DNA from: Synechococcus sp. KORDI-52
Lineage (GTDB): Bacteria > Cyanobacteriota > Cyanobacteriia > PCC-6307 > Cyanobiaceae
Assembly (NCBI RefSeq): GCF_000737595.1
Contig: NZ_CP006271.1
Coordinates: 1,426,001-1,490,000, forward strand
Reading direction: 5' to 3'
DNA: 64,000 bases
Both the position numbers and the translations under genes were made by a program. The first letter of the stretch is position 1; the number at the start of each line of letters is the position of its first letter. Shown here in pieces: positions 1 to 64,000 of this stretch. The notes beneath the pieces were generated by a model. It saw nothing but the letters and a program-made list of their open reading frames with translations. It was not told the DNA's origin and made no database searches.

Positions 1-60
1 GGGATCGCCCTCAGCATCCATCCCCTCGCTCAGATCACTGCAGGTTGACCGCTTAATCCC

Positions 61-585
61 ATGGCATCGTTCGGCTCCATGTCCAGAGATTCCAGTGGTC
101 GCTTTCGGGCCAGCAAGGAACCCAAGGCCAAGCCGGTGCAGGTTTGGTTGAAGCCCGATGTTCTGGAGCGGCTTGACACCTACTGCGCGTTTTATGGGAT
201 TGGGCGTGGTAAGGCCATCGGTCATCTGCTCCAAGGTGCTCTGCCTGATCCCAATTGGTTACCCCCGGTGATCGATTTGCTCAAGGACGCTGAGCCGGTT
301 GTTGAGGGAGACAACCGGCTTCCCCATCCCCAAAATGAGCAGAGTGAGGCGTCGAAGCCGGCGCCTCGTTTCCAAGCGGGCGATCGTGTGGGGAACAAGG
401 CCAGCGGTCGTTGCGGTGTGATTGATGATGAGCCCCTGCTGTGGATCGAGCCCGGTCCATGGCCCACCGGAATGCCCAGGGAAGGGCACTGGAGTTATTC
501 CGTTGCCTGGGACGGTGAGCTGGGATTGACCATCCGATATGCCGAAGATCTGCTGGAGCCAGAGGATGCGGCCCCAGTTGATTGA
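61..585 (+). CDS. Hypothetical protein with ribbon-helix-helix-like N-terminus
   Basis: The product has 174 residues. Residues ~25-55 (QVWLKPDVLERLDTYC, then a helix with GRGKAIGHLLQ) read like a short beta strand plus two helices, as in CopG/ribbon-helix-helix proteins. A variable linker follows. The C-terminal part (from AGDRVGNKASGRCGVIDDEP) is rich in Gly and Trp and resembles a small beta-barrel. I do not recognise a named family. An alternative start is the ATG six codons downstream. A role in DNA binding is only an inference from the N-terminal pattern. Confidence 0.65.
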   Translation: MASFGSMSRDSSGRFRASKEPKAKPVQVWLKPDVLERLDTYCAFYGIGRGKAIGHLLQGALPDPNWLPPVIDLLKDAEPVVEGDNRLPHPQNEQSEASKPAPRFQAGDRVGNKASGRCGVIDDEPLLWIEPGPWPTGMPREGHWSYSVAWDGELGLTIRYAEDLLEPEDAAPVD

Positions 586-627
586 TCCTGTGGTCAGCGG
601 ATCGATCCATGGCTAGGGCTGAGAGGG

Positions 628-975
628 ATGAGGCCCACCATGGGACGTTTTGTTCTCTTGTCGCTCCTGTTGCCCTGGTTCATGGGTGGGTCGGCGTTGG
701 CGCGCCCTGAGCCGCAGCTCAGTGCCAGACAGACCATCCTCGAGGCGAACCGGCATCTGATCGCCGATGGTTGGCGACCCGCCCCCGAAAAAAAACCAAC
801 GCCAGAGGAGCGGCGCTGGTCGTCTGTTGCGCTCAAAAGCCTGTCGGCCTGTTCTGGTACTGGGGTTGGCTTCTGCCGTTTTGACTACCGCCGTGATCTT
901 CAGCGGCTGTCGGTGGTGACGGTGCCCAGTGAACCCGGGCGCCCGTCCGTCGGTCGCGTTGAACGTTGGTGGTGA
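628..975 (+). CDS. Secreted hypothetical protein
   Basis: The product has 115 residues. It starts with a clear signal peptide: Arg residues, a hydrophobic LLSLLLPWFMGG core and an ALA-R cleavage region near residue 25. The mature part is small and basic with two Cys (SACSGTGVGFC). It ends next to the convergent PNPOx-like gene with no gap. No family is recognised; it is probably periplasmic. Confidence 0.6.
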   Translation: MRPTMGRFVLLSLLLPWFMGGSALARPEPQLSARQTILEANRHLIADGWRPAPEKKPTPEERRWSSVALKSLSACSGTGVGFCRFDYRRDLQRLSVVTVPSEPGRPSVGRVERWW

Positions 976-1542
976 TCAGGGGTTCAGAGGCTGCTCCCGC
1001 CAGAGCGTGTCTGCGTTCCAACGCGTTCGTTGATGGGGATGGGGCCCCAGGTTGAGGCGCTCAACGGTGTTCACCCGCATTTGTAGCACCACGAAATGCT
1101 CCGGCAGTTTTGCGGTTTCACGGAGCCGTTCTGGGAAATCCGCGGATGGATCCAGAGGATCCGCTGGTGTCGGCCAGCCCCAGACAGCGCGCCCCGTCTC
1201 GGACAGCTGTTGCCAGCGCTGCTGACAGAGCTCAGGTTGCTCGGAGGCTGGTATCAGCTCCACCAGGCCCCGTAGCCGGTATTGCTGGCGGGCTTTGGGG
1301 AACAACCAGCACAGTTCAGAGGCTGCAACGTCAGCGAGTTCCTTCACTTTTTCGCTGCGCTGATCGCTGAACAGTTCAAGCAGGTCTGCCCCGGCCCAGC
1401 CGCGGAACACCAGGGTCCTCACCCGGGGCGCTCCGTCCCGTCCGGTTGTCGCCAGTTGCACCCAGCGGGCGGCAACGGAGCGTCCCTCCCGCTGCATGGC
1501 TGCCCGCAGCAGCGGTCTCCAGGGGGGGATGGCCTCAGTCAT
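976..1542 (-). CDS. Pyridoxamine 5'-phosphate oxidase-like FMN-binding protein (Alr4036 type)
   Basis: The 188-residue product matches the split-barrel flavin-binding fold of the PNPOx family: WVQLATTGRDGAPRVRTLVFRGW is a typical first strand pair, and LFSDQRSEKVKEL with ASELCWLFPKARQQYRLRG is the FMN-phosphate and dimer region. The Trp-Pro-rich tail (VWGWPTPADPLDP) is seen in the cyanobacterial/plant Alr4036 subfamily. The start overlaps the end of the upstream deacetylase-like gene by 4 nt, so the two are probably co-translated. True PNP oxidase activity is not certain from sequence. Confidence 0.8.
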   Translation of the reverse strand: MTEAIPPWRPLLRAAMQREGRSVAARWVQLATTGRDGAPRVRTLVFRGWAGADLLELFSDQRSEKVKELADVAASELCWLFPKARQQYRLRGLVELIPASEQPELCQQRWQQLSETGRAVWGWPTPADPLDPSADFPERLRETAKLPEHFVVLQMRVNTVERLNLGPHPHQRTRWNADTLWREQPLNP

Positions 1543-2468
1543 GGCCTCAGGGATGGCAGATCGAACAAGCGAGCCTGCTCGGCAGCAGCACGCACCACGA
1601 TGGCGTGGCGCTGCACCAGGGGGGTGAGGGCGTCATAGCCGCCGCCGATCACCGTCGCGGTTGGAATCCTGCGGCGGAGGCAGGCATCGAGCACGAGTCG
1701 GTCCCGCATCTTCAATCCCGCATCGCTGAGGACCAGTCGGCCGAGCCGATCATCGCGATGGGGATCGACCCCTGCGTTGAACAGCACCAAATCCGGCGCG
1801 ATGGTGTCCAAGGCATCAGGCAACCGGTCAGCAATGGCAGCGAGATAATCGTCATCACCGGTGCCATCGGCAAGCGGAATGTCGATATCCCCCTGCACTT
1901 TGCGCAAGGGAAAATTGCTGGCGGCGTGCACCGAAAGGGTGGTCACCCTGGGATCGTCTTGGAAACAGGCTGCTGAACCATCCCCCTGGTGCACGTCGAG
2001 ATCGACGATCAGAATTCGCTTCACCTCCCCCATCCTCAGCACAACCCTTGCAGCGACTGCACAGTCGTTGAAGATGCAGAAGCCGCTCCCGTAGTCGGGA
2101 TGGGCATGGTGGGTGCCCCCCGCCAGGTGACAGGCCAGTCCACGCTGAAGAGCCAGGCGTGCCGTCAGCAGGGTGCCGCCCACCGCGAGCCAGGTGCGTT
2201 GCACCAGCGGTCGTGTCGCTGGAAGCCCGATGCGACGTTGCTCCGGGCGGGTCAAGCGGTCGCGGCTGAAGGCTTCGTGATAACTGCGTGGATGCACGCA
2301 CTCCAGATCTTTGCGGGCGATGCTCAGGGGGCGATGCACCTGATCGGGCTGGATCACGTTCTGCTCCAGCAGGAGTTGATGCAGCAGCCTGAATTTCGCC
2401 ATCGGAAAACGATGGGTGCTTGGAAGCGGCGCGGAGTAATGCGGGTGGTAGACGACCGGTAGCGTCAA
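1539..2468 (-). CDS. Histone deacetylase / AcuC-type family hydrolase
   Basis: The product has 309 residues, the normal length for bacterial class II-like deacetylases. The active-site landmarks are present: the HHAHPDYGSGFCIFND segment with tandem His, DLDVHQGDGSA supplying metal-binding Asp and His, FNAGVDPHRDDRLG, and the GGGY loop near the C-terminus. These proteins hydrolyse acetylated amines or polyamines using zinc; the substrate here is unknown. The gene overlaps the downstream flavoprotein by 4 nt. Confidence 0.85.
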   Translation of the reverse strand: MTLPVVYHPHYSAPLPSTHRFPMAKFRLLHQLLLEQNVIQPDQVHRPLSIARKDLECVHPRSYHEAFSRDRLTRPEQRRIGLPATRPLVQRTWLAVGGTLLTARLALQRGLACHLAGGTHHAHPDYGSGFCIFNDCAVAARVVLRMGEVKRILIVDLDVHQGDGSAACFQDDPRVTTLSVHAASNFPLRKVQGDIDIPLADGTGDDDYLAAIADRLPDALDTIAPDLVLFNAGVDPHRDDRLGRLVLSDAGLKMRDRLVLDACLRRRIPTATVIGGGYDALTPLVQRHAIVVRAAAEQARLFDLPSLRP

Positions 2469-2511
2469 GGAGCTGGTCTCACCCAGGAGGTTTCAGCCCC
2501 ATTCAAAAGGC

Positions 2512-2763
2512 TCAGGCCGGCTGCTGTTGAAGCAACCAGTCGTTGAACCCACTGGTGTTGAGCTCACTGATGCAGGTCTGAATTTTGCGGAGGTGGCTCT
2601 GCTTGATCTGGGTGAGCCGTTGGCCCTCTTGGGTTGAGGGTCCGACATGGATGCGCTGCTGGTTGAGCAGGTCCATTTCGCGATCCAGATGGTCCATCAG
2701 GTGGAGCAGCGCATACCCCTGCTTGATTTCCTGCGCGCTGAGCTGCCTAGCGAAGCGTCCCAT
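2512..2763 (-). CDS. Small helical hypothetical protein
   Basis: The 83-residue product is predicted to be alpha-helical and charged (ALLHLMDHLDREMDLLNQQ). No signal peptide or membrane segment is seen. It lies just upstream of the deacetylase operon on the same strand. No family is recognised. Confidence 0.6.
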   Translation of the reverse strand: MGRFARQLSAQEIKQGYALLHLMDHLDREMDLLNQQRIHVGPSTQEGQRLTQIKQSHLRKIQTCISELNTSGFNDWLLQQQPA

Positions 2764-2832
2764 CCAGCAGCCCTTAAGAATCCCTTAATTGTCTCACGGT
2801 GAGACGTGTTGGCCTCGAGGTTTGTGGCCATG

Positions 2833-2860
2833 AAAAAGGCCCCCGGAGGTTCCGGAGGCC
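2833..2860 (-). terminator. Rho-independent terminator
   Basis: On the minus strand a GC-rich stem (GGCCTCCGG / CCGGGGGCC, short loop) runs directly into TTTTT. It lies 135 nt downstream of the secreted protein gene at 2995-3282 and probably ends its transcript. Confidence 0.75.
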
Positions 2861-2994
2861 TTGGGTCCGCGTGTGAGGGGTGTCTCATCCCCCGAATGGA
2901 GTTTGGTCTCGGCTCGGGGCTGGACAATGACCAGGATGTGGCGAGGGCATGTCAAGGTGTGACTACCCCTCAGATCCAGCTGCATGGCCTGGCT

Positions 2995-3282
2995 TCAGTT
3001 CGGGACTAGCTGGTCGGTGGAGACACACCGGGCCCAGCCGGTTTTCGGCAGTTCAGGGTTCTCACGGTCAGCAATTTTGTAGATCAACTTGAACTGGCAA
3101 AAGCCAGCAGCATCCTTCATCGGTGGAACGTGAACACGAACCTCCGGTAACTGCAGCAGAAGCTCTGGTTTGGCTTGTGGTTTCGAGTAGAAGGATGTTC
3201 CTGGTTTGACAGAAAACACAGCTGCCTCCCCTGCCTGGACCAGCGTGCAAAGCAGCCATCCAGCTGTCAGAAATCCGCGCAT
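2995..3282 (-). CDS. Secreted hypothetical protein
   Basis: The 95-residue product starts with a signal peptide (MRGFLTAGWLLCTLVQAGEA). The mature part contains FYSKPQAKPELLLQLP, reminiscent of a short SH3-like repeat, and two Cys (FCQFKLIY, WARCVST). A terminator follows on the same strand. No family is assigned. Confidence 0.6.
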   Translation of the reverse strand: MRGFLTAGWLLCTLVQAGEAAVFSVKPGTSFYSKPQAKPELLLQLPEVRVHVPPMKDAAGFCQFKLIYKIADRENPELPKTGWARCVSTDQLVPN

Positions 3283-3388
3283 TCCGCTGGAGTCATTCCG
3301 GGAAAGTTAAAAAGCGTCGATTCAGCCGTCAACGTCAGGCTCCAAACGAGCTGGTCGTCGTTATGGTCGATCTTGTTAATGACTCAAT

Positions 3389-3514
3389 ATGGGCGACTAC
3401 GGAACAGCGATCTGGGTCACCATCGGATTGGCGGTCATTCTCACTATTCCTGTGGTTTGGCAATTTCTGCAGCCAAACGATGATGATTTCGGAGATCTCA
3501 CCCGCAGAAAGTGA
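3389..3514 (+). CDS. Single-helix membrane microprotein
   Basis: The ATG at 3389 opens a 41-residue frame with one transmembrane helix (AIWVTIGLAVILTIPVVWQF) and an acidic tail (NDDDFGDLTRRK). Its last codons overlap the GTG start of the next gene by 4 nt (GTGA), which supports translation. It seems to be the first gene of a three-gene operon ending in the DUF427 protein. Confidence 0.6.
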   Translation: MGDYGTAIWVTIGLAVILTIPVVWQFLQPNDDDFGDLTRRK

Positions 3515-3909
3515 GCCAACACGACTCCGTCACCATCCGTTGCTGGCAATACAAGGGTGAAACTGCCCTTGAAGACATGGTTCTCGGGATTGATGAACGC
3601 GCCGTTCGTGATGGGAACAACGTGTTGTCGTCCGACGACTTTGACGCCTGCCTGGCCATCGTTGTTTGCCGCATGGGGCCGAATGTCTTCGCACACCTGT
3701 CTCAGGTGGTGGGGCATTACAAGGGCGAGGCCAGCTGTATCTGGGACCGCAGTCAAGGAGGTGGTGCTCCTGAGGGCACGGCCTATGAGATCAAGCCCAT
3801 CAGCCGTATTCACCGTGTTCCCGAAGCCTTGATTGGTCCCGAGTCTCCTGAGGGGATTGCCATGTCCCATCGGGTCGCTGTGATGCACTACCTGCTCGAT
3901 ATGGGCTAA
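3511..3909 (+). CDS. Conserved-looking hypothetical protein
   Basis: The 132-residue product starts at a GTG that overlaps the upstream microprotein stop. It contains CLAIVVCRMGPNVFAHLSQV and ends by overlapping the next gene start by 1 nt. There is no signal or membrane segment. No family is recognised. The tight overlaps argue for co-translation with both neighbours. Confidence 0.6.
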   Translation: MSQHDSVTIRCWQYKGETALEDMVLGIDERAVRDGNNVLSSDDFDACLAIVVCRMGPNVFAHLSQVVGHYKGEASCIWDRSQGGGAPEGTAYEIKPISRIHRVPEALIGPESPEGIAMSHRVAVMHYLLDMG

Positions 3910-4394
3910 TGATGCGACCTGTTGAAGAGGTTTCGACCTATCCCCGCCCTCCCCTGATCGAGCTGGTGTCCGGCTCTGTGGAGATCTGGATTGCGGAGCA
4001 GATGATCGCCCGGGATCAGCGCTATGTGCGGGTGTGTGAGACATATCACCCCCCAACGATCTATCTCGACCCTTCGGCATTTCAATCCGGCACGCTCCAC
4101 CCCTCAACGGGGCGACCTTCCTTCTGTGAATGGAAAGGCGTTGCGTCGTATTGGGATGTCAGCGCTGATGACGGAACCAACCGTCGTGTTCGTGCGGGCT
4201 GGAGCTATTCCAATCCAACGCAACCTTTTGCTTTATTGGCCGGTTGGATCAGCGTTTATCCAAGCCGTGTTGATGCCTGTGCGTTGGATGGACAGATGGT
4301 TCTTGCCCAGCCGGGTGAGTTCTACGGAGGATGGATCACCCCCTGGATTCGCGGTCCCTTCAAGGGGGATCCCAACTATCCGGAGTTGATATGA
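3909..4394 (+). CDS. DUF427 domain protein
   Basis: The 161-residue product carries the DUF427 hallmarks: FCEWKGVASYWDV in the middle, AGWSYSNPTQPFALLAGWIS, then YPSRVDACALDGQ and the C-terminal FYGGWITPWIRGPFKGDP. DUF427 is a small beta-tent fold found widely in bacteria and without an assigned reaction. It starts on the last base of the upstream gene. Confidence 0.85.
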   Translation: MMRPVEEVSTYPRPPLIELVSGSVEIWIAEQMIARDQRYVRVCETYHPPTIYLDPSAFQSGTLHPSTGRPSFCEWKGVASYWDVSADDGTNRRVRAGWSYSNPTQPFALLAGWISVYPSRVDACALDGQMVLAQPGEFYGGWITPWIRGPFKGDPNYPELI

Positions 4395-4404
4395 ACAGGA
4401 CTTG

Positions 4405-4929
4405 TCAGTCGGCTTGGACCATGGGATTTTGATCTGCATCCAACATGAATTGGTTGCTGAAGGTGTTCATCAAAATGTCCCAAAAGCCCGGTTGATGAGC
4501 CAGTTCACGCGTCGCATCCTGGATGGCTTGGTCTTTTTGGAGCTCCGTTAGTTCGAGAACATTGATCAATTGCTCGAATGCCTTTCGCTCTGCTGAGTTG
4601 ACAGGAAATCCGTAATCTTCCCGGCTTGAGGAAATCACCATGTACGCAAGTTTGGCGGCCAAGGGGCGATCGGAAACTGCGATCTCTTGAGCGATCTCCT
4701 GGAGATCCGATGGGTTATGAAATGCATCATCCCAGCTCTTGATCTCTGAAAGTTTGAGGTACTGCTTGCTCAGTCTGTCCAAGATTGAACGTTCCTCAGT
4801 TGCAAGGACCCCGTCTGCCATGGCCATCAGTACAAGGGTGCGTAGCAGTGCACCTGAGGAACGAAGATCCACGGCGGGTTGTGCTCCAGTGTTCTTCTCA
4901 TCATGAGTGACCTCCAAGGCAGGGGCCAT
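4405..4929 (-). CDS. TerB-like helical protein, copy A
   Basis: The 174-residue product contains LVLMAMADGVLATEERSILD, the start of an all-helical TerB-like domain, followed by AAKLAYMVISSSREDYGFPV and KAFEQLINVLELTELQKDQA. It is clearly paralogous to the protein at 5172-5651 (shared ADGV...EE, KL.YMVI..., L.LTE..RD). TerB domains occur in tellurite resistance and membrane-stress complexes, but the function here is unknown. Confidence 0.65.
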   Translation of the reverse strand: MAPALEVTHDEKNTGAQPAVDLRSSGALLRTLVLMAMADGVLATEERSILDRLSKQYLKLSEIKSWDDAFHNPSDLQEIAQEIAVSDRPLAAKLAYMVISSSREDYGFPVNSAERKAFEQLINVLELTELQKDQAIQDATRELAHQPGFWDILMNTFSNQFMLDADQNPMVQAD

Positions 4930-4965
4930 CTCATGCTGCTTTGTGAGACGCGTGGGGTGTTGTCG

Positions 4966-5124
4966 TTAAGGTTTGGGTCGGTGGAAAGGGGCTGCAGACG
5001 ACTCGAGCTTGGCGTGGGCTTTGTCGGCTTTTTTCAGGATCTTCTGCGCTTCATCTCGGGTGAGGCACTCTTCAGCTGCAAGTTGGAGGGACTCGAGCTT
5101 GGCGTGGGCAGTGCTTGTCTTCAT
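4966..5124 (-). CDS. Small protein with repeated AHAKLES heptad
   Basis: The ATG at 5124 gives 52 residues (MKTSTAHAKLESLQLAAEEC...). The heptad AHAKLES occurs twice, encoded by a near-exact ~20-nt DNA repeat. The protein is charged and probably a coiled coil. It sits between the two TerB-like paralogues on the same strand, so it may share their transcript. A TTG start at 5175 would add 17 residues. Confidence 0.5.
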   Translation of the reverse strand: MKTSTAHAKLESLQLAAEECLTRDEAQKILKKADKAHAKLESSAAPFHRPKP

Positions 5125-5171
5125 CTCTTCATAACCAATCCATAACCTTTTACCGGAAAACGCTCTGAAGT

Positions 5172-5651
5172 TCAAGAGTCATCGCCCTCGAAGGCCTTGG
5201 TTAAGCGAAATCTCAGCCTGGACCAAATGTTGGATGTGGCTTTCAGGTCCCGTTTGGCAGCTTTCACAGCAAGCTCACGTTGGTCTTCAGTCAGCTCAAG
5301 GTGATTGACCAAGGCGTTGAAGGCGTAGAGCTCTGGTGGGTTGACTGGGAAACCCCGTTCCTCTCCACAGGCTGCAATAACCATGTAGGACAGCTTCAGG
5401 GTGAGCGGTCGCATGTTTTTGGGAATGGCTGAAGCAGCTGTCTTGAGATCCATTGCACTTGTCAACGCTTCTTGCCAAGCAGCAGGACCGCTCACACCGA
5501 AATGTTCATCCCAAAGCTGTCGAGCCATCTGCTGCTCTCGAAAAGCGACAACCCCATCAGCTCCTGCCATCAAGGCAAGAATTCTGAGCAACGCTGCCTC
5601 CTCTTTTGTTTGCATCAGGCCAAGTCCACCATCAGTGATTGTCCCCACCAA
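5172..5651 (-). CDS. TerB-like helical protein, copy B
   Basis: The 159-residue product repeats the pattern of the neighbour at 4405-4929: LALMAGADGVVAFREQQM, LKLSYMVIAACGEERGFPV, ALVNHLELTEDQRELAVKAA. The pair probably arose by tandem duplication. No signal peptide is present. The C-terminal tail is basic then acidic (FEGDDS). Confidence 0.65.
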   Translation of the reverse strand: MVGTITDGGLGLMQTKEEAALLRILALMAGADGVVAFREQQMARQLWDEHFGVSGPAAWQEALTSAMDLKTAASAIPKNMRPLTLKLSYMVIAACGEERGFPVNPPELYAFNALVNHLELTEDQRELAVKAAKRDLKATSNIWSRLRFRLTKAFEGDDS

Positions 5652-5727
5652 GACGAAACACTGAGTGCTGCGATGGAATTTTGTTGAGGTTTGAACCCCT
5701 CAGTGGTGGTCTTCAAATGAATCCAGA

Positions 5728-5925
5728 TCAGTTGCAGCCGAAGACGCCGAAGCTGATCTGGCTGATGATTCCGTGGCCGGTCAGGGCTTCTGTGAGAACG
5801 CCCACCACAAAGCCGAGCATTGCAGTACGGCCGTTGAGCAATTCCGCACGTTCCAACCGCTCACTGCGGATTTGTGCGGCAGCCGCATCTTGAAACCAGT
5901 CGTTGTTGTTCGTAGAGGAAGCCAT
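5728..5925 (-). CDS. High-light-inducible protein (Hli, CAB/ELIP superfamily)
   Basis: The 65-residue product has the single chlorophyll-binding helix signature of Hli proteins: ERAELLNGRTAMLGFVVGVL, with the Glu and the NGR motif that ligate pigment. A polar N-terminus (ASSTNNNDWF) precedes it. Hli proteins bind chlorophyll and carotenoids in the thylakoid and protect photosystem assembly under strong light. The gene stands alone with an A/T-rich upstream region. Confidence 0.93.
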   Translation of the reverse strand: MASSTNNNDWFQDAAAAQIRSERLERAELLNGRTAMLGFVVGVLTEALTGHGIISQISFGVFGCN

Positions 5926-6074
5926 GGAACCCTTGGTTTATTAAAAAACATTAAGTTGTCAGTGACGTTTTGTAAAGCAGCCCTGCCAGCACAGCTCGCT
6001 AAGAAGCGTCAACGACTGAGGCCAAAGCCCCTGCTGTGGGTGCAAACCGGAGAAAGGTCCAATCCCCCTCAGCC

Positions 6075-6308
6075 ATGTCAATCTCACGGAATCGAGCCAA
6101 GCCACGCCTTTCAGGCCGTCGGATGGATCAGGAGCTCCAGGGTGCCCAGGATGCCTTCATTGCATTTGAGGGGTATGCCCCTGATGGGCCGATGCTCCAT
6201 TCCTCGGCATTGCAGCGGCCTGCCATTCGGGATTCAGTCACCTGGTGGGACAGGGTGATCGCCCAGGTCCGTCAACGTGTTGCTGGAATCATCTTCCGTG
6301 GTCGATGA
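6075..6308 (+). CDS. Hypothetical protein
   Basis: The ATG at 6075 gives 77 residues (MSISRNRAKPRLSGRRMDQE...), basic at the N-terminus with a later TWWDRVIAQVRQRVAG helix. A longer frame starts at 6036. No family is recognised; codon use looks coding. Confidence 0.45.
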   Translation: MSISRNRAKPRLSGRRMDQELQGAQDAFIAFEGYAPDGPMLHSSALQRPAIRDSVTWWDRVIAQVRQRVAGIIFRGR

Positions 6309-6425
6309 CTGACCCAATGCACTCTCTCGACCTCAATAAGCAAAGGTGAAGCGACACAGATGAAGGCTGTAAAGCGATTAGTCCCAGTGACGGCAAAACC
6401 AATGCCTGCCGTGCCCCTGCGTTGC

Positions 6426-6584
6426 CTAGGCTTGAAGGCTGTTTACAAACTCTCCATAACGCTGAACCAGGGGACAGAACTCTGTAAATAAGGGCTCGTT
6501 GATCTCAAAGAGCACGAACTGCTCAGCTCGAGCCAAGCAGCAACGTATCCCGCACGATTGAGCCATGTAGTGGGCACAGGTCAT
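6426..6584 (-). CDS. Small cysteine-containing hypothetical protein
   Basis: A 52-residue frame with Cys at several places (MTCAHYMAQSCGIRCC) and a hydrophobic-acidic second half (EQFVLFEINEPLFTEF). No clear Shine-Dalgarno site is seen. Residue make-up is protein-like, but no family is recognised. Confidence 0.45.
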   Translation of the reverse strand: MTCAHYMAQSCGIRCCLARAEQFVLFEINEPLFTEFCPLVQRYGEFVNSLQA

Positions 6585-6690
6585 GGGCTGACTCCACACC
6601 CATCAAATTCTCTTGGCGATGGTTGCTGCACTAATGAGTGTGGAAAGAGGATTCTCTGAATCTCAGATGAGGCACCTGTTTTCAAATTGT

Positions 6691-6873
6691 TCATGTTGCA
6701 TCCCAACAAAGCAACAATTTGATTGAATCCGTTGTGTTTATATTAAGAGAAATGCTTCTTGTCGAGAACACATGTCTCAAAATCTCGGATTCAGTTAGCG
6801 CTTTTACCGCTTCATCGGCATCGGCCCAGGCGAGCAGCAGCCTGTTGTTCAGATCTTCAAGAGAAAGGGGCAA
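6691..6873 (-). CDS. Small hypothetical protein downstream of membrane gene
   Basis: The 60-residue frame starts 8 nt after the stop of the membrane protein gene, so it could be the last gene of that operon. It begins MPLSLEDLNNRLLLAWADAD, which is helix-like. Function unknown. Confidence 0.4.
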   Translation of the reverse strand: MPLSLEDLNNRLLLAWADADEAVKALTESEILRHVFSTRSISLNINTTDSIKLLLCWDAT

Positions 6874-6881
6874 CGAGCAAC

Positions 6882-7949
6882 TTATTCTCCCAGCTTTTGA
6901 TCATTCGGTGCTCCTTGATTGCGTTCATTGCTTTGCTGGATAGGTGAAGTTCGCATGGCACTTTTGTGCCGTGGCGCTTCGTCAAGCAGAATGTAGGTTC
7001 TCAATAAACTTAATCCGGCGGTTAGGTATAAAAGAAATTCGGCCCATTCTTGGTCGATGTTAATCACAAGGTTAGTGCCTGATTCTGTTGCAACAAAATA
7101 TGATAATCCTGCGGCGCAGAAGAGTAGGGGCCAGAAGTATTTGGGGATCACGAATGCGTTAAGTGGCATTGTCTTTTTGCTATTCATCTTGTGTTTATGT
7201 AAGGGAATCGGGGGTCGCCAGAGCACCAAGGCAAGGGCTACGACCGAAACCAAGAAAAGATTGAGGTCAAGGTGGTTTTGGAAGAGCTCGAGATTATGAA
7301 GTGTTGTTTGATTTTGAGCGTTAACAGCAGCGATGCTGTTTGGCGTTTTCCATCCAAATAAAATTTGTCCCCAAGCAATTTCTTCGAGGCCAACAAAAAG
7401 CATGAGGCAAGAAGTTATTCCATAAACCACAGCATGTAAATGCATTGCAAAACGCTTTCTTAGGTCTTTTGAAATTAGCCAAGAGACCCATGCAGATGTA
7501 AAAAGAATCAAAGCTTGTAAATACTCCAGGATGCCCCCCTCTCCGAGAAGGCGTTTATAGCGATAAACATCTTGAACAGAAACCTTGAGCAAAACAACAC
7601 AGCCCATAATGCTCAATGCAAGCACAAGCATGAGAAAGGACCGTCTTGCTTGAGCCTTAGGGCTGATTTCTGAAAGTAAGGACGTCAAAAGAGCTGACGT
7701 TTGGAACACCCGTCCTAACGCAACCAAGATCAAACCAGCTGCTCCAAGCTGCAACTCGGGCCAGGGGGAAACATCAAGCCAGAAAGCGCTAACAAATTTG
7801 TAGAGTGATACTCCAAGAACAATGAATCCAAAACATACGAAAGTTCGCCCGCAGATGTTCTGTAAAGTCTTTTGTCTGATCAAGCCCTCAGATGGTCGGT
7901 CTGCATCGGAATGATCAACCTCAGAATCTGGGCTAGGGGGGCGTTTCAC
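6882..7949 (-). CDS. Multi-pass membrane protein with (L/E)EEIxWGQ motif
   Basis: The 355-residue product has about eight hydrophobic segments, an acidic cytoplasmic N-terminus and a polar C-terminus. The centre holds FVGLEEIAWGQILFGWKTP followed by NAQNQTTLHNLELFQNH, a pattern I associate with bacterial integral membrane proteins of unknown function that carry a GEEISWGQ-like motif. The gene is AT-richer than the core genes, hinting at transfer. Confidence 0.7.
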   Translation of the reverse strand: MKRPPSPDSEVDHSDADRPSEGLIRQKTLQNICGRTFVCFGFIVLGVSLYKFVSAFWLDVSPWPELQLGAAGLILVALGRVFQTSALLTSLLSEISPKAQARRSFLMLVLALSIMGCVVLLKVSVQDVYRYKRLLGEGGILEYLQALILFTSAWVSWLISKDLRKRFAMHLHAVVYGITSCLMLFVGLEEIAWGQILFGWKTPNSIAAVNAQNQTTLHNLELFQNHLDLNLFLVSVVALALVLWRPPIPLHKHKMNSKKTMPLNAFVIPKYFWPLLFCAAGLSYFVATESGTNLVINIDQEWAEFLLYLTAGLSLLRTYILLDEAPRHKSAMRTSPIQQSNERNQGAPNDQKLGE

Positions 7950-8131
7950 GGGGCAGTGACCTGCTGTTTAAGGCGAGGTTATGACGTTGACCCTTTGGTT
8001 GGGCAATGCCATAGGGTTCCTTATCCGGTTGAAAGGAGCAGCCCTTCGCTGTTGAACCGCTTTCCGGATCGACAGGCCATTCCATCTTCTGATCTCAAGA
8101 GATCAGAGCCGATGTTGAGGGAAGCTGAGTC

Positions 8132-8278
8132 TCAGCCAGTCATCCTTGCTTGCCGAATCGATTCGATGTCGAATCCCATGACCTTCGTCAAATAAAAATA
8201 AGCACCCCAGGCAATGAGATTAAGCACAAGAGCCCAGATCAACAGCGTTCGTCTGGATTGTTTTGTTTCGTCGTTCAC
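8132..8278 (-). CDS. Single-helix membrane microprotein
   Basis: The GTG at 8278 opens a 48-residue frame: a basic N-terminus, one transmembrane helix (LLIWALVLNLIAWGAYFYL) and a short polar tail. It starts 3 nt after the stop of the neighbouring membrane microprotein, so the two form a small operon. Confidence 0.6.
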   Translation of the reverse strand: MNDETKQSRRTLLIWALVLNLIAWGAYFYLTKVMGFDIESIRQARMTG

Positions 8279-8281
8279 GCG

Positions 8282-8458
8282 TTATTTCCGGTTCAGAAGA
8301 CACCAAGCACCATAGATTGCCAATCCCAGCAGAATCCATGGAAAGATGGCACGCAGCAGAGTTAAACCGATCACAACAACCACGAGCGTGATTGCGGAAC
8401 GTCTCACCATGGCTTTGCTGCTGTCAGTCATGTACTGCCAGCGGGGGATCAGGGCCAT
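8282..8458 (-). CDS. Small membrane protein
   Basis: The ATG at 8458 gives 58 residues. A basic stretch (KAMVRRSA) precedes a long hydrophobic hairpin (ITLVVVVIGLTLLRAIFPW and LLGLAIYGAWCLL). A GAGG site lies 11 nt upstream of the ATG. It is followed 3 nt later by a second membrane microprotein. Confidence 0.6.
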   Translation of the reverse strand: MALIPRWQYMTDSSKAMVRRSAITLVVVVIGLTLLRAIFPWILLGLAIYGAWCLLNRK

Positions 8459-8634
8459 AACAACAGGAACCTCGCAATGAGTTCTAGGTGACTTGGCCTC
8501 AGATTGCCAATCCGTCTCTTTAGGGGTCCGGTTTCCTTCCTTAGGCTGTCCTGAGCAGACAGAGTCTTTTCGCTGATTCCGAATCGGTATTGTCTGGCCA
8601 CAGCACTGCAACGGCTTTGTGCTGGATCAAGCCC

Positions 8635-8823
8635 TCAGCAGTCATAGTCGAGATTAGATTTCTGCTCCCGTGTCGCGCCATCGGATTCCATCATCTGCGC
8701 TTCGTCGTAGGCCATTTCGCTATAAATCCTCGATGGTGACGAGTGTCTTTTCAAACGAAGAGCGGTGATGCGTTGTCCGAGAAGTTCGAATGACCATTTT
8801 GCCGCAGAAAGAACTTTTCCCAT
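8635..8823 (-). CDS. Small hypothetical protein
   Basis: The 62-residue product has a basic N-terminal half (FELLGQRITALRLKRHSS) and an acidic C-terminal half ending in DYDC. It contains no membrane segment. No family is recognised. Confidence 0.5.
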   Translation of the reverse strand: MGKVLSAAKWSFELLGQRITALRLKRHSSPSRIYSEMAYDEAQMMESDGATREQKSNLDYDC

Positions 8824-8947
8824 GACGCCGCTTTCATTCTCTGTCTATGTGATAGCTCACGTCGATTGATCGAGCACTAGAAAAAATACTTATTCTTTGA
8901 TTTGTTGATTTAAAAGTTTAAGTTTAACCGACTGATGAATTGACCTC

Positions 8948-9133
8948 TTAATCGTCCACCCGGCTATTGGCGTTCTGTTGTAAAGCCTGTTGACGACGTG
9001 AGAATTCACAGCTCCGGCACTCCTGCATGTCTAAGCCAAAGAAATTCAAGGGTTTGACGTTGCCACAGCTGGAGCATTGCCGTCCCTCTGCTGGAGGAGC
9101 TTCAAACGCCATGGACGTATCCCACTCGTTCAA
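8948..9133 (-). CDS. Small zinc-ribbon protein
   Basis: The 61-residue product has two CxxC knuckles (CSSCGNVKPLNFFGLDMQ, then CRSC) spaced as in a zinc ribbon. Such proteins often bind nucleic acid or act as adaptors, but no target can be named. Confidence 0.6.
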   Translation of the reverse strand: MNEWDTSMAFEAPPAEGRQCSSCGNVKPLNFFGLDMQECRSCEFSRRQQALQQNANSRVDD

Positions 9134-9210
9134 TACATCACAAGATTAACGCGGCTTGTTGGCTTGTCTCCAACCGTTGTAACCGGCGGCCTCATTCGTC
9201 GTCGCGGTGA

Positions 9211-9396
9211 TCAGAGGTGCTGAGCGATGCTCTTTGTCGCCTTGATCGGATCCGCCTTTGTCTGTGGGTCCCATGCTCTGTGCTGTGCTGAGGTTTGAAG
9301 GCTGCTCTGGTTTCTTTCCTGCCTGTTGCACTGGGGGCAGTCTCCTCTCAGGCTCGAGTGCATGTGACCGCAGTGCGCACAACAAATCAGTGCCAT
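9211..9396 (-). CDS. Small zinc-ribbon protein
   Basis: The 61-residue product begins MALICCAHCGHMHSSLRGDC followed by PQCN, giving two CxxC pairs 12 residues apart, a zinc-ribbon pattern. The C-terminal half is polar and low in complexity. A longer frame in another register overlaps it; the CxxC pairs favour this one. Confidence 0.5.
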   Translation of the reverse strand: MALICCAHCGHMHSSLRGDCPQCNRQERNQSSLQTSAQHRAWDPQTKADPIKATKSIAQHL

Positions 9397-9484
9397 GGCT
9401 GTTGTTGCTGATGCACCACGCTGATCGTTCAGGATGCGCCAAGCATCGGTATTTGTTCCTAGTCCCTCTTAAACGGTGGAGTGA

Positions 9485-9664
9485 TCAGGATCTGTCAAAG
9501 ATCTTTTGCAGTGCAGTTCTCTCTTTTTGGAGTGTATTGGCCCTCATGGGTCGACCAAGTGGTCTGGGCTGTCGAGATCGGTTCAGAACAACCGTGCTGA
9601 TCCACCAGACCTGAAGCCCGACAAACGCAATGGAGAGGAACGCCAGTTCAGTTGCTCCCTGCAT
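9485..9664 (-). CDS. Single-helix membrane microprotein
   Basis: A 59-residue frame starting MQGATELAFLSIAFVGLQVW has one N-terminal transmembrane helix and a basic tail (LNRSRQPRPLGRPMRANTL). Its ATG overlaps the TGA of the upstream 41-residue frame by 1 nt, a classic sign of translational coupling. Confidence 0.6.
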   Translation of the reverse strand: MQGATELAFLSIAFVGLQVWWISTVVLNRSRQPRPLGRPMRANTLQKERTALQKIFDRS

Positions 9665-9789
9665 CAGTAGTGTTTGCCGCGGTTTTGGATCGCATCTGTT
9701 TTAAAGCACTCCAGCTCTTCAGGGGTGTGCAACGGGGGCCTCTCCCGCTTGCCAGCCAATCGCAGAATCAGTTTCAGCAGCCGTTTCAT
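9664..9789 (-). CDS. Basic microprotein coupled to the next gene
   Basis: A 41-residue frame starting MKRLLKLILRLAGKRERPPL, amphipathic and strongly basic at the N-terminus. AAGG directly precedes the ATG. The stop overlaps the start of the downstream membrane microprotein (TGATG). Function unknown. Confidence 0.5.
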   Translation of the reverse strand: MKRLLKLILRLAGKRERPPLHTPEELECFKTDAIQNRGKHY

Positions 9790-10507
9790 CCTTCAGTTGT
9801 GAACCATCAAATGTTGTTTTGGCATGACGTCAGGGATCGGAACAGCAAAGATGATTGATGATTCGGTCAAGACAAACCGATGAGAACGTCCATGATTACA
9901 CGAGGCGTACGAGAAGATAATGATTGATCAAGGGCGTTTTATCAGCTTGGTGCCAGTTTCAATCAACAATAAATAACATGTGAAAAACTCTGCCTGGACA
10001 TCAGATATGAGAGCTGTTTTGCTTCATCCTTTGCTGAAACTCGTGACCAAATGGGCTGTTCGACTAAGGAACTCATTCTGCTTGTTGATGCATTCATTTG
10101 GGTGGCCGCTTGAGGTGTGAAACCATCAAGAGCCGATGGTTCTATCAGACACCCGGTTGATGTCGTCCATCCCCGCGCAGCTGCTGCTATTGCTTCAGAT
10201 CAGATGGGGTGTGAGAGAGGCAGTAGGTCGTGACACCACCCACCAAATCGAGCAACCACGCCCGAAAGGGTCTCCCTCTCACGTCGAAACCATAGGTGTT
10301 CATTGAGCGTTCCGCATCCATCTGGTGAAGCCCAGGTATGACGGGACTGGAGTCTCAGAACCAATACTCAGACCGATTGGCGACGTGGCAGAACCCCAGT
10401 GATGATCACCACTTCCGATGCGAACACTCCCATGTCCCTACTCCAGACCAAGGCTGATGGAGCTATGGAGCTGTTCTCTCGATTTCAGGAGGGCCTCGAC
10501 AACCCCT
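9790..10507. other. Long stretch without a convincing gene
   Basis: No frame in this ~700-nt stretch has convincing coding character on either strand. Only short frames of 20-40 codons with no ribosome site were seen. The stretch is AT-rich near 9880-9990. It may hold promoters or small RNAs, none of which I can define. Confidence 0.4.
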
Positions 10508-10669
10508 TCAACGTGAGGAAGCCAAGTTCGCTTTCGCTGCTTTCAAGGCTTCTTCACAGGCAGCTCTGTCGTCGTGATCGATTTCGCCTTGACTGCCGTT
10601 CAATCTGGCCTCAAGAAATGCGATCTCATCGATCCAGTAGTTCTTGTCCTTGTTTTGCTGATCAAACAT
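10508..10669 (-). CDS. Small charged hypothetical protein
   Basis: A 53-residue frame (MFDQQNKDKNYWIDEIAFLE...) is helical and ends with a Lys/Ala-rich helix (ACEEALKAAKANLASSR). An in-frame GTG at 10687 would add six residues. Composition is strongly protein-like, but no family is recognised. Confidence 0.55.
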   Translation of the reverse strand: MFDQQNKDKNYWIDEIAFLEARLNGSQGEIDHDDRAACEEALKAAKANLASSR

Positions 10670-10912
10670 TCGCTTGGAAGACTCCACTCCATCAACGATT
10701 TACGAATGTATTCCCTCCTGAGATGGAACGACTTCTCTGTTGTTTGTTGGACCTGGCTCGTCGGGTTGTGAAGTCACAATGTCAGGTGGCTTTCAATTTC
10801 GCCTCCTGTGAATCGTTGCTCCCATCAGCTGGAGGCTGATGTTGATGTTCAGCGTTTCACTTGATGCCATGAGCTTTTACCTGTCATGCGATCGACCCGT
10901 GTTCACGTTGCC

Positions 10913-11638
10913 TCAGCCCAACAGGTGCAACGCCACCAAGAATCCCATGGCTGTTTGAATTGCGTATTCCGAAAAACTCACAATCCCCAGTGGTGTTTTG
11001 CTGTTGCCGCCAATGCAGGCGCAGTTGAGAGCCAGCTTGTCCACGTAGACCGCTTTAAGCACAGAAGCCATTCCAGGGAGTCCCACAAGCAGCGCAACCC
11101 AACCAGCAAGTGGTGATGGAGGTGTCAGCAAAAATCCCAAGCCGATCAGCAGCTCAACACCTGGATAGATCCGTGCCCACAATTGCCAACGTTGGCTGAT
11201 CAGATCGTATTTGATAAAGCTTGCGGCAAAGGCGTTCACATCCATCAGCTTCAGCATCGCCAGTGTGCAGATCGAAAAGCCCATGAAAAGACGCACCACA
11301 TCGATGTTCAGGACCAGAGCCATCAGCAGCGTGGTGCCAAATACTGCTATCACAGGGACATAGGACGTGTCGGTGGGGTCTGGCTTCACACCCAGATGCT
11401 TGGCTAGATCGGTATAACCGCCAATTCGCTTCGTGCCAAAGAAGATTTGTGGTGTTGTGGCCACGTCATGTTTGATCTTGAAGTCATCAACGTCGTCCTG
11501 GGTTGTGAGACGGTGGTCTTCAAACTTGATCTGACGATCCTCAAGAAGCGCAATTGCCTTCAAGCCCCAGGGACATTCGTGCTCGGGTAGAGACATGCGG
11601 TAGATGTGTACATCGGTCAAAACATGTTCTGAGTTCAT
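10913..11638 (-). CDS. Glutaredoxin domain fused to MauE/DoxX-like membrane domain
   Basis: The ATG at 11638 gives 241 residues. Residues ~8-85 form a glutaredoxin-like domain (VHIYRMSLPEHECPWGLKA with a single Cys at 22, and the cis-Pro motif TTPQIFFG). From ~95 follow four transmembrane helices of the MauE type, with a CxC pair in the NCACIGG loop near the end. The layout suggests a membrane thiol carrier in which the soluble domain passes electrons to or from the membrane CxC. The active site is monothiol (CPWG, not CPYC). Confidence 0.75.
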   Translation of the reverse strand: MNSEHVLTDVHIYRMSLPEHECPWGLKAIALLEDRQIKFEDHRLTTQDDVDDFKIKHDVATTPQIFFGTKRIGGYTDLAKHLGVKPDPTDTSYVPVIAVFGTTLLMALVLNIDVVRLFMGFSICTLAMLKLMDVNAFAASFIKYDLISQRWQLWARIYPGVELLIGLGFLLTPPSPLAGWVALLVGLPGMASVLKAVYVDKLALNCACIGGNSKTPLGIVSFSEYAIQTAMGFLVALHLLG

Positions 11639-12063
11639 GGTTTGGTTTGCTGATGGTTGAAGACTCAAACAGTAGCTATCGCAAATCTGATTACAAGGCA
11701 TGAAGGACTGGTAAAACTTTTCAACAGCATCCATGCGATTATCCACCAACTCAGCCCCTTCCTCATCATTTCAGAACAGCTCTTGTTCAGCCATCGTCAA
11801 GGGCTATCTCCAATCGCATCGGCAGGAACTCCTGCAGCTGAACTGGGTTGAATTGAAGACTTGACTGCTTCAGCAATTCCTGATGAATCGCTGTTTCGAA
11901 CAGGAGTGTCTCCTGTTCTGTTGCGCCTTGCTTCTTTCCCTCTAGCCCGGGGCTGATTGCCCTCGCCGGCTTTTGGAGGAGGTGGATGACGCCGAGTCGT
12001 GGGACGCTTGATATCACACCCCAAAAACATCCTTTTACTATTTTAATAGTGGGATGCTTGGTT

Positions 12064-12079
12064 GGGGGGGGGGGGGGGG
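12064..12079 (+). repeat. Homopolymeric tract of 16 G
   Basis: Sixteen consecutive G lie 69 nt upstream of the start of the secreted protein gene at 12148. A short inverted repeat (ACTATT-TT-AATAGT) lies ~20 nt further upstream. Such tracts change length easily by slipped-strand replication and could alter promoter spacing. Confidence 0.9.
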
Positions 12080-12147
12080 CGCAAAATCTTTGCGGATGCT
12101 AAAGATCTTATTCAGGGTTTGTGCCGCTGGCTAGACATTGCTAGAGC

Positions 12148-12585
12148 TTGATTTTCAACTTGAACAAAACAGGGAAATCTTTCGCCGTCATTGCTGGTAC
12201 GGCTCTTTCTTGGACCATTTTCGGAGGAACGTTCATGGCGACTGAAGCCAGTGCCAAGCCTCATCATCACAGTTTGAATCTGATGTCGGTCAATAACAAG
12301 GCTGAACTTCAGCGGGCGATTTGCATGGACTCAGGTGCAACAACTAAGTTGCTCATCGCGAAAATGCATGTGATGAAGCATGCGAAAAGTGTCAAGTGCA
12401 AAAATGGATCTGCTGCGGTTCGGTTCCGAGAAGATAAGTCGGACCCTGGTCATGTTTTAGTGAATATTGATCCGCCGAAAGGCGGTAATAATGGTTTGGA
12501 CTGTGACGGTAAAGCTGATCTAGGTTTGCACTTCATCGGTATTAATTGCTTGAATTCAAATCTTGAATCAGCCTCCCACAACTAG
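12148..12585 (+). CDS. Secreted hypothetical protein
   Basis: A TTG start gives 145 residues; a second in-frame TTG at 12160 is also possible. A signal peptide (FAVIAGTALSWTIFGGTFMA, cleavage near ASA-K) is followed by a His cluster (KPHHHS) and a mature domain with four Cys. The tail contains GGNNGLDCDGKADLGLHFIG. The gene lies just downstream of the poly-G tract. No family recognised. Confidence 0.6.
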   Translation: MIFNLNKTGKSFAVIAGTALSWTIFGGTFMATEASAKPHHHSLNLMSVNNKAELQRAICMDSGATTKLLIAKMHVMKHAKSVKCKNGSAAVRFREDKSDPGHVLVNIDPPKGGNNGLDCDGKADLGLHFIGINCLNSNLESASHN

Positions 12586-12855
12586 CCCCGCGTCATCAAT
12601 GTGTGGCCAGGTTCAATCATCAGTTCTGCTCCCTGGTTCTTGCTTTGAGTGTTGTCCGTGTTGAGTCGCTTGACTCAGGCAGCAACGACATCATGTCCAC
12701 GGCTGATGAGCAGCTTCGTGCCGCAGAAAACGGCGGGTCTCGAGCGGTGCTGGCCTCTCCAGCATCGCCTCGACATGTCTTTGGTCTGTGCCGTCGACGC
12801 CGTTGAAGCATGCTTCAGCCGAACCTGCTAAGGGTCTCTCCAATAGACCGATTCC

Positions 12856-13517
12856 ATGAAACTCAATCTCAAGGAGCGTCTCCAGGGCCTGAAGCTGGTT
12901 GCTGGTCTGGCCAGCTCCCTCAACAATCCTGACTCTCTCGACAGTGTCTTCGCTGTAGCCGCAAGCTTGAACGACAGCCCCCTGAGTGATCAGATGGTGC
13001 GGCACCTCCTGGCCGATCCTCAGTTCAAGGCACTGGTCAACGATGGCTGGCGGCCGCAACCGATTGATCTTCATGAATTGCAGACCTTGCCACCGGCCAG
13101 TCTTGGTCGTGCTTATGCAGATCAACTCATACGTCAAGGCACACGCCAGACACCCTGATTGATCCGTCGCCAGTGACGAATGCCCAGGACTTTGCAGTGC
13201 ACCGCTTCAGGGAAACCCACGACATCATCCACGTGCTTACGGGCTTCGGTATTGACGGTGTAGGTGAGCTCGGGTTGCAGGGTTTCAACTTGGCGCAAAA
13301 TCGTTCACCACTTGCCGCGATGCTGATCTTCGGTGGCATCCTGAACAGCCTCCAGAAGGGTGAAGCTCTCGAGCCATTGCTGCAGGATTTGGCGCGTGGT
13401 TTCCAGATGGGTGTAAACGCCGACCTCGTCATCGCCAGCAAACATGAAGATGACTGGGAACGCGCTTTGTTGGAATGGAGGCAACAGTTGCGGTTGCCTG
13501 TGCATCCTGACCGTTAA
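12856..13517 (+). pseudogene. Coq4-like gene interrupted by a frameshift
   Basis: The first half (12856-13158) encodes MKLNLKERLQGLKLVAGLAS... to ADQLIRQG; the second half continues in another frame from about 13150 and contains RETHDIIHVLTGFG with DGVGELGLQGF. Together they match the Coq4 family, including the HDxxH-x11-E metal motif, at a combined ~220 residues, the normal length. A single missing base near 13140-13150 explains the break. In eukaryotes Coq4 is needed for ubiquinone synthesis; the bacterial role is unclear. It could be a decayed gene, a sequencing error or a recoding site. Confidence 0.8.
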
Positions 13518-14145
13518 CGCCCACAGGTAACTAAAAAATTGATGTCTTGGATCAAGTGTTGATTCGTTTTGTGGTGATGAAAGTTGCTTGGTGTCATAGG
13601 TTCAGTCCTATGCATTCAGGATTTTCTCTGTGTTGTTGATGCTGTGCTCTCGTTTTAATGGCGATTTGGTGAAGCTTTAGTGCCTTGGTTTTTTCCGCTT
13701 ATCGTTGGTCTATTCCATTATCTGTATCTGTTCGCTTCGCCTTTTAATGCTAATAGCTTTGCTTTCAGCTTTGATTCTGGCTTGAATCTTAATTGGTGCT
13801 GCGAGTATATTTAAGCTATAAATCATGTTAGTCCTGAGAGGAATGGAGGCTTTGTTATGTATTTTGTAGGGAACTATGTTCGGTCTGTAATCTTTCAAGG
13901 CTTCCGCTTTAATGCTTTATGCGCCCGGTAGAGTAAATCCCTCAGTCCTATGGTTGCACTTGTCTCCCCTGAAGTAAGGCGAGCAGGGTCTGATTTTTCT
14001 GTTGCAGCGTTGTGCCATGCCGCTGGCGTGCGTTAGTGGTCGATTTGTGTGGGATGGAGCGGGCCAGTTCTTATGTCTCAAGCTATGGCTTTGACTCCAT
14101 TCTTAGAGGTGTTTCGCTCTTGGTTGATTGGTGTTTGCGAGGAGC
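13518..14145. other. AT-rich stretch without a convincing gene
   Basis: This ~630-nt region is markedly AT-rich compared with the core. The only frame of note (a 62-codon minus frame near 13710-13898) looks like random AT-rich translation. No hairpin or repeat stands out. Confidence 0.4.
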
Positions 14146-14373
14146 TTAAAATTGCATCTGATTAATTATTGCTCCTCTTATATTTGAGTAATACGAATAA
14201 CTTTCTTGGTCCTCTTGCATCAGCCATAGTGGTAAAGGCTGCCAGTCGGCCTCTGTCTTGTCAAGCACATGGAGCATGAGTTCAGCTGGCAAACCCTTGA
14301 CGCAGAAAACATCCCCGTCAATCAGGTATTCATTTGAGTTGATCTCTTTCAGCTTGGTTGAAGTGGATGTCAT
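14146..14373 (-). CDS. Small hypothetical protein
   Basis: The second ATG (14373) is chosen because GAGG lies 7 nt upstream, giving 75 residues (MTSTSTKLKEINSNEYLIDG...). It contains GLPAELMLHVLDKTEADWQP and a Tyr-rich ESYSYYSNIRG region. No domain is recognised. Confidence 0.6.
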   Translation of the reverse strand: MTSTSTKLKEINSNEYLIDGDVFCVKGLPAELMLHVLDKTEADWQPLPLWLMQEDQESYSYYSNIRGAIINQMQF

Positions 14374-14649
14374 GGTCATGCCTCAATGGGTTAAAAAGTG
14401 AGCCTGTCGCTTGTGTGGTCTATTGGTCGGTTTGGGTGTAACTGCTCTGTAATCAGAATGGCCTTGCTTGTTTTCGGAAGTGTGAGTTGTCTCTGAGAGC
14501 TGAACTAAAAAATGCTTGTCGATCAGGAACAGTTGGCAGAGGAGTGATTTTTTCTTCCTTGAAAAAATTGTTTTTTTCATAGAAGAGGTGTGTCTGCATC
14601 ACCTGTCAGCTTCAGTGCCTCAGCGGCTCTTTGCTCGCTTCTGCTCCCT

Positions 14650-14919
14650 TCAATCGACATCAGGCATGGGTGCGTCACGAGGCCCGACAGGTCGCTGGTG
14701 TGCAACGCCAGGTTCGGCTTCTGAGGTTTGTGCCTCCTTGACAACCCCGAAGCGCTTTGGCGGCCAGCCGTCCCTGCCGATCGAGGGCTTGACGGCCCAC
14801 CGCGGCCAGTGGCTGGGAGGCTTCTGGTGTTCGGCGCTTCCCTCGATTGAGACCCTCTCTCCCCTTTCATCCGATGGGATGGTTGATGCGTTCGTCACCA
14901 GGGCTTTCCATGGGGCCAT
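14650..14919 (-). CDS. Hypothetical protein, Pro/Trp-rich
   Basis: An ATG with AAGG 6 nt upstream gives 89 residues beginning MAPWKALVTNASTIPSDERG. Codons end mostly in G or C as in real genes here. It contains WPRWAVKPSIGRDGWPPKRF. The opposite strand is also open over this span, but its codon use is poorer. No family recognised. Confidence 0.5.
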   Translation of the reverse strand: MAPWKALVTNASTIPSDERGERVSIEGSAEHQKPPSHWPRWAVKPSIGRDGWPPKRFGVVKEAQTSEAEPGVAHQRPVGPRDAPMPDVD

Positions 14920-15090
14920 CTCGAACCTTGAGGACAGCAACTTGCGCCAGAATCGTGAAGTGGATGTGATGGACCGATCCTTCCCTCCGGCAGTGAGTGA
15001 GCGCCAGTGTTGGAAGCACGAGCTGGTGCGATCAAACCGGCCCTGATCCGGTCCCCCTTTGGTTGCTGGCGGGAATCAGGTCATCGATGA

Positions 15091-15342
15091 TCACCTCCAG
15101 TTAGATCCCATCCCTGGACTCAAACTGACTTTGTGCATGTTGTGAAACGGCCACCAATTTCGCCGTTGTTCCTGTCTTTTGGGCTCATCTTGGTTGAGCC
15201 AAGTTGCCAAAGGGGCTTGGAAGCCGGGCAGAGCGATGTCTGATGAGACCTGTGATTTGGCCTCTGTTGAGGCAGGAAGCAAATCCGTTCTTTCATCAAA
15301 TGTTTGTTCTATTAAGGAATCATCCAGCGACTGCACCAACAT
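15091..15342 (-). CDS. Hypothetical protein
   Basis: An 83-residue frame starting MLVQSLDDSLIEQTFDERTD, acidic first, then basic and Trp-containing (QRRNWWPFHNMHK). No domain or membrane segment is seen. Real status is uncertain; the start lacks a strong ribosome site. Confidence 0.4.
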   Translation of the reverse strand: MLVQSLDDSLIEQTFDERTDLLPASTEAKSQVSSDIALPGFQAPLATWLNQDEPKRQEQRRNWWPFHNMHKVSLSPGMGSNWR

Positions 15343-15820
15343 TTAATCGTGGTCGAATCGCTCGGTGTTGCATTGTTATCGACCAGTTGTTTGATTCAGT
15401 CGGTCGGGTCTTCTTTTGGTCTGTTTGACGGGCCGTGCCTGAAGACAACAACCATTCCCATAGCTCACGGTAAGGTTGCTCTTGTACATCGTTGTGCAGG
15501 GTCCAGCACTGTGCAACCTTCAGCGACATGGCCTCAGGGGTGGTGTGGATCTCAGTGTGTTCTTAAAGGCTTTTTTCTGCGAGGTTGCACCTTCCAACCC
15601 TTGGAGCTCCTTTCGACTTTGACATCAGCAGGCATGAAGTGAAGGCCTATGGGTCTCATGATTGACGACAGCCGCTGTGACAAGGGGATGTGGCGATGTG
15701 ATCTACATCAGGCTTGTAAGACGCGCTGAATGAGATCAACAAAACATCAGGAATTCCGAAATGGCTCAGAGCCCGATTGGTTTTGGAGGGTCCAGTGCAG
15801 TTCGGAGTTGGATCGCGTTT
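15343..15820. other. Stretch without a convincing gene
   Basis: A 69-codon minus-strand frame (15320-15529) with GAGG close to its ATG is the only candidate and looks weak. I see no repeat, hairpin or promoter that I would defend. Confidence 0.35.
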
Positions 15821-16300
15821 TCAACGACCGGAGTTGTTGCTCAACTCATCAAGATCTGAGCCATTCACTGGAGCAATGAATTGCGCATTGGCACGGACCA
15901 CGCAGGTGCTGAAGCCTGGGGATTTCCTTGAGGCAATTCGCCAGTTCGGCAGACGGATCCGCAACCAGGTTTTGTCATTGTGGCGTTCCACAGCTTGTTT
16001 GAGCCCTCCCCGAACCGGTGTGTCTGTCTCCAGAAGGTCGCCGTAAAACAGCTTGGTCAGAGGTCGCATCCCTTTGCGTGGATCCCGGCAGTTGGTGCCG
16101 TTTGGATCGGCCTCCACCACGAGCCAGTGGCGCACTTCATAGAGCCCACGGTTGCCGGTGGTTTGACTGCTGTTGAAGTTGCCTGCGCGATCAGGGAGTG
16201 GTGGCTCGGCGCGCTGGGCCCGTGCGTGACCTGCCTGGATCAGCAGGCTCAGTAACAAGACGAATACCGACTTCACCAATTGAATCGAGCTGCTCAGCAT
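15821..16300 (-). CDS. Secreted hypothetical protein
   Basis: The ATG at 16300 gives 159 residues with a signal peptide (IQLVKSVFVLLLSLLIQAGH, cleavage near ARA-Q). The mature part contains YEVRHWLVVEADPNGTNCRD and TWLRIRLPNWRIASRKSPG, which looks like a small beta-sandwich or SH3-like domain with two Cys. A longer start at 16333 is possible. Confidence 0.6.
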   Translation of the reverse strand: MLSSSIQLVKSVFVLLLSLLIQAGHARAQRAEPPLPDRAGNFNSSQTTGNRGLYEVRHWLVVEADPNGTNCRDPRKGMRPLTKLFYGDLLETDTPVRGGLKQAVERHNDKTWLRIRLPNWRIASRKSPGFSTCVVRANAQFIAPVNGSDLDELSNNSGR

Positions 16301-16636
16301 CTCCAGCTTCTCAGGTGCCAGGCTGTTTCCCAAACCACACTTGAGGCAGCGCTCGTTTGAAACACTGCCGGATGTTGATGGTTACAAGTCTTCGCTTGCA
16401 CTCGGTCTTGAGCCGCTTTGGAGGGATGGTGCTGCTGAGGTTGAATCGGAATGGATGCATGGATGAGGACTCTTTGGCTTGAAGACGAAATGGACGGGCT
16501 GATGGCTTTGCCCCTGGGAGTGAATTCCCACCAAATAAAGATGAAATGTTGTTATTCGTCTTTGAATTGTTGCCCTTTTCTCTCTCCCCTTTTACCCCGT
16601 CCGTAGCTATAGCTGATCAATTGATCACCTTGTCCC

Positions 16637-17158
16637 ATGAGTGACTTGATCGTCGTCGGTTTCCCCAAGATCGAGGAGGCCGAGCAGGTGCGTCTGGAGT
16701 TGGCCAGCATCCAGCAAGAGCATCTGATCTCGCTTGAGGATGCGGTGGTGCTGGAGCATGGCGATGACGGTCACGTTCATCTTCGCCAAGCCATCAACTT
16801 GGCGGCCGCCGGTGCCGTGAGTGGCAGCTTCTGGGGCGTGCTCGTGGGACTGCTCTTCCTCAACCCACTGTTGGGTGCAGCTGTCGGAGCAGGTGCAGGC
16901 GCTGCTTCAGGAGCCCTCTCCGATATCGGCATCAATGATCAGTTCCTGCGGGAGCTGGCGGAAACCCTGCCGAAGGGAAGCGCTGCCCTGGCTTTGCTGG
17001 TGCGAGATGGCACGCCTGATCGTGTGGTCGAACGTTTGCGCCGCCACGCCCCCAAAGCGCGTTTGGTGAAGACCAGCCTGAGTCATACCGATGAGGATCA
17101 ACTCCGCGACTTGCTGAAAACAGCTGCTCAGCAAGCCGAGGCGCTGCGTCTGTCCTGA
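16637..17158 (+). CDS. DUF1269 family protein
   Basis: The 173-residue product begins MSDLIVVGFPKIEEAEQVRL, a ferredoxin-like strand-helix, then a Gly/Ala-rich hydrophobic hairpin (GSFWGVLVGLLFLNPLLGA, AAVGAGAGAASGAL) and a C-terminal globular repeat of the first fold (AALALLVRDGTPDRVVERL). This is the DUF1269 layout, common in bacteria and of unknown function. The ~300 nt upstream are AT-rich and hold no gene. Confidence 0.8.
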   Translation: MSDLIVVGFPKIEEAEQVRLELASIQQEHLISLEDAVVLEHGDDGHVHLRQAINLAAAGAVSGSFWGVLVGLLFLNPLLGAAVGAGAGAASGALSDIGINDQFLRELAETLPKGSAALALLVRDGTPDRVVERLRRHAPKARLVKTSLSHTDEDQLRDLLKTAAQQAEALRLS

Positions 17159-17403
17159 CAGGCGTTCGCTGCAGCTTCGATTGCGCTGCTGCCCTCCCTC
17201 GCATCCAGCAGATCTGCAAGCGGTGAGTCGGCGGTCTGCACACCCTTGCTGCACCAGCACAGAGCGCCGATATCTCCAGCCGTCATCAACACCGGCGACA
17301 CGACTTGGAGATACAACTCCTTGCCTGTCCTGATGAACCTGCGGGCTTGCTTTGAAGGCAAGCTCCCGTGTGATGGTGGAGCGTTGGAGATGGAGTGATT
17401 CAA
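17128..17403 (-). CDS. Hypothetical protein, convergent with DUF1269 gene
   Basis: A 91-residue frame with LYLQVVSPVLMTAGDIGALC and a Cys pair (CWC). Its last 31 nt overlap the end of the convergent DUF1269 gene. No family recognised; it may be spurious. Confidence 0.35.
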   Translation of the reverse strand: MNHSISNAPPSHGSLPSKQARRFIRTGKELYLQVVSPVLMTAGDIGALCWCSKGVQTADSPLADLLDAREGSSAIEAAANACQDRRSASAC

Positions 17404-17625
17404 TCAACGGTTAAAGGGTTCATGGGATGCCTTAGACCTTCCCTCAGACGCTCCATGGCATCCTGAATTGGGCAGTGCAGCGTTGACATCTCAAATCCAA
17501 CGCAACGGCTGAGCTCGTGGCAACGGTCAATGTCTGATTGATGCAGTCAGGCTCAATCCAGCGCCACAAGGGCGTTCCTCAGGGAAAGGCTTCCACTGCT
17601 CAACACAAACTGTCGTCCTTTGGGG

Positions 17626-18287
17626 GACATGGGGTTGGGGATTTGACGGCGTCGACAAGACAGACCGCTTCATCATTGGCGCCAGGCGATGTGCGGAAGC
17701 TGCAGCATGAGACGTCTCAAAAACTGACGGCGCTTGAGCCAGTGATTTGGCTCAAGTTGAAGCGAGGTGAGCGCCCCTGGAAAAAAGCAAGGCGTCCTAG
17801 GGAACTGCTCACCTGCGCTTCAACAAAGGAGGAGGCCGCCCCTCCCAGGTGGAAGAGACGGCCTAACTCGCTCGTTTATGCATTGCAGTCGACCTAATCA
17901 GTACGTGTATTGCCGTTGGGGATCACCGTGGCAATGGAACTGAAAGAGGGAGGTCGAAGCGTCTGGCTTGTGGCAACCCTGGGGCCATTGGGTCGAGTGT
18001 GAAGCGTGACTCCTGCGGGGCACCTCGACGAACGGTGCAGAGGAGTGTCGACTGATCAGACGACCATCAGTGTCGTCACAGACGAGTAGCCCACGGTTGG
18101 GTTGAAAAGTTGGAGCAGGGGCCAGAACAGTCAGGCTGCTTCTGCGATTTGCTCAGGTGGAGTGTCGGCCGTCATGGGCGCCTCCTATTTCGATGGACTT
18201 ACTTTCGTCAGCGGACGCGCATAAGGCAATCAGCTGTCGTGCTCATTGCCTTCTGGGGCGAATCGGTCGATTGTGGGTCCGACGTGC
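17626..18287 (-). repeat. Degenerate island element, copy 1
   Basis: About 660 bp that is nearly identical to 19990-20650 and more distantly similar to the inverted copy at ~28590-29118. On the minus strand it contains a decayed coding frame (LIALCASADESKSIEIGGAH...), a 44-nt core at 18059-18102, a tiny ATG-CAT-AAA-CGA-GCG-AGT-TAG frame and a 30-nt hairpin at 17834-17863. A separate 9-bp stem (CTTGAGCCA / TGGCTCAAG) lies at about 17736-17760. Frameshifts between copies show it is no longer a normal gene. Confidence 0.85.
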
Positions 18288-18515
18288 TCACTGAGGGCTG
18301 TGTTTCATCTCAGTGCAGCGGAACGACGTTTTGCTCTGACTTCGTTTGCCATCAAGGTGGCGATCTTTTGGATGGCTCAGTTGGTCGTCTGTGTGATGGA
18401 TCCGCGGCGGCTGGTGTGCGGCTTCGTGGAGAAGGGGTTTCTGCCTTGTCTTATTAGCTTCTCGGTGATGGATTTTCTGGTGATTCCTCCGCTACGACGT
18501 CGCTGGGAGCGCTAA
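18246..18515 (+). CDS. Possible membrane protein starting inside element copy 1
   Basis: An 89-residue frame whose first 14 codons belong to the repeated element. The rest has two hydrophobic segments (ALTSFAIKVAIFWMAQLVVC and LPCLISFSVMDFLVIPPL) and a basic end (RRRWER). The intact gene may have been cut by the element, so this is perhaps a 5'-truncated remnant. Confidence 0.4.
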   Translation: MPSGANRSIVGPTCSLRAVFHLSAAERRFALTSFAIKVAIFWMAQLVVCVMDPRRLVCGFVEKGFLPCLISFSVMDFLVIPPLRRRWER

Positions 18516-18715
18516 CCCGTTGCCGAAACCAGCCCCTCGCGATCAGTGCGGATGTGGTTGAGGCGAGGGCGTGGAGGAGTGAATGGTGTGAGTCATGAAA
18601 ACAACAGCCATTGACCTGTTCATCAAGTCGGGAAGGCGAGCGAAACAGGCCGGTTGTCCTCATTTGTATTTCTGTTTGGCAGATCTAAACCAGGTTCAGA
18701 CGAACGGAGACTCAG

Positions 18716-18817
18716 ATGCTTTACACCCTGTTCCTAGTAGCAGCAGCGTGCGCTGCAATGGTTGGCGTGATGGTTCTCGTCTACGGCACTGTTCGGTCGA
18801 TGCAGAACACCCAGTGA
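18716..18817 (+). CDS. Single-helix membrane microprotein
   Basis: A 33-residue frame (MLYTLFLVAAACAAMVGVMV...) with one transmembrane helix and a short polar end (TVRSMQNTQ). GGAG lies 7 nt upstream of the ATG, a good ribosome site. Confidence 0.6.
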   Translation: MLYTLFLVAAACAAMVGVMVLVYGTVRSMQNTQ

Positions 18818-18949
18818 CTTCGAGCGTTTTTAAGCGCCTCTACGGCTCGATTTTGGCTATTCCCGCGTATGTCTAAACCCGCTGACCCTGTTGCGGCTCA
18901 GGAGTAGACCCACAACATTGAAACAGGTTGCCGGAGTGACTCTGAAGAC

Positions 18950-19300
18950 ATGATTCGCACCACTTTCACCGCCATTGCATCGGCTGCAGCACTCTTCGCT
19001 GTCAGTGATCCCATCGATCCACCAGTGGCTATGGCTGACACCGTGAAGGACTGCCTCTGCATTCTCTCCAGGCATGACGATTCGATCGCTCGGGAGGAGT
19101 TCCGCTGTGACTTCACTCAGACCATGGGTGCCGCTTACGTCGACAGCAAGCGTTGGGCTTTTGTCTTTCCCCACTCCGAACAGGACAAAACCTTCACCCG
19201 GCAGAACACCGAGGACTTCATCCGCTGGACCCGCGAAGGGCAATACGCACTGACCATGTTTCAGAGCGGCGAGAAACCGAACGAGCCAGGCGGGTTCTAA
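18950..19300 (+). CDS. Secreted hypothetical protein, paralogue 1
   Basis: The 116-residue product has a signal-like N-terminus (MIRTTFTAIASAAALFAVSD) and then PPVAMADTVKDCLCILSRHD, EEFRCDFTQ and a C-terminus RQNTEDFIRWTREGQYALTM ending in EPGGF. It is ~70% identical by eye to the protein at 21956-22306. Each lies downstream of a copy of the island element, so the pair came from a segmental duplication. Function unknown. Confidence 0.75.
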   Translation: MIRTTFTAIASAAALFAVSDPIDPPVAMADTVKDCLCILSRHDDSIAREEFRCDFTQTMGAAYVDSKRWAFVFPHSEQDKTFTRQNTEDFIRWTREGQYALTMFQSGEKPNEPGGF

Positions 19301-19378
19301 GTCGACTGAACATGTCCACAGCCGCCTTCGATCAGCTCCGACGCTCTGACGTTTGGTCCCTGGAGTACGGCTGAGAGA

Positions 19379-19561
19379 TCAAGCAAAGGGTTTGTTGAGG
19401 AGCCATAAAACAACCGCAAATATTGAAGCGGTTATTGCTGAATTTCGGTTGACGCAAGCGATTTTGCCGGTGAGTGCTGCGCCATAAGCTGCCCCGTAAA
19501 CAAAGCAAAAAAGCACTGTGTAGAGGAGTAGGAGCAAGGGGTTCACGTATGCCATGAGCAA
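19379..19561 (-). CDS. Small membrane protein
   Basis: A 60-residue frame with two hydrophobic helices (MAYVNPLLLLLYTVLFCFVY and ITASIFAVVLWLLNKPF) joined by a short basic loop (TGKIACVNRNSA). A longer minus-strand frame in another register overlaps it and looks less convincing. Confidence 0.5.
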   Translation of the reverse strand: MLMAYVNPLLLLLYTVLFCFVYGAAYGAALTGKIACVNRNSAITASIFAVVLWLLNKPFA

Positions 19562-19989
19562 CTGACCTGAGATCTAGCAACACCACCGCCAGTCCGGCGT
19601 CCGTCACTGACGGAGTAAGTGGGGCTCGCTTGCGCTTGGCTTCTAAAACGGCTTGATCTCCACGTTCTCCACTCTGAACACCCATTCGCCTCCTTGGTGA
19701 ATCCTGAGCGATTTCATCAATTGAGCTTTCACCAGCATTGGTGTTGTTATCACTGCCATCTCCAGCAGGGTGATCGAGGCAGGCATAGCCAGCTTCAGTC
19801 AGTCGTCCTTGGTCATTGATCTCAGGAGTTGACTCCTCTTCAGGTAGCAATGGCTCATCCATGGCTGTCACCAAATCCTTGGGCGTCGTCAGATTCACTA
19901 CAAGGCTTAGAAGGGCGCTCAAGGTGACGCTTCCCCTTGCCAACCAAGCCACCAGGAATCGTGTGGCATCGAACCATTCCCTCTCCTTT

Positions 19990-20650
19990 TCAGGGACATG
20001 GGATTTGACGGCGTCGACAAGACAGACCGCTTCATCATTGGCGCCAGGCGATGTGCCGAAGCTGCAGCATGAGACGTCTCAAAAACTGACGGCGCTTGAG
20101 CCAGTGATTTGGCTCAAGTTGAAGCGAGGTGAGCGCCCCTGGAAAAAAGCAAGTCGTCCTAGGGAACTGCTCACCTGCGCTTCAACAAAGGAGGAGGCCG
20201 CCCCTCCCAGGTGGAAGAGACGGCCTAACTCGCTCGTTTATGCATTGCAGTCGACCTAATCAGTACGTGTATTGCCGTTGGGGATCACCGTGGCAATGGA
20301 ACTGAAAGAGGGAGGTCGAAGCGTCTGGCTTGTGGCAACCCTGGGGCCATTGGGTCCAGGTGTGAAGCGGGACTCCTGCGGGGCACCTCGACGAACGGTG
20401 CAGAGGAGTGTCGACTGATCAGACGCACATCAGTGTCGTCACAGACGAGGCGCTCACGGTTGGGTTGAAAAGTTGGAGCAGGGGCCAGAAAAGTCAGGCT
20501 GCTTCTGCGATTTGCTCAGGTGGAGTATCGGCCGTCATGGGCTCCTCCGATCTCGATGGACTTACTTTCGTCAGCGGACGCGCATAAGGCAATCAGCTGT
20601 CGTGCTCATTGCCTTCTGGGGCGAATCGGCCGATTGTGGGTCCGACGTGC
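19990..20650 (-). repeat. Degenerate island element, copy 2
   Basis: A direct repeat of 17626-18287 with about 95% identity, 2.36 kb away. Small indels shift frames relative to copy 1 (for example near 20355). The hairpin lies at 20196-20225. Its core differs from copies 1 and 3 at several bases. Confidence 0.85.
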
Positions 20651-20801
20651 CTTGTGCTGGGACCAATGCGATGCGCAAGTTGTGTTCGGACGGCCATGCC
20701 TGATCCAAGTCATGTGTTGAGTCCCTGACAAGATTTGTGTGTTTTTGATCCCGCGACAGAAAAAGGATCCCAAGGTGAGTTGACCCAATAAGGAGGGTCA
20801 C

Positions 20802-20975
20802 ATGTACGAAGGTTTCAAAAATCCTGTCGATTGCACCCTGAATACCTGCATGAAGTGGGGCGCAGACGGAACCCTGTCTCCCCACGATCAAGACGGCTTA
20901 ATGAGACATCTCTGCGCTACCGATCCAGCCTTGGCCGACAGCGAGGCGTGCGAGATTTACAAAAACGACAGCTAG
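20802..20975 (+). CDS. Small cysteine-containing protein
   Basis: An ATG with a strong AGGAGGG site 5-6 nt upstream opens 57 residues (MYEGFKNPVDCTLNTCMKWG...) with four Cys in two pairs of different spacing and an acidic C-terminus. No signal peptide. The strong ribosome site makes it one of the most convincing small genes of the island. Function unknown. Confidence 0.7.
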   Translation: MYEGFKNPVDCTLNTCMKWGADGTLSPHDQDGLMRHLCATDPALADSEACEIYKNDS

Positions 20976-21145
20976 GTGTTCAAGGCTTTTCTGCTGAGCG
21001 AAATGCCACCGAGGTTGCAGCCACCACCCGAGAAAAGTTTTTCGCCCGCATTGACTACACCGCAGTTTTCGACTGGCTGCACGGCAAATTCACAGAGGCC
21101 TACGAAGCCATGTGTCTTGCCAAGGAAGCCGAGAAGAAAGGCTGA
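20948..21145 (+). CDS. Small hypothetical protein, possibly a fragment
   Basis: A GTG start inside the preceding gene would give 65 residues ending EAYEAMCLAKEAEKKG. The second half (REKFFARIDYTAVFDWLHGK) looks coding; the first part overlaps 20802-20975 in another frame, so this may be the tail of a lost longer gene. Its TGA overlaps the next ATG by 1 nt. Confidence 0.4.
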   Translation: MRDLQKRQLGVQGFSAERNATEVAATTREKFFARIDYTAVFDWLHGKFTEAYEAMCLAKEAEKKG

Positions 21146-21789
21146 TGGATAAATGCGCTCTATAACTCGTCCTCGATCACTACAGCGGTGCCGTCAAAAT
21201 CGGCAGTAGCAAGCACCCTCAGATACGGCTAAAGCAGATCGCCGCTCATTAGGCCGTCGGCAGGTTCAGCATCATCCAGACCACTAGGTTCACCACCCGC
21301 GATGCCGCACGCAGCTGGGAGTCAAACTTTCATAAGCGCTACGCCATCCACCGATCACCAGAGCAAGCTGGGCGTGAATGGTTCGACCTTACAGATCAGA
21401 AGATCAAAGGCTTTGTGGAGTGGATGGAGGCATCCACCAGCAAACGAGCCATCAAAGTTTTGACCGTAAAGGCTTCTATTAATAAGAACCCCGATCAACT
21501 TTTGCGTGATCGCTTTGTACGCGGTGCTCTCGCCATGTTTTACTCCATCGGCCTAGTTCCTGGTGTGGCCTGGGCCATGACCAAGAACTGTTATGCCACC
21601 GTGGCGCTCTGGACTGGCTTCGGCGCAGCAGTTGGTATGGGAGCCAAGAAGCAAGAAGAGCAGTCGTCCAGTTACACCCTTGATGGCCAACCGCTCAGTA
21701 ACTACGCACTAAAGCGTGAATACCAACGAGCCAGAGATTGGATGGAACAGCAGCTTCGAGCACGCAGAGGACAACTGGCGCGCCATTGA
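21145..21789 (+). pseudogene. GIY-YIG / T5orf172-like protein with two in-frame stops
   Basis: The frame reads MDKCAL-stop-LVLDHYSGAVKIGSSKHPQI..., a second stop (TAG at 21250), then RFSIIQTTRFTTRDAARSWE and a GREWFDLTDQKI segment. This matches the MUG113/T5orf172 branch of the GIY-YIG superfamily (K-I-G-SS motif, then GREWF). The C-terminal half adds a hydrophobic stretch and a basic tail. The stops are TAA at 21163-21165 and TAG at 21250-21252; the frame is otherwise open for 214 codons, so decay is recent or the stops are suppressed. Confidence 0.7.
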
Positions 21790-21955
21790 GGTTGAAGCCA
21801 AACGACCTAAGTGCTCGAAGCGGCTGGCACCGTTTGAGTGCGACTGGAATGCCTACTTGGAAGCCAACCCGGGCATGAAGGCATGGGCTAAAGCCAACCC
21901 TGGAGCTGCCGAACAGCAACGCATCAAGTTGACTGCCCATCAACGCCTTCCTCCC

Positions 21956-22306
21956 ATGTTCCGCACCACCATCACCGCCATCGCATCTGCTGCTGCCCTG
22001 CTGGCCGTCAGCGAGCCCATGGATCCACCCGTGGCCATGGCCGACACCGTGAAGGACGCGCTCTGCGTGCTCTCCCGCCATGACGATGCCCTACCTCTGG
22101 AGGAGTTCCGCTGTGACTTCACCCAGCTGCGCGGCAACGTCTACGTCGACAGCGTGCGCTGGGCCTTCGCCTTCCCCGACGCTGAGAATGGCACCACCTA
22201 CACACGGCAGAACACCGAGGACTTCAAGCGCTTCACCCGTGAGGGCCAGTACACGCTGACCGTCTTTGAATCCGGCGCCAAGCCCAACGAACCCGGCGGG
22301 TTCTGA
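21956..22306 (+). CDS. Secreted hypothetical protein, paralogue 2
   Basis: The ATG at 21956 gives 116 residues, the same length as its paralogue at 18950, with the same signal region (ITAIASAAALLAVSEPMDPP) and the same EPGGF end. An in-frame extension reaches back to 21716 but overlaps the GIY-YIG-like gene, so the internal ATG is preferred. A terminator follows. Confidence 0.75.
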   Translation: MFRTTITAIASAAALLAVSEPMDPPVAMADTVKDALCVLSRHDDALPLEEFRCDFTQLRGNVYVDSVRWAFAFPDAENGTTYTRQNTEDFKRFTREGQYTLTVFESGAKPNEPGGF

Positions 22307-22321
22307 TCCCACCGCACATAT

Positions 22322-22360
22322 CCCTGGCCACCCTCACGGGGGTGGTGTCCCGGCTTTTTT
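22322..22360 (+). terminator. Rho-independent terminator
   Basis: A CCACCC/GGGTGG stem is followed within nine bases by TTTTTT, just after the secreted protein gene ending at 22306. Confidence 0.65.
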
Positions 22361-22635
22361 ATGCCTGGTGAAGTGATCATCTGACCACTGCCATCGCGTC
22401 ATCTGAACGTCACTGAAGCTCAGCCAGTGTGATGGTGTCAGAGGAGGTTCTGCCGCAATGGAACGTCCATCCAGTGGTTTCTCCAATGACCACTGGGCGC
22501 TGATAACACCACTGACTCCTCTGTCATGAGCGATCCGAGGAGTCAGATCAGCGTTATGTGACGGGTGGTGAGCATTGTCGCCAACCTGACTTCTGCATCG
22601 TTTCTCTTGCCTCTGCTGGTTCATTTTTGGCTATG

Positions 22636-22660
22636 AAAAACCCTGCTCATAAGAGCAGGG
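22636..22660 (-). terminator. Rho-independent terminator of the repeat-protein gene
   Basis: On the minus strand a perfect 8-bp stem (CCCTGCTC / GAGCAGGG, loop TTAT) runs into TTTTT, 27 nt after the stop of the gene at 22687-23418. Confidence 0.85.
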
Positions 22661-22686
22661 TATGCATAAATCAATATCGGACTATG

Positions 22687-23418
22687 TCACGGAATAGCAG
22701 GTGGGTCGAGTCTAATCTTGTCGCATGGAATTCCTTTCACGGTTGCTTGCCACACCTTTTGCACGCTACCAACACCATTGCCGTTCCAGCCATGATTAGG
22801 AACGTAAATTTCCTTTGATCTAGTTTGAATAGATTTTGAAGCTGCCGAATTCCATGAAATGTTGTTTCCCGGATAAGCAAAGTGAGCTTTAGTTTCCCAT
22901 TCCTTTACTCCAGCTTGTCGAGCTTCTCCGCCAGAGCTGTGATTGTATTCAGTTACCGCTACAACTAGGGAATCATCACATTTTAAATTAGTAGGGGTTG
23001 TTAATTTTTGGTTAAAAACCCTGCTTCTGCGGAAATCTTGCCCGCGGTGAGATTGGCTCAATTCTCTTAATTTCGGAATAGTTGTTAATTGCTGTCTCTT
23101 AAGCCTGCTTACGGGGAAAACTTGTCCGCGTTGAGATTGACTCAATGCTCTTAGTTTTGGAATAGTTGTTAATTGTTGTCTCTTAAGCCTGCTTGCGGGG
23201 AAAACTTGTCCGCGTTGAGATTGACTCAATGCTCTTAGTTTTGGAATAGTTGTTAATTGTTGCCTCTTAAACCTGCTTGCGGGGAAAACTTGTCCGCGTT
23301 GAGATTGACTCAATGCTCTTACTTTCGGAGCAGCATGGGCTTCGGCGGTAACGCTTGCCAAAGTAATCATTGGCAAGATGGCAAGTGTTCCAATTTTTTT
23401 GAGGGAGAAATAAGCCAT
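22687..23418 (-). CDS. Secreted protein with four 28-residue repeats
   Basis: The 243-residue product has a signal peptide (LAILPMITLASVTAEAHA), then four tandem 28-residue repeats (residues 32-143; consensus K-[LV]-RALSQSQRGQVFPASR followed by KRQQLTTIP), the last one diverged. The repeats are strongly basic. The C-terminal domain (144-243) holds two Cys and spaced Trp/Ala residues (EARQAGVKEWETKAHFAY, VQKVWQATVKGIPC), a pattern seen in small periplasmic domains. A perfect terminator follows. The gene lies between 18-bp direct repeats. No known family is recognised. Confidence 0.75.
   Translation of the reverse strand: MAYFSLKKIGTLAILPMITLASVTAEAHAAPKVRALSQSQRGQVFPASRFKRQQLTTIPKLRALSQSQRGQVFPASRLKRQQLTTIPKLRALSQSQRGQVFPVSRLKRQQLTTIPKLRELSQSHRGQDFRRSRVFNQKLTTPTNLKCDDSLVVAVTEYNHSSGGEARQAGVKEWETKAHFAYPGNNISWNSAASKSIQTRSKEIYVPNHGWNGNGVGSVQKVWQATVKGIPCDKIRLDPPAIP
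22990..23325 (-). repeat. Four tandem 84-bp coding repeats
   Basis: Four head-to-tail units of 84 bp inside the secreted protein gene. Units 1-3 are nearly identical in DNA; unit 4 has diverged. The near identity implies recent expansion, and the copy number may vary between strains. Confidence 0.9.
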
Positions 23419-23659
23419 GAGATTAGAGGTGAGATTTGGAGGCTTTGGTTGCCCCCTGTGAACTCACCATCTCGGAATTCAGGAGTTGACTCGGTGCCCT
23501 TGCTCAACAGCAGTTGTGATTTTGTTCACACCTAAAAGCCTGATCACCATCTGGGCGGGCATCGCTCCACCAGACTGACTTCTGCATCGTTTCCCATGCC
23601 TAGAGGCGCTTGTTTCGCAGACGCCCTATTAGGCGTTAATGCTTAGTACTTATAAGCAC

Positions 23660-23684
23660 AAAAAAACCTAGGTTTGACCTAGGT
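23660..23684 (-). terminator. Rho-independent terminator
   Basis: On the minus strand ACCTAGG-TCAAA-CCTAGGT runs straight into TTTTTT, a strong terminator ~70 nt downstream of the 37-residue gene at 23756-23869. Confidence 0.8.
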
Positions 23685-23755
23685 CCGTTCAGCGCTTCGT
23701 TTTGAAGTTGGCCTGATCTGTTGGGGGCCGCCGCCAAGCTCGCCCCCTCCCAACC

Positions 23756-23869
23756 TCAGGCTTTCGAAGGCTTGCTGGTCAAAGCTGCGGACATGGCAGT
23801 GGCCAAGAGCATGCAACCAGCAACGGCGAGGAATCCCATCGGTCTGAAGTGACTGAAGGAATCATTCAC
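23756..23869 (-). CDS. Hydrophobic microprotein
   Basis: A GTG start gives 37 residues: a polar N-terminus (NDSFSHFRP), one transmembrane helix (MGFLAVAGCMLLATAMSAAL) and a basic tail (TSKPSKA). A GAGGGG site lies ~10 nt upstream and a terminator follows. The helix has some resemblance to Hli-type helices but lacks the ExxNGR motif. Confidence 0.55.
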   Translation of the reverse strand: MNDSFSHFRPMGFLAVAGCMLLATAMSAALTSKPSKA

Positions 23870-24000
23870 TTTTGACGGCCCCCTCGCCTGTCTCGGTTGC
23901 GACAGAACTGATCAAAACCACATTGGCTGATGGTCAAGACCACCGCCGATTCACCATCGGACATGGCCCCAGTCGTTGATAGGGCTGATTAAACGAAGCG

Positions 24001-24120
24001 GGGAACACCCATGGCAGTCACGGATGAGCCATGACCACCGACACCCGCATTGCTCTGTTCCTGATGGGAGAGCTGGTGGCAGCTCTAATGGCCAGCAACC
24101 TTAATCACCTCAAGCGCTGG
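24001..24120 (+). repeat. Gene-start module A (GGCAGTCACG...ATGAC)
   Basis: First of four partial copies of one sequence block: GGGAACACCCATGGCAGTCA, a short spacer and the start of a gene reading MTTDTRIALFLMGELVAALM. Other copies lie at ~27449, ~31225 and ~34451. Each copy diverges at a different point downstream. Confidence 0.75.
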
Positions 24121-24240
24121 TTGTCTGGTGGGATGCAAGACCTTGGGGGGCAGCGATGGAAGAGCTATTGCTGGACTGACTTGACCCCTTCCTATCCGTG
24201 GAAGAGCAGGACAGGCTGCTGGGTTGGCACCTGGGGGTGA
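24031..24240 (+). CDS. Module A protein, probably 3'-altered
   Basis: A 69-residue frame starting MTTDTRIALFLMGELVAALM, an amphipathic helix shared with the module at 34480. After residue ~36 the two sequences differ completely (here ending WKSRTGCWVGTWG), which suggests that at least one is a truncated or fused copy. Function unknown. Confidence 0.5.
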   Translation: MTTDTRIALFLMGELVAALMASNLNHLKRWLSGGMQDLGGQRWKSYCWTDLTPSYPWKSRTGCWVGTWG

Positions 24241-24317
24241 GGCTCTAGTCACTAAGGGGTAGTCATCAGGGAGCAAGACCCCACGAACGGGTAATTCGAT
24301 TTGAAGGCAGAACAGTG

Positions 24318-24404
24318 ATGGCGAAAGACCTGGCCTTGCTCGCGGGCACCTTCCCCTTAGGGCTTGGAGCCTTGGAAGCAGTCCTTGCTTTCTTTTGCAT
24401 TTAA
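24318..24404 (+). CDS. Hydrophobic microprotein, paralogue of 31486-31644
   Basis: A 28-residue frame (MAKDLALLAGTFPLGLGALE then AVLAFFCI) forms one membrane helix. It resembles the C-terminal half of the protein at 31486-31644 (KKELALLGGTF, GLSALEMVL). AAGG lies upstream. Its stop overlaps the convergent gene by 4 nt. Confidence 0.5.
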   Translation: MAKDLALLAGTFPLGLGALEAVLAFFCI

Positions 24405-24709
24405 TCCACAGGCCAGTGCTTCCACTCAGCGCCATCAGGTATCTCGGGTGACGTTTTCAAGTCCTTGGGTTCATGCCACGACACGCGCCACTGCGGCAGA
24501 CGGAAGTGCACATAGTCGAAGTGTTCGCATCTGATGCCGCCAAGGGGCCCAATAGACCCGTGCCAGCCCGCCATCCACCTGCCGTCGTCAGCTTCCAGTG
24601 GGTTGCCCTTGAACCAGACCCAACACTTCTGTCCGCCTCTTGCCACTCGGTATCCATTGACCAGAGCAGTTTGACTGGTAATCGAAGTCGTACAAGCCAA
24701 GGTTTTCAA
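24401..24709 (-). CDS. Hypothetical protein, Trp-rich
   Basis: A 102-residue product with many Trp (CWVWFKGNPLEADDGRWMAG, WRVSWHEPKD, EWKHWPVD) that looks like a compact beta-rich domain. No signal peptide. No family recognised. Confidence 0.6.
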   Translation of the reverse strand: MKTLACTTSITSQTALVNGYRVARGGQKCWVWFKGNPLEADDGRWMAGWHGSIGPLGGIRCEHFDYVHFRLPQWRVSWHEPKDLKTSPEIPDGAEWKHWPVD

Positions 24710-24799
24710 TTAGTCGTTTTGGTCTTGCACGGCTTCAGGCCCCGATCCTCTATCCCTCATGAATTTATTCAGCCAACTCTTGCTTTTGAGCTGAGTTCT

Positions 24800-24949
24800 T
24801 TAAGCAGCCTCTGCTTTAGTGCTGTCTACGGTTGACTGAGCGTCTTTTAAGACCTGATCAGCCTTTTGCATCAACTTGTAGTAGGTGTCTTTGTCTGTGG
24901 CGGTATACGCAGCTTCCATCAAGAGGTCGTACTTCTCTTCTGGAGACAT
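24800..24949 (-). CDS. Small helical hypothetical protein
   Basis: A 49-residue frame starting MSPEEKYDLLMEAAYTATDK is fully helical and ends Ala/Lys-rich. The frame stays open ~90 nt upstream without a start codon (…LQDYSLNRVWQM), so the original gene may have been longer. Confidence 0.5.
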   Translation of the reverse strand: MSPEEKYDLLMEAAYTATDKDTYYKLMQKADQVLKDAQSTVDSTKAEAA

Positions 24950-25046
24950 CTGCCAGACCCGATTCAGCGAATAATCTTGTAATCCTGAGGTTGCGCAGTA
25001 GCCAAAAATGCTTAATCCCTGCCCACTAAATGTATAAATAGCTACT

Positions 25047-25257
25047 CAGGCAAAACACTGGAAACCTGAAGGCTCTTCAAGCAGCACTCGGCATCCCATC
25101 GGTCAGCAAATTCCAGGCACAGCCCACTCGACACGCAGACAACAAAGCGCTTGTCCCCAAGCTGATGAACTATCGGTGGAGGCCGAGAAATCATGCTGAA
25201 TTCTTGGATCATCTCTCTTCTGCTTTGCCTGATTGTCCGCTAATTCCTCGCTTTTAA
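25047..25257 (+). pseudogene. Coding-like remnant without start codon
   Basis: An open frame (NLKALQAALGIPSVSKFQAQ... ending DCPLIPRF) has protein-like composition but no start codon before the upstream stop. An internal ATG gives only 30 residues. It ends directly before the ATG at 25258. Likely the 3' end of a lost gene. Confidence 0.35.
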
Positions 25258-25485
25258 ATGCATCAAGTGGCACATATTGCCCACGACTGGCGGAAACGTG
25301 ATGAGATGTGTTATCAAAATCTTATGGACACAGAATTACTCAAACAATCCTGGGCCAAGTTGACCCAACGTGGTTACACGCTGAATAGCCCTGCTCCTGA
25401 AGTGGTGAACATCATCACGCCGACGGGTTACTCGACTCAGATTCGTTTAAAGCGACTGCCGAGCTACGCCCGATACGTGCGGTGA
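25258..25485 (+). CDS. Small hypothetical protein
   Basis: A 75-residue product (MHQVAHIAHDWRKRDEMCYQ...) with a helical first half and a C-terminal strand-turn-strand region (VVNIITPTGYSTQIRLKRLP). It starts immediately after the preceding TAA. An internal ATG at residue 17 is possible. Function unknown. Confidence 0.55.
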   Translation: MHQVAHIAHDWRKRDEMCYQNLMDTELLKQSWAKLTQRGYTLNSPAPEVVNIITPTGYSTQIRLKRLPSYARYVR

Positions 25486-25648
25486 TTTCCCACCAATTTC
25501 TGATCTGACGGCTTCGAAATGGTGTGGGGAAGAGTCCTTGCGGTCCTCGATTCCCCTGTTGTTAGGGAGGAGGTCAAGTGGTCCTCGACTCCCAGGTGCA
25601 GAACCCCCTGGATCTGCAGGCTCAAGATGCGCTTGCTGTGTAAGTGGT

Positions 25649-25792
25649 CTACCGAAGCCCCCTGTTTTCTTCAGGACCCAGGAGAGAGGACTGAGAAGTG
25701 GAAGGCAGATAGCGCTTGGTCGCATCCTCACGAAATGGGGCGAGCCAAACAGCAGCCAGCAAGAACAAGGCAAAAGCCAGATGGCCCTTCAC
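25649..25792 (-). CDS. Membrane-anchored microprotein
   Basis: A GTG start gives 47 residues: MKGHLAFALFLLAAVWLAPF, one membrane helix, followed by a polar tail (REDATKRYLPSTSQSS). Other frames on both strands overlap but have poorer composition. Confidence 0.45.
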   Translation of the reverse strand: MKGHLAFALFLLAAVWLAPFREDATKRYLPSTSQSSLLGPEENRGLR

Positions 25793-25938
25793 CTCAATGA
25801 ACCAACAACGATGGCCTCAGCGTTGGCTCAGATGGTTGATTGGAGCTTGCTCGGGCCTGTCGTAATCACCGCCCATTGGGGCTGAGGGGGCTGAGCCATT
25901 GCCGAACCTCCTTCACCTGAAGTAGTGCAGGCGTACTG

Positions 25939-26181
25939 ATGCGGAGCGTTGTGGAGAAGTGGGGCTTCATTCATGAGCGAGGCCTGCAGAGCTGGAAAGG
26001 CGGCGTGGTCTGCATGACCTGCCAACACTTCACCTATGGAGTGGATCAGCACTGTCACACGATGGTGGGCTGCAACCTTCGCCAGAAGCAGCTCCAGAAG
26101 GGTGAACACCTGAAGAAGCCCTGCAAGCTCTGGGCACCGACGTGGCAGAAGGAAGTGGGCTGGGCTCCTGAGGCTGGCTAA
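25939..26181 (+). CDS. Cysteine-rich small protein
   Basis: An 80-residue product with a Cys/His cluster: CMTCQHFTYGVDQHCHTMVG, C, then GEHLKKPCKLWAPTWQKEVG. The spacing suggests a zinc-binding fold. The last 125 nt are repeated at 27501-27625 and a fragment at ~33812. A shorter start at 26014 is possible. I have seen this Cys/His pattern in picocyanobacterial small proteins but no function is known. Confidence 0.6.
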   Translation: MRSVVEKWGFIHERGLQSWKGGVVCMTCQHFTYGVDQHCHTMVGCNLRQKQLQKGEHLKKPCKLWAPTWQKEVGWAPEAG

Positions 26182-26215
26182 AAGAGGTCTGTCGCGAATG
26201 AACGCCAACTAGGTC

Positions 26216-26494
26216 ATGACTGAGACAACTGTTCTGGATTTCAAGCTCAGCAACACGTTTGAGGAATATCAGGCACATATGAATGCGCCTGAGCAACAAG
26301 CGATGTTTGCCGAGATGGGAGTCAAGACCTTCTTTATAGGTGTCTGCAAGGATGACTCCAAAAGAGCGACAGTGATGTTTCAAGGACCCGAAGATATCCT
26401 CTACAACATCTTCACGAACCCAGAGACCAAGCCGGTTGTTGAAGCTTCTGGTCATGTCTATGAAGGCACCGTAATCACTCGTTGGCTTGCATGA
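26216..26494 (+). CDS. DUF3764-like protein
   Basis: The 92-residue product starts MTETTVLDFKLSNTFEEYQA and contains MFAEMGVKTFFIGVCKDDSK and TVMFQGPEDILYNIFTNPET, typical of a dimeric alpha-beta-barrel-like domain. The first segment resembles DUF3764 proteins of marine cyanobacteria. Function unknown. Confidence 0.65.
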   Translation: MTETTVLDFKLSNTFEEYQAHMNAPEQQAMFAEMGVKTFFIGVCKDDSKRATVMFQGPEDILYNIFTNPETKPVVEASGHVYEGTVITRWLA

Positions 26495-26795
26495 ATCCCT
26501 CAACTCCCCTTTGTCATTTGTCAGGATGATGGCTTAGTTGGGGGAAGCCCTCATCTGGGTTTCGTCATTCGAATGCTTTTTTAGACAAGCGAAGCCACCG
26601 CCTGCACGTAGGTGACTTCGCCGCTCCGGATCAGTGCAAATCAACTGGAGCTCCTTTGTCGTAACCCTGCTTCGACAGGGCATGACGCATCACTTGACAC
26701 CTAATGAGAGAGGGATGTCCTGAATCGATGAAACAGAGATGCACAGCAGCTGAACGTATCTACCTTCTGAATTGACCTTGAGAACCATTCTTGGC

Positions 26796-27029
26796 ATGTA
26801 CTTCATCGAACGTCGAGGGTCTGACCGTAAATGGATCAGGGAATTAAACTTCAAGACTGAGTTCAAGGCTTTGATCGGTGCTCGAAGCAAGGCAATTTCA
26901 ACCTTGGGTACCTATCGGATTGTCCATGCGCTTTGGCCGAACCAGGTGGTCTGCTACGTGGATGGACCTGAACTGGTCAAAGGGAAAAGGAAACAAAGGG
27001 GTGACCGCTCTGCAATGCACACCCTCTGA
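26796..27029 (+). CDS. Hypothetical protein
   Basis: The ATG at 26796 gives 77 residues (MYFIERRGSDRKWIRELNFK...), basic, with a central strand region (RIVHALWPNQVVCYVDGPEL). A minus-strand frame overlaps but looks weaker. The following ~420 nt hold no gene I can defend. Confidence 0.5.
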   Translation: MYFIERRGSDRKWIRELNFKTEFKALIGARSKAISTLGTYRIVHALWPNQVVCYVDGPELVKGKRKQRGDRSAMHTL

Positions 27030-27448
27030 GATCGAACTCATCTTGATGAGCTCAGACGGAGTTGATGGGCTAATTCGATCCGATATGCAGGATCGGCATA
27101 CCGAGGTGAATGAGGTGAGGCCTCCATTCGAACTATTGGCGACGCTTTGCCTCTCTTCCGCCTCTCACCACCGCAGGTTTCAATGGGCAAGCCAATGCGC
27201 GAAATGGCTTGTGTCGTCCATCAAGGATGAGTTCGCCAAGTGATTGAGCGTGGTGAAGATGAATCTCCATCAGATCTCCTACCAACTTCCTTGGTGTAAC
27301 AAGACCTCATTGCGGGTCAAGTGTCATCTGCTGCCATTTCGGCATTGCTTCTGGTTCTGCCTCGTGGTCCGTTGTGAATGCTGGGGGGGCCGGGAAAGGT
27401 TTGAAGACCTCAATCCTTAACTAGTTGAAGAGAAACCAGCAGAAACGA

Positions 27449-27625
27449 GAACACTCAAGGCAGTCACGCATGAGCCATGACCCGTGACACTCGCATTGCT
27501 ACACGATGGTGGGCTGCAACCTCAGGCAGAACCAGCTGCAACAGTGCGAGCACCTGAGGTGGCACTGCAAGCTTTGGGCACCGACGTGGCAGCAGGAAGT
27601 GGGCTGGGCTCCTGAGGCTGGGTAA
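27449..27625 (+). pseudogene. Chimera: gene-start module B fused to a cysteine-rich gene tail
   Basis: 27449-27500 is module B (GGCAGTCACGCATGAGCCAT, then ACCCGTGACACTCGCATTGCT). At 27501 it switches to a copy of the last 125 nt of the cysteine-rich gene at 26057-26181. The ATG at 27477 and the Cys-rich frame are not in register. The tail frame stays open from ATG 27506 for 39 residues (MVGCNLRQNQLQQCEHLRWH...). This is a recombination product. Confidence 0.75.
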
Positions 27626-27908
27626 CTAGGGAGACGCGGGCGAGGGAACCCGCGAGTTTCATCTCCTAAGACGTGGCAGTGGTGCATGCGCCTAGTCCAT
27701 CCTCACAGCCAACCTGAGAAAATCTGGATAGTCATCAATGCCTAATTAGGTGCATCTGATACCCGGCGAGAGCCCGTCCGTCAGCGAGGATGGATGAGAG
27801 GGCAGAGGTGCCTTCAATGCGTCGTTTGGGGGTGGGCTGAGGGGCCTGCCTCTTTTTTGTTGCCAAGAGAAAAAACGGCTGGAGGCGCTGCCCCCGCCTG
27901 TGCGCTGA

Positions 27909-28073
27909 TCAATAGCTGCTGCGAAAAACAGTTGCGATAACCGAGGCGAAGGTGGACAGGAACAAAGCCGCAAACAGAAATTCCACGAAAATCGGGAGGT
28001 CGTATTCCTGTGATGGCTCAGGAGCGTTTGGTGAAGAGGTAGCGGTTTTGACCTGCCCAATGGATTGAGTCAA
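27909..28073 (-). CDS. Possible membrane microprotein
   Basis: A TTG start gives 54 residues: a polar N-terminus (TQSIGQVKTATSSPNAPEPS) and one C-terminal membrane helix (LFAALFLSTFASVIATVF). No strong ribosome site. It begins at the edge of the inverted repeat at 28078. Confidence 0.4.
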   Translation of the reverse strand: MTQSIGQVKTATSSPNAPEPSQEYDLPIFVEFLFAALFLSTFASVIATVFRSSY

Positions 28074-28077
28074 ATCA

Positions 28078-28380
28078 CTCAGGTTTATGGGCCAACATCT
28101 GGCATAGAACCTTTTCAGGCACGGCCCACGATTTAGGGCTTCGATGCCTTGGGGGCGGACATGAGACGCCGCCCCTCCACAAACGGCAGCTACTGCTGTT
28201 GCTGCATCTGGCGGCTGGTCAGTGATGCGGTGAGCTTGGCGTTGGCTGCACTGAAAGCAGCATCGAGGCCAGCCTCATCAGTCCATTGCCAGTAGTGCTT
28301 CATATGGGTGCGCACGTCGTTGCCCCTGGATGCAGCGAGCTGTCTCAGAGGTATGCCAGCTGTTGGCCCATAAACCTGAG
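28078..28380. repeat. Imperfect 29-bp inverted repeats flanking 245 bp
   Basis: The 29 nt at 28352-28380 match the reverse complement of 28078-28106 at 28 of 29 positions (TATGCCAG-M-TGTTGGCCCAT). The enclosed 245 bp contains the remnant of a recombinase-like gene. The structure resembles a small mobile or invertible segment, but no target duplication is obvious. Confidence 0.75.
28190..28351 (-). pseudogene. C-terminal remnant, recombinase-like
   Basis: An open minus-strand frame reads LRQLAASRGNDVRTHMKHYW then QWTDEAGLDAAFSAANAKLT, resembling the C-terminal tail of a phage-type integrase. It has no start outside the inverted repeat apart from an internal ATG (28303, 37 residues). Confidence 0.4.
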
Positions 28381-28552
28381 GTTTTTGTGCAATTCAATTC
28401 AAGCGTTTGGTAGCAAATTTCACTGAATCGACTGGTAAGGCTTGAGTTCAAGAAAAGGCCCTAGAGGTGACGCGCGGCCACAGCTCCACGGGAACCACGG
28501 CTAATCACTCTCTTGCTGAGCGTGGTGAGAGTTCATCTCTCCGGCTGGGTTG

Positions 28553-28627
28553 ATGGATCCTTCTGACGAGGAGCTGGCCAAGCAAATCGAGACCAACATC
28601 GGATGGTTCGGTCTTGAAGGGCAATGA
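28553..28627 (+). CDS. Tiny frame at the head of element copy 3
   Basis: ATG at 28553 gives 24 residues (MDPSDEELAKQIETNIGWFG...), ending in TGA at 28625. The same frame continues after the TGA with a protein-like sequence (ALRLITLCVLADKSESIEIG) to a second TGA at 28715. Probably part of a decayed gene. Confidence 0.35.
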   Translation: MDPSDEELAKQIETNIGWFGLEGQ

Positions 28628-29118
28628 GCGTTAAGGCTGATCACCTTGTGCGTGCTCGCTGACAAGAGTGAATCCATCGAGATCGGAGGAGCCAATGACG
28701 GCAGACACTCCACCTGAGCAATCCGTAAAAGTCGCCCGACTTTTAGGTCCCTGCTCCAACAGTTTCCACCCAACCGTGGGCTACTCGTCTGTGACGACAC
28801 TGATGGTCGTCAGAACAGTCAACTCTCCTCTGCACCGTTCGTAGGTGCCCCGTAGGAATCCAGCCCATCACCTGGACGCAATGGCCCCAAGAACCTGAAA
28901 GCCCGACACTTCGCCCGCCGCCAGCAATGGCATACGGCATCGCCCCTGTTCCGTCATCACAGGGATGTCGGGAGCGAACAATAGAAGAGGTCACCCCATT
29001 CCTGTCGTAGATGGGCTGGCCTCTCAACCCCTGATCACATCACGGGTTTAATGATGCACAAGCGAGCGAGCTAGGCCGCCTCTTCCACCTGGGAGGGGCG
29101 GCCTCCCTCCTTGTGCCT
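28590..29118 (+). repeat. Degenerate island element, copy 3 (inverted)
   Basis: On the plus strand this matches the minus strand of copies 1 and 2, at roughly 70-75% identity overall, but a 44-nt core (28768-28811) is identical to copy 1. The 30-nt hairpin at 29074-29103 keeps pairing through compensating changes (C-G here, T-G in copies 1 and 2). Confidence 0.75.
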
Positions 29119-29233
29119 ACACAGAATTAGACTATTCCTACACCCCCAACACATCGCCCCCTCACTTTTTCTATTGGTAACAACGGCGCCAATCGTTAAT
29201 AACTAGCTAGAAAGTCACATTAGTCAATTACCC

Positions 29234-29341
29234 ATGAATACTTCTCAGATGCTGATCGCATTTCTTGCGTTCGGTGCTTCTGCAAGTTCCATAGTCGCTT
29301 GGCGTTTTGCCGCTTCAAAGCTTCGGAGAGACGAGCCATGA
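29234..29341 (+). CDS. Single-helix membrane microprotein, first of a coupled pair
   Basis: A 35-residue frame (MNTSQMLIAFLAFGASASSI...) with one membrane helix and a basic tail (ASKLRRDEP). Its TGA overlaps the next ATG by 4 nt (ATGA). No strong ribosome site upstream. Confidence 0.5.
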   Translation: MNTSQMLIAFLAFGASASSIVAWRFAASKLRRDEP

Positions 29342-29469
29342 TTCCTGTCTCCACCTCAGTGCTGATGGTGCTTCTCAAGCCATTGCAAGTTCTTTCGGCC
29401 GTGCAGTGTGTGCTTGGCTTCGGACCATGTAAAGCCAACAGTAATGAATGTGTGAAGCCTAAGCTTTAA
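29338..29469 (+). CDS. Hydrophobic cysteine-containing microprotein, second of the pair
   Basis: A 43-residue frame (MIPVSTSVLMVLLKPLQVLS...) with one hydrophobic segment and three Cys towards the C-terminus (CVLGFGPCKANSNEC). It could be a signal-peptide-like secreted peptide. Coupled to the upstream frame by an ATGA overlap. Confidence 0.45.
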   Translation: MIPVSTSVLMVLLKPLQVLSAVQCVLGFGPCKANSNECVKPKL

Positions 29470-29861
29470 CTATTTTTGAGTTCCCTTCTCTCGCTGTAAC
29501 TGGTCTGCGCTTCTCTGACGCTTAATTGGCTTTTTGCTTACCGCTTTGGATTTTTGACAGTTGTTCTGTTGCGGTTCGGTTATCTCACTCAAGTAGTGCT
29601 TTTAAGACTGGCGAACGTAGTTGTTTCATTTCAATCAATCCAATCACCACCGAAATTCGTAACTGGGTTGTTGTTGCTGCCTCGATGCAAGCTCAAGGAC
29701 CAACTAATAGTCAGATGTATATCCTTGCCAAATCACTGGCAGAGGGTAAGTCCGACCCTGTGCCTACTACTCCCAGCGGCTCCTTTCAGCATTTCGGCTG
29801 TTTGAAACTAAAGCAACTCGTGGCCTGACTAACCATCAGGCATTTCCCTCCCATACTTCTC

Positions 29862-30086
29862 GTGACAAATCACCATCTTTCGCTTGAGCAGAGATTCCAT
29901 CTCGAAGCTGCATTGCGCGAGATCGAAGCCTGCCAAGACTTAGAGAAGCTTCGCGAGGTAACTAAACAGATCATCACCGCACAGGAAAATGAGAAGGCCT
30001 TTGCTCGCGAGGCGATGTCTCAGCTACGCAAAGAAATCGAGTTTTCCGCATCAAAAAAATTCGGTTTTAACTGGGGTCAAAGCTGA
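29862..30086 (+). CDS. Small helical hypothetical protein
   Basis: A GTG start gives 74 residues: TNHHLSLEQRFHLEAALREI, then LEKLREVTKQIITAQENEKA, almost wholly helical and charged. A small helical adaptor is plausible. No family recognised. Confidence 0.6.
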   Translation: MTNHHLSLEQRFHLEAALREIEACQDLEKLREVTKQIITAQENEKAFAREAMSQLRKEIEFSASKKFGFNWGQS

Positions 30087-30172
30087 ACTATTTTTAGATT
30101 GGTTGGATTGCATAAGCCTTGAGAGAGGTCTTCAGTAGTGGACCCTTGAATGGGTTCTTTTGGGCTAACCCA

Positions 30173-30304
30173 ATGTGGGTCACACGAACGCGCGGTCTTT
30201 ATCTAGCTGTGGTTGCCAAAACAGTGAACGATGAATACGTCTGCCTCTATCATGTCCCAGGTAGCAAAAAAGCCCGCATATTAACCACGTCTTTATTTCA
30301 GTAA
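30173..30304 (+). CDS. Small hypothetical protein
   Basis: The ATG at 30173 gives 43 residues (MWVTRTRGLYLAVVAKTVND...), beta-strand-like. A longer frame begins with TTG at 30119. Weak support. Confidence 0.35.
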   Translation: MWVTRTRGLYLAVVAKTVNDEYVCLYHVPGSKKARILTTSLFQ

Positions 30305-30811
30305 ATGGAGGAGAAATTGATAACTATGATATTGACTGTAACGACCCCATCGGTCTAGGTGCAAGCGACTCCATTCAACCAGGATTTCGCTCAAAATGGA
30401 ATAATATTTCACTACTATAACTTCATGCGTGTAAAGAAAGCAATTCAACCAGACCGAGTATTTGCACCTCCACGACAAGATAAAGCTCTCGCCTTTTCGT
30501 TCATCGATTCATTTGGTGCTTAAAGCCCCGTAAGTTCTCAGCTGCGTTGCCCTATAAAAAGAGCATTGTTAAATGTGTTGTTGTTGCCGCCATCCATCTC
30601 CCGATAAAATATTCACCCCTTCATCAAGGCAAGGTTTTGTCGGGGTCTGTGGTTTGCCAGCATGTGAGCCCAACTTTAGTTTTTCAGCTATATCGTCATG
30701 AAAATCTGTTAGTCATGCTTGCACAGGAGTTAGGTATTGTGCGGAGATCAGGTTATTTGCGGACTTTAATGCTGAGCCTGGCTACAAGAAGTAAATCCTG
30801 CTTTGTCTCTT
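30305..30811. other. Stretch without a convincing gene
   Basis: AT-rich DNA of ~500 nt. A plus-strand frame (30547-30852) and a minus-strand frame (30293-30478) are open but have poor composition. No hairpin stands out. Confidence 0.35.
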
Positions 30812-31129
30812 TTGCAGCACTATTTGATTGTTTGGAGCTTCCCTACCGTTGAAGGTGCTTGGGAGTCTTGTCCTGGTTTCGCTGACTACATTAATTCTGG
30901 TGCCCCTGGAGACAAGTTCGAAGGGTTTGAACTGAAGTGCCGAGTCTGTGAACCGATCAGTGGAAGTGGTGTTGCTATTGCAGAGGCCAGTGACATTGGG
31001 AAAGTCTGGGCTCACCTCGGTCCTTGGATCAAAGGATATGGAATTGAATTCGATGTGACAGCTGTTGTTTCCGATGCTCAATTCGCTGCGATGTGGCCTG
31101 GTGTAGAAGCTGCGGCTGCTGCCGAATAA
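30812..31129 (+). CDS. DUF3303 family protein
   Basis: A TTG start gives 105 residues beginning QHYLIVWSFPTVEGAWESCP, then FADYINSGAPGDKFEGFELK, AIAEASDIGKVWAHLGPWIK. This is the DUF3303 pattern, a small ferredoxin-like dimer found in cyanobacteria. An earlier TTG at 30803 would add three residues. Function unknown. Confidence 0.8.
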   Translation: MQHYLIVWSFPTVEGAWESCPGFADYINSGAPGDKFEGFELKCRVCEPISGSGVAIAEASDIGKVWAHLGPWIKGYGIEFDVTAVVSDAQFAAMWPGVEAAAAAE

Positions 31130-31224
31130 CAAGCCTTTCCGAAATTCAGTCGCCACCCATCTCCCAACAGAGCATTCAGCCCGCCAGTAATGGCGTGATT
31201 TTTGTTGGCCTCTCCTCTCCCACC

Positions 31225-31275
31225 GGGGAAGACCCATGGCAGTCACGTTTGACCCATGACACTCGCATTACCCCG
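31225..31275 (+). repeat. Gene-start module C
   Basis: Third partial copy of the module: GGGGAAGACCCATGGCAGTC, spacer, then CCATGACACTCGCATT, with a 6-nt deletion in the coding part compared with the other copies. It diverges after ~50 nt. Confidence 0.65.
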
Positions 31276-31485
31276 TACCTATCCAGGCTTTCGAAACCAA
31301 CAGGAACGCCAATGAGTTAAGAATCTACTTCTGGCGTAACGGGCGATAAACCCCTGGATTTACTCTCACCAGAAAAATAAAGTTATGTGAATAGTGTATC
31401 GATATCTGTAGGTACTTGAACTCAAGTACATGAAGTTTCCGTTACATCCAATGAGACACTGGCTTCTGTGACAAGAGGTACTTGT

Positions 31486-31644
31486 TTGGAATTGCAGAAT
31501 CCCTTAATCTTTTTCGCGTCGCTCATTATGGGCTCCGCCCTGCTTCCAATGGCTTCATCCAAGAAGGAACTCGCGCTACTAGGTGGCACGTTCATCTTTG
31601 GCTTGAGTGCTCTTGAGATGGTTCTGCGAATTGGCGGATATTGA
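31486..31644 (+). CDS. Small membrane protein
   Basis: A TTG with AAGAGG ~7 nt upstream gives 52 residues: two helices, LIFFASLIMGSALLPMASS and KELALLGGTFIFGLSALEMV, ending LRIGGY. The second half resembles the 28-residue protein at 24318. A GTG further upstream would add six residues. Confidence 0.55.
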   Translation: MELQNPLIFFASLIMGSALLPMASSKKELALLGGTFIFGLSALEMVLRIGGY

Positions 31645-31780
31645 GCAGAGGACTGTCCTCTGCCTGTGAGCAATAACCCGGCATCAAACCAAGTTGGTGG
31701 CACCTGAAGAAGCTTGTATGGAAGAGGTTTGTCTTAGGTCACCCAGTTGGGGGAAGAGGTTGCCTGAATAAATCCCTCGA

Positions 31781-32125
31781 ATGGGGGAGGTGGTTCCCAG
31801 CTGGAGCGGAGATGGTGTGTGTTCATGGGACGAATGCCTCAAACATCAAAAGAAACAAAAATGGCCTAATACTGGACAAAATATTGATACCCCTGCCAGC
31901 TCAGCAACTAAAGAAGAAAGTCGTCTAATCAAAGCCCTCGCAGATATAGGACAAAATCTGAGCCTCAGGGAAGCAAGAGAAAAGCTACGCGTGGGAAAAC
32001 TGATCAGAAACTTTGTGTTTATCCCTTTCGTCGGGCTTTCGGCTATTGCTATTTTTGTGGCGATGATTATGCCAAAGGCACCTGAGATTGCGAAAGAGTC
32101 CAACAAAGATGAGTTGGAAAATTGA
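31781..32125 (+). CDS. Hypothetical protein with one C-terminal membrane helix
   Basis: The 114-residue product is polar for ~75 residues (with a helical stretch RLIKALADIGQNLSLREARE), then has one membrane helix (FVFIPFVGLSAIAIFVAMIM) and an acidic end (KDELEN). A tail-anchored or bitopic protein. A possible terminator lies at 32244. Confidence 0.55.
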   Translation: MGEVVPSWSGDGVCSWDECLKHQKKQKWPNTGQNIDTPASSATKEESRLIKALADIGQNLSLREAREKLRVGKLIRNFVFIPFVGLSAIAIFVAMIMPKAPEIAKESNKDELEN

Positions 32126-32243
32126 TATATAAAATATTTGCGCTTGACCGCTCAGTTGATTACGCCAGACCAGGGCTCAAGCATGTTTGCGTAGGCGCAA
32201 GTAGACAGTCCTGATCAAGCAATACTGAATTTTAAGCATCCGA

Positions 32244-32283
32244 AAAGTGCTCAGCCCCTGGACTTGACACAATCAGGGGCCTT
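32244..32283 (+). terminator. Possible terminator
   Basis: GCCCCTG ... CAGGGGC forms a 7-bp stem with a 13-14 nt loop followed by CTTTCT. It is downstream of the gene ending at 32125. The long loop makes it weak. Confidence 0.45.
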
Positions 32284-32350
32284 TCTGGCCACAGCGGAGG
32301 GGAGGCTCACGGCTGCCTCCTTTCCCTGGAAATGGTGACATCCGAGAGAA

Positions 32351-32665
32351 TCACTTCCATTGCTTCATCGCCCAGTGAAATTCTCCTGAATCCCAACTGC
32401 ACAGATCAAAGGTGGCTCCAGCTATATCATCGGCAGCACTCATTAGTAAGGCTGCGTAGTGCATTACCAAGGCACCTGGCGTAATTTCGATTTCAGCCGA
32501 AGAGATAACAAACCTGTTGCGCAGTGATCGCCAATCTCAGCGGACGCTCAAGCGTCGGACTTTTCGCAACTGCTGCAAGAAGTTGTTCAAGCTTGGATGC
32601 AACAGAGTTGATTTGATCGCTTATACCTGCAACTTTTCGTTCGGGTGAATAGTAGCATCGAAATG
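32351..32665 (-). pseudogene. Frameshifted hypothetical gene
   Basis: Two adjacent minus-strand frames both look coding: ERKVAGISDQINSVASKLEQ... to PLRLAITAQ, then in another frame FVISSAEIEITPGALVMHYA... to FDLCSWDSGEFHWAMKQW. One indel near 32525 would join them into a ~105-residue protein. No start codon is obvious at the 5' end. Family unknown. Confidence 0.45.
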
Positions 32666-32828
32666 GTGGTCACCCCTACTGCCCACCCTCAAATTCAACC
32701 CCAGGCCCGACACTAAAAAAAATTGCAAGCAGTTTGCCTTGTACGGAGCAAGGGCATGACTCTGGTCTTGTTTCTGCTCCAGCTTCGGACCAACCAGCAA
32801 AAACCAAGTACTGTTCTCATTGCAGGTC

Positions 32829-33380
32829 ATGATTCATTTTCTCGCTTCAGCGCGACCATCCCATTTCGGATTTTACGTGCATGATCTAGATCTCATGAAG
32901 AGTTTTTACGTCAACAAATTAGGATTTATTATCACCGACTCTTGGGAATTCCAAGCATCTCGGATGCTGTTTTTGAGCAAAGACCCGAAGGAGCATCACC
33001 AACTTGTCTTGGCAACAGGACGGAAGGCCAATGAAGCGAGCCAGTTCAATCAAATTTCTTTTGAGGTCGACAGCTTGAAAGTTCTCCACGAGAATTTTGC
33101 AACCATTCAAGCCATCGCACATGGTGAGGTCATGGCGATGAACCATGGCGGAAGTTGGTCGGTTTATTTCAGCGACCCAGAAAATAATCCGATTGAATTT
33201 TTCGCATACACGCATACATACGCGCCACCGATTGCCACCATCCCTATTGATATGACACAACCATTCGAGAAGTTAGTAGCAGACACCGAATCGCTTGTTG
33301 AAAAGTTCCCTGAATGTGAAGCTTGGAAGGAATGGAGAGAACGTTTTAGCAAAATAATGTCTAATTTTACCGCTGAGTAG
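32829..33380 (+). CDS. VOC/glyoxalase family protein (extradiol dioxygenase-like)
   Basis: The 183-residue product has the vicinal-oxygen-chelate pattern: HFGFYVHDLDLMKSFYVNKL, HHQLVLATGRK, a second betaalphabetabetabeta-like module, and VYFSDPENNPIEFFAYTH with the conserved Glu. His and Glu at metal-ligand positions are kept. The C-terminal ~40 residues form a charged helix not usual for the minimal domain. The substrate is unknown. A TTG start at 32820 would add three residues. Confidence 0.8.
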   Translation: MIHFLASARPSHFGFYVHDLDLMKSFYVNKLGFIITDSWEFQASRMLFLSKDPKEHHQLVLATGRKANEASQFNQISFEVDSLKVLHENFATIQAIAHGEVMAMNHGGSWSVYFSDPENNPIEFFAYTHTYAPPIATIPIDMTQPFEKLVADTESLVEKFPECEAWKEWRERFSKIMSNFTAE

Positions 33381-33578
33381 TCAGCACTTATGACCGCGCA
33401 GGCAGGTTGTATTCCTGAAAAAGCGCTGCATCCACTGGGCTCCTACATTGCAGAAGGAATGGGGTAGTTGCACGAAGCAGAGTTTCAACCAACAACTTGC
33501 TGTGTATCCGCACGAACGACACAGGGGTTGACGCTCCCCCTATAAAGGATGCGTAGCAACCGCTACTAACAACGTTCA

Positions 33579-33594
33579 CCTCGCTTCTGCGAGG
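33579..33594 (+). promoter_or_regulatory. Hairpin in the leader of the DUF4278 gene
   Basis: A perfect CCTCGC-TTCT-GCGAGG hairpin lies 52 nt upstream of the small gene at 33646. Its TTCT tetraloop is the same as that of the terminator after the gene. A role in mRNA stability or translation is possible. Confidence 0.55.
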
Positions 33595-33645
33595 CGCAGA
33601 TCACCAGGCCACGGAACGGGGACCTGGACTTCTGAGGAACCACAA

Positions 33646-33747
33646 ATGACCCTGACCTATCGCGGCCAGAAGTACGACCAGCAAAAAGTGGCTGGCGCCT
33701 CCAACAAGCCTGTAATGACCTACCGCGGCGTTTCCTACGCCAAGTGA
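33646..33747 (+). CDS. DUF4278 family microprotein
   Basis: A 33-residue frame (MTLTYRGQKYDQQKVAGASN...) containing two YRG-x-Y motifs (TYRGQKY, TYRGVSY), the signature of cyanobacterial DUF4278 proteins. GAGG lies 8 nt upstream and a terminator follows 22 nt after the stop. Function unknown. Confidence 0.8.
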   Translation: MTLTYRGQKYDQQKVAGASNKPVMTYRGVSYAK

Positions 33748-33769
33748 TCACGGCTTGATTCTTCGCAAG

Positions 33770-33796
33770 GCCCCTGCTTCTGCGGGGGTTTCTTTA
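33770..33796 (+). terminator. Rho-independent terminator
   Basis: CCCCTGC-TTCT-GCGGGGG followed by TTTCTTT, just after the DUF4278 gene. Confidence 0.85.
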
Positions 33797-34019
33797 TGCC
33801 TACTAATTCAGTGCCGACCTGGCAGAAGTAGGTGGGCTGGGCGCCTAAGGCTGGAAACAGGGCTGGCTGACGACCGAAAGCCGCGACGACTGAAGAGAAG
33901 AAGTCAAGGTGGACTGAAAAGCCTTCCGTTGTTGGTCCCAAAAGAATGAGGCTGCGTCTTCGCTATGCGCCACTTGTGACACGTTGCTATTCAGTGGTAG
34001 CACACTGAATTGATTCGTC

Positions 34020-34376
34020 TTGAAAAGAGTCGTCAGCCTGTCGGCAGGATTTCTGGTGAGTTCACTGCTGCTGTCTCCCGCCTTTGCCCAAAAAGTTTCA
34101 AAAGAAAACGTCCGTGCGATTAACACCGCCAGGATGCGTGCTGAGTCAATCAATGGCGGACTCAACAATTACAGAGCCGCGAAATGCATGTACGCCACAG
34201 GGAAGGGAGGTGGTGACTGCTTGAAGGATGCAAGCGATGGCTTCCTGTTCGTGTTTGATGGTGGGTCTCCAGGCTGGCAAGAGGCGGGAAGTCCGCCCAC
34301 AGTTGAAACTGAGATCCTGGTCTCACCAGATGGGAATTCTGTTGCAGATGTTGTTTACAACGGTTCCCCCCGCTAG
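34020..34376 (+). CDS. Secreted hypothetical protein
   Basis: A TTG start gives 118 residues with a signal peptide (LSAGFLVSSLLLSPAFAQ). The mature part contains two Cys (KCMYATGKGGGDCLKDASDG) and ends VADVVYNGSPR. A terminator follows. No family recognised. Confidence 0.65.
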   Translation: MKRVVSLSAGFLVSSLLLSPAFAQKVSKENVRAINTARMRAESINGGLNNYRAAKCMYATGKGGGDCLKDASDGFLFVFDGGSPGWQEAGSPPTVETEILVSPDGNSVADVVYNGSPR

Positions 34377-34409
34377 CTGAAAACTGAGGTAGGAGCTTGG
34401 CTGCATGGC

Positions 34410-34434
34410 CCCGCTTGCTAGGTGGGGTTTTTTA
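34410..34434 (+). terminator. Rho-independent terminator
   Basis: CCCCGC-TTGCTAG-GTGGGG (with one G-T pair) followed by TTTTTT, 33 nt after the secreted protein gene. Confidence 0.8.
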
Positions 34435-34450
34435 TTGCTTGAGCTGAGCG

Positions 34451-34570
34451 GGAACACTCAAGGCAGTCACGTCTGACCCATGACCCGCGATACCCGCATC
34501 GCCCTGTTCCTGATGGGTGAACTTGTTGAAGCACTACGCGCCAATCCCCCTGACCTGTTCAAGCGTTGGC
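34451..34570 (+). repeat. Gene-start module D
   Basis: Fourth copy of the module: GGGAACACTCAAGGCAGTCA, spacer, then a gene start at 34480 reading MTRDTRIALFLMGELVEALR, followed by ANPPDLFKRW. From about 34562 it runs into the recombinase pseudogene. The 64-residue frame 34480-34674 is therefore a fusion product. Confidence 0.75.
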
Positions 34571-35322
34571 GATGCAATGCCTTGCGCAATGGGAACAGGG
34601 CTCACGGATGCATCAGACGAGCCGTCAGAAGCTCTATGGCTTCCTCAACTCGGCAGTGCAGCGTGGGCATCTAAAGCCCATTTACACCCCCCCCTGCAGC
34701 GCTTCCTGAGGTGCTGGAGCCCAAGCGCATTGGCTACCCCCTCAGCGATGCACAAATCCTGCAGCTGCTGGACAACCTGCCTGAAGGTGACGTGCACGAC
34801 CGCAGGCGATTTGCCATTCAGTTGTATGCCGTCTTCGGCCTCCGCCCTGAGGAGTTGCGCCACCTCCGCATCAAGGACGGGGCCGGTGGGGCAGAACTCT
34901 GCACGATTTATCAGAAGTCGATGGGGGACACGAAGGGAGCCAAGACAGAACAGCGGCGGCTGCACCCCCTACTGCTGCGTGATGCCGATGGTGTCGCCAT
35001 TGATTGGAGGCTCCAGGCACGCTTGCAGGTGGGCGAACAACTACCGCCTTTGAACCGTGAGGGTGATGGTGGCCAGGCGCTGAATCAATACCTGCGCCGG
35101 CGCAAGGTGTGGATGGCGCTGAAGACTGAAGCCGAGCACCAGGGTGAGCAGCTCACCCCCTATTCATTCCGCCATCGGTACGCCAAGGGGATGCACGCCG
35201 CGAACATCCCCATCGCCAACATCTGCGAGGCCATGGGCCACACCATCGAGGTGCATCTGAAGAGCTACGCACGGTTCAAGCCAAATGCGACGGCAGACCT
35301 CGTGGCAGCGGTCAACGTTTGA
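34562..35322 (+). pseudogene. Tyrosine recombinase (phage-type integrase), frameshifted
   Basis: The first part (34563-34690) reads AMQCLAQWEQGSRMHQTSRQ then KLYGFLNSAVQRGHLKPIY, a core-binding-domain fragment. A run of eight C at ~34687 shifts the frame, and the catalytic part continues from 34711 (203 residues): GLRPEELRHLRI (first Arg), YSFRHRYAKG (Arg and His of the box; the first His is Tyr), MGHTIEVHLKSYARF (His and nucleophilic Tyr). The 5' end is replaced by module D. The catalytic part alone is unlikely to work. Confidence 0.75.
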
Positions 35323-35470
35323 CTGATTAGCCAGACTGCGCGCCATGCCGAATAAGGACCACACCGTTAATCCGCCACTGCAAAACATGCGTTTTCAGTG
35401 CAACTGGCTGCTCACAGCGAATGGGTGGGTCTTCGAACCCATTTGTTGGGATCAATAGAGACTCCACGCC

Positions 35471-35680
35471 ATGGCGAACAAGGGTCGCAGCTTTCACGAG
35501 GCGCCAGAAAAGGCAGGTTGTGAAGGGTGGCTCCACTCCGAACAGCAGCTGTTAACCATTTGGAACCGGTTCTCAGATGGACGTGTAGCTCAGTACACAG
35601 TTTGTGTTGTTGAGTTCAGCACATTGATCCCATTGGACCACGGCAATTTAGAAATTCGTGCATGGTTGTCTGGACTTTAG
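35471..35680 (+). CDS. Small hypothetical protein
   Basis: A 69-residue product (MANKGRSFHEAPEKAGCEGW...) with a mixed alpha/beta pattern. It ends 7 nt before the next start, so it may form an operon with the two following small genes. Function unknown. Confidence 0.5.
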   Translation: MANKGRSFHEAPEKAGCEGWLHSEQQLLTIWNRFSDGRVAQYTVCVVEFSTLIPLDHGNLEIRAWLSGL

Positions 35681-35687
35681 CCGTAAT

Positions 35688-35876
35688 ATGGTGACTCCAT
35701 ATACCTGGTCAGAAAATTATCAAGCGGACATCGCAATGCGTCAGCTTGAGGATTGTGGTGTTCCTTGCGAGTGTCCCCGTTGCGTCTCTGCGTATTACCG
35801 ATTGCAGAGGATTCAGCAAGAAAAGGAACAACGTGATCTTCGCAGGCCATCGCGGGACCATGTCCTTTACGACTAG
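35688..35876 (+). CDS. Small protein with CxCxxC motif
   Basis: The ATG at 35688 gives 62 residues (MVTPYTWSENYQADIAMRQL...) with CGVPCECPRC in the middle and a charged helix after it. The cysteines could bind zinc. It is followed 8 nt later by another small gene. Confidence 0.55.
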   Translation: MVTPYTWSENYQADIAMRQLEDCGVPCECPRCVSAYYRLQRIQQEKEQRDLRRPSRDHVLYD

Positions 35877-35884
35877 GGGTTGTT

Positions 35885-36064
35885 ATGGAATATTCCTACC
35901 GCGACTGCCTAAGTGAAGAGATTGAGATTCTTCAATTGATGCTTTATAGAGATGAGTTTTTAGGCCAAGATCCAAAGGCTTGCAAGCATTCAGGCCCTAT
36001 CTTGATCAAAATAGCCGAGAATATTAAAGAGCTATCTGATCTTGATGATCATTCGGCTGCTTAG
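35885..36064 (+). CDS. Small helical hypothetical protein
   Basis: A 59-residue frame (MEYSYRDCLSEEIEILQLML...) with an AGGGG site 5 nt upstream. It is acidic and helical and follows the CxCxxC gene by 8 nt, so it is probably in the same operon. Confidence 0.6.
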   Translation: MEYSYRDCLSEEIEILQLMLYRDEFLGQDPKACKHSGPILIKIAENIKELSDLDDHSAA

Positions 36065-36230
36065 CGATTGGCTTAATTTCACGCCGGATAGAATTTGTCG
36101 ACATTGATTCTTTGCTGGAGAGGCTGCGTTGCATCTCCAATTGTTGGCTTGACAGCCTTTCCCTTCGCAAAGCCGTGACCGGATTAGTACGTCAAGTCAA
36201 GACTGAGAGTCAGCCTTGTACTGCCAGCGC

Positions 36231-36359
36231 TCAACGCTCAAGTCGCCTTAATTCCATGATTTCCAGCCGTCTTCTGTTGGTTTCAATTTCAGCCTCACGT
36301 GCCAAATGTCCAAGTTGAGCATTTGTGCGCTTTTGATGTCGTGAAGATACAAAAGACAT
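36231..36359 (-). CDS. Basic microprotein
   Basis: A 42-residue frame (MSFVSSRHQKRTNAQLGHLA...) ending in a charged helix (NRRRLEIMELRRLER). No ribosome site is seen. Weak support from composition only. Confidence 0.35.
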   Translation of the reverse strand: MSFVSSRHQKRTNAQLGHLAREAEIETNRRRLEIMELRRLER

Positions 36360-36574
36360 GGGGGTATGGAATTCGATGCGTTGAAGTTAAAAGCCACTGT
36401 AAATTGATGTGTGAAAGCGATACCCAGCTACACCAATTCATGTAGTTAAGTAACGCCTTGTGCTGTATGCAGGGGCTATGGACTGAGCTGCAGTTGAGGA
36501 CGCTGCGCAACATGATTGAGCTGGTTGAGGACAGCTAACGCCTAGTGCGTTCAACATTCAGCGCAAAGAGGGCG

Positions 36575-36856
36575 TTAAGGGTGCGTTGATGCTCCAACAC
36601 CAAACCCGGGAGAGTTGCGACAGAAGTCACTGAGTCTCGCCTTGTGTCTAAAGCATCCTTTTTTGACGAAGGCCGTCTGCCCTACATCGCTGAACTGGCA
36701 GCTCTCTCTGCGTAGGTCTTCTTCAAGCGTTTGTAGTTTTGCGGTCAAGGCTGCCACTTTCGCGCTGTGACCAATGGAGGAGAAATAGGCAAGCCGATAA
36801 GCCTCCCACCGAAGACCGAACTCCAGCCTTTCAATTGGAGTTTTGGCTGCTCGCAT
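36575..36856 (-). CDS. Hypothetical protein
   Basis: A 93-residue product starting MRAAKTPIERLEFGLRWEAY, with a helical first half (KVAALTAKLQTLEEDLRRES) and two Cys later. A strong AAGGAG site lies 4-5 nt upstream of the ATG. Function unknown. Confidence 0.6.
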   Translation of the reverse strand: MRAAKTPIERLEFGLRWEAYRLAYFSSIGHSAKVAALTAKLQTLEEDLRRESCQFSDVGQTAFVKKGCFRHKARLSDFCRNSPGFGVGASTHP

Positions 36857-37245
36857 CTCACTCCTTATAAATAGAGTAAAAAGCTAAAAAGAAAAAATTG
36901 GTCGACGTGGGGAATGTATCTGCGAGCGTTTAGTGATTATCGCCCCGCCCGCCAGTCCCTCAGACCCGCCGGCGAATGCTCAGGCACAACGCCGTTGCGG
37001 CCTGTGACAAGATGCCAAAAACAGCTGGGCTGCGTTGCAGGGCATCAGTTCGTGAAGAGCAATCTTTTTTCGCTAAGACAGACAGACCTAGCAGTTTGCC
37101 GCTGACTTGGGTCCGCGTCCCGCCCGGAGCCCTCCAGAAAGGGACGCACACCAAATACGCCAGTAACACCAGTCGATTCAGCGTGAATTGATACCGACCA
37201 AGGCATTTTGTCACCAGCAGAAAAAAAGGGGGGCAGAGTGTCGTC
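36857..37245. other. Stretch without a convincing gene
   Basis: About 390 nt between two small genes. Overlapping frames on both strands have poor composition. No repeat or hairpin stands out. Confidence 0.35.
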
Positions 37246-37452
37246 ATGAGCAACACCAATGATCTGCACGCATGGGATGAGGGCCTTCGTCGGCCAATGG
37301 GGGGTGACCCTCTGCAAGAACCCGTCATGGCGGCGATCTTCGGCTACAGGTTCAACGACGAGTTATGGCGACTTAATGACCAGGGCTATCCAGAACCTTT
37401 GTTAGAACCCATGCTCGGCCGGTGGGAACAGCTGCACGATCCCGAGGGTTGA
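37246..37452 (+). CDS. Small hypothetical protein
   Basis: A 68-residue product (MSNTNDLHAWDEGLRRPMGG...) ending WEQLHDPEG, with FGYRFNDELWRLNDQGYPEP in the middle. No signal or membrane segment. It is the last plausible gene of the island before tRNA-Pro; the next ~430 nt hold none that I can support. Confidence 0.55.
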   Translation: MSNTNDLHAWDEGLRRPMGGDPLQEPVMAAIFGYRFNDELWRLNDQGYPEPLLEPMLGRWEQLHDPEG

Positions 37453-37888
37453 ACCTGAAGATGGTGCTCACCAGGTTCCAGCCTGCGCTCACGCCGCATG
37501 GTTCTAAGGGTGTTCTGCTTGAGCGCCAGATGCTTTGCAGCCTCGGGCTCATGCACTCATTCGGGCGTATTCATTAGTCAGTGGGATCCGCAAACCCAGC
37601 GAGGACCTGTCCTCTCCCTGCTGGTGAATGCCTTTCCATCCTTTGGCTATCTGGGTGGGGCTTGCCAGGCCTGATTCCATCCCCCTCACTGATCTGGCCC
37701 CTGAATGCGCGACGGGACCGCAGTGAGGTCTCGAACCGTCGCTCGTTTGTAAACCCAGAGCCATTCAGGCGGTAGCTGGGATGGTCGGTATCTAGGAGGT
37801 TCCGATTTTGATGAATTCAAGCTGTTACGCAGGCGGAATGCTGTCAATACGCGTTCCCTGCTGTCCAGGAAATTCGTGCCAAAGGCAT

Positions 37889-37918
37889 GAAAAACCCGAT
37901 GCCGTTTGGCACCGGGTT
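37889..37918 (-). terminator. Terminator of tRNA-Pro
   Basis: On the minus strand AACCCGGTGCC-AAAC-GGCATCGGGTT (one G-U pair) continues into TTTTTC, 36 nt after the tRNA 3' end. Confidence 0.8.
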
Positions 37919-37953
37919 GGCACGAGCGGTTTGGGGAATCGCTCAGATTGCAG

Positions 37954-38027
37954 TCGGGGAGACAGGATTCGAACCTGCGGCATCTTGCTCCCAAAGCAAG
38001 CGCGCTACCAAACTGCGCCACTCCCCG
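37954..38027 (-). tRNA. tRNA-Pro (anticodon TGG)
   Basis: The minus strand folds as a cloverleaf: acceptor CGGGGAG / CTCCCCG, D-arm with AGTTTGGTAGC, anticodon stem CTTGC / GCAAG with loop TTTGGGA (anticodon TGG), and T-arm with GGTTCGAATCC. The discriminator base is A and CCA is not encoded. Its 3' end faces the island, a classic integration orientation. Confidence 0.95.
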
Positions 38028-38040
38028 GCGCCCTCAAAGG

Positions 38041-39192
38041 TTAGCTGGCAGCGTGCAACTGTTCAGCGAGGTTGACCCCGCTGCGGATGGCGCCTTCAGC
38101 GGTGCCGAAGCCAGGGCCTTCGATCCAGTCGCCGCAGAACCCCACTTCGCTTGTGGGGCACCATTGCAGCTCCTGTGGCAGAGGGTGGTTGAGGGGCCTT
38201 GACGCGCCCCAGCGCATCACCCCCACTGGCGTCGCCTGGTTCAACGCAGCTGAAACAACCGGCAGGCTCTGCAGCAGCTGGGGCAACAGGTCCACCAGAC
38301 GCTGTTGCTCCTGAGCCAGCAGGCGGCCCTGGCTTTCGGGCGTGATCGCTTCTCCGGAATCCAAGCCATGCACCACCAGCCCCCAGCGACCATCGCTTTG
38401 TGGCTGGAGCACGAGGCGTTCCACTTTCCAGCGCGCTTTGGCGGCGTCGTTCAACCAGATCTGTGCCGGGAGCTGTTCACCGTTGAGCGCGAGCAGGCCC
38501 AGATCCACCATCAGGTTCCAGCGCACCTCGGCTTGGCTTTGGTGCAGCAGGCTCAGCACTGCATCGAGACGAACGTCCACTCCCTTTTCAACGGCTGAAC
38601 GCAGAGGCACGTCGTCCCAGGCCAGCATCTTCAGGGAGCGGGGGTGGGCCAGCAGGGTCCCACTGAGCACAAGGTGCTTGGCCCTTAGGCTCCAGCTCCG
38701 ATTCTCGCTCTCCAGCAGCCAATGATCCTGGCGTCGCTCCAGCCAGCGCACGCGGGTTTTGAACTGTCGGCTCAGTTGCACGGAGCCAGCACCATCGAGC
38801 AGCGCTGAACAGATGCTGGCCATGCAGGGAAACCCATGCCACCAGCCCCCGTCAGGGCAGGCTTCATGGCTCGTGGCGGGGCACAAACCTGACTCGGCAT
38901 CGAGGGAAAGCACAGCTCGCTCGTCACGCTGGAGAACACCCGCTGATCTCAACGGCGCAAGCAAAGCTTCCGTCTCCTGCGGCATGGATTCACTCAGGCC
39001 AAAGCCCGGTGCTCCATGGTTGAGCAACCAGCCGCTCTGCTCCCGCCTCCTGCGGGTGGCCGTCCTGCCTCCAGGTCCCCTGCCGGCCTCAATCAAAGCG
39101 ATGTTGAGGTCTGATCCCAGCTGCTGGAGCCGTCCAATCAGGCTGCAGCCAGCCAGTCCTGCGCCGATGACGGCGAGATCAACCTCAGCCAC
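38041..39192 (-). CDS. FAD-dependent amine-oxidase/renalase-like oxidoreductase
   Basis: The 383-residue product starts with a dinucleotide-binding fold (VDLAVIGAGLAGCSLIGRLQ), then an acidic end of beta2 (ALIEAGRGPGGRTATRR), typical of renalase-like NAD(P)-binding oxidoreductases. The C-terminus closes the FAD site (VGFCGDWIEGPGFGTAEGAI). The substrate is unknown. It sits between tRNA-Pro and a small membrane protein gene on the same strand. Confidence 0.8.
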   Translation of the reverse strand: MAEVDLAVIGAGLAGCSLIGRLQQLGSDLNIALIEAGRGPGGRTATRRRREQSGWLLNHGAPGFGLSESMPQETEALLAPLRSAGVLQRDERAVLSLDAESGLCPATSHEACPDGGWWHGFPCMASICSALLDGAGSVQLSRQFKTRVRWLERRQDHWLLESENRSWSLRAKHLVLSGTLLAHPRSLKMLAWDDVPLRSAVEKGVDVRLDAVLSLLHQSQAEVRWNLMVDLGLLALNGEQLPAQIWLNDAAKARWKVERLVLQPQSDGRWGLVVHGLDSGEAITPESQGRLLAQEQQRLVDLLPQLLQSLPVVSAALNQATPVGVMRWGASRPLNHPLPQELQWCPTSEVGFCGDWIEGPGFGTAEGAIRSGVNLAEQLHAAS

Positions 39193-39216
39193 GTTCGCTG
39201 AAGCCTCCGCCGTTGA

Positions 39217-39390
39217 TCACATCCAGTAACGCTCAGCAGCGACACGAGAGAACAAACCGCCCAGGAGAGCCAGAAGAATCGTGACGCCAAAAAATGCGAA
39301 ATACGCCATCTGAACCGTTGGCCTGATCAGGAGTTCAGGGCTTTCTAACAGCCGCCAGGTGATCGGCTCGACTGAGTCACGAGACGACAT
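39217..39390 (-). CDS. Small membrane protein upstream of the oxidoreductase
   Basis: A 57-residue frame (MSSRDSVEPITWRLLESPEL...) with one C-terminal helix (AYFAFFGVTILLALLGGLFS) and a short AERYWM tail. It ends 24 nt before the oxidoreductase start and begins 13 nt from tRNA-Lys, so all may share a transcript. Confidence 0.6.
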   Translation of the reverse strand: MSSRDSVEPITWRLLESPELLIRPTVQMAYFAFFGVTILLALLGGLFSRVAAERYWM

Positions 39391-39403
39391 CAAAGCGTTG
39401 ATA

Positions 39404-39475
39404 TGGGTCGCCTGAGATTCGAACTCAGGACCAGCCGGTTAAAAGCCGGATGCTCTACCGCTGAGCTAGCGACCC
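39404..39475 (-). tRNA. tRNA-Lys (anticodon TTT)
   Basis: Minus-strand cloverleaf: acceptor GGGTCGC / GCGACCC, D-arm TAGCTCAGCGGTAGAGC, anticodon stem CCGG / CCGG around loop CTTTTAA (anticodon TTT), T-arm GAGTTCGAATCTC, discriminator A. CCA is not encoded. Confidence 0.95.
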
Positions 39476-39554
39476 GTGCCCGCTTGGGCATGCCATTTTG
39501 GCACCAATTGAGGTTATCACTCGGGTCGCCGGGGAGACTGGGGGCTGACGAACC

Positions 39555-40067
39555 ATGGCCATGACTGGCTCGAACGCCTGGCCCGATCCCCAGATCGATG
39601 CAGAGGCCTGGGTAGCTGAATCCGCTGTGGTGATTGGACAAGTGCGAATGGCAGGAGGCAGCAGCCTCTGGCCCACGGCTGTGGCGCGTGGTGATCTGGA
39701 ACAGATCAGCATCGGCGCTGGGAGCAATGTTCAAGATGGCGCCGTGCTCCATGGTGATCCGGGACAGCCGGTGCTCATCGGCGCCGACGTCACCGTGGGG
39801 CATCGGGCCGTGATCCATGGCGCCACGCTTGAAGATGGATGTCTGGTGGGGATCGGCGCCATCGTTCTCAATGGCGTCACCGTTGGTGCCGGTGCCCTGG
39901 TTGCCGCCGGATCTGTGGTCACCAAGGATGTGCCCCCCGGCACCCTGGTGATGGGCGCGCCAGCGGCAGTGAAGCGGAAGTTGTCGCCGGAAGCCATCGA
40001 TGAACAGCGTTGCCATGCCCAGCGCTATGCGCAATTGGCGGCAGCCCATGCCCGAGTCACACCTTGA
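39555..40067 (+). CDS. Gamma-carbonic anhydrase family protein
   Basis: The 170-residue product is a left-handed beta-helix of hexapeptide repeats ([55 protein letters not shown]) with the three His metal ligands in the HGDP and VGHRAVIHG segments. The C-terminus has a helix. YrdA/CcmM-like members bind zinc; many lack measured carbonic anhydrase activity. Confidence 0.88.
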
Positions 40068-40170
40068 ATGCAACAGCCTGATTGCTGCGAATTCGATCAG
40101 CTTTGAATGAAGGTCGTGGGATTAACGGAGAAGTCCGTAAGATCGGCGACACAGATTTCCGTTTTCAAGA

Positions 40171-40383
40171 ATGGTCCGAGTTGCCATCGGTCTGGTCCTC
40201 ATCCTGGTGATCGTCGGTTACTCGGCCTTCAGCGTGATCACCACGGGCCAAGTGCTGGGGATTGATGCCCGCCTGTTCCTTGTGGTTGCTCCGGTTCTTG
40301 CCGCTGTTAGCTGGGCCGCCTTCAACATCGGCCGTGCGGCAGTGGGTCAGCTGCAGCTGATGCTCAAGCGCAGCCGCGCCTGA
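40171..40383 (+). CDS. psbY: Photosystem II protein Y, with N-terminal extension
   Basis: The last ~41 residues (IDARLFLVVAPVLAAVSWAA, FNIGRAAVGQLQLMLKRS) match PsbY, a one-helix PSII subunit near cytochrome b559. The frame from ATG 40171 is 70 residues and adds a second membrane helix (VAIGLVLILVIVGYSAFSVI). Cyanobacterial PsbY is usually ~40 residues, so either translation starts internally at a non-ATG codon or the protein is two-helix here. No strong ribosome site precedes 40171. Confidence 0.8.
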   Translation: MVRVAIGLVLILVIVGYSAFSVITTGQVLGIDARLFLVVAPVLAAVSWAAFNIGRAAVGQLQLMLKRSRA

Positions 40384-40430
40384 TCCAGGCAAGCGAGCTT
40401 CGTAGGCTGAAGGCTGCTTGATGCACCCGT

Positions 40431-41801
40431 TTGTCTCAATCTCCCCATGTCACCGTTCTAGGTGCCGGTCTGGCTGGCACCGAGGCGGCCTGGCAGGTCG
40501 CCCGTGCAGGAGTTGCGGTCACCCTGGTGGAGATGCGTCCGATTCGACGCTCCCCGGCTCACCACAGCAGTGATTTCGCTGAGTTGGTGTGCAGCAACAG
40601 CTTTGGAGCCCTGAGCAGCGACCGTGCTGCGGGCCTGCTGCAGGAGGAGTTACGTCGTCTTGGTTCTTTGGTGATCGGCACGGCCGACACCCACGCTGTG
40701 CCGGCCGGCGGAGCTTTAGCCGTTGATCGCGGTCGCTACAGCGCCGCTCTCACTGAGGCTCTTGACCAGCATCCCCTGGTCACGATTAAACGGCGCGAGC
40801 AGCAATCCCTGCCGCCGGCCGATGCGATCACCGTGCTGGCGACGGGGCCGCTCACGAGTGAACCGTTGGCGGAGGATCTGCGCCAGTTCACCGGCCGCTC
40901 CGACTGCCATTTCTTTGATGCGGCCAGTCCGATCGTGCATGGGGAGAGCATCGATCTGTCGGTGGCCTTCCGCGCCAGCCGCTACGACAAGGGCGATGCG
41001 GACTACATCAACTGTCCGATGGACAAAGAGCAGTACCTGGCGTTCCGCCAGGCTTTGCTCGAGGCGGAACAGGCGGAACTCAAAGACTTCGACAAAAACG
41101 ACGCCACCTTCTTTGAGGGTTGCCTGCCGATTGAGGAGTTGGCGCGTCGTGGTGAAGACACCATGCGTTATGGCCCCCTGAAGCCGATCGGGCTCTGGGA
41201 TCCCCGTTGGGGCGATGTCAACGATCGCGATGTGCGCCGGGCCAAGCGCGCCTACGCCGTGGTGCAGCTACGGCAGGAAGACAAGGACGGGCGCCTCTGG
41301 AATCTGGTGGGTTTCCAGACGAATCTCAAATGGGGTGAGCAGAAGCGTGTTCTGCAGATGATTCCCGGGCTGGGCCAGGCGGAATTTGTGCGTTTTGGGG
41401 TCATGCACCGCAACACCTTCCTGGAGTCGCCGCAGCTACTGCAGCCCACCATGCAGTTCCGCCAGCGCCCCAACCTCCTGGCAGCAGGCCAGATCACAGG
41501 CACCGAGGGCTATGCCGCCGCCGTGGCCGGTGGCTGGTTGGCCGGCACCAATGCGGCTCGGCTGGCCCGGGGCCTGGTGCCCATTGATTTGCCGGCCACC
41601 TGCATGAGTGGAGCCCTCACCCATTTCGTCAGCGAGGCGCCCACGGCCAAGTTCCAGCCGATGCCCCCCAATTTCGGCCTCTTGCCGGATCTACCGGAAC
41701 GCATTCGCGACAAACGGGCCCGCTACGGCGCCTACCGGGATCGTGCCTTGCAGGATCTTGAGCCGATGCGGGCTCTCCAACCGGAGACCGTGACGGCATG
41801 A
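40431..41801 (+). CDS. trmFO: Methylenetetrahydrofolate-tRNA-(uracil-5-)-methyltransferase
   Basis: The 456-residue product starts at TTG and has the FAD fold [20 protein letters not shown], the EMRP motif and the CSNSFGA block of TrmFO. It makes 5-methyluridine at tRNA position 54 using folate and FAD. The [10 protein letters not shown] and [20 protein letters not shown] segments are typical. It overlaps the next gene by 4 nt. Confidence 0.95.
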
Positions 41802-42763
41802 ACACCGCTGCGGAGGCTCGCCGGATCGAACAGCGCTCCCTGCGCTTCGGGATCGGTGCCAACGCAGTGATGGCCTTGGCTGGGTTCTCCGCCCATGTGC
41901 TCACCGGATCCTCGGCCCTGCTGTTGGACGGCCTGTATTCCGCCGTGTTGGTGGGGTCGTCCTTGATTGCCAGTCGCATCAGCCGCAACGTGGTGCGGCC
42001 GCCGGATCGAGCCTGGCCCTACGGCTACGAAGGTCAGGAAGCCCTGTATGTGCTGTTTCGCTCCCTGGTGCTGCTCGGGGTGATCGGCTTTGGCGTCGGC
42101 AGCTCCTGCTCCACCTTGATCGACTGGTGGCGGGGGAACAGCATTGCGCCGTTGCATCTGGAGCCGGTGGCGCTCTACACCGCGCTGATGACAGCGCTCT
42201 GTGGTCTGCTGGCCTGGCGGCACCGCCGCGACTGGCGCCGCACGGGGAGGGTGTCGCTGCTGCTGCTCACCGAGGCCCGCAATGCCCGGATCGATGCGGT
42301 GATCACCCTGGCCACCGGTTTGGCCCTGCTGGCGTCGCCCCTGCTCTTGGCAACGCCCTTCTCTCCCCTGGCCCCAATTACAGATGCGCTTTTGGTGCTG
42401 GCGGTGAGCCTGGCCTTGCTGCGCGAACCCCTGGCGGCGTTGCGGGATGCCATGGCTCAGGCAGCGGGCTGTGCCGCCGATCCGGATGTGCTTCAGCGCA
42501 CGCGCATCGTGTTGATGCAGGAGCTGGTGGGGCTTCAGCTGCAGATGATGGATTTCACGGTGCAGCAGCTGGGCCGTACGGCCTTTGTCGTGGTCTACAT
42601 CAATCCGCTGCAGCCCATGGAAAGTCGGGTGATTGATGGCCTGCGCCATCACATTGATGCCCGTTGCAGTGCTGAACTCGGACGTCCGGTGCGTTCTGAG
42701 GTGATCCTCACGGTGATGCCGCCGATCCACCGCCAGGATCCAAGGCCGCAGACGGCCCCTTAG
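41798..42763 (+). CDS. Cation diffusion facilitator family transporter
   Basis: The 321-residue product has about five to six membrane helices, starting [20 protein letters not shown] and [20 protein letters not shown], then WPYGYEG, the pattern of CDF proteins. The helix-2 metal site (normally HSxxD) reads DGLYS, so metal choice is unclear. A C-terminal cytoplasmic ferredoxin-like domain follows. It overlaps trmFO by 4 nt. Confidence 0.8.
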
Positions 42764-42786
42764 CGTCACCCCAAAGAAGCGATGTC

Positions 42787-44343
42787 ATGAGTGAGAACCA
42801 GCAGTGGGATGCCGTTGTGATCGGTTCCGGCATCGGTGGTTTGGTCACCGCCAGTCAGTTGGCGGCCAAGGGAGCCAAGACCCTCGTCTTGGAGCGGTAT
42901 CTGATCCCCGGCGGCAGTGGTGGTGCCTTCAAGCGTGAGGGCTACACCTTCGATGTGGGGGCCTCGATGATTTTCGGCTTCGGCAAGAAGGGTTTCACCA
43001 ACCTGCTCACCCGGGCCCTTGCTGATGTGGGGGAGCACTGCGACACCATCCCCGACCCTGCCCAGCTCGAATACCACATGCCCGGTGGGCTGCGCATCGC
43101 GGTGGATCGCGACTACGAGCAGTTCATCGCCGATCTCACGGCGCGGTTTCCCCATGAGGCTGAAGGGATCCGCCGCTTCTACGACACCTGCTGGCAGGTG
43201 TTCAATTGCCTCGACGCCATGCCGCTTCTCTCGCTGGAGGATCCGGCCTACCTCACCAAGGTGTTCTTCAAGGCGCCACTGGCCTGTCTGGGGCTGGCCC
43301 GCTGGCTGCCGTTCAATGTCGGTGCTGTCGCCCGTGAGCACATCAAGGACGAGCAACTGCTCAAGTTCATCGACATTGAGTGCTTTTGCTGGTCGGTGAT
43401 GCCGGCGGATCGCACACCGATGATCAATGCCGGCATGGTGTTTTCCGATCGCCATGCGGGGGGGATCAACTACCCCAAGGGAGGCGTCGGCGTGATCGCC
43501 GAAAAGCTGGTGAAGGGATTGGAACGCCATGGCGGCGCCATCCGTTACAAGGCCCGAGTCACCGAGGTGCTGATCGAGAACGATCAGGCGGTTGGTGTGA
43601 AGCTGGCCGATGGTGAGGTCATCCGCGCCAAGCGTGTGATCTCCAATGCCACCCGCTGGGACACCTTCTCCGGAGCGGGTGATGAGCAGCGCCGCTCTGG
43701 CCAATCCCTGGTGGATGCCGCCCACACGCCGGGCAAGGAGCAGTTCTGGCGCAAGCGTTATGTGCCTTCCCCCTCGTTCCTGTCGCTGCATCTGGGGGTT
43801 CGGGCTGACCTGATTCCGCCCGGTACCCACTGCCATCACCTCCTGCTCGAAGACTGGAACCGGATGGAGGACGAGCAGGGGGTGATCTTCGTGTCGATGC
43901 CCTCGCTGCTAGATCCGGATCTGGCTCCGGCCGGGCATCACATCGTTCATACCTTCACGCCTTCATCGATGGAGGCTTGGCAAGGACTGACCCCCAGCCA
44001 GTACCGCGAGAAAAAGGAGGCGGATGCGGCACGGTTGATCCAGCGTCTGGAGGCGATCCTTCCCGGCCTCGCCAATGCCATCACCCACAAGGAGATCGGC
44101 ACGCCCCGCAGCCACAGGCGTTTTCTGGGTCGCTTTCAGGGCAGTTACGGCCCGATTCCGGCCATGCAGCTGCCGGGACTGCTGCCGATGCCGTTCAACC
44201 GCACCGGGTTGAAAAATCTCTATTGCGTAGGGGATTCCTGTTTCCCCGGCCAGGGCCTCAACGCTGTGGCCTTCAGTGGGTTTGCCTGTGCCCATCGTGT
44301 TGGGGCTGACCTAGGCCTGAACCCCTGGGCGCTGCCGGCCTGA
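42787..44343 (+). CDS. crtH: Carotenoid isomerase (prolycopene isomerase)
   Basis: The 518-residue product has the FAD fold WDAVVIGSGIGGLVTASQLA, then ERYLIPGGSGGAFKREGYTF and DVGASMIFGFG, as in CrtH/CRTISO. It converts poly-cis-lycopene to all-trans-lycopene, needed for carotenoids of the photosystems. The C-terminus LYCVGDSCFPGQGLNAVAFS is diagnostic. It starts 23 nt after the transporter gene. Confidence 0.95.
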   Translation: MSENQQWDAVVIGSGIGGLVTASQLAAKGAKTLVLERYLIPGGSGGAFKREGYTFDVGASMIFGFGKKGFTNLLTRALADVGEHCDTIPDPAQLEYHMPGGLRIAVDRDYEQFIADLTARFPHEAEGIRRFYDTCWQVFNCLDAMPLLSLEDPAYLTKVFFKAPLACLGLARWLPFNVGAVAREHIKDEQLLKFIDIECFCWSVMPADRTPMINAGMVFSDRHAGGINYPKGGVGVIAEKLVKGLERHGGAIRYKARVTEVLIENDQAVGVKLADGEVIRAKRVISNATRWDTFSGAGDEQRRSGQSLVDAAHTPGKEQFWRKRYVPSPSFLSLHLGVRADLIPPGTHCHHLLLEDWNRMEDEQGVIFVSMPSLLDPDLAPAGHHIVHTFTPSSMEAWQGLTPSQYREKKEADAARLIQRLEAILPGLANAITHKEIGTPRSHRRFLGRFQGSYGPIPAMQLPGLLPMPFNRTGLKNLYCVGDSCFPGQGLNAVAFSGFACAHRVGADLGLNPWALPA

Positions 44344-44378
44344 TCTTCTGCCTAGCGTGGTTATCCGTAGGAGTTGGG

Positions 44379-44663
44379 ATGCCGCCTGAGTTTCAGCCGT
44401 CGTCAAAAGATCTGGCCCGCTACCTCGAGCAGAGGGGCGAGCTGACCAAGCCTTGGAATCTGCAGATGCTGCGGCTCAAGAAGCTGAAGGAAGCCAAGGA
44501 CTCCATGGATCCTCAGCTGTACCTCGAGAAGGTGCAAGAAGCCCATGCCGATCTGATGCGTCTTGGCCAGTTCTGGAAAGGCCGTGAGCAGGAAGTGTTT
44601 GGTGGCACTTATCAACCCCCACAACTGATCGAACCCCTGCCGGGTTCTCCGGACGACCGATGA
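44379..44663 (+). CDS. Conserved-looking helical hypothetical protein
   Basis: The 94-residue product (DLARYLEQRGELTKPWNLQM, LEKVQEAHADLMRLGQFWKG) is helical and ends with a Pro-rich tail. It overlaps the next gene start by 4 nt and follows crtH closely. Function unknown. Confidence 0.7.
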   Translation: MPPEFQPSSKDLARYLEQRGELTKPWNLQMLRLKKLKEAKDSMDPQLYLEKVQEAHADLMRLGQFWKGREQEVFGGTYQPPQLIEPLPGSPDDR

Positions 44664-45214
44664 CCGGCAAGGACTGTTTCGGCTTATCGCCGTTGATCCG
44701 CTTCACCCTGCTCAGCCTGTATGGGGCCTTGGTGCTGCCCTTGCCGTTGCTCGCCCCTGCGGAGTCGCGCTGGCTGATGGTGGCAGGACTGTTGCTGGGC
44801 TTGGTGTTGGTGATCGGTCTGTTGAGTGAACGGGTTGAGACCGATGCCGAGGGAATCCAGGTGCGTTATCCGTTATGGATCCGCTGGTTGTTGCGCCGGG
44901 GCTGGTCCATGCGTTGGCAGGACATTCGGGCCCTGGTGCCCGTTGGCACCAGTCAGGGGGGAACGGTGTATTACGTGAAGGCAGCCGATCTACGCCACCA
45001 GCTGTTGCCGCAACGCATCGAGCGCTTCGATCGATTTCTGGAGCTTCTGGCCGCCAACACCCCTGTGTCGATCAAGGGAATCGGCCGACTCACGCCGCCC
45101 TGGACGTATCAGCTCTTGGCTGGATTGGCCGTGCTGATGATTGCCGGCGAACTGGTCACGTCTCTGGCGCTGGCTCAGGGCTGGATCAGTTTGCCGGCGG
45201 GTGTTCCGGGCTGA
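44660..45214 (+). CDS. Membrane protein, PH-like cytosolic part
   Basis: The 184-residue product has two N-terminal helices (FTLLSLYGALVLPLPLLAPA, LMVAGLLLGLVLVIGLL), a soluble middle beta-rich part (VETDAEGIQVRYPLWIRWLL ... DIRALVPVGTSQGGTVYYV) and one C-terminal helix. The middle resembles bacterial PH-like membrane domains. It overlaps the upstream gene by 4 nt. Confidence 0.65.
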   Translation: MTGKDCFGLSPLIRFTLLSLYGALVLPLPLLAPAESRWLMVAGLLLGLVLVIGLLSERVETDAEGIQVRYPLWIRWLLRRGWSMRWQDIRALVPVGTSQGGTVYYVKAADLRHQLLPQRIERFDRFLELLAANTPVSIKGIGRLTPPWTYQLLAGLAVLMIAGELVTSLALAQGWISLPAGVPG

Positions 45215-45475
45215 AGAAAGTTGATGTTCAGGTTTGGCGAATATTTTTCAGTATTATGGACTTGTTTGCCCCAACGTTGAGACAACGTCAGTTGCACAGT
45301 TGCAACATAGATTTCGGCTGCTCATCTGCAGGATATTGATTGAATATCCAAAAAGACGTATCTTTTGTGAGCAGGGCCAAGGTGAGTGTTGTTGGTATGA
45401 GAGACGCTTTCATTGTTTATTGGTCTAAATGCGAACGCTTGCCGTGCTAAAAGTAACTGCATTTTTTCAGGGAGT

Positions 45476-46390
45476 ATGGAAAACCGATTGTCTCTTGTTT
45501 TCTTTATTCCGCTAGCTGTTGCCAGTCTTCTTTCCGCGTGCTCGCAGGTGCCGAAGGGATGTGAAATCAACGGCGAACCGAGAGAGAGCTGCTCGATATC
45601 TTGGGTGACAGATGCCAAAGGGAAGCTACTCATCATCACTTGGCCGGATGGAGAAAAATCAACGATTCGGCCGTCCTCTCGTCCTGGCTCTGAGATGGTT
45701 GTTTTGAACGAAAGGGATAATGGTGCATTGATCGATAATGAGAGCTTTTATAAATTTAAGAATTTTCGTACCGGCAGTGTCATCTCGGTTGCACCTGCCC
45801 TGGTTGGTCATGCTTGGTCCCCAACCCATGTTGACCTTGCTGCAATGAGGGCTGAAAACGAGGAACGAGCCCTTCATAAAGCTGAGGATGAGCGGAGAAA
45901 GAAGAAGGCCGAGGCCGAACAGCAAAAACGAGTTGCTGAGCAGCAGAGGCGGGAGGCTGAGCAGAAGAGATTGGATGACGAGAGGCGTTTTGCACAGGAG
46001 AGATGGGAAGAGCGATATAAAAATCCAATCGCTTTTGTGTCTGTTAAAGAGATATCTGAAGAGTTTGAATCTAATTCAATTGTCGCGGAAGAAAAGTATG
46101 CCGATCAGATGGTTGCAGTTACTGGAGTGGTTGATTCGGTTGATGACTCCATGTTCGATCAAAATGCTGTCACCGTGAGTATTGGAGTCCCCGATGGGTA
46201 TCAATGCTTTGGAGAATTTGGTTGTACTCGTATGCCGGATATGAGTTTTGCATCCGTATCGTGCTCGCACAAGAGGTCTGATCCAGTTATCAGGTCTTTG
46301 AAAAAAGGTATGAATCTGGAGGTCAGGGGTATTGTCTACAGTGAGTCAACTGGAATTAGGTTGAAGAATTGTCGTTATTATGAGATTTAA
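45476..46390 (+). CDS. Lipoprotein with coiled coil and tRNA_anti-like OB fold
   Basis: The ATG at 45476 gives 304 residues. The signal ends in a lipobox (LAVASLLSAC-S). Residues ~120-180 are a charged coiled coil (KAEDERRKKKAEAEQQKR...). The C-terminal ~115 residues contain VKEISEEFESNSIVAEEKYA, DQMVAVTGVVDSVDDS and KKGMNLEVRGIVYS, the pattern of the tRNA_anti-like OB-fold family. It is AT-richer than its neighbours. Likely an outer-envelope protein of unknown role. Confidence 0.75.
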   Translation: MENRLSLVFFIPLAVASLLSACSQVPKGCEINGEPRESCSISWVTDAKGKLLIITWPDGEKSTIRPSSRPGSEMVVLNERDNGALIDNESFYKFKNFRTGSVISVAPALVGHAWSPTHVDLAAMRAENEERALHKAEDERRKKKAEAEQQKRVAEQQRREAEQKRLDDERRFAQERWEERYKNPIAFVSVKEISEEFESNSIVAEEKYADQMVAVTGVVDSVDDSMFDQNAVTVSIGVPDGYQCFGEFGCTRMPDMSFASVSCSHKRSDPVIRSLKKGMNLEVRGIVYSESTGIRLKNCRYYEI

Positions 46391-46500
46391 AAAAGATTGG
46401 TTTGTGTGGCGCGAATGGATTGTTTTTTATTGTTCTGCCAATCCAGTAGTTTGTGTCGTTCTTCTTGGATGATGGCCCATCAGTGCACAGGTCTTAAGTA

Positions 46501-46638
46501 TCAGACCGGGATTTCCGCTTCAATCTCCCAGCCTTCTTTGGCCAGCTCTTCAGACATCTTTTTGGCATCTTCAGAGGCCACATCAACGAGGAGAAATACT
46601 TCTCCTTGGTTGCAATAGAACCGGGTTAATCCGATCAC
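46501..46638 (-). CDS. Small hypothetical protein
   Basis: A GTG with GGGAG ~9 nt upstream gives 45 residues (VIGLTRFYCNQGEVFLLVDV then ASEDAKKMSEELAKEGWEIE), an alpha/beta pattern. No family recognised. The ~330 nt between this and the regulator gene hold no convincing gene. Confidence 0.55.
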   Translation of the reverse strand: MIGLTRFYCNQGEVFLLVDVASEDAKKMSEELAKEGWEIEAEIPV

Positions 46639-46967
46639 GACGGGGGCTCCCGGGTGTCGACTTCACCATCTTGACCTCCCTGTACCGATCAAGCAACGAA
46701 AAGGGGTCACGGATTGACGAAGAACTCGTGGTTTTTTCCAGAAGTCTGTCGTTCGTGACGAAATCAGGTTTTGGCCTCGACTCGCTTGTGTTGACCGGCT
46801 TCAGCGAATGCGTCAATCACTACAGCGGAGCAGTTCGAATCACAGTCTGTGCGACTTACTTGTTGAAACGGGTAGAGGTCTTCAAAGAGCACCCTGCAGG
46901 CACCACTTTGAATAACGGGGCCTTGACCTATGTGAATCAAGTGTCTAGTTGGAGTCAATCCATTGAT

Positions 46968-47735
46968 CTAGTTGTTCGGGAGATTGTCGAGGCTGAAGCG
47001 GTAGCCCCGTTGACGCACGGTGGTGATTCCACCGCCTTCTCCAAGACCGGCCTGTTCCAACTTGCGGCGCAGGGTAAGCACCTGGGTGTCAACTGATCGA
47101 GGTCCACCGCTGAAGGGCGGCCAGGCCATTCGCAGCAGTTCCTGCCGGCTGCGAACCAACCCAGGCGGCATCAACAGTGCACAAAGCAGGGCAAATTCTC
47201 GGGGGCTCAGCTCCACGGGTTGCTCCCGAAGCGTCACCTGTCGCAGGAGCAGATGAACTTCAAGAGGCCCAACGGTCACCCGTTCCTGCAGGCCACTGTG
47301 CCCCCGCTTAAGCAGGGTGCGGCAACGGGCGGCCAATTCTTCTAATCCGAACGGTTTGCGGAGAACATCGTCGGCGCCGTCGTCGAGAAGACCCACCACC
47401 GGTTCTGCCCCGGTGCGTGCTGTCAACACCATGACAGGAGATCGCAGCTGCTCGGCCAACCGCAAGGCGGAGCTGCGCTCCAGCAGTTCTGCGCTTACCA
47501 GAAGATCAGGCGCTTGATCCTGACAAACCTCCAATGCCTCAGTGGCATTCGCCACAGCGGCGGTGAGATGTCCGTCTTGACGCAGCCTCTGTACCAACAC
47601 CGTGCGCAGGGTTGGATGCGGCTCGACCACCAAGACCCGTGAAGGTTCCTGTCCAGTGCTTGAGCTGGGCATCGTCACCGGATCGGAGCTGGCTGCAGAT
47701 GCTTCCGCCGTGAGGTCGTGGGGGGTGGAGGTCAC
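46968..47735 (-). CDS. OmpR/PhoB-type response regulator with degenerate receiver
   Basis: The 255-residue product has a receiver domain (residues ~33-145) and a winged-helix DNA-binding domain (~150-250, with SPREFALLCALLMPP and RSVDTQVLTLRRKL). The phosphoacceptor position reads A82 (PDLLVSAEL instead of PDLVILD), and the acidic pair is E38-P39 instead of DD. Thr105 and Lys127 are kept. It probably acts without classic phosphorylation. No kinase gene lies nearby. The N-terminal ~30 residues are Ser/Pro-rich. Confidence 0.85.
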   Translation of the reverse strand: MTSTPHDLTAEASAASSDPVTMPSSSTGQEPSRVLVVEPHPTLRTVLVQRLRQDGHLTAAVANATEALEVCQDQAPDLLVSAELLERSSALRLAEQLRSPVMVLTARTGAEPVVGLLDDGADDVLRKPFGLEELAARCRTLLKRGHSGLQERVTVGPLEVHLLLRQVTLREQPVELSPREFALLCALLMPPGLVRSRQELLRMAWPPFSGGPRSVDTQVLTLRRKLEQAGLGEGGGITTVRQRGYRFSLDNLPNN

Positions 47736-47809
47736 TGGATCGGCCCGGGCGCGTCTACGCTAAGCCGAAAATCTTGGCAGGCTGGTAACAGGGGCTGCTT
47801 TTGCATCTC

Positions 47810-48082
47810 ATGACATCACTCGACGACCCTGAAGCCATTCGTCATTTCCAGTCGCTCTGCGATGCCTGTCAGGAGTTGACAAGCCGTTATCACACCCCGT
47901 CAGAGCTGCGATTGTATTCCGATGGTTACCTCCATGCCCTGAGGAAGGCTGGATCGCTGGATCCTCGTTCTCAGCATCGCCTCGAGCAACTGATCGATCG
48001 CTGGATCATGGATCCTTCCAGTTTTGTAGGCCCTGACGGGGATGTAAGCACGTTGTACATGCGCCACCCGCAGGGCTATTGA
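47810..48082 (+). CDS. DUF6761-like hypothetical protein
   Basis: The ATG at 47810 gives 90 residues: IRHFQSLCDACQELTSRYHT, PSELRLYSDGYLHALRKAGS, HRLEQLIDRWIMDPSSF. This helical pattern recurs in cyanobacteria (I recall it as DUF6761). A TTG start at 47801 adds three residues. Function unknown. Confidence 0.65.
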   Translation: MTSLDDPEAIRHFQSLCDACQELTSRYHTPSELRLYSDGYLHALRKAGSLDPRSQHRLEQLIDRWIMDPSSFVGPDGDVSTLYMRHPQGY

Positions 48083-48083
48083 G

Positions 48084-48407
48084 TTAGCTGGCGAGGGCAA
48101 TTTCCAGCTTTTCGCGCAGTTCTCCGGAGTTGTACATCTCAATCAGGATGTCAGAACCGCCGATGAATTCCCCTTTCACGTACACCTGAGGGATGGTGGG
48201 CCAGCTGGAAAAGTCTTTGATTCCCTGACGAATCTCTGGATCAGAGAGAACGTCGAATGTCTCGAATGCCACACCGAGGGAGTGCAGGATCTGCACCACA
48301 TTGTTTGAGAATCCGCACTGGGGCATCAACTTGGAGCCCTTCATGAACACGAAGATCGGGCTGGAAGCGACCAGGGTTTCGATGCGAGCTTTGGTGGAGG
48401 GGTCCAT
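48084..48407 (-). CDS. grxD: Monothiol glutaredoxin (CGFS type)
   Basis: The 107-residue product holds FMKGSKLMPQCGFSNNVVQI (CGFS with Cys31), the TIPQVYV cis-Pro loop and GGSDILIEMYNSGEL. CGFS glutaredoxins bind a bridging [2Fe-2S] cluster, often with BolA, and handle Fe-S delivery. The adjacent upstream gene on the same strand is bolA-like, which supports this role. Confidence 0.93.
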   Translation of the reverse strand: MDPSTKARIETLVASSPIFVFMKGSKLMPQCGFSNNVVQILHSLGVAFETFDVLSDPEIRQGIKDFSSWPTIPQVYVKGEFIGGSDILIEMYNSGELREKLEIALAS

Positions 48408-48427
48408 CGTTGAGTGTGAGTTAGGCG

Positions 48428-48676
48428 TTATGCGGACGCAGCGTCCGAGGGGGTTGAGGTGTTGAGGGCGAGGGCGTGAATCGCTTCGCTGGCCAATTCC
48501 TGCTGCAGCGCGCCGTACACCATCTGATGCTGCCGGATGCGTGAAAGGCCAGCAAAAGCGGACGACACCACGGTCACCTGGAGGTGATCACCGCCACCGG
48601 TGAGGTCTTCAACGGTGACGTTGGCGTCAGGAATAACGTGCTGAATCGCGGCTTCAACGGCATCCGGCTGCACCAT
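48428..48676 (-). CDS. BolA family protein
   Basis: The 82-residue product has [40 protein letters not shown] and [16 protein letters not shown], the BolA fold with its conserved His. BolA pairs with CGFS glutaredoxins. It lies 20 nt upstream of grxD on the same strand. Confidence 0.88.
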
Positions 48677-48724
48677 GGTGACGGTTGTGCAAAAAGGGAC
48701 TGGCTCAGATGCTGACAGACCGGC

Positions 48725-49252
48725 TCATTGGCCGGCTGCAGATGCACCCCGGAATTCCGTTTCAACAAAACCTAGTTCCAGAAGGCTCTGATAGGCCTTT
48801 TGACCCTGAGGTTTGGCCGGTGTCATCAGTTTGACCACTTCGACCAGCACTGGAACAGCCACTTCGGGTTGGTTCTGACGGCGGAACAGGGCAGCCAGGC
48901 GGAGGTTGGTTTCCGCCAGCAGTTCCAGGGCTTCACGGCCTTTGGTGTCCATCTCGCGGGGGATGCGGGCATCCAGTCCGCGGAAGGCACCACTCAGGTC
49001 GCGGTAAAAGGCAAGCAGCTGCTTGGATGCTTTGCGGGCCTTGTCATAGTCAGCCCGCGCCTCCGCAAGGTCTCCGCGGCTGGCAGCTGCATCGCCTGCG
49101 GCAAGCATCGAACGGACGGACGCTGGGTTGAACCCACCCTGCGCCTGAGCCAGAACGCGGTTTCCTGCTGATGTTTGGGCGAAGCCAGGAGCGGCGGTCA
49201 CGCCCAGGGTTGCCACAAGTGCAGCAGCCGTCAGCAATGCGCGACAACCCAT
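48725..49252 (-). CDS. Secreted TPR-like hypothetical protein
   Basis: The ATG at 49252 gives 175 residues with a signal peptide (ALLTAAALVATLGVTAAPGF, cleavage near AQT). The mature part is helical, with TPR-like stretches (AAASRGDLAEARADYDKARK, ALELLAETNLRLAALFRRQN). The frame is open much further upstream, but the signal peptide fixes the start. Likely lumenal or periplasmic. Confidence 0.7.
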   Translation of the reverse strand: MGCRALLTAAALVATLGVTAAPGFAQTSAGNRVLAQAQGGFNPASVRSMLAAGDAAASRGDLAEARADYDKARKASKQLLAFYRDLSGAFRGLDARIPREMDTKGREALELLAETNLRLAALFRRQNQPEVAVPVLVEVVKLMTPAKPQGQKAYQSLLELGFVETEFRGASAAGQ

Positions 49253-49280
49253 GAGACCAGTAGGAAAACGTTGGCGGACT

Positions 49281-50036
49281 TTAGAAGCTCTGCAGCGGTC
49301 GGCCAACGGCAGCACGGGCCGCTTGTTCAGCCGCATGCATCGCAGCAGCAAGATGGATGTTGAACTGTCGTGTCGCCTCGCGATCTCCCTTGGCTGGAAC
49401 GCTGAGCGGTGCTCCGAAACAGAGTGCTGCCCGGCTGAAGGGCCGTGCTGGGGCCTGGCTGTAGCCCAAGCCAACGGGAACCACCGGAACGCAAACGCCG
49501 CGGCTCTGCGCCAATTGGGCCAGACGCACCAGGCCGGGTCGCAGCTCAATCGCCGCGTCCTGCCGATGAATCCTGCCTTCGGGGAACATCACCACTTGCT
49601 GTCCGTCGGCCAACAGGTCGATGGCCAGACGCAGGGTGGTCATCGAGGGCCGTCCCTGGTCCACCGGGAAGCAGCCAAGCCGTTGCAGAAACCAGCCCTG
49701 CAGTCCCCGCATTTCGGTGGTGGTCACCATGAAGCGGCAGTCGCGGCCACTGACCCGACGGCCGGCGGCCATCGGCAGCATCAGGGCATCCCAGCGGGCG
49801 CGGTGCGTCGGTGCCAGCAGCACAGGTCCCTGATGGGGGAGATGCTCTGGGTTGAGCACCAGACGCTCACGGAATTGAAAGCGCAGCGCCAGATCCTGGG
49901 TGGTGAACATCGCCAGGGGGGCCCAGAAGCTGTCGATACCGACACGCAGGCTGTTTTCTCGGGTCGCCAGGGCCGCTTGCAACGGGCTGATCGAATTCGA
50001 TGCCTGAGAACCTAAATCCCTCCGGCAAAGCTGCAT
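49281..50036 (-). CDS. 1-acyl-sn-glycerol-3-phosphate acyltransferase family protein
   Basis: The 251-residue product has the PlsC motifs: HRARWD (HxxxxD), an FPEGR block and a VPVVPVGLGY segment. These enzymes acylate lysophosphatidic acid at the membrane. It is divergent to pdxJ with a ~26-nt gap. Whether this is the main PlsC or a specialised paralogue is unclear. Confidence 0.85.
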   Translation of the reverse strand: MQLCRRDLGSQASNSISPLQAALATRENSLRVGIDSFWAPLAMFTTQDLALRFQFRERLVLNPEHLPHQGPVLLAPTHRARWDALMLPMAAGRRVSGRDCRFMVTTTEMRGLQGWFLQRLGCFPVDQGRPSMTTLRLAIDLLADGQQVVMFPEGRIHRQDAAIELRPGLVRLAQLAQSRGVCVPVVPVGLGYSQAPARPFSRAALCFGAPLSVPAKGDREATRQFNIHLAAAMHAAEQAARAAVGRPLQSF

Positions 50037-50062
50037 AGGATCCGGCCAACGACTGCCCCGTC

Positions 50063-50812
50063 ATGGCCAGCCTCGGCGTCAATATCGACCACATCGCCAA
50101 CATCCGTGAGGCCAGGCGGACCGTTGAGCCGGACCCGGTATCGATGGCACTGCTGGCTGAACTCGGTGGGGCTGATGGGATCACCGTGCATCTGAGGGAA
50201 GACCGGCGTCACATTCAGGATCGGGATGTGGAATTGCTGCGCCAAACCGTGCGCTCCCGCCTCAATCTGGAAATGGCCGCTACCGAGGAGATGGTGGCGA
50301 TTGCGCTGCGGATCCAGCCCGACATGGTCACCCTGGTGCCGGAACGGCGGGAGGAGGTCACCACGGAGGGGGGCCTGGATGTGGCCGGACAAGAGGCCTC
50401 CCTGGGGGGCATGGTGCAAACCCTTGAAGCCGCCAGGATTCCGGTGAGCCTGTTTGTGGATCCGGAGGCCACCCAGCTCCAGGCCTGCAAAAACACCGGG
50501 GCTAGCTGGGTGGAATTGCACACGGGGCGCTACGCCGACGCCGATTGGAGCACCCAGCCCCAGGAGCTGGCCCGCTTGCAGGAAGGCACGGCCATCGCCC
50601 GGCAGCTCGGTCTGCGGGTCAATGCCGGCCATGGCCTCACTTATCAGAACGTTGAGCCCGTTGCGGCCATCCCTGGGATGGAGGAACTCAACATCGGCCA
50701 CACGATCGTGGCCCGCTCTGTCGCCGTCGGACTGCAACAGGCTGTGCGGGATATGAAGGTCTTGGTTCAGAATCCCCGCCTTGACCCCCTTTTCGGACAG
50801 GCGCCCGGATGA
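50063..50812 (+). CDS. pdxJ: Pyridoxine 5'-phosphate synthase
   Basis: The 249-residue product starts [20 protein letters not shown], with [20 protein letters not shown] and [20 protein letters not shown], unmistakable PdxJ blocks. It joins 1-deoxyxylulose 5-phosphate with aminoacetone phosphate to make pyridoxine phosphate. It overlaps the next gene by 4 nt. Confidence 0.97.
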
Positions 50813-51129
50813 CCACTTATCACTTCGTTGCAGCCAGCGAGCGCTTCCTCACCATTGAGGAGCCGTTGGAGGAAGTGTTGCGGGAGCGCCAACGCAACTA
50901 CGCCGAAACCGGCAAGACCATCGATTTCTGGCTGGTGAAGCAGCCGGCTTTCCTGTCTTCTCCTGAGCTGGCTGAGCTCAAGGCAACCATCCCCCAGCCC
51001 GCTGCCGCTGTGGTGTCCACCGATCCCACCTTCATCACCTTCCTCAAACTGCGTTTGGAGCACGTGGCTGTGGGGGCCTTTGAGGCACCGTCCGCGGGGA
51101 TTCCCGATGCTCTTGCCAGTGCCGTCTGA
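50809..51129 (+). CDS. ycf54: Ycf54 family protein (Mg-protoporphyrin monomethylester cyclase factor)
   Basis: The 106-residue product starts [20 protein letters not shown] and has [20 protein letters not shown], the DUF2488/Ycf54 signature. Ycf54 is needed for the aerobic cyclase step of chlorophyll synthesis. It overlaps pdxJ by 4 nt and the next gene by 1 nt. Confidence 0.93.
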
Positions 51130-51464
51130 TGAAACCCAGTTCCCTTCCCGTTCAGCAGCGCATTGCACTTCTGGTGCAGGCCCTCGATGGTGCGGAGAAA
51201 ACCAACAAGGCGTTGGCCACCTGTGCCGATGGGGACGCGATGGTGGACATCCTGCTTGGGGCTTCGGCCAAGCTGGGGTTGGGGCTGACCCGCCGGGATC
51301 TCACGGAGACGCCGCCGATTCGCGACTGGATCTGGTTCAAAAACAACGATCCCCTGGTCACCGTTGGGGATGCCAAGCCCCGCTACCGCCGCGAAACCCC
51401 CGAAAAACCCAAGCCAGACCCGAGCCAACCCAAGGAACGCAAGCGCTTTCTCGGTTTGTTCTGA
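51129..51464 (+). CDS. Hypothetical protein with basic tail
   Basis: The 111-residue product has a helical N-terminus (PVQQRIALLVQALDGAEKTN), DGDAMVDILLGASAKLGLGL resembling a Nif11-like helix pair, and a Pro/Lys-rich C-terminus ending KRFLGLF. Start overlaps ycf54 stop by 1 nt. Function unknown. Confidence 0.65.
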   Translation: MKPSSLPVQQRIALLVQALDGAEKTNKALATCADGDAMVDILLGASAKLGLGLTRRDLTETPPIRDWIWFKNNDPLVTVGDAKPRYRRETPEKPKPDPSQPKERKRFLGLF

Positions 51465-51507
51465 TCTGAATGCCGGATTCTTGGCGCTGCCGGGCTGAGC
51501 ATCAGAA

Positions 51508-52152
51508 TTGACACATCTCCAGGTTGTTGCTTTGAACCTGCGAAGCCGCCGGCACTGGGTGATTGGAGATGTGCATGGCTGCTATCAGCCCCTTTGCCAT
51601 CTGCTCGCCACCCTGCCGCCGAACGACCATCTGGTCTTCTGCGGGGATGTGATCAACCGTGGTGAGGCCATTCCCGCAACGATGGATCTGGTCTGGGATC
51701 TGGTCCAGGCCGGCCGTGCCTCATGGCTGCGAGGGAACCATGAGCAAGACCTCATTGATGCCCTCGACTCCCAGGATGGCTTGAGTCAACACGCCACCTA
51801 TGCCCAGTTGGGCGACAGCAACGCTCGCCGATGGTTGCCGCGTCTGCAACAGCTTCCGCTCGTCTATCGCGGTGACGGTTGGTGCGCCACCCATGCCGGG
51901 TTCGATGCAGCGGGCCAACCGGATCTCTCCATTCGTGATCCTTTCTGGGAGGCCTATGACGGTCGTTTCGGCCAGGTTGTTGTGGGCCATACGCCACGTC
52001 CCCAGGTGGAACGTCTTGGCGCGATCGTTCTGATCGACACCGGTGCGGTCTACGGCGGTTGTTTATCGGCCTACTGCCCGCAAACGGATGCGGTCGTTCA
52101 GGTTGAAGGAGCTGCAACCGAGGCCGTGCTGGCTGGAGTTGGCCCTTGCTGA
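51508..52152 (+). CDS. Metallophosphoesterase (PPP-like)
   Basis: The product has about 214 residues (start TTG; a second TTG at 51532 is possible). The motifs are WVIGDVHGCYQP (GDxHG), LVFCGDVINRG (GDxxxRG), WLRGNHEQD (GNHE) and VVGHT. This is the two-metal phosphoesterase fold of symmetrical tetraphosphatases and PPP phosphatases. The substrate is not clear. It overlaps recC by 7 nt. Confidence 0.88.
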   Translation: MTHLQVVALNLRSRRHWVIGDVHGCYQPLCHLLATLPPNDHLVFCGDVINRGEAIPATMDLVWDLVQAGRASWLRGNHEQDLIDALDSQDGLSQHATYAQLGDSNARRWLPRLQQLPLVYRGDGWCATHAGFDAAGQPDLSIRDPFWEAYDGRFGQVVVGHTPRPQVERLGAIVLIDTGAVYGGCLSAYCPQTDAVVQVEGAATEAVLAGVGPC

Positions 52153-55100
52153 CGGTTTACCGAAGCAACAGGGCTGAATTTCTGGCTCGCTTGCTTTCCC
52201 GTCAGTTGATCGAGCAGCAGCCCGGCCCTCTTGAGACGGTGGAGGTGATGGTCAACACCTGGCCGACCAGTCGATGGTTGGGGGAACAGCTGGCCACGGC
52301 CAATGGCATCAGTTCCCTGGTGCGGTTCCCCTTCCCGGGCAGTCGTCTGCGGCAGCTGGTGCGCCAGGTGTTGCATCTTCCCGCGCAGGAGGACGATCCC
52401 TGGCGGGCGGGCCAGCTGGTGTGGGCTGTGCTCGAGCTGTTGCCGGAGCTATTGGAGCAGCCCGTCGCCCAGCCGTTGCAGGTCTGGCTCAACCAGCGTG
52501 AAGGAACCGCCTCGGGGTTGACGCGGGACCGTTGGCAGTTGGCACGCACCATCGCCGATGCCATGGACGATTACGCCCTCTACCGCCCCGATCAACTGGA
52601 GCAGTGGAAACGGCCGCGGCCCGATGACGACTGGCAGCCCCTGCTCTGGCGACTGCTGGCCCAACGGCTGCCCCGGGCTCCCTTTGGCCTGCAGGTGCGT
52701 GAGGCAGTCGATCGTCTCCGGCGAGGAGACGTTGATCCAGCCCTGCTGCCGGAGCGGCTGCGGCTGTTTGGCATCAGTGCCCTGGCACCGGTGCAGGTGG
52801 ATCTGATTCAGGCCTTGTCCGGTCTGCTGGAGGTGGAGATCTACCTGCTCACCCCCTGTCCGGATCTGTGGCAGCGCTGCGGCAGTCGGCGTGCCTCGCT
52901 CGGGGATGACTGGCTGGTTCCGCCCGATGGGGGCTGGTTGGCCGAGGCGCCGCGCCTGGAGGCCGTTCTTGGACGGATGGGTGCCGAATTTCAGCAGTTG
53001 CTGGAGGGTTCCGGTGAAGCGCAGCTGGGGGAGCGACGCGAGGGGGATCTGTTTGCAGGTTCCCTGCAGATCGCCGATGCGGAAGAGCGCCAACCCACCC
53101 TGCTCGATCAGCTTCAGCAACAGCTGGTGGATGCCGACAGCGTTCCCGCACTGGAGCGTTCCACAGACGATCAGTCGCTGCTGTTTCAAGCGGCACCGGG
53201 GCCTTGGCGGGAGGTGCAACTGGTGCGTGATCGCATCCTGCAGTGGCTGGAGGCCGATCCCGATCTCGCGCCCCGCGATGTGCTGGTGATGACGCCGCAG
53301 ATTGAGCGCTATGCACCGCTGCTCAGCTCCGTGTTCAACGACACGGCGGCCATCGGTGTCGATTTGCCCTGGCGCCTCACCGACCGCAGTCAGCAGAGCA
53401 GTCCGGGGTTGTCGATGGCAATGTTCACGCTGCTGGAGCTGGCGGCCACACGCCTCACCGCCACGGGGCTGGAACGTCTGCTGGGCAATCCGGCCCTGCA
53501 GGGCCAGCAGGGACTCACGCCGGAGGAGGCGGTGCTGATGACCCAGACGCTGCAACGCAGTGGTTTTCGCTGGGGGTTGGATGCCCGCGAGCGTGGCGGA
53601 GAGGAGGTGCACAGCCTGCGTTGGTGTCTCGACCGTTGGCTGCTGGGGCTGGTGCTGCCGGTGGAGCCGGGCTTGGCTCCAGCAGGTGCGGCACCGTTCC
53701 AGCAGGAGCTAGATCCCGATCGCCTGGTGCGCTGGTGGACGCTGCTGGACCGTTTGGCGCGGATGTTCGATCGCCTGCGACAGCCCCGGCCGTGCCATGA
53801 CTGGGTGCAGCTCCTGCAGTCCCTGTTGCAGGAGCTGTTCGCTGAGGGTGGGGCCTGGGCCGATGAGGCGCAGAGCTGGGCGGCGGCCCTTGAGGAGTGG
53901 CGATTGCGGGCCCATGACTGCCCCCTGGACCTCGATGCAGCCGTGGCCTTGGAGGTGCTGCAGGAGGCCTTGTCGGTGGACAGCGGTCGCTTCGGTCATC
54001 GCAGTGGCGCCCTCACCATCAGTGCCCTGGAGCCGATGCGGGCGATTCCGCACAAGGTGGTGGTCTTGATGGGCCTCGACAGCGCCGACTTCCCTCGCCC
54101 GAGCCGCCGTCCTGGCTTCCATCTGCTCGAGCAGCAACGGCGCCTGGGGGATCCCCGCAGCAGTGACCAGGACCGCTACGTGCTGCTGGAGGCCTTGATG
54201 TCGGCACGCCGTCATCTGCTCATCAGCTGGTGCGGGCGGCTGGAGCGCACCGGTGAGCCCCAGCCGCCTGCTGCGCCGGTGGAACAGTGGCTTTCAGTGC
54301 TGCAGGAGCAGTTGCAACGGGCCGGTGCCTCCACGGAGGGGTTGTTGGTCACTCCGGCGGCCAACCCCCTCTCCCGTGAAAACTTCCGGCCGGAGGCGCC
54401 GCTCAGTTGTGATCGGCGTCAGCTGGAGGCCCGGCGCTGCCTGGATGCTGCTCCGGCTTCAGTCCCGAATCCCCAGGGGTTGGCCTGGGCATCGCTCTGG
54501 CAGCCGAAGATCAACGATGACGAGGCCGATGGACGGGACGGAGACGATCTGGCCCTGGACGCTGAAGTGTTGCTGGCCTGGATGCAGCAGCCCCAGAAGG
54601 CCTGGTTGCAGGCGCGGGGGTTGCGACCTGGGGAAGGCATTGAGGCGGTGGAGGATCTCGAGGCGCTCGAGTTGGATGGCCTGCAGCGCTATCTGCTGCT
54701 CAACCAAGATCTTGAAGAGCACTTCATTCTCGGATCGGCTCCGGATTGGACGGCGTCGCTGGCGGGCCAGGGTGTGCTGCCGGCGGGGGCTGGTGCGGCC
54801 CTTGAGCAGGAGGAGCTGCAGCAGCGGTGGCAGGCCCTGCAACGGCAGCTTGCATCGCTTGGTGACTGCCGCCGGGAGGTGCCGGTGCTCGCCGGCCTGC
54901 CGATGCCCCTGCTCTACGCCGGCGACACGCAGGTGGTGGTCCAGCCCGGGATGCTCACGGCCGCGGCGGTGATGCGCGGCTGGTTGCAGCACCTGTTGCT
55001 GTGCGCTGAGGGATCGGCTCCTGCTGCCGGTTCAGCGGTGGTGGCGCGCAGCACCCGGGTTGCCGGCGCCGAGGTGCACGTGCGCTGGTCGGTTTTGCCG

Positions 55101-55391
55101 ACGGTTGAGGCCGAGGACCAGCTGCAGCAGCTGGCGCGGCTGGCACGACAGGGGCTGGAGCGGTGCTGGCCGGTCCCCCCCAAGAGCGGCTGGCAGATGG
55201 TGGCCAAAGAGCGGCGCAAACCGGGGGAGGGGCAGCAGGACTTCCGCAAGGCCTGGCAGGACGAAGGGTCCACCCCGGTGATGCAGCTCTGCTTCGGCAC
55301 GGAGATCGCTGCGGAGCAATTGATGGATCAGGCCGGATTTCAGCAGGCGTGTCAGCTGCTGTACGGCCCCCTTGTGGCGAACCTGCGTTAA
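52146..55391 (+). CDS. recC: Exodeoxyribonuclease V gamma subunit
   Basis: The 1081-residue product begins TVYRSNRAEFLARLLSRQL at a TTG start and has VMVNTWPTSRWLGEQLATAN, VLVMTPQIERYAPLLSSVFN and VVLMGLDSADFPRPSRRPGF, typical of RecC, the Chi-recognising subunit of RecBCD. Length is normal. It is first in the recC-recB-recD order. recC is followed by a short convergent gene before recB. Confidence 0.95.
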   Translation: MLTVYRSNRAEFLARLLSRQLIEQQPGPLETVEVMVNTWPTSRWLGEQLATANGISSLVRFPFPGSRLRQLVRQVLHLPAQEDDPWRAGQLVWAVLELLPELLEQPVAQPLQVWLNQREGTASGLTRDRWQLARTIADAMDDYALYRPDQLEQWKRPRPDDDWQPLLWRLLAQRLPRAPFGLQVREAVDRLRRGDVDPALLPERLRLFGISALAPVQVDLIQALSGLLEVEIYLLTPCPDLWQRCGSRRASLGDDWLVPPDGGWLAEAPRLEAVLGRMGAEFQQLLEGSGEAQLGERREGDLFAGSLQIADAEERQPTLLDQLQQQLVDADSVPALERSTDDQSLLFQAAPGPWREVQLVRDRILQWLEADPDLAPRDVLVMTPQIERYAPLLSSVFNDTAAIGVDLPWRLTDRSQQSSPGLSMAMFTLLELAATRLTATGLERLLGNPALQGQQGLTPEEAVLMTQTLQRSGFRWGLDARERGGEEVHSLRWCLDRWLLGLVLPVEPGLAPAGAAPFQQELDPDRLVRWWTLLDRLARMFDRLRQPRPCHDWVQLLQSLLQELFAEGGAWADEAQSWAAALEEWRLRAHDCPLDLDAAVALEVLQEALSVDSGRFGHRSGALTISALEPMRAIPHKVVVLMGLDSADFPRPSRRPGFHLLEQQRRLGDPRSSDQDRYVLLEALMSARRHLLISWCGRLERTGEPQPPAAPVEQWLSVLQEQLQRAGASTEGLLVTPAANPLSRENFRPEAPLSCDRRQLEARRCLDAAPASVPNPQGLAWASLWQPKINDDEADGRDGDDLALDAEVLLAWMQQPQKAWLQARGLRPGEGIEAVEDLEALELDGLQRYLLLNQDLEEHFILGSAPDWTASLAGQGVLPAGAGAALEQEELQQRWQALQRQLASLGDCRREVPVLAGLPMPLLYAGDTQVVVQPGMLTAAAVMRGWLQHLLLCAEGSAPAAGSAVVARSTRVAGAEVHVRWSVLPTVEAEDQLQQLARLARQGLERCWPVPPKSGWQMVAKERRKPGEGQQDFRKAWQDEGSTPVMQLCFGTEIAAEQLMDQAGFQQACQLLYGPLVANLR

Positions 55392-55600
55392 TCGAACAGC
55401 TCGTCGAGCATTTCGCGCATGCGTTCGTTGGAAACCACCATCGGCTCGCCGGCCTGCCGGCGGAAGAAGTAGGCCCGATGTTCCTGGCTGATGCTTTCAA
55501 CAGCGGCGGCCTTGCGCACCAGCAGCTGGGCCAACTTCTGACGACGTTCGGGGGACACAACAGGCCGGAGGCTTCCACCAACGTGTTGACCTGATGGCAT
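55388..55600 (-). CDS. Small hypothetical protein, antisense between recC and recB
   Basis: The ATG at 55600 gives 70 residues (MPSGQHVGGSLRPVVSPERR...), helical and basic, ending FFRRQAGEPMVVSNERMREM. A longer start at 55651 is possible. Its stop overlaps the recC stop by 4 nt on the other strand. A terminator-like hairpin lies in its leader. Confidence 0.5.
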   Translation of the reverse strand: MPSGQHVGGSLRPVVSPERRQKLAQLLVRKAAAVESISQEHRAYFFRRQAGEPMVVSNERMREMLDELFD

Positions 55601-55660
55601 CGCACACGCACAAGCCCCTGTTCTCTCAAGGGTTGGGTTGCATCCGTTCACAAGCCGATA

Positions 55661-55693
55661 AAAAAAAGCGAGGGTTCTTCAGGCCCCCGCTCA
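55661..55693 (-). terminator. Terminator-like hairpin upstream of the small minus-strand gene
   Basis: On the minus strand AGCGGGGG pairs with CCCTCGCT (one G-U) and is followed by at least seven T. No minus-strand gene lies upstream, so the hairpin is either an attenuator in the leader of 55388-55600 or the end of an unseen small RNA. Confidence 0.65.
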
Positions 55694-55805
55694 GGTCGTC
55701 TTCTGTTCTGGGGTGTGACATCACCCAGTCCAGTTCGCAGCTTTCGCCGGCTGCTTCATGGAACTTAACACTGGTTTTGAGGTCGGAGTTGAGCAGACTC
55801 CATCC

Positions 55806-58800
55806 ATGGCTCAGCGCTTCGATGCCAACACCTATCCCCTCGACCCTGGGGTCCGCCTGCTTGAGGCCAGCGCTGGCACCGGAAAAACCTTTGCCCTGGC
55901 GCATCTCTGTCTGCGGCTGATTACGGAGGCCGACCACGCCCTCGAGGCGTTGTTGGTGGTGACCTTCACCGATGCGGCGGCTGAAGAGCTGCGCTCACGC
56001 ATCGGCCAGCGGCTGCAACAGGCGTTGCAGGGCCTCGAGCAGCTTGACCAGGGGATGGAGACTTCTGCTCCGGACCCCGTCCTGGCGGACTGGCTGGGGG
56101 GTTCCGAGCCAGGGGAGGCGCGTCAGCGGTGGATTCGGCACCTGCTGGTGGCCCTCGAGCAGTTGGACCGGGCCGACATCACCACCATCCATGGCTTCTG
56201 TCGCCGCAGCTTGCGCCGTCTGGCCCTCAGCAACGCTGCGGCGATGGAGCCCCAGCTGGACACCGACGCCACCGCGCTCCAAGCCGAGGTGGTGCAGGAC
56301 CTCTGGCAACAGGAGCTGCTCAGCCTGCCGCCGGATCAGTTCAAGGCGTTGCGTCAACGCGGCCTCTCGCCCCAGACCCTGCGCAGGGGGTTGGCGCAAC
56401 TCGATGGCGAACAGCAGCCGTGGTTCAGGGGCGCTGATGGGGCGATCGATCTGGACCAGCCCCTCGCCCCGCAGCTGGAGCACTGGCTGGCGCAGCTCTG
56501 GCACGACTTCGTGCCGCTCTGGCAGCGGGATCATGCCGCTCTGGATGCCGGGTTCCGTCAGGCGGCCGAGCAGTGGAAAGCCCAGGGCTGTGGAGCCACC
56601 ACCCCTTATTCCGCCAAGCCCAAGAGCGATCGCTGCGCCCAGATCAACCAGTGGCTGGATGGGCAGACCTCAGTGCCATCGCTGCTGGAGATTGCCGCCC
56701 GTGAGAAGCCGCTGAAGGAGTACTTCCACCCCGGCAGTTGGTGCAAGGTCGCGCGCAAGTGCGGTGAGACCGACCCCAGCCTGGTGACGCCGGCTCTTCA
56801 GGCCGCCGTTGCGGCGCTCTGGGATGCACCGATTGAGCGCACCTGGCAATACCTCCTGGAACGGGGCTTGCAGGAGCTGGACCGCCGCCGTCGCCGCCGC
56901 GGGGTGATCACCTTCGGCGGCTTGCTGGCCTCTATGGATCCCGGCGATGGCGATGTTGCCTGGCTTGCCCCTCTGCAACAGCGCTACCGGGCTGTGATGG
57001 TGGATGAGTTTCAGGACACAGACCCCGTGCAGTGGCGCCTGTTGCAGCGCGCCTTCGGTGCTGGTGAACGCCACCTGCTGCTGATGGTCGGGGACCCCAA
57101 GCAGGCGATCTACCGCTTCCGTGGTGGTGATCTGGCTACCTACATGGCAGCGCGGGATCAGGTGGAGCGGATCGATCACCTGCTCGACAACTTCCGCACA
57201 ACGGCACCGCTGATGGAGGGGTTGAACCGCTTGATGGCTCCGGGTCTCCCCCGATCTGAACTGCCGGTGCCCGCGGTGCAGCCTCGCAGCTCCGCCACCC
57301 CACCGCAGGATGCCCCGGCGTTGCAACTGCTGCTGCTGTCCACAGAGGCGCCCTCCAGCCGCAGTGCCCTGGAGGCAGAGCTGCCCCAGCGGCTCGCCGC
57401 GATGGTGCTGGAGCAACTGCAACAACGGGAGGACCTCACCCCCGCAGATCTCTGCGTGCTGGTGAGTCGTCATCAACAGGCGGAAGACCTTCGCCGCGCC
57501 CTTGGGGTCTGCGGACTCCCCACCCGCCTGGTGACCCAGGGGGATGTGCTCGACAGTGAAGCCGCCTTGCTGTTGCAGTGGTTCCTCGATGCCCTGGCGG
57601 AACCGGGTGATGACGCTCGCCTGCGCCTGCTGGCCTGCTCGGGACTGATGAACATTGCGCCCGATGCCCTGGAGCCGGGGCGGTTGGATCAGCTGGCGCT
57701 GCAGTTGCGCGGTTGGGCTGATGAGATTCCGCGGCTGGGCCTGCTCGGGGCGCTGGCCGATCTGCTCAAGGGCGAACAGATGGCGGGGCTGTCGGAACGG
57801 GGCCGAATGCTGGGGGATCTGCAGCAGGCGGCGCGGCTGGTGCAGGAGGCGATGCACCGTCAGGGGCTTGATGTGGCCACTGCGGCGGATTGGTTGCGGC
57901 GGGAGCGGTTGCACCCCAGCCAGCCGGTGCCGGAGGCTCGTCAGCCCCACAGCGATCAGGCCGACAGCGCCATCGCCGTGGTCACCGTGCACCGCAGCAA
58001 GGGTCTGGAATATCCGGTGGTGATCTGCCCCTACCTCTGGCAGTCGCCCCCAGCCGTGGCCGGCCCGCTCTGGCGTGACCCCCGCTCAGGAGAGTGTCTG
58101 GCGCGGGTGGATGTCCACTGGGGGGAGGGCTGGCAGGCGGCGCAACAGGCGCAGCAGGACGCTGCGGCCGAGGCCGAGCGGCTGGCTTATGTCGCGGTGA
58201 CCCGAGCCCAAACCCAGTTGATCCTGATCTGGGCCAGGGCCAACGGCCAGGAGGATTCCCCGTTGCCTGCCTGGTTGTTCGGTGCTGAGGCCGCTGGGGA
58301 TGCGATCGATAGCCTCACCGATGAGCGGCTGAGCCAAGCCCTGGCGGAGCGACAGGTTCCGATCAGCATCGATGGCCTGGTCGAGAGCCTGCCCAGCGGC
58401 AGGCGTTGGCGGCCCCCGCTGCTGGCTGAGCCCTTGGCCCTTGGTTCCATCCCCAAGCGGATCGACCGGAGTTGGGGCCGGGCCAGTTACTCGGCCTGGA
58501 TTGCCTCATCCGACGACGTTCAGCTGCATGAACAGGGTCGCGATCGCGATCCCGGCGCTGAGGAATCGATCCTGGTCGGGGCAGAACCGGCATGGTCCGA
58601 GACAGGGCCGCTGGCGGCTTTCCCGCGCGGGGCCGGGGCCGGGGACTGTCTGCACCGGATCCTCGAACAGTTCCCCTTTTCTGAGGCGGAGGCCGCTGAG
58701 CCCCGCCAACGGCTCGAGCTGATCGCCGCCGAGTTGCGCCGGGCCGGACTTGATCCCGATCTTCAGAACGATGTGTTGACCGGGTTGGAGCAGGTGTTGC

Positions 58801-59414
58801 AGACGCCCCTGGGGGGACCGCTGGGTGCATTGTCGCTGGATCGGCTGGGGCCGCACCAGCGCCTGCCTGAACTCAGTTTTGACTTACCAGTGCAGCATGT
58901 GCGCACGGCCGATCTGGTGGCCGCCTTCGGTTGTGATGCCGAGGCCCGTTTCGGCCGCACCTACAGCCCGGCGCTGGCGTCGCTCGCGATCAACAGTCGC
59001 GGGTTTCTCACCGGTTCCATCGATCTGGTGTTCCAGGACCCCCAGCACCAACGCTGGTGGGTTCTCGACTGGAAGAGCAACTGGATCGGTGAACGGCGCA
59101 CCAGTACTGAGCTGGGACTCTGCGGACCGCATCACTACTCCCAGGAGGCGATGGAGGAGCAGATGTTGCACCACCACTACCCCCTGCAGGCCCACCTCTA
59201 CCTGGTGGCCCTGCACCGCCATCTGCGTTGGCGGCTGCCGGATTACAACCCGCAGCAGCATCTGGGGGGCTACGTCTACTGCTTCCTGCGGGGGATGCCT
59301 GGAGCGTTGGCTGCTTCTCCAGAAGGTGCTGTCGGACCGGGGCGCATCGTTGAACCCGTGCCCCTCCATCGCATCGCAGCCCTGGATCGAGCTCTGGGGG
59401 AGGTGCCGGCGTGA
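55806..59414 (+). CDS. recB: Exodeoxyribonuclease V beta subunit
   Basis: The internal ATG at 55806 is preferred (MAQRFDANTYPLDPGVRLLE then ASAGTGKTFALAHL, Walker A), giving ~1202 residues. UvrD-type helicase motifs follow (VMVDEFQDTDPVQWRLLQRA, VGDPKQAIYRFRGGDL, VTVHRSKGLEYPVVICP), and the C-terminal nuclease has the WVLDWKSNW active site. The product is the 3'-5' helicase and nuclease of RecBCD. It overlaps recD by 4 nt. Confidence 0.95.
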   Translation: MAQRFDANTYPLDPGVRLLEASAGTGKTFALAHLCLRLITEADHALEALLVVTFTDAAAEELRSRIGQRLQQALQGLEQLDQGMETSAPDPVLADWLGGSEPGEARQRWIRHLLVALEQLDRADITTIHGFCRRSLRRLALSNAAAMEPQLDTDATALQAEVVQDLWQQELLSLPPDQFKALRQRGLSPQTLRRGLAQLDGEQQPWFRGADGAIDLDQPLAPQLEHWLAQLWHDFVPLWQRDHAALDAGFRQAAEQWKAQGCGATTPYSAKPKSDRCAQINQWLDGQTSVPSLLEIAAREKPLKEYFHPGSWCKVARKCGETDPSLVTPALQAAVAALWDAPIERTWQYLLERGLQELDRRRRRRGVITFGGLLASMDPGDGDVAWLAPLQQRYRAVMVDEFQDTDPVQWRLLQRAFGAGERHLLLMVGDPKQAIYRFRGGDLATYMAARDQVERIDHLLDNFRTTAPLMEGLNRLMAPGLPRSELPVPAVQPRSSATPPQDAPALQLLLLSTEAPSSRSALEAELPQRLAAMVLEQLQQREDLTPADLCVLVSRHQQAEDLRRALGVCGLPTRLVTQGDVLDSEAALLLQWFLDALAEPGDDARLRLLACSGLMNIAPDALEPGRLDQLALQLRGWADEIPRLGLLGALADLLKGEQMAGLSERGRMLGDLQQAARLVQEAMHRQGLDVATAADWLRRERLHPSQPVPEARQPHSDQADSAIAVVTVHRSKGLEYPVVICPYLWQSPPAVAGPLWRDPRSGECLARVDVHWGEGWQAAQQAQQDAAAEAERLAYVAVTRAQTQLILIWARANGQEDSPLPAWLFGAEAAGDAIDSLTDERLSQALAERQVPISIDGLVESLPSGRRWRPPLLAEPLALGSIPKRIDRSWGRASYSAWIASSDDVQLHEQGRDRDPGAEESILVGAEPAWSETGPLAAFPRGAGAGDCLHRILEQFPFSEAEAAEPRQRLELIAAELRRAGLDPDLQNDVLTGLEQVLQTPLGGPLGALSLDRLGPHQRLPELSFDLPVQHVRTADLVAAFGCDAEARFGRTYSPALASLAINSRGFLTGSIDLVFQDPQHQRWWVLDWKSNWIGERRTSTELGLCGPHHYSQEAMEEQMLHHHYPLQAHLYLVALHRHLRWRLPDYNPQQHLGGYVYCFLRGMPGALAASPEGAVGPGRIVEPVPLHRIAALDRALGEVPA

Positions 59415-60991
59415 CGGAGTTGCTGCCCCCGGGAACCAGCACCTGGCCCTCCAGCTTCATGGCGGGCCTTCATGCCGCTCTGCGCCGTCGGATCCCACCC
59501 CAAGTGGATGGTCCCGCCCTGGAGGAGCTCAGTCGCGACCTGGTGCTGGCCTTGGAGCAGGGGGAGTTGACGGTGGCGCTGACTCCGGAACGGCTGGCCG
59601 TTGCCCAAGCCAGCGGCTGGCTGGAGGGTGATGCCTCCCCCCTGCTGCTTCAGGCTGATCGGCTGGGCTGGCGCCGCTGGTTGCAGGCCATGGAGCAGGT
59701 GGTGGCAGAGCTGGTGGAGCGGGCCCATGCTCCGGTTCCCAAGCCCGTCAAGGCTGTCGATCCCGACCTGTCGGATCGTCTCAACGCTGAACAGTGCGCC
59801 GCCGTGCGTGCCCTGGATCAGGCCTCGGTTGTGCTGCTCAGTGGTGGTCCGGGTACGGGCAAAACCAGCACGGTGGTGGAGATTCTGGCCCGGGCGGAAG
59901 CCCGCTATCCCGGCCTGCGCATCGGTTTGGCGGCCCCCACCGGCAAGGCGGCCCGTCGCCTTGGGGATGCGGTGCTGGCGCAACGGGCTCCGTTGCCCTG
60001 CAGCACCCTCCACCGGTGGTTGGAGGCCGGCAGCCATGGCTTCGGCAGGCACCGCCAGCGCCCCTTGGAGCTGGATCTGCTGGTGATCGACGAGATGTCG
60101 ATGCTGGATCTGGCCTTGACCCAGGCCCTGCTGGAGGCGTTGCCCAGCGGTTGCCGGCTGCTGTTGGTGGGGGATCCAGCCCAGCTGCCGCCTGTGGGCA
60201 GTGGAGCGGTCTGGCACCGGCTTCAGCAGCCGGACGTTCGCAGTCGCTTCGGTGAAGGGGCGGTGCATCTCGAGCGCACCTACCGCAACCGCGGTGCTCT
60301 GGCCCAGGTGGCGCAACAGCTGCGCCAGGGGGATCTGGCAGCGTTCGCTGCGGATCTGGCCGCCTTGCCAGAGCTGGCCAATCTTCAGGTGCATCCCAGC
60401 CCCCTGCGTCGTTTTCCAGCCTTGGTGCGCCAGCAATGGATTCAGCGCCTCCAGAAACTGCAGGTGCTGACGGTTGATCTCGACCGCTGCACCGAGCAGG
60501 AGCTGATGGCGGCGTCCCGGCCCTTGTTTGCGCTGCTCGAGCAGGACCTGTTGCTCTGTCCACGGCGCCGGGGGCCTTGGAGTCTTGATGATGTGCACCG
60601 CACGCTGCTCGGGGCCAATGCCGCCAGCAAGGTCGAGCGTTGGCCGATCGGCTTGCCGGTGATCTGCGGCAGCAATCAACCGGAACTCGGCTTGGCCAAT
60701 GGCGACCTCGGGGTTGTGATCGGGTCAGGCTCTGAACGACGCCTGTTGTTCCAGGTGGTGGATCCGGACGGCCAGCTGCAGGTGCGCCGTTTGCACCCAG
60801 CCCGTTTGCGGCGTCTCGAACCCGCGGTCGCCCTCACCATCCATCGGGCCCAGGGCAGTGAGGCGGATCGGGTGATCGTGCTCTGGCCAGATCCCCTCGA
60901 GGATGGCCCAGCTGCTGAGCATCAACGCCGTTTGCTCTACACAGCAATCACGCGTGCCCGTGCCAGCCTTGACCTGGTGACGCTGATCTGA
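59411..60991 (+). CDS. recD: Exodeoxyribonuclease V alpha subunit
   Basis: The 526-residue product has Walker A VVLLSGGPGTGKTSTVVEIL, LLVIDEMSMLDLAL, LLLVGDPAQLPPVGSGAV and the C-terminal ALTIHRAQGSEADRVIVLWP block. RecD is the 5'-3' helicase of the complex. It overlaps recB by 4 nt, so recB and recD are co-translated. Confidence 0.95.
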   Translation: MTELLPPGTSTWPSSFMAGLHAALRRRIPPQVDGPALEELSRDLVLALEQGELTVALTPERLAVAQASGWLEGDASPLLLQADRLGWRRWLQAMEQVVAELVERAHAPVPKPVKAVDPDLSDRLNAEQCAAVRALDQASVVLLSGGPGTGKTSTVVEILARAEARYPGLRIGLAAPTGKAARRLGDAVLAQRAPLPCSTLHRWLEAGSHGFGRHRQRPLELDLLVIDEMSMLDLALTQALLEALPSGCRLLLVGDPAQLPPVGSGAVWHRLQQPDVRSRFGEGAVHLERTYRNRGALAQVAQQLRQGDLAAFAADLAALPELANLQVHPSPLRRFPALVRQQWIQRLQKLQVLTVDLDRCTEQELMAASRPLFALLEQDLLLCPRRRGPWSLDDVHRTLLGANAASKVERWPIGLPVICGSNQPELGLANGDLGVVIGSGSERRLLFQVVDPDGQLQVRRLHPARLRRLEPAVALTIHRAQGSEADRVIVLWPDPLEDGPAAEHQRRLLYTAITRARASLDLVTLI

Positions 60992-61004
60992 AGCGGGTGG
61001 ACTG

Positions 61005-61346
61005 ATGCGGGTTGAGCGTCCCTGGGGCTGGTACGAAACGCTGACCCAGGGGGACAACTATCTGGTCAAGCGGCTGCTGGTTCGTGCCGGGCAGCAGTTG
61101 TCGCTGCAGCGGCATCGTCATCGCAGCGAAAGTTGGACCGTGGTGTCCGGCTCGGGGGCTCTGCTCTGCGGAGAGACCTGGCATGCCGCCAGCGCGGGCG
61201 CCATGCTCTCCATCCCCTGCGGCACGGTGCACCGCGCCCGGGCCAACGGTTCAGATCTGCTGATTCTGGAAGTTCAGCATGGCGATGATCTGCGGGAAGA
61301 CGACATCGAACGTCTCCAGGATGATTACGGCCGGGTGATAACTTGA
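61005..61346 (+). CDS. Mannose-6-phosphate isomerase type II-like cupin
   Basis: The 113-residue product is a single cupin: ERPWGWYETLTQGDNYLVKR, LSLQRHRHRSESWTVVSGSG (metal His), SIPCGTVHRARANGSD. It equals the C-terminal isomerase domain of bifunctional ManC/AlgA without the nucleotidyltransferase part. It probably acts in sugar-nucleotide metabolism. It starts 13 nt after recD. Confidence 0.85.
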   Translation: MRVERPWGWYETLTQGDNYLVKRLLVRAGQQLSLQRHRHRSESWTVVSGSGALLCGETWHAASAGAMLSIPCGTVHRARANGSDLLILEVQHGDDLREDDIERLQDDYGRVIT

Positions 61347-61408
61347 GGGCCAACCTTTGAAGCGTAGGCAACACAACCAGAGCGCAACTCTTACGTTGCA
61401 GGGAGGTT

Positions 61409-63232
61409 GTGAGCCTGATTTCAGAGATCAATCAGGCGAAGCCACCTTTCATGACTGAACAGCAACAGCAGCGCGACGATTCCTCCTGCGCAGTGGATCT
61501 TTCTGCATCCGCGCTTCCGGAATCCAACCCGAATGCTGAGGTGTTCACCACCACCATCACATCGGCCGAGCCGGAATCCGGTTTCGCCGGCTTCGGTTTC
61601 AGTGAGGCCCTGCTCCGCACCCTGGCCGACAAGGGGTACAGCGAACCATCTCCCATTCAGAAGGCGGCCTTCCCCGAGCTGATGCTCGGCCGCGATCTGG
61701 TGGGTCAGGCCCAGACCGGCACCGGCAAAACAGCAGCGTTTGCGTTGCCGTTGCTCGAGCGTCTCGAGAGCGGCCAGAAGACACCCCAGGCCCTGGTTCT
61801 CGCCCCCACACGGGAGCTGGCGATGCAGGTGGCCGAGTCGTTCAAGGCCTATTCCGCCGGCCATCCCCACCTGAAGGTGTTGGCTGTCTACGGAGGCACA
61901 GATTTCCGCTCTCAGATCAGTGCCCTCAGGCGCGGGGTTGATGTGGTGGTGGGCACCCCCGGACGGGTGATGGACCACATGCGTCAGGGCACGCTCGACA
62001 CCAGCGGTCTGCGCAGCCTGGTGCTCGATGAAGCGGACGAAATGCTCCGCATGGGCTTCATCGACGATGTGGAGTGGATCCTCGATCAGCTTCCTGAGCA
62101 GCGCCAGGTGGTTCTGTTCTCCGCGACGATGCCTCCTGAGATCCGTCGCCTGTCCAAGCGTTATCTCAAGGACCCGGCTGAGGTCACGATCCGCACCAAG
62201 GATCAGGAAGGCAAACGGATCCGCCAGCGTTCGATCACGGTGCCGATGCCGCACAAGCTCGAGGCCCTGCAACGGGTCCTTGACGCCTGTGGTGGTGAGG
62301 GCGTGATCATCTTTGCCCGCACCAAGGCAATCACCCTGACCGTGGCCGAAACCCTTGAGGCCGCTGGCCATCAGGTGGCGGTGCTCAATGGCGACGTTCC
62401 CCAGAACCAACGGGAACGCACCGTGGAGCGTCTGCGCAGTGGATCGGTCGACATCCTCGTGGCCACCGACGTTGCAGCGCGGGGTCTCGATGTGGAGCGC
62501 ATCGGCCTGGTGATCAACTACGACATGCCGTTCGACAGCGAGGCCTACGTGCACCGCATCGGCCGGACGGGTCGGGCTGGACGCACCGGCGAAGCGGTTC
62601 TGTTCGTGACTCCACGGGAACGACGCTTCATTCGCAACCTCGAGCGGGCCACCGGTCAGCCGATCGAAGCGATGGAGGTGCCCGGCAACACAGCCATCAA
62701 CCAGGGACGTCTGGACAGGCTGCGCAAGCGCTTGAGTGATGCGGCCCAGGCGCAACGACCTGATGCCGATGAAGCAGCCCTGCTGCAGGAGTTGATGCAG
62801 CGGGTGGCCACGGAGCTCGAGCTCAGCCCCGAGCAGCTCGCCATGGCTGCACTCAACCTGGCCATCGGACCCGATGCTCTGCTGCGAAAGGGCGACGATG
62901 ACTGGATTCAGAACACCCGTCGCAACGATCGCGACCGCGATCGCCATTCAGGAGACCGCCGTGAGCGGCGCGAGCGTCCTGCACGGGCCCCTGAGGAGAA
63001 CATGCAGCGCTACCGCGTTGAGGTGGGTCACCGCGATCGCGTCAAGCCGGGCAACCTGGTGGGCGCCATCGCCGGCGAGACCGGTCTGCAGGGCCGGATG
63101 ATCGGCCGCATCCAGATCTTCGACAATCACAGCCTTGTGGATTTGCCCAAGGGCATGCCCGAGGATGTGTTCAACAGCCTTCGACGACTGCGCGTGATGA
63201 ACCGCGAACTTCAAATCAGGCAGGCCTCCTGA
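61409..63232 (+). CDS. DEAD-box ATP-dependent RNA helicase (DeaD/CsdA-like)
   Basis: The 607-residue product (GTG start; an ATG at 61451 is possible) has the Q motif (YSEPSPIQKAAFPELM), AQTGTGKTAAFALP, PTRELAMQ, DEAD (LVLDEADEMLRMGF), SAT, and HRIGRTGRAGRTGEAV. The C-terminal third has a DbpA-type RNA-binding domain (NLVGAIAGETGLQGRMIG) after an Arg/Asp-rich linker. Such helicases help ribosome assembly and mRNA decay, often in the cold. It overlaps the next gene start by 1 nt. Confidence 0.95.
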   Translation: MSLISEINQAKPPFMTEQQQQRDDSSCAVDLSASALPESNPNAEVFTTTITSAEPESGFAGFGFSEALLRTLADKGYSEPSPIQKAAFPELMLGRDLVGQAQTGTGKTAAFALPLLERLESGQKTPQALVLAPTRELAMQVAESFKAYSAGHPHLKVLAVYGGTDFRSQISALRRGVDVVVGTPGRVMDHMRQGTLDTSGLRSLVLDEADEMLRMGFIDDVEWILDQLPEQRQVVLFSATMPPEIRRLSKRYLKDPAEVTIRTKDQEGKRIRQRSITVPMPHKLEALQRVLDACGGEGVIIFARTKAITLTVAETLEAAGHQVAVLNGDVPQNQRERTVERLRSGSVDILVATDVAARGLDVERIGLVINYDMPFDSEAYVHRIGRTGRAGRTGEAVLFVTPRERRFIRNLERATGQPIEAMEVPGNTAINQGRLDRLRKRLSDAAQAQRPDADEAALLQELMQRVATELELSPEQLAMAALNLAIGPDALLRKGDDDWIQNTRRNDRDRDRHSGDRRERRERPARAPEENMQRYRVEVGHRDRVKPGNLVGAIAGETGLQGRMIGRIQIFDNHSLVDLPKGMPEDVFNSLRRLRVMNRELQIRQAS

Positions 63233-63480
63233 TGCGCTTTCTTGTGGCTGTTGCTCTGGCTTCGGTTCCTGTTGCAGCCGCCGGCTCAGACAACAGCCTG
63301 ATCACCCAGTTCTGCAGAACGGCCGTTAACGCCGAGCTTCAGAGCGCGGGGAAAGTTCCCCCAGAGGGAATGGTTGAGGACACCTGCCGCTGTTTTCTGG
63401 CAGAGGTTCAGGACGGTGCCGGCATCCAGGCAGCACAGGCCACCTGCAAGGCCGAAGCGGCAAAGACCTACGGACTCTGA
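63232..63480 (+). CDS. Small secreted protein with conserved cysteines
   Basis: The 82-residue product has a signal peptide (MRFLVAVALASVPVAAAGSD) and four Cys (QFCRTAVN, EDTCRCFL, ATCKAEA). Its ATG overlaps the helicase TGA (TGATG), so it is likely coupled. Probably lumenal or periplasmic; function unknown. Confidence 0.7.
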   Translation: MRFLVAVALASVPVAAAGSDNSLITQFCRTAVNAELQSAGKVPPEGMVEDTCRCFLAEVQDGAGIQAAQATCKAEAAKTYGL

Positions 63481-63498
63481 TCCACAGGACTGCTTGGG

Positions 63499-63693
63499 TT
63501 AGGGACCGCTCACCTGAACTGTGCCCTCAGACTGCGGCAGGGACAGCTGCTCCATCGTCTGAATCCACTCGAAGTGCTCGTTCGGTGTGGCCTGCCGAAT
63601 CAAGTCGCTAAGCAGTGCAAACTTGTCAACCGGGTCCAGTTCGCCGTCGGCGGTCCAGCACAGGGCTTGGAAGCAAAGGTCATTGAACGTCAT
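63499..63693 (-). CDS. Small helical hypothetical protein
   Basis: The ATG at 63693 gives 64 residues (MTFNDLCFQALCWTADGELD...), helical. The start lies 5 nt after a strong hairpin in its leader. A longer in-frame start at 63897 would run across the hairpin and looks less likely. Function unknown. Confidence 0.6.
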   Translation of the reverse strand: MTFNDLCFQALCWTADGELDPVDKFALLSDLIRQATPNEHFEWIQTMEQLSLPQSEGTVQVSGP

Positions 63694-63698
63694 TTTTT

Positions 63699-63724
63699 CC
63701 AGTGTCAGGGTTGCCTGACACTGG
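63699..63724 (-). promoter_or_regulatory. 11-bp hairpin directly before a start codon
   Basis: On the minus strand CCAGTGTCAGG and CCTGACACTGG form a perfect 11-bp stem with a 4-nt loop. The 3' arm ends 5 nt before the ATG at 63693 (AAAAA between), so it overlaps the ribosome-binding region and may control translation. A protein-binding palindrome is an alternative. Confidence 0.75.
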
Positions 63725-63889
63725 AGTAGATGGCTTGGTCGCGGGCCAGTCTCCGCGATTGCTTCCTGTTTTTGTGTTGTTTCGTGCGACAGCCCTGTAA
63801 CGTCATCGGGTTCACGCTTGAGCTCTGGCCCTTTCCGAGAATTCGGAGCCAGCTCAGGATGTCGAGCACGTTCAACGGTTCCACGGTCC

Positions 63890-64000
63890 ATGACCATCTA
63901 CATCGGCAATCTTTCGTTCCAGGCGGAGCAGGAGCACCTCTTCGATCTCTTCAGTGAGTACGGCGAGGTGAAGAACTGCAGCCTGCCCCTGGATCGTGAG
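63890..64000 (+). CDS. RNA-binding protein with RRM domain, partial
   Basis: The ATG at 63890 starts MTIYIGNLSFQAEQEHLFDL, then FSEYGEVKNCSLPLDRE, and runs off the window. IYIGNLSF is the RNP2 motif of single-RRM cyanobacterial RNA-binding (Rbp) proteins, which are often cold-regulated. Only the N-terminal 37 residues are visible. Confidence 0.88.
   Translation, partial: MTIYIGNLSFQAEQEHLFDLFSEYGEVKNCSLPLDRE

Follow-up and report, generated by a model that had tools for sequence, protein, structure and literature searches.

The locus described here lies in the genome of Synechococcus sp. KORDI-52 (G000, a single contig of 2,572,069 bases), within a stretch of 64,000 nucleotides (G000:C1:1426001-1490000, hereafter the window) that was analysed as a whole. 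On the minus strand, a gene at 22687–23418, an open reading frame (ORF), encodes a 243-residue protein with a signal-peptide-like N-terminus, four units of 28 residues and a C-terminal domain with two cysteines. The four 84-nt units (22993–23328, minus strand; residues 31–142) comprise three near-identical units, which differ pairwise at 2, 4 and 6 of 84 nt, and a divergent fourth that differs from them at 19–21 positions. The repeat region has a pI of 12.0 and the protein from residue 31 onward a pI of 11.4. Both cysteines, the only two of the protein, are located C-terminal to the repeats, in the domain spanning residues 143–243 (22690–22992, minus strand). The GC content of the gene is 0.433. 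An earlier note on this DNA had described four basic 28-residue repeats followed by a Cys-bearing domain, and this layout was confirmed here.

The same note had regarded the protein as novel, which our searches bore out. Comparison with family libraries gave nothing convincing, the best E values being 0.13 for Pfam and 0.015 for NCBIfam; the best PHROGs match (E 0.0058) covered 16 residues, and the best solved structure reached an E value of 0.67. A protein search of 400 genomes of the family matched eight, and the convincing matches were the source genome itself, G120 and G262, which also hold the only convincing relatives of the C-terminal domain, a domain without a Pfam match. Weak matches in G285, G299, G385, G205 and G307 (E 0.003–0.006) were dropped as unconvincing, as was another weak match in G238 (E 0.0027). 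The protein had no match in the 33 other genomes of the genus, no relatives were found in viral contigs or in phage and plasmid records, and a three-row profile of the C-terminal domain, searched against 388 genomes of the class, matched in the source genome alone. The idea that this domain is a widespread small secreted one was tried against two-Cys proteins with the same type of promoter (see below) and was not supported, either by profile comparison (1% probability, E 0.054) or by BLASTP (E 0.17). The predicted structure was useless as a model (mean pLDDT 38.4). Among the titles and abstract openings listed in literature searches, none dealt with the repeat-protein gene, with its promoter segment or with the dispersed 176-nt element described below. 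The repeat protein is new, an orphan of very rare occurrence; as a type, exported orphans encoded in picocyanobacterial islands are already known.

The N-terminus passed a crude script criterion for a Sec export signal, one that 25% of random positions pass too. The product is probably a small, strongly basic, exported protein, and it would probably act outside the cell, as a cationic protein of the surface or matrix or as one used in antagonism. It resembles secreted repeat proteins of variable unit number in its signal-like N-terminus, its near-identical tandem units and the different number of units in a relative, but differs from them in that the 243-residue protein matches no family.

The two convincing relatives define a unit larger than the gene. 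G120, a genome of another genus in the same family, carries a full counterpart with both unit ends, a single repeat unit and an in-frame stop, whereas the G262 copy is truncated by a contig end and shares the terminator-side end with the window. Blastn aligned the window with G120 in three pieces (22629–22682, 22987–23077 and 23250–23530) and with G262 over 22629–22859, where the contig ends. The C-terminal part could not be aligned with that of G120 as DNA and was 32% identical as protein. The ends of the unit, at 22629–23530 (minus strand), were observed from both sides. From inside, the G120 matches stop at 22629 and 23530, and the G262 match at 22629; from outside, alignments of flanking sequence to G027 and, by eye, to G005 and G009 reach 23532–23535. 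The boundaries of a shared unit were in this way fixed from two directions. The unit comprises a CRP-like site, a promoter with 5′ UTR, the gene and a terminator-like hairpin with a T run (~22640–22661, minus strand), which is matched in both G120 and G262. The earlier note had likewise given the gene its own terminator, and a 42-nt segment that includes the hairpin has a folding energy of −19.9 kcal/mol. These alignments support the view that promoter, gene and terminator would travel together as one unit.

Three near-identical repeats had been taken as a hint of rapid copy-number change, and a comparison of repeat numbers between strains had been proposed. The number indeed differs, with four units in the source genome and one in G120. 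The G120 unit matches units 1 and 4 equally well (69/84 each), its beginning being like unit 1 and its end like unit 4; expansion from one unit and contraction to one unit fit these data equally. The gene may be dispensable, because the G120 frame carries an in-frame stop.

At its promoter-side end, the unit begins with a perfect CRP-like palindrome, TGTGA-N6-TCACA (23515–23530), which lies 96 bp from the start codon and has no second perfect example in the window. The site is kept in the G120 counterpart and in other promoters of the same type. The source genome holds eight perfect sites against none for the backwards control pattern and 1.7 expected from the base composition of the window (P 3.5e-4), and the 34 genomes of the genus hold 107 against 16 for the control. 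Their distribution is uneven, with 22, 16, 12, 8 and 8 sites in five genomes and none in eleven, three of which are less than 90% complete. The abundance of the sites in some genomes and their absence from these eleven suggest that a CRP regulon was gained or lost among members of the genus. Ten cNMP-binding matches were detected in the source genome, one of which (L109) reads as a Crp-like regulator; its helix-turn-helix contains RETASR, which we take to mark Crp-type recognition. The repeat-protein gene is probably under putative CRP control. Tested as general marks of exported proteins, the CRP-like sites were not established as such: at 51 distinct sites out of the 107 counted, 18 (repeat-protein gene included) stood ahead of signal-peptide genes; for random positions the figure was 239 of 960 (P 0.06).

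The palindrome is identical to the cyanobacterial CRP consensus of the SyCRP1 type, TGTGAN6TCACA, and predictions of CRP sites, many of them with hypothetical targets, cover 12 cyanobacterial genomes, among which are marine Synechococcus CC9311 and CC9605 (PMC2633013). In contrast to the likeness of the sites, neither the repeat-protein gene nor its promoter segment is among the targets described in the portion of that report considered here (PMC2633013).

The promoter segment (23451–23530, minus strand) is common to other genes in two other genera, as found by DNA search. Outside the window, one of these genera has it in four genomes and the other in one, with copies in at least G074 (two), G120 (one besides the counterpart), G262, G404 and G063. 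Seven longer matches, the G120 counterpart included, all end at the position of 23530, that is, at the CRP-like site. In 380 genomes, matches were found in at least 13, those in G033, G001, G010, G003, G028, G230 and G332 being only 21–28 bp long; these counts are lower bounds, with up to two candidates per genome for the promoter segment and up to nine in the DNA search with flanks and the dispersed element. Behind the segment, G074 has a two-Cys, signal-peptide-like protein of 110 residues, of which G120 has a broken relative; elsewhere the segment is followed by Pro-rich proteins (G074 and G262), a 321-residue ORF (G404) and a 91-residue peptide (G063) whose start we take to be GG-leader-like. 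Neither the two-Cys protein nor the 91-residue peptide had a Pfam or NCBIfam match. This points to a CRP-linked promoter common to different genes in relatives of marine Synechococcus. Loci with this segment include L161, L172, L162, L173, L163 and L164.

Gene and terminator are framed by an exact 18-bp direct repeat (22586–22603 and 23575–23592, zero mismatches), which the earlier note had read as the boundary of a mobile or swappable cassette. The framing itself was verified and lies above chance: at up to three mismatches, the window holds two copies, whereas 100 shuffles averaged 0.07 and never reached two. At 88% identity the repeat extends to 32 nt (22581–22612 and 23570–23601). At up to two mismatches, the whole genome contains two copies, both at this locus, and one of the backwards control pattern. 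The 18-mers stand 25 and 44 bp beyond the unit ends. Near the G120 counterpart, no sequence comes closer to the 18-mer than five mismatches, which is at chance level, and the initial 900 bases of the G262 contig offer nothing better than seven.

The origin of the repeats emerged from the flanks. Blastn with the right flank identified three loci, L013 and L004 in G001 and L027 in G014. L013 and L027 lie inside 90-residue ORFs matching DUF1651 (PF07864; E 2.7e-6 and 1.1e-12), and L004 holds no 90-residue DUF1651 ORF. DUF1651 genes occur in 27 of 33 genomes of the genus, a count that includes the source genome, and a single genome can hold as many as 18 matches. The left 18-mer lies within a DUF1651 tail with its stop (22554–22613, minus strand; ...SGWRQCSPPVT-stop), recognized by protein and DNA tail models, and the left repeat copy translates on the minus strand as EARETMQKSGWRQCSPPVT-stop. 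The right 18-mer lies within a second tail (23532–23625, minus strand; ...RCPPRW-stop), which includes small indels and some 3′ flank and was recognized by the DNA model and by comparison with G027; here the copy reads AWETMQKSVWW... just past a stop and continues as ERCPPRW-stop in another frame.

A protein model built from segments of 18 relatives gave E values of 2.1e-6 for the left tail and 3.5 for the right one. With a DNA model of 11 tails, the left tail scored 2.8e-16 over 22477–22613, partly owing to the downstream element, and the right tail 1.5e-6; the same model revealed further relics in the window at 36922–37132 (E 1.2e-27) and 27873–27919 (E 4.5e-6). For the right tail, a DUF1651 gene of G027 (RCPPKW-stop) aligned by its 3′ end at 77% over 79 columns (window 23532–23608, E 7e-11), in an alignment that passes the stop codon, runs slightly further and on its other side adjoins the unit end at 23530. 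The left flank aligned at 85% identity over 230 columns with G029, whose DUF1651 gene has an open frame, complete in the model, and ends CSPPVR, as compared with CSPPVT here. Both frames in the window are incomplete, the N-terminal parts being absent on either side and the right frame also carrying a stop ahead of its tail.

Over a core of 33 nt, the left and right tails agree at 28 positions; 14 other members, a set that excluded G027, reach at most 26 with the left tail and at most 27 with the right one. Because other members come this close to 28, the exact 18-mer largely reflects family conservation. We therefore read the 18-bp repeats as a conserved DUF1651 tail motif common to two gene ends of different subtype. 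Against this reading count the failure of the right tail in the protein model and the marginally closest match of the two tails to each other in the core. The 3′ ends of DUF1651 genes of marine picocyanobacteria contain both direct repeats; what differs at this locus is that only relics are present and that the repeat protein itself has no DUF1651 match.

These observations bear on two proposals for how the gene came to lie between the repeats. In the first, the one of the earlier note, recombination between the 18–32-bp repeats inserts or deletes the gene, which would agree with an exact 18-mer that has only two copies in the genome, with tails marginally closest to each other among the compared members and with related loci that hold one DUF1651 relic and no unit. 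The shared unit, however, ends 25 and 44 bp inside the 18-mers, its G120 counterpart lacks them, and the tails belong to different DUF1651 subtypes, so that we consider this exchange very unlikely. The part of the cassette idea concerning mobility was supported, in that promoter, gene and terminator appear to be transferred together and a neighbouring site without the unit exists in G005, G009 and G012; the part assigning the boundaries to the 18-mers was not, as they lie inside two DUF1651 gene ends and outside the unit. The note had also said that the same gene without the repeats would weaken the idea, and the one full counterpart, in G120, is such a case. In the second proposal, a transposon-like insertion into a single DUF1651 gene produced a long target-site duplication, leaving a tail on either side. 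The presence of a DUF1651 tail on both flanks and the 28 of 33 shared core positions would fit, but each tail passes through its own stop codon and the two end differently (CSPPVT versus CPPRW), which counts strongly and therefore argues for two different DUF1651 genes rather than one duplicated target. Moreover, none of the seven inverted-repeat pairs in 21500–25000 sits at the unit ends, the two overlapping plus-strand ORFs had no Pfam match, and the G120 copy is without the duplicated 18-mer. Such an insertion is hardly credible. We instead favour an arrival of the unit between two decayed DUF1651 gene ends.

Sites without the unit were sought through the adjoining conserved segment, block B (23620–23911, minus strand), which contains a terminator-like hairpin and has at least one further copy in the source genome and copies at five loci of the genus. 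In G005, G009 and G012, a DUF1651 relic comes after block B at this same junction (E 3e-16, 4.4e-9 and 3.6e-8 with the tail model), and these genomes have neither the repeat protein nor the unit. The suggested check for empty sites in relatives was thus answered in part: the relic junction occurs without the unit at three of six other block-B loci, and no exact empty site was found. At the remaining block-B loci, those of G033 and G031 and the second copy of the source genome, no adjacent DUF1651 relic was detected. In G005 and G009, a different segment follows the relic. The locus shows how an apparent cassette boundary can come from gene ends that are conserved across a multicopy family of island genes. 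Within block B, a short ORF (23755–23839, minus strand) reads MGFLAVAGCMLLATAMSAALTSKPSKA by eye and has matches of 81–88% DNA identity in several genomes of the genus. A further segment, 23997–24087, has additional copies in the source genome and many relatives, around a short ORF, MTTDTRIALFLMGELVAAL....

The surroundings have the features of a genomic island. GC content is 0.466–0.574 in all sixteen 2-kb bins of 6–38 kb and 0.61–0.68 in 12 of the 16 other bins. An ORF for a tyrosine recombinase (34711–35322, plus strand; Phage_integrase, PF00589, E 7.3e-10) has a frame interrupted upstream, with one stop within 34564–35322, and a tRNA-Pro (TGG) identified by Rfam/tRNA search lies near the island edge (37953–38027, minus strand). 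A tRNA-type island is suggested because the interrupted Phage_integrase ORF and the tRNA-Pro are both present. In G029, a 390-residue relative of the recombinase lies near two 41–44-bp copies of the tRNA-Pro 3′ end. No second tRNA-Pro end that could serve as an attachment repeat was found within the window, where the best other match is 11 bp. We would liken the island to tycheposon-like, tRNA-anchored elements with tyrosine recombinases, with which it shares the tRNA-Pro, the tyrosine recombinase and a low-GC cargo region, and from which it differs in having no second tRNA-Pro end in the window and an interrupted recombinase frame.

Other features were seen in the island. Just after the recombinase, a second DUF1651 gene is split into 35471–35620 and 36922–37060 by ~1.3 kb of other sequence, and no direct-repeat pair closely framing it was found in 35350–37300. 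Two related plus-strand ORFs, at 18950–19300 and 21716–22306, encode small signal-peptide-like proteins that end in KPNEPGGF and have no Pfam match, and segments near 17.7–18.2 and 20.1–20.6 kb match the same relatives as each other; these ORFs and segments may form a duplicated block. Accepted Rfam matches in the window were three, two tRNAs and a glutamine-II riboswitch, and in 21000–25500 there were three weak matches (E 0.19–1.1), all below gathering scores.

Taken together, the locus is in our view likely to be a laterally acquired, CRP-controlled unit for an exported basic repeat protein, placed between two decayed DUF1651 gene ends in an island. The unit at 22629–23530 would have entered as cargo of the island and come to rest with the 3′ end of a decayed DUF1651 gene on either side, for which ordinary recombination within a hypervariable island next to a tRNA-Pro would suffice. 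A CRP-family regulator would then switch the unit on, and the strongly basic protein would be exported by the Sec pathway and act outside the cell with its two-Cys C-terminal domain. Judged by its patchy presence and GC content, an origin from another lineage is most likely. Alternatively, an old gene of the lineage could have been lost in nearly all relatives with its CRP control kept, involving no recent acquisition. Such a history is compatible with the counterparts that a different genus of this family has, promoter and terminator being the same there; absence from the 33 other genomes of the genus, convincing presence in only 3 of 400 family genomes, low GC and the island setting speak against it and make it unlikely.

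Building on lateral acquisition of a CRP-controlled unit, a bolder picture is conceivable, which we regard as quite unlikely. Here a portable CRP-driven promoter would be passed among picocyanobacterial islands with changing cargo, the basic repeat protein, the two-Cys small protein, the GG-leader-like peptide and the Pro-rich proteins, using DUF1651 3′ ends as landing places. The near-identical units would then make up a precursor with several copies of a cationic peptide that is secreted, its dose changing with the unit number. A dibasic KRQQ motif is present in three of the repeat units.

Directly downstream of the left DUF1651 tail, DNA searches revealed a dispersed element of ~176 nt with hairpins (about 22370–22556, minus strand), a candidate for a structured RNA or a repeat. 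The searched loci, many of which had been chosen for carrying it, contained 65 long copies among 70 matches (L052, L054, L057, L059 and L051 among the loci). No Rfam match was found for the element. In 44 copies, with the structure taken from the window copy, 86.7% of cells pair, against 25.6–43.9% when the structure is slid, and 44 cells are changed on both sides, against 20.8 in shuffles (0/500). Counting against a structured RNA, there are 15 pair types, compared with 19.4 in shuffles, a slide of −3 does as well in covariation as the unslid structure (0.101 versus 0.098), and the RNAalifold consensus has only 10 pairs and a covariation term of −0.11. Copies are often clustered in the same orientation with gaps of 19–42 bp. 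A copy is also present in a compact tRNA-Pro-linked element of G029 (L043, 6016–9400), together with two tRNA 3′ ends, the 390-residue recombinase and a DUF1651 gene.
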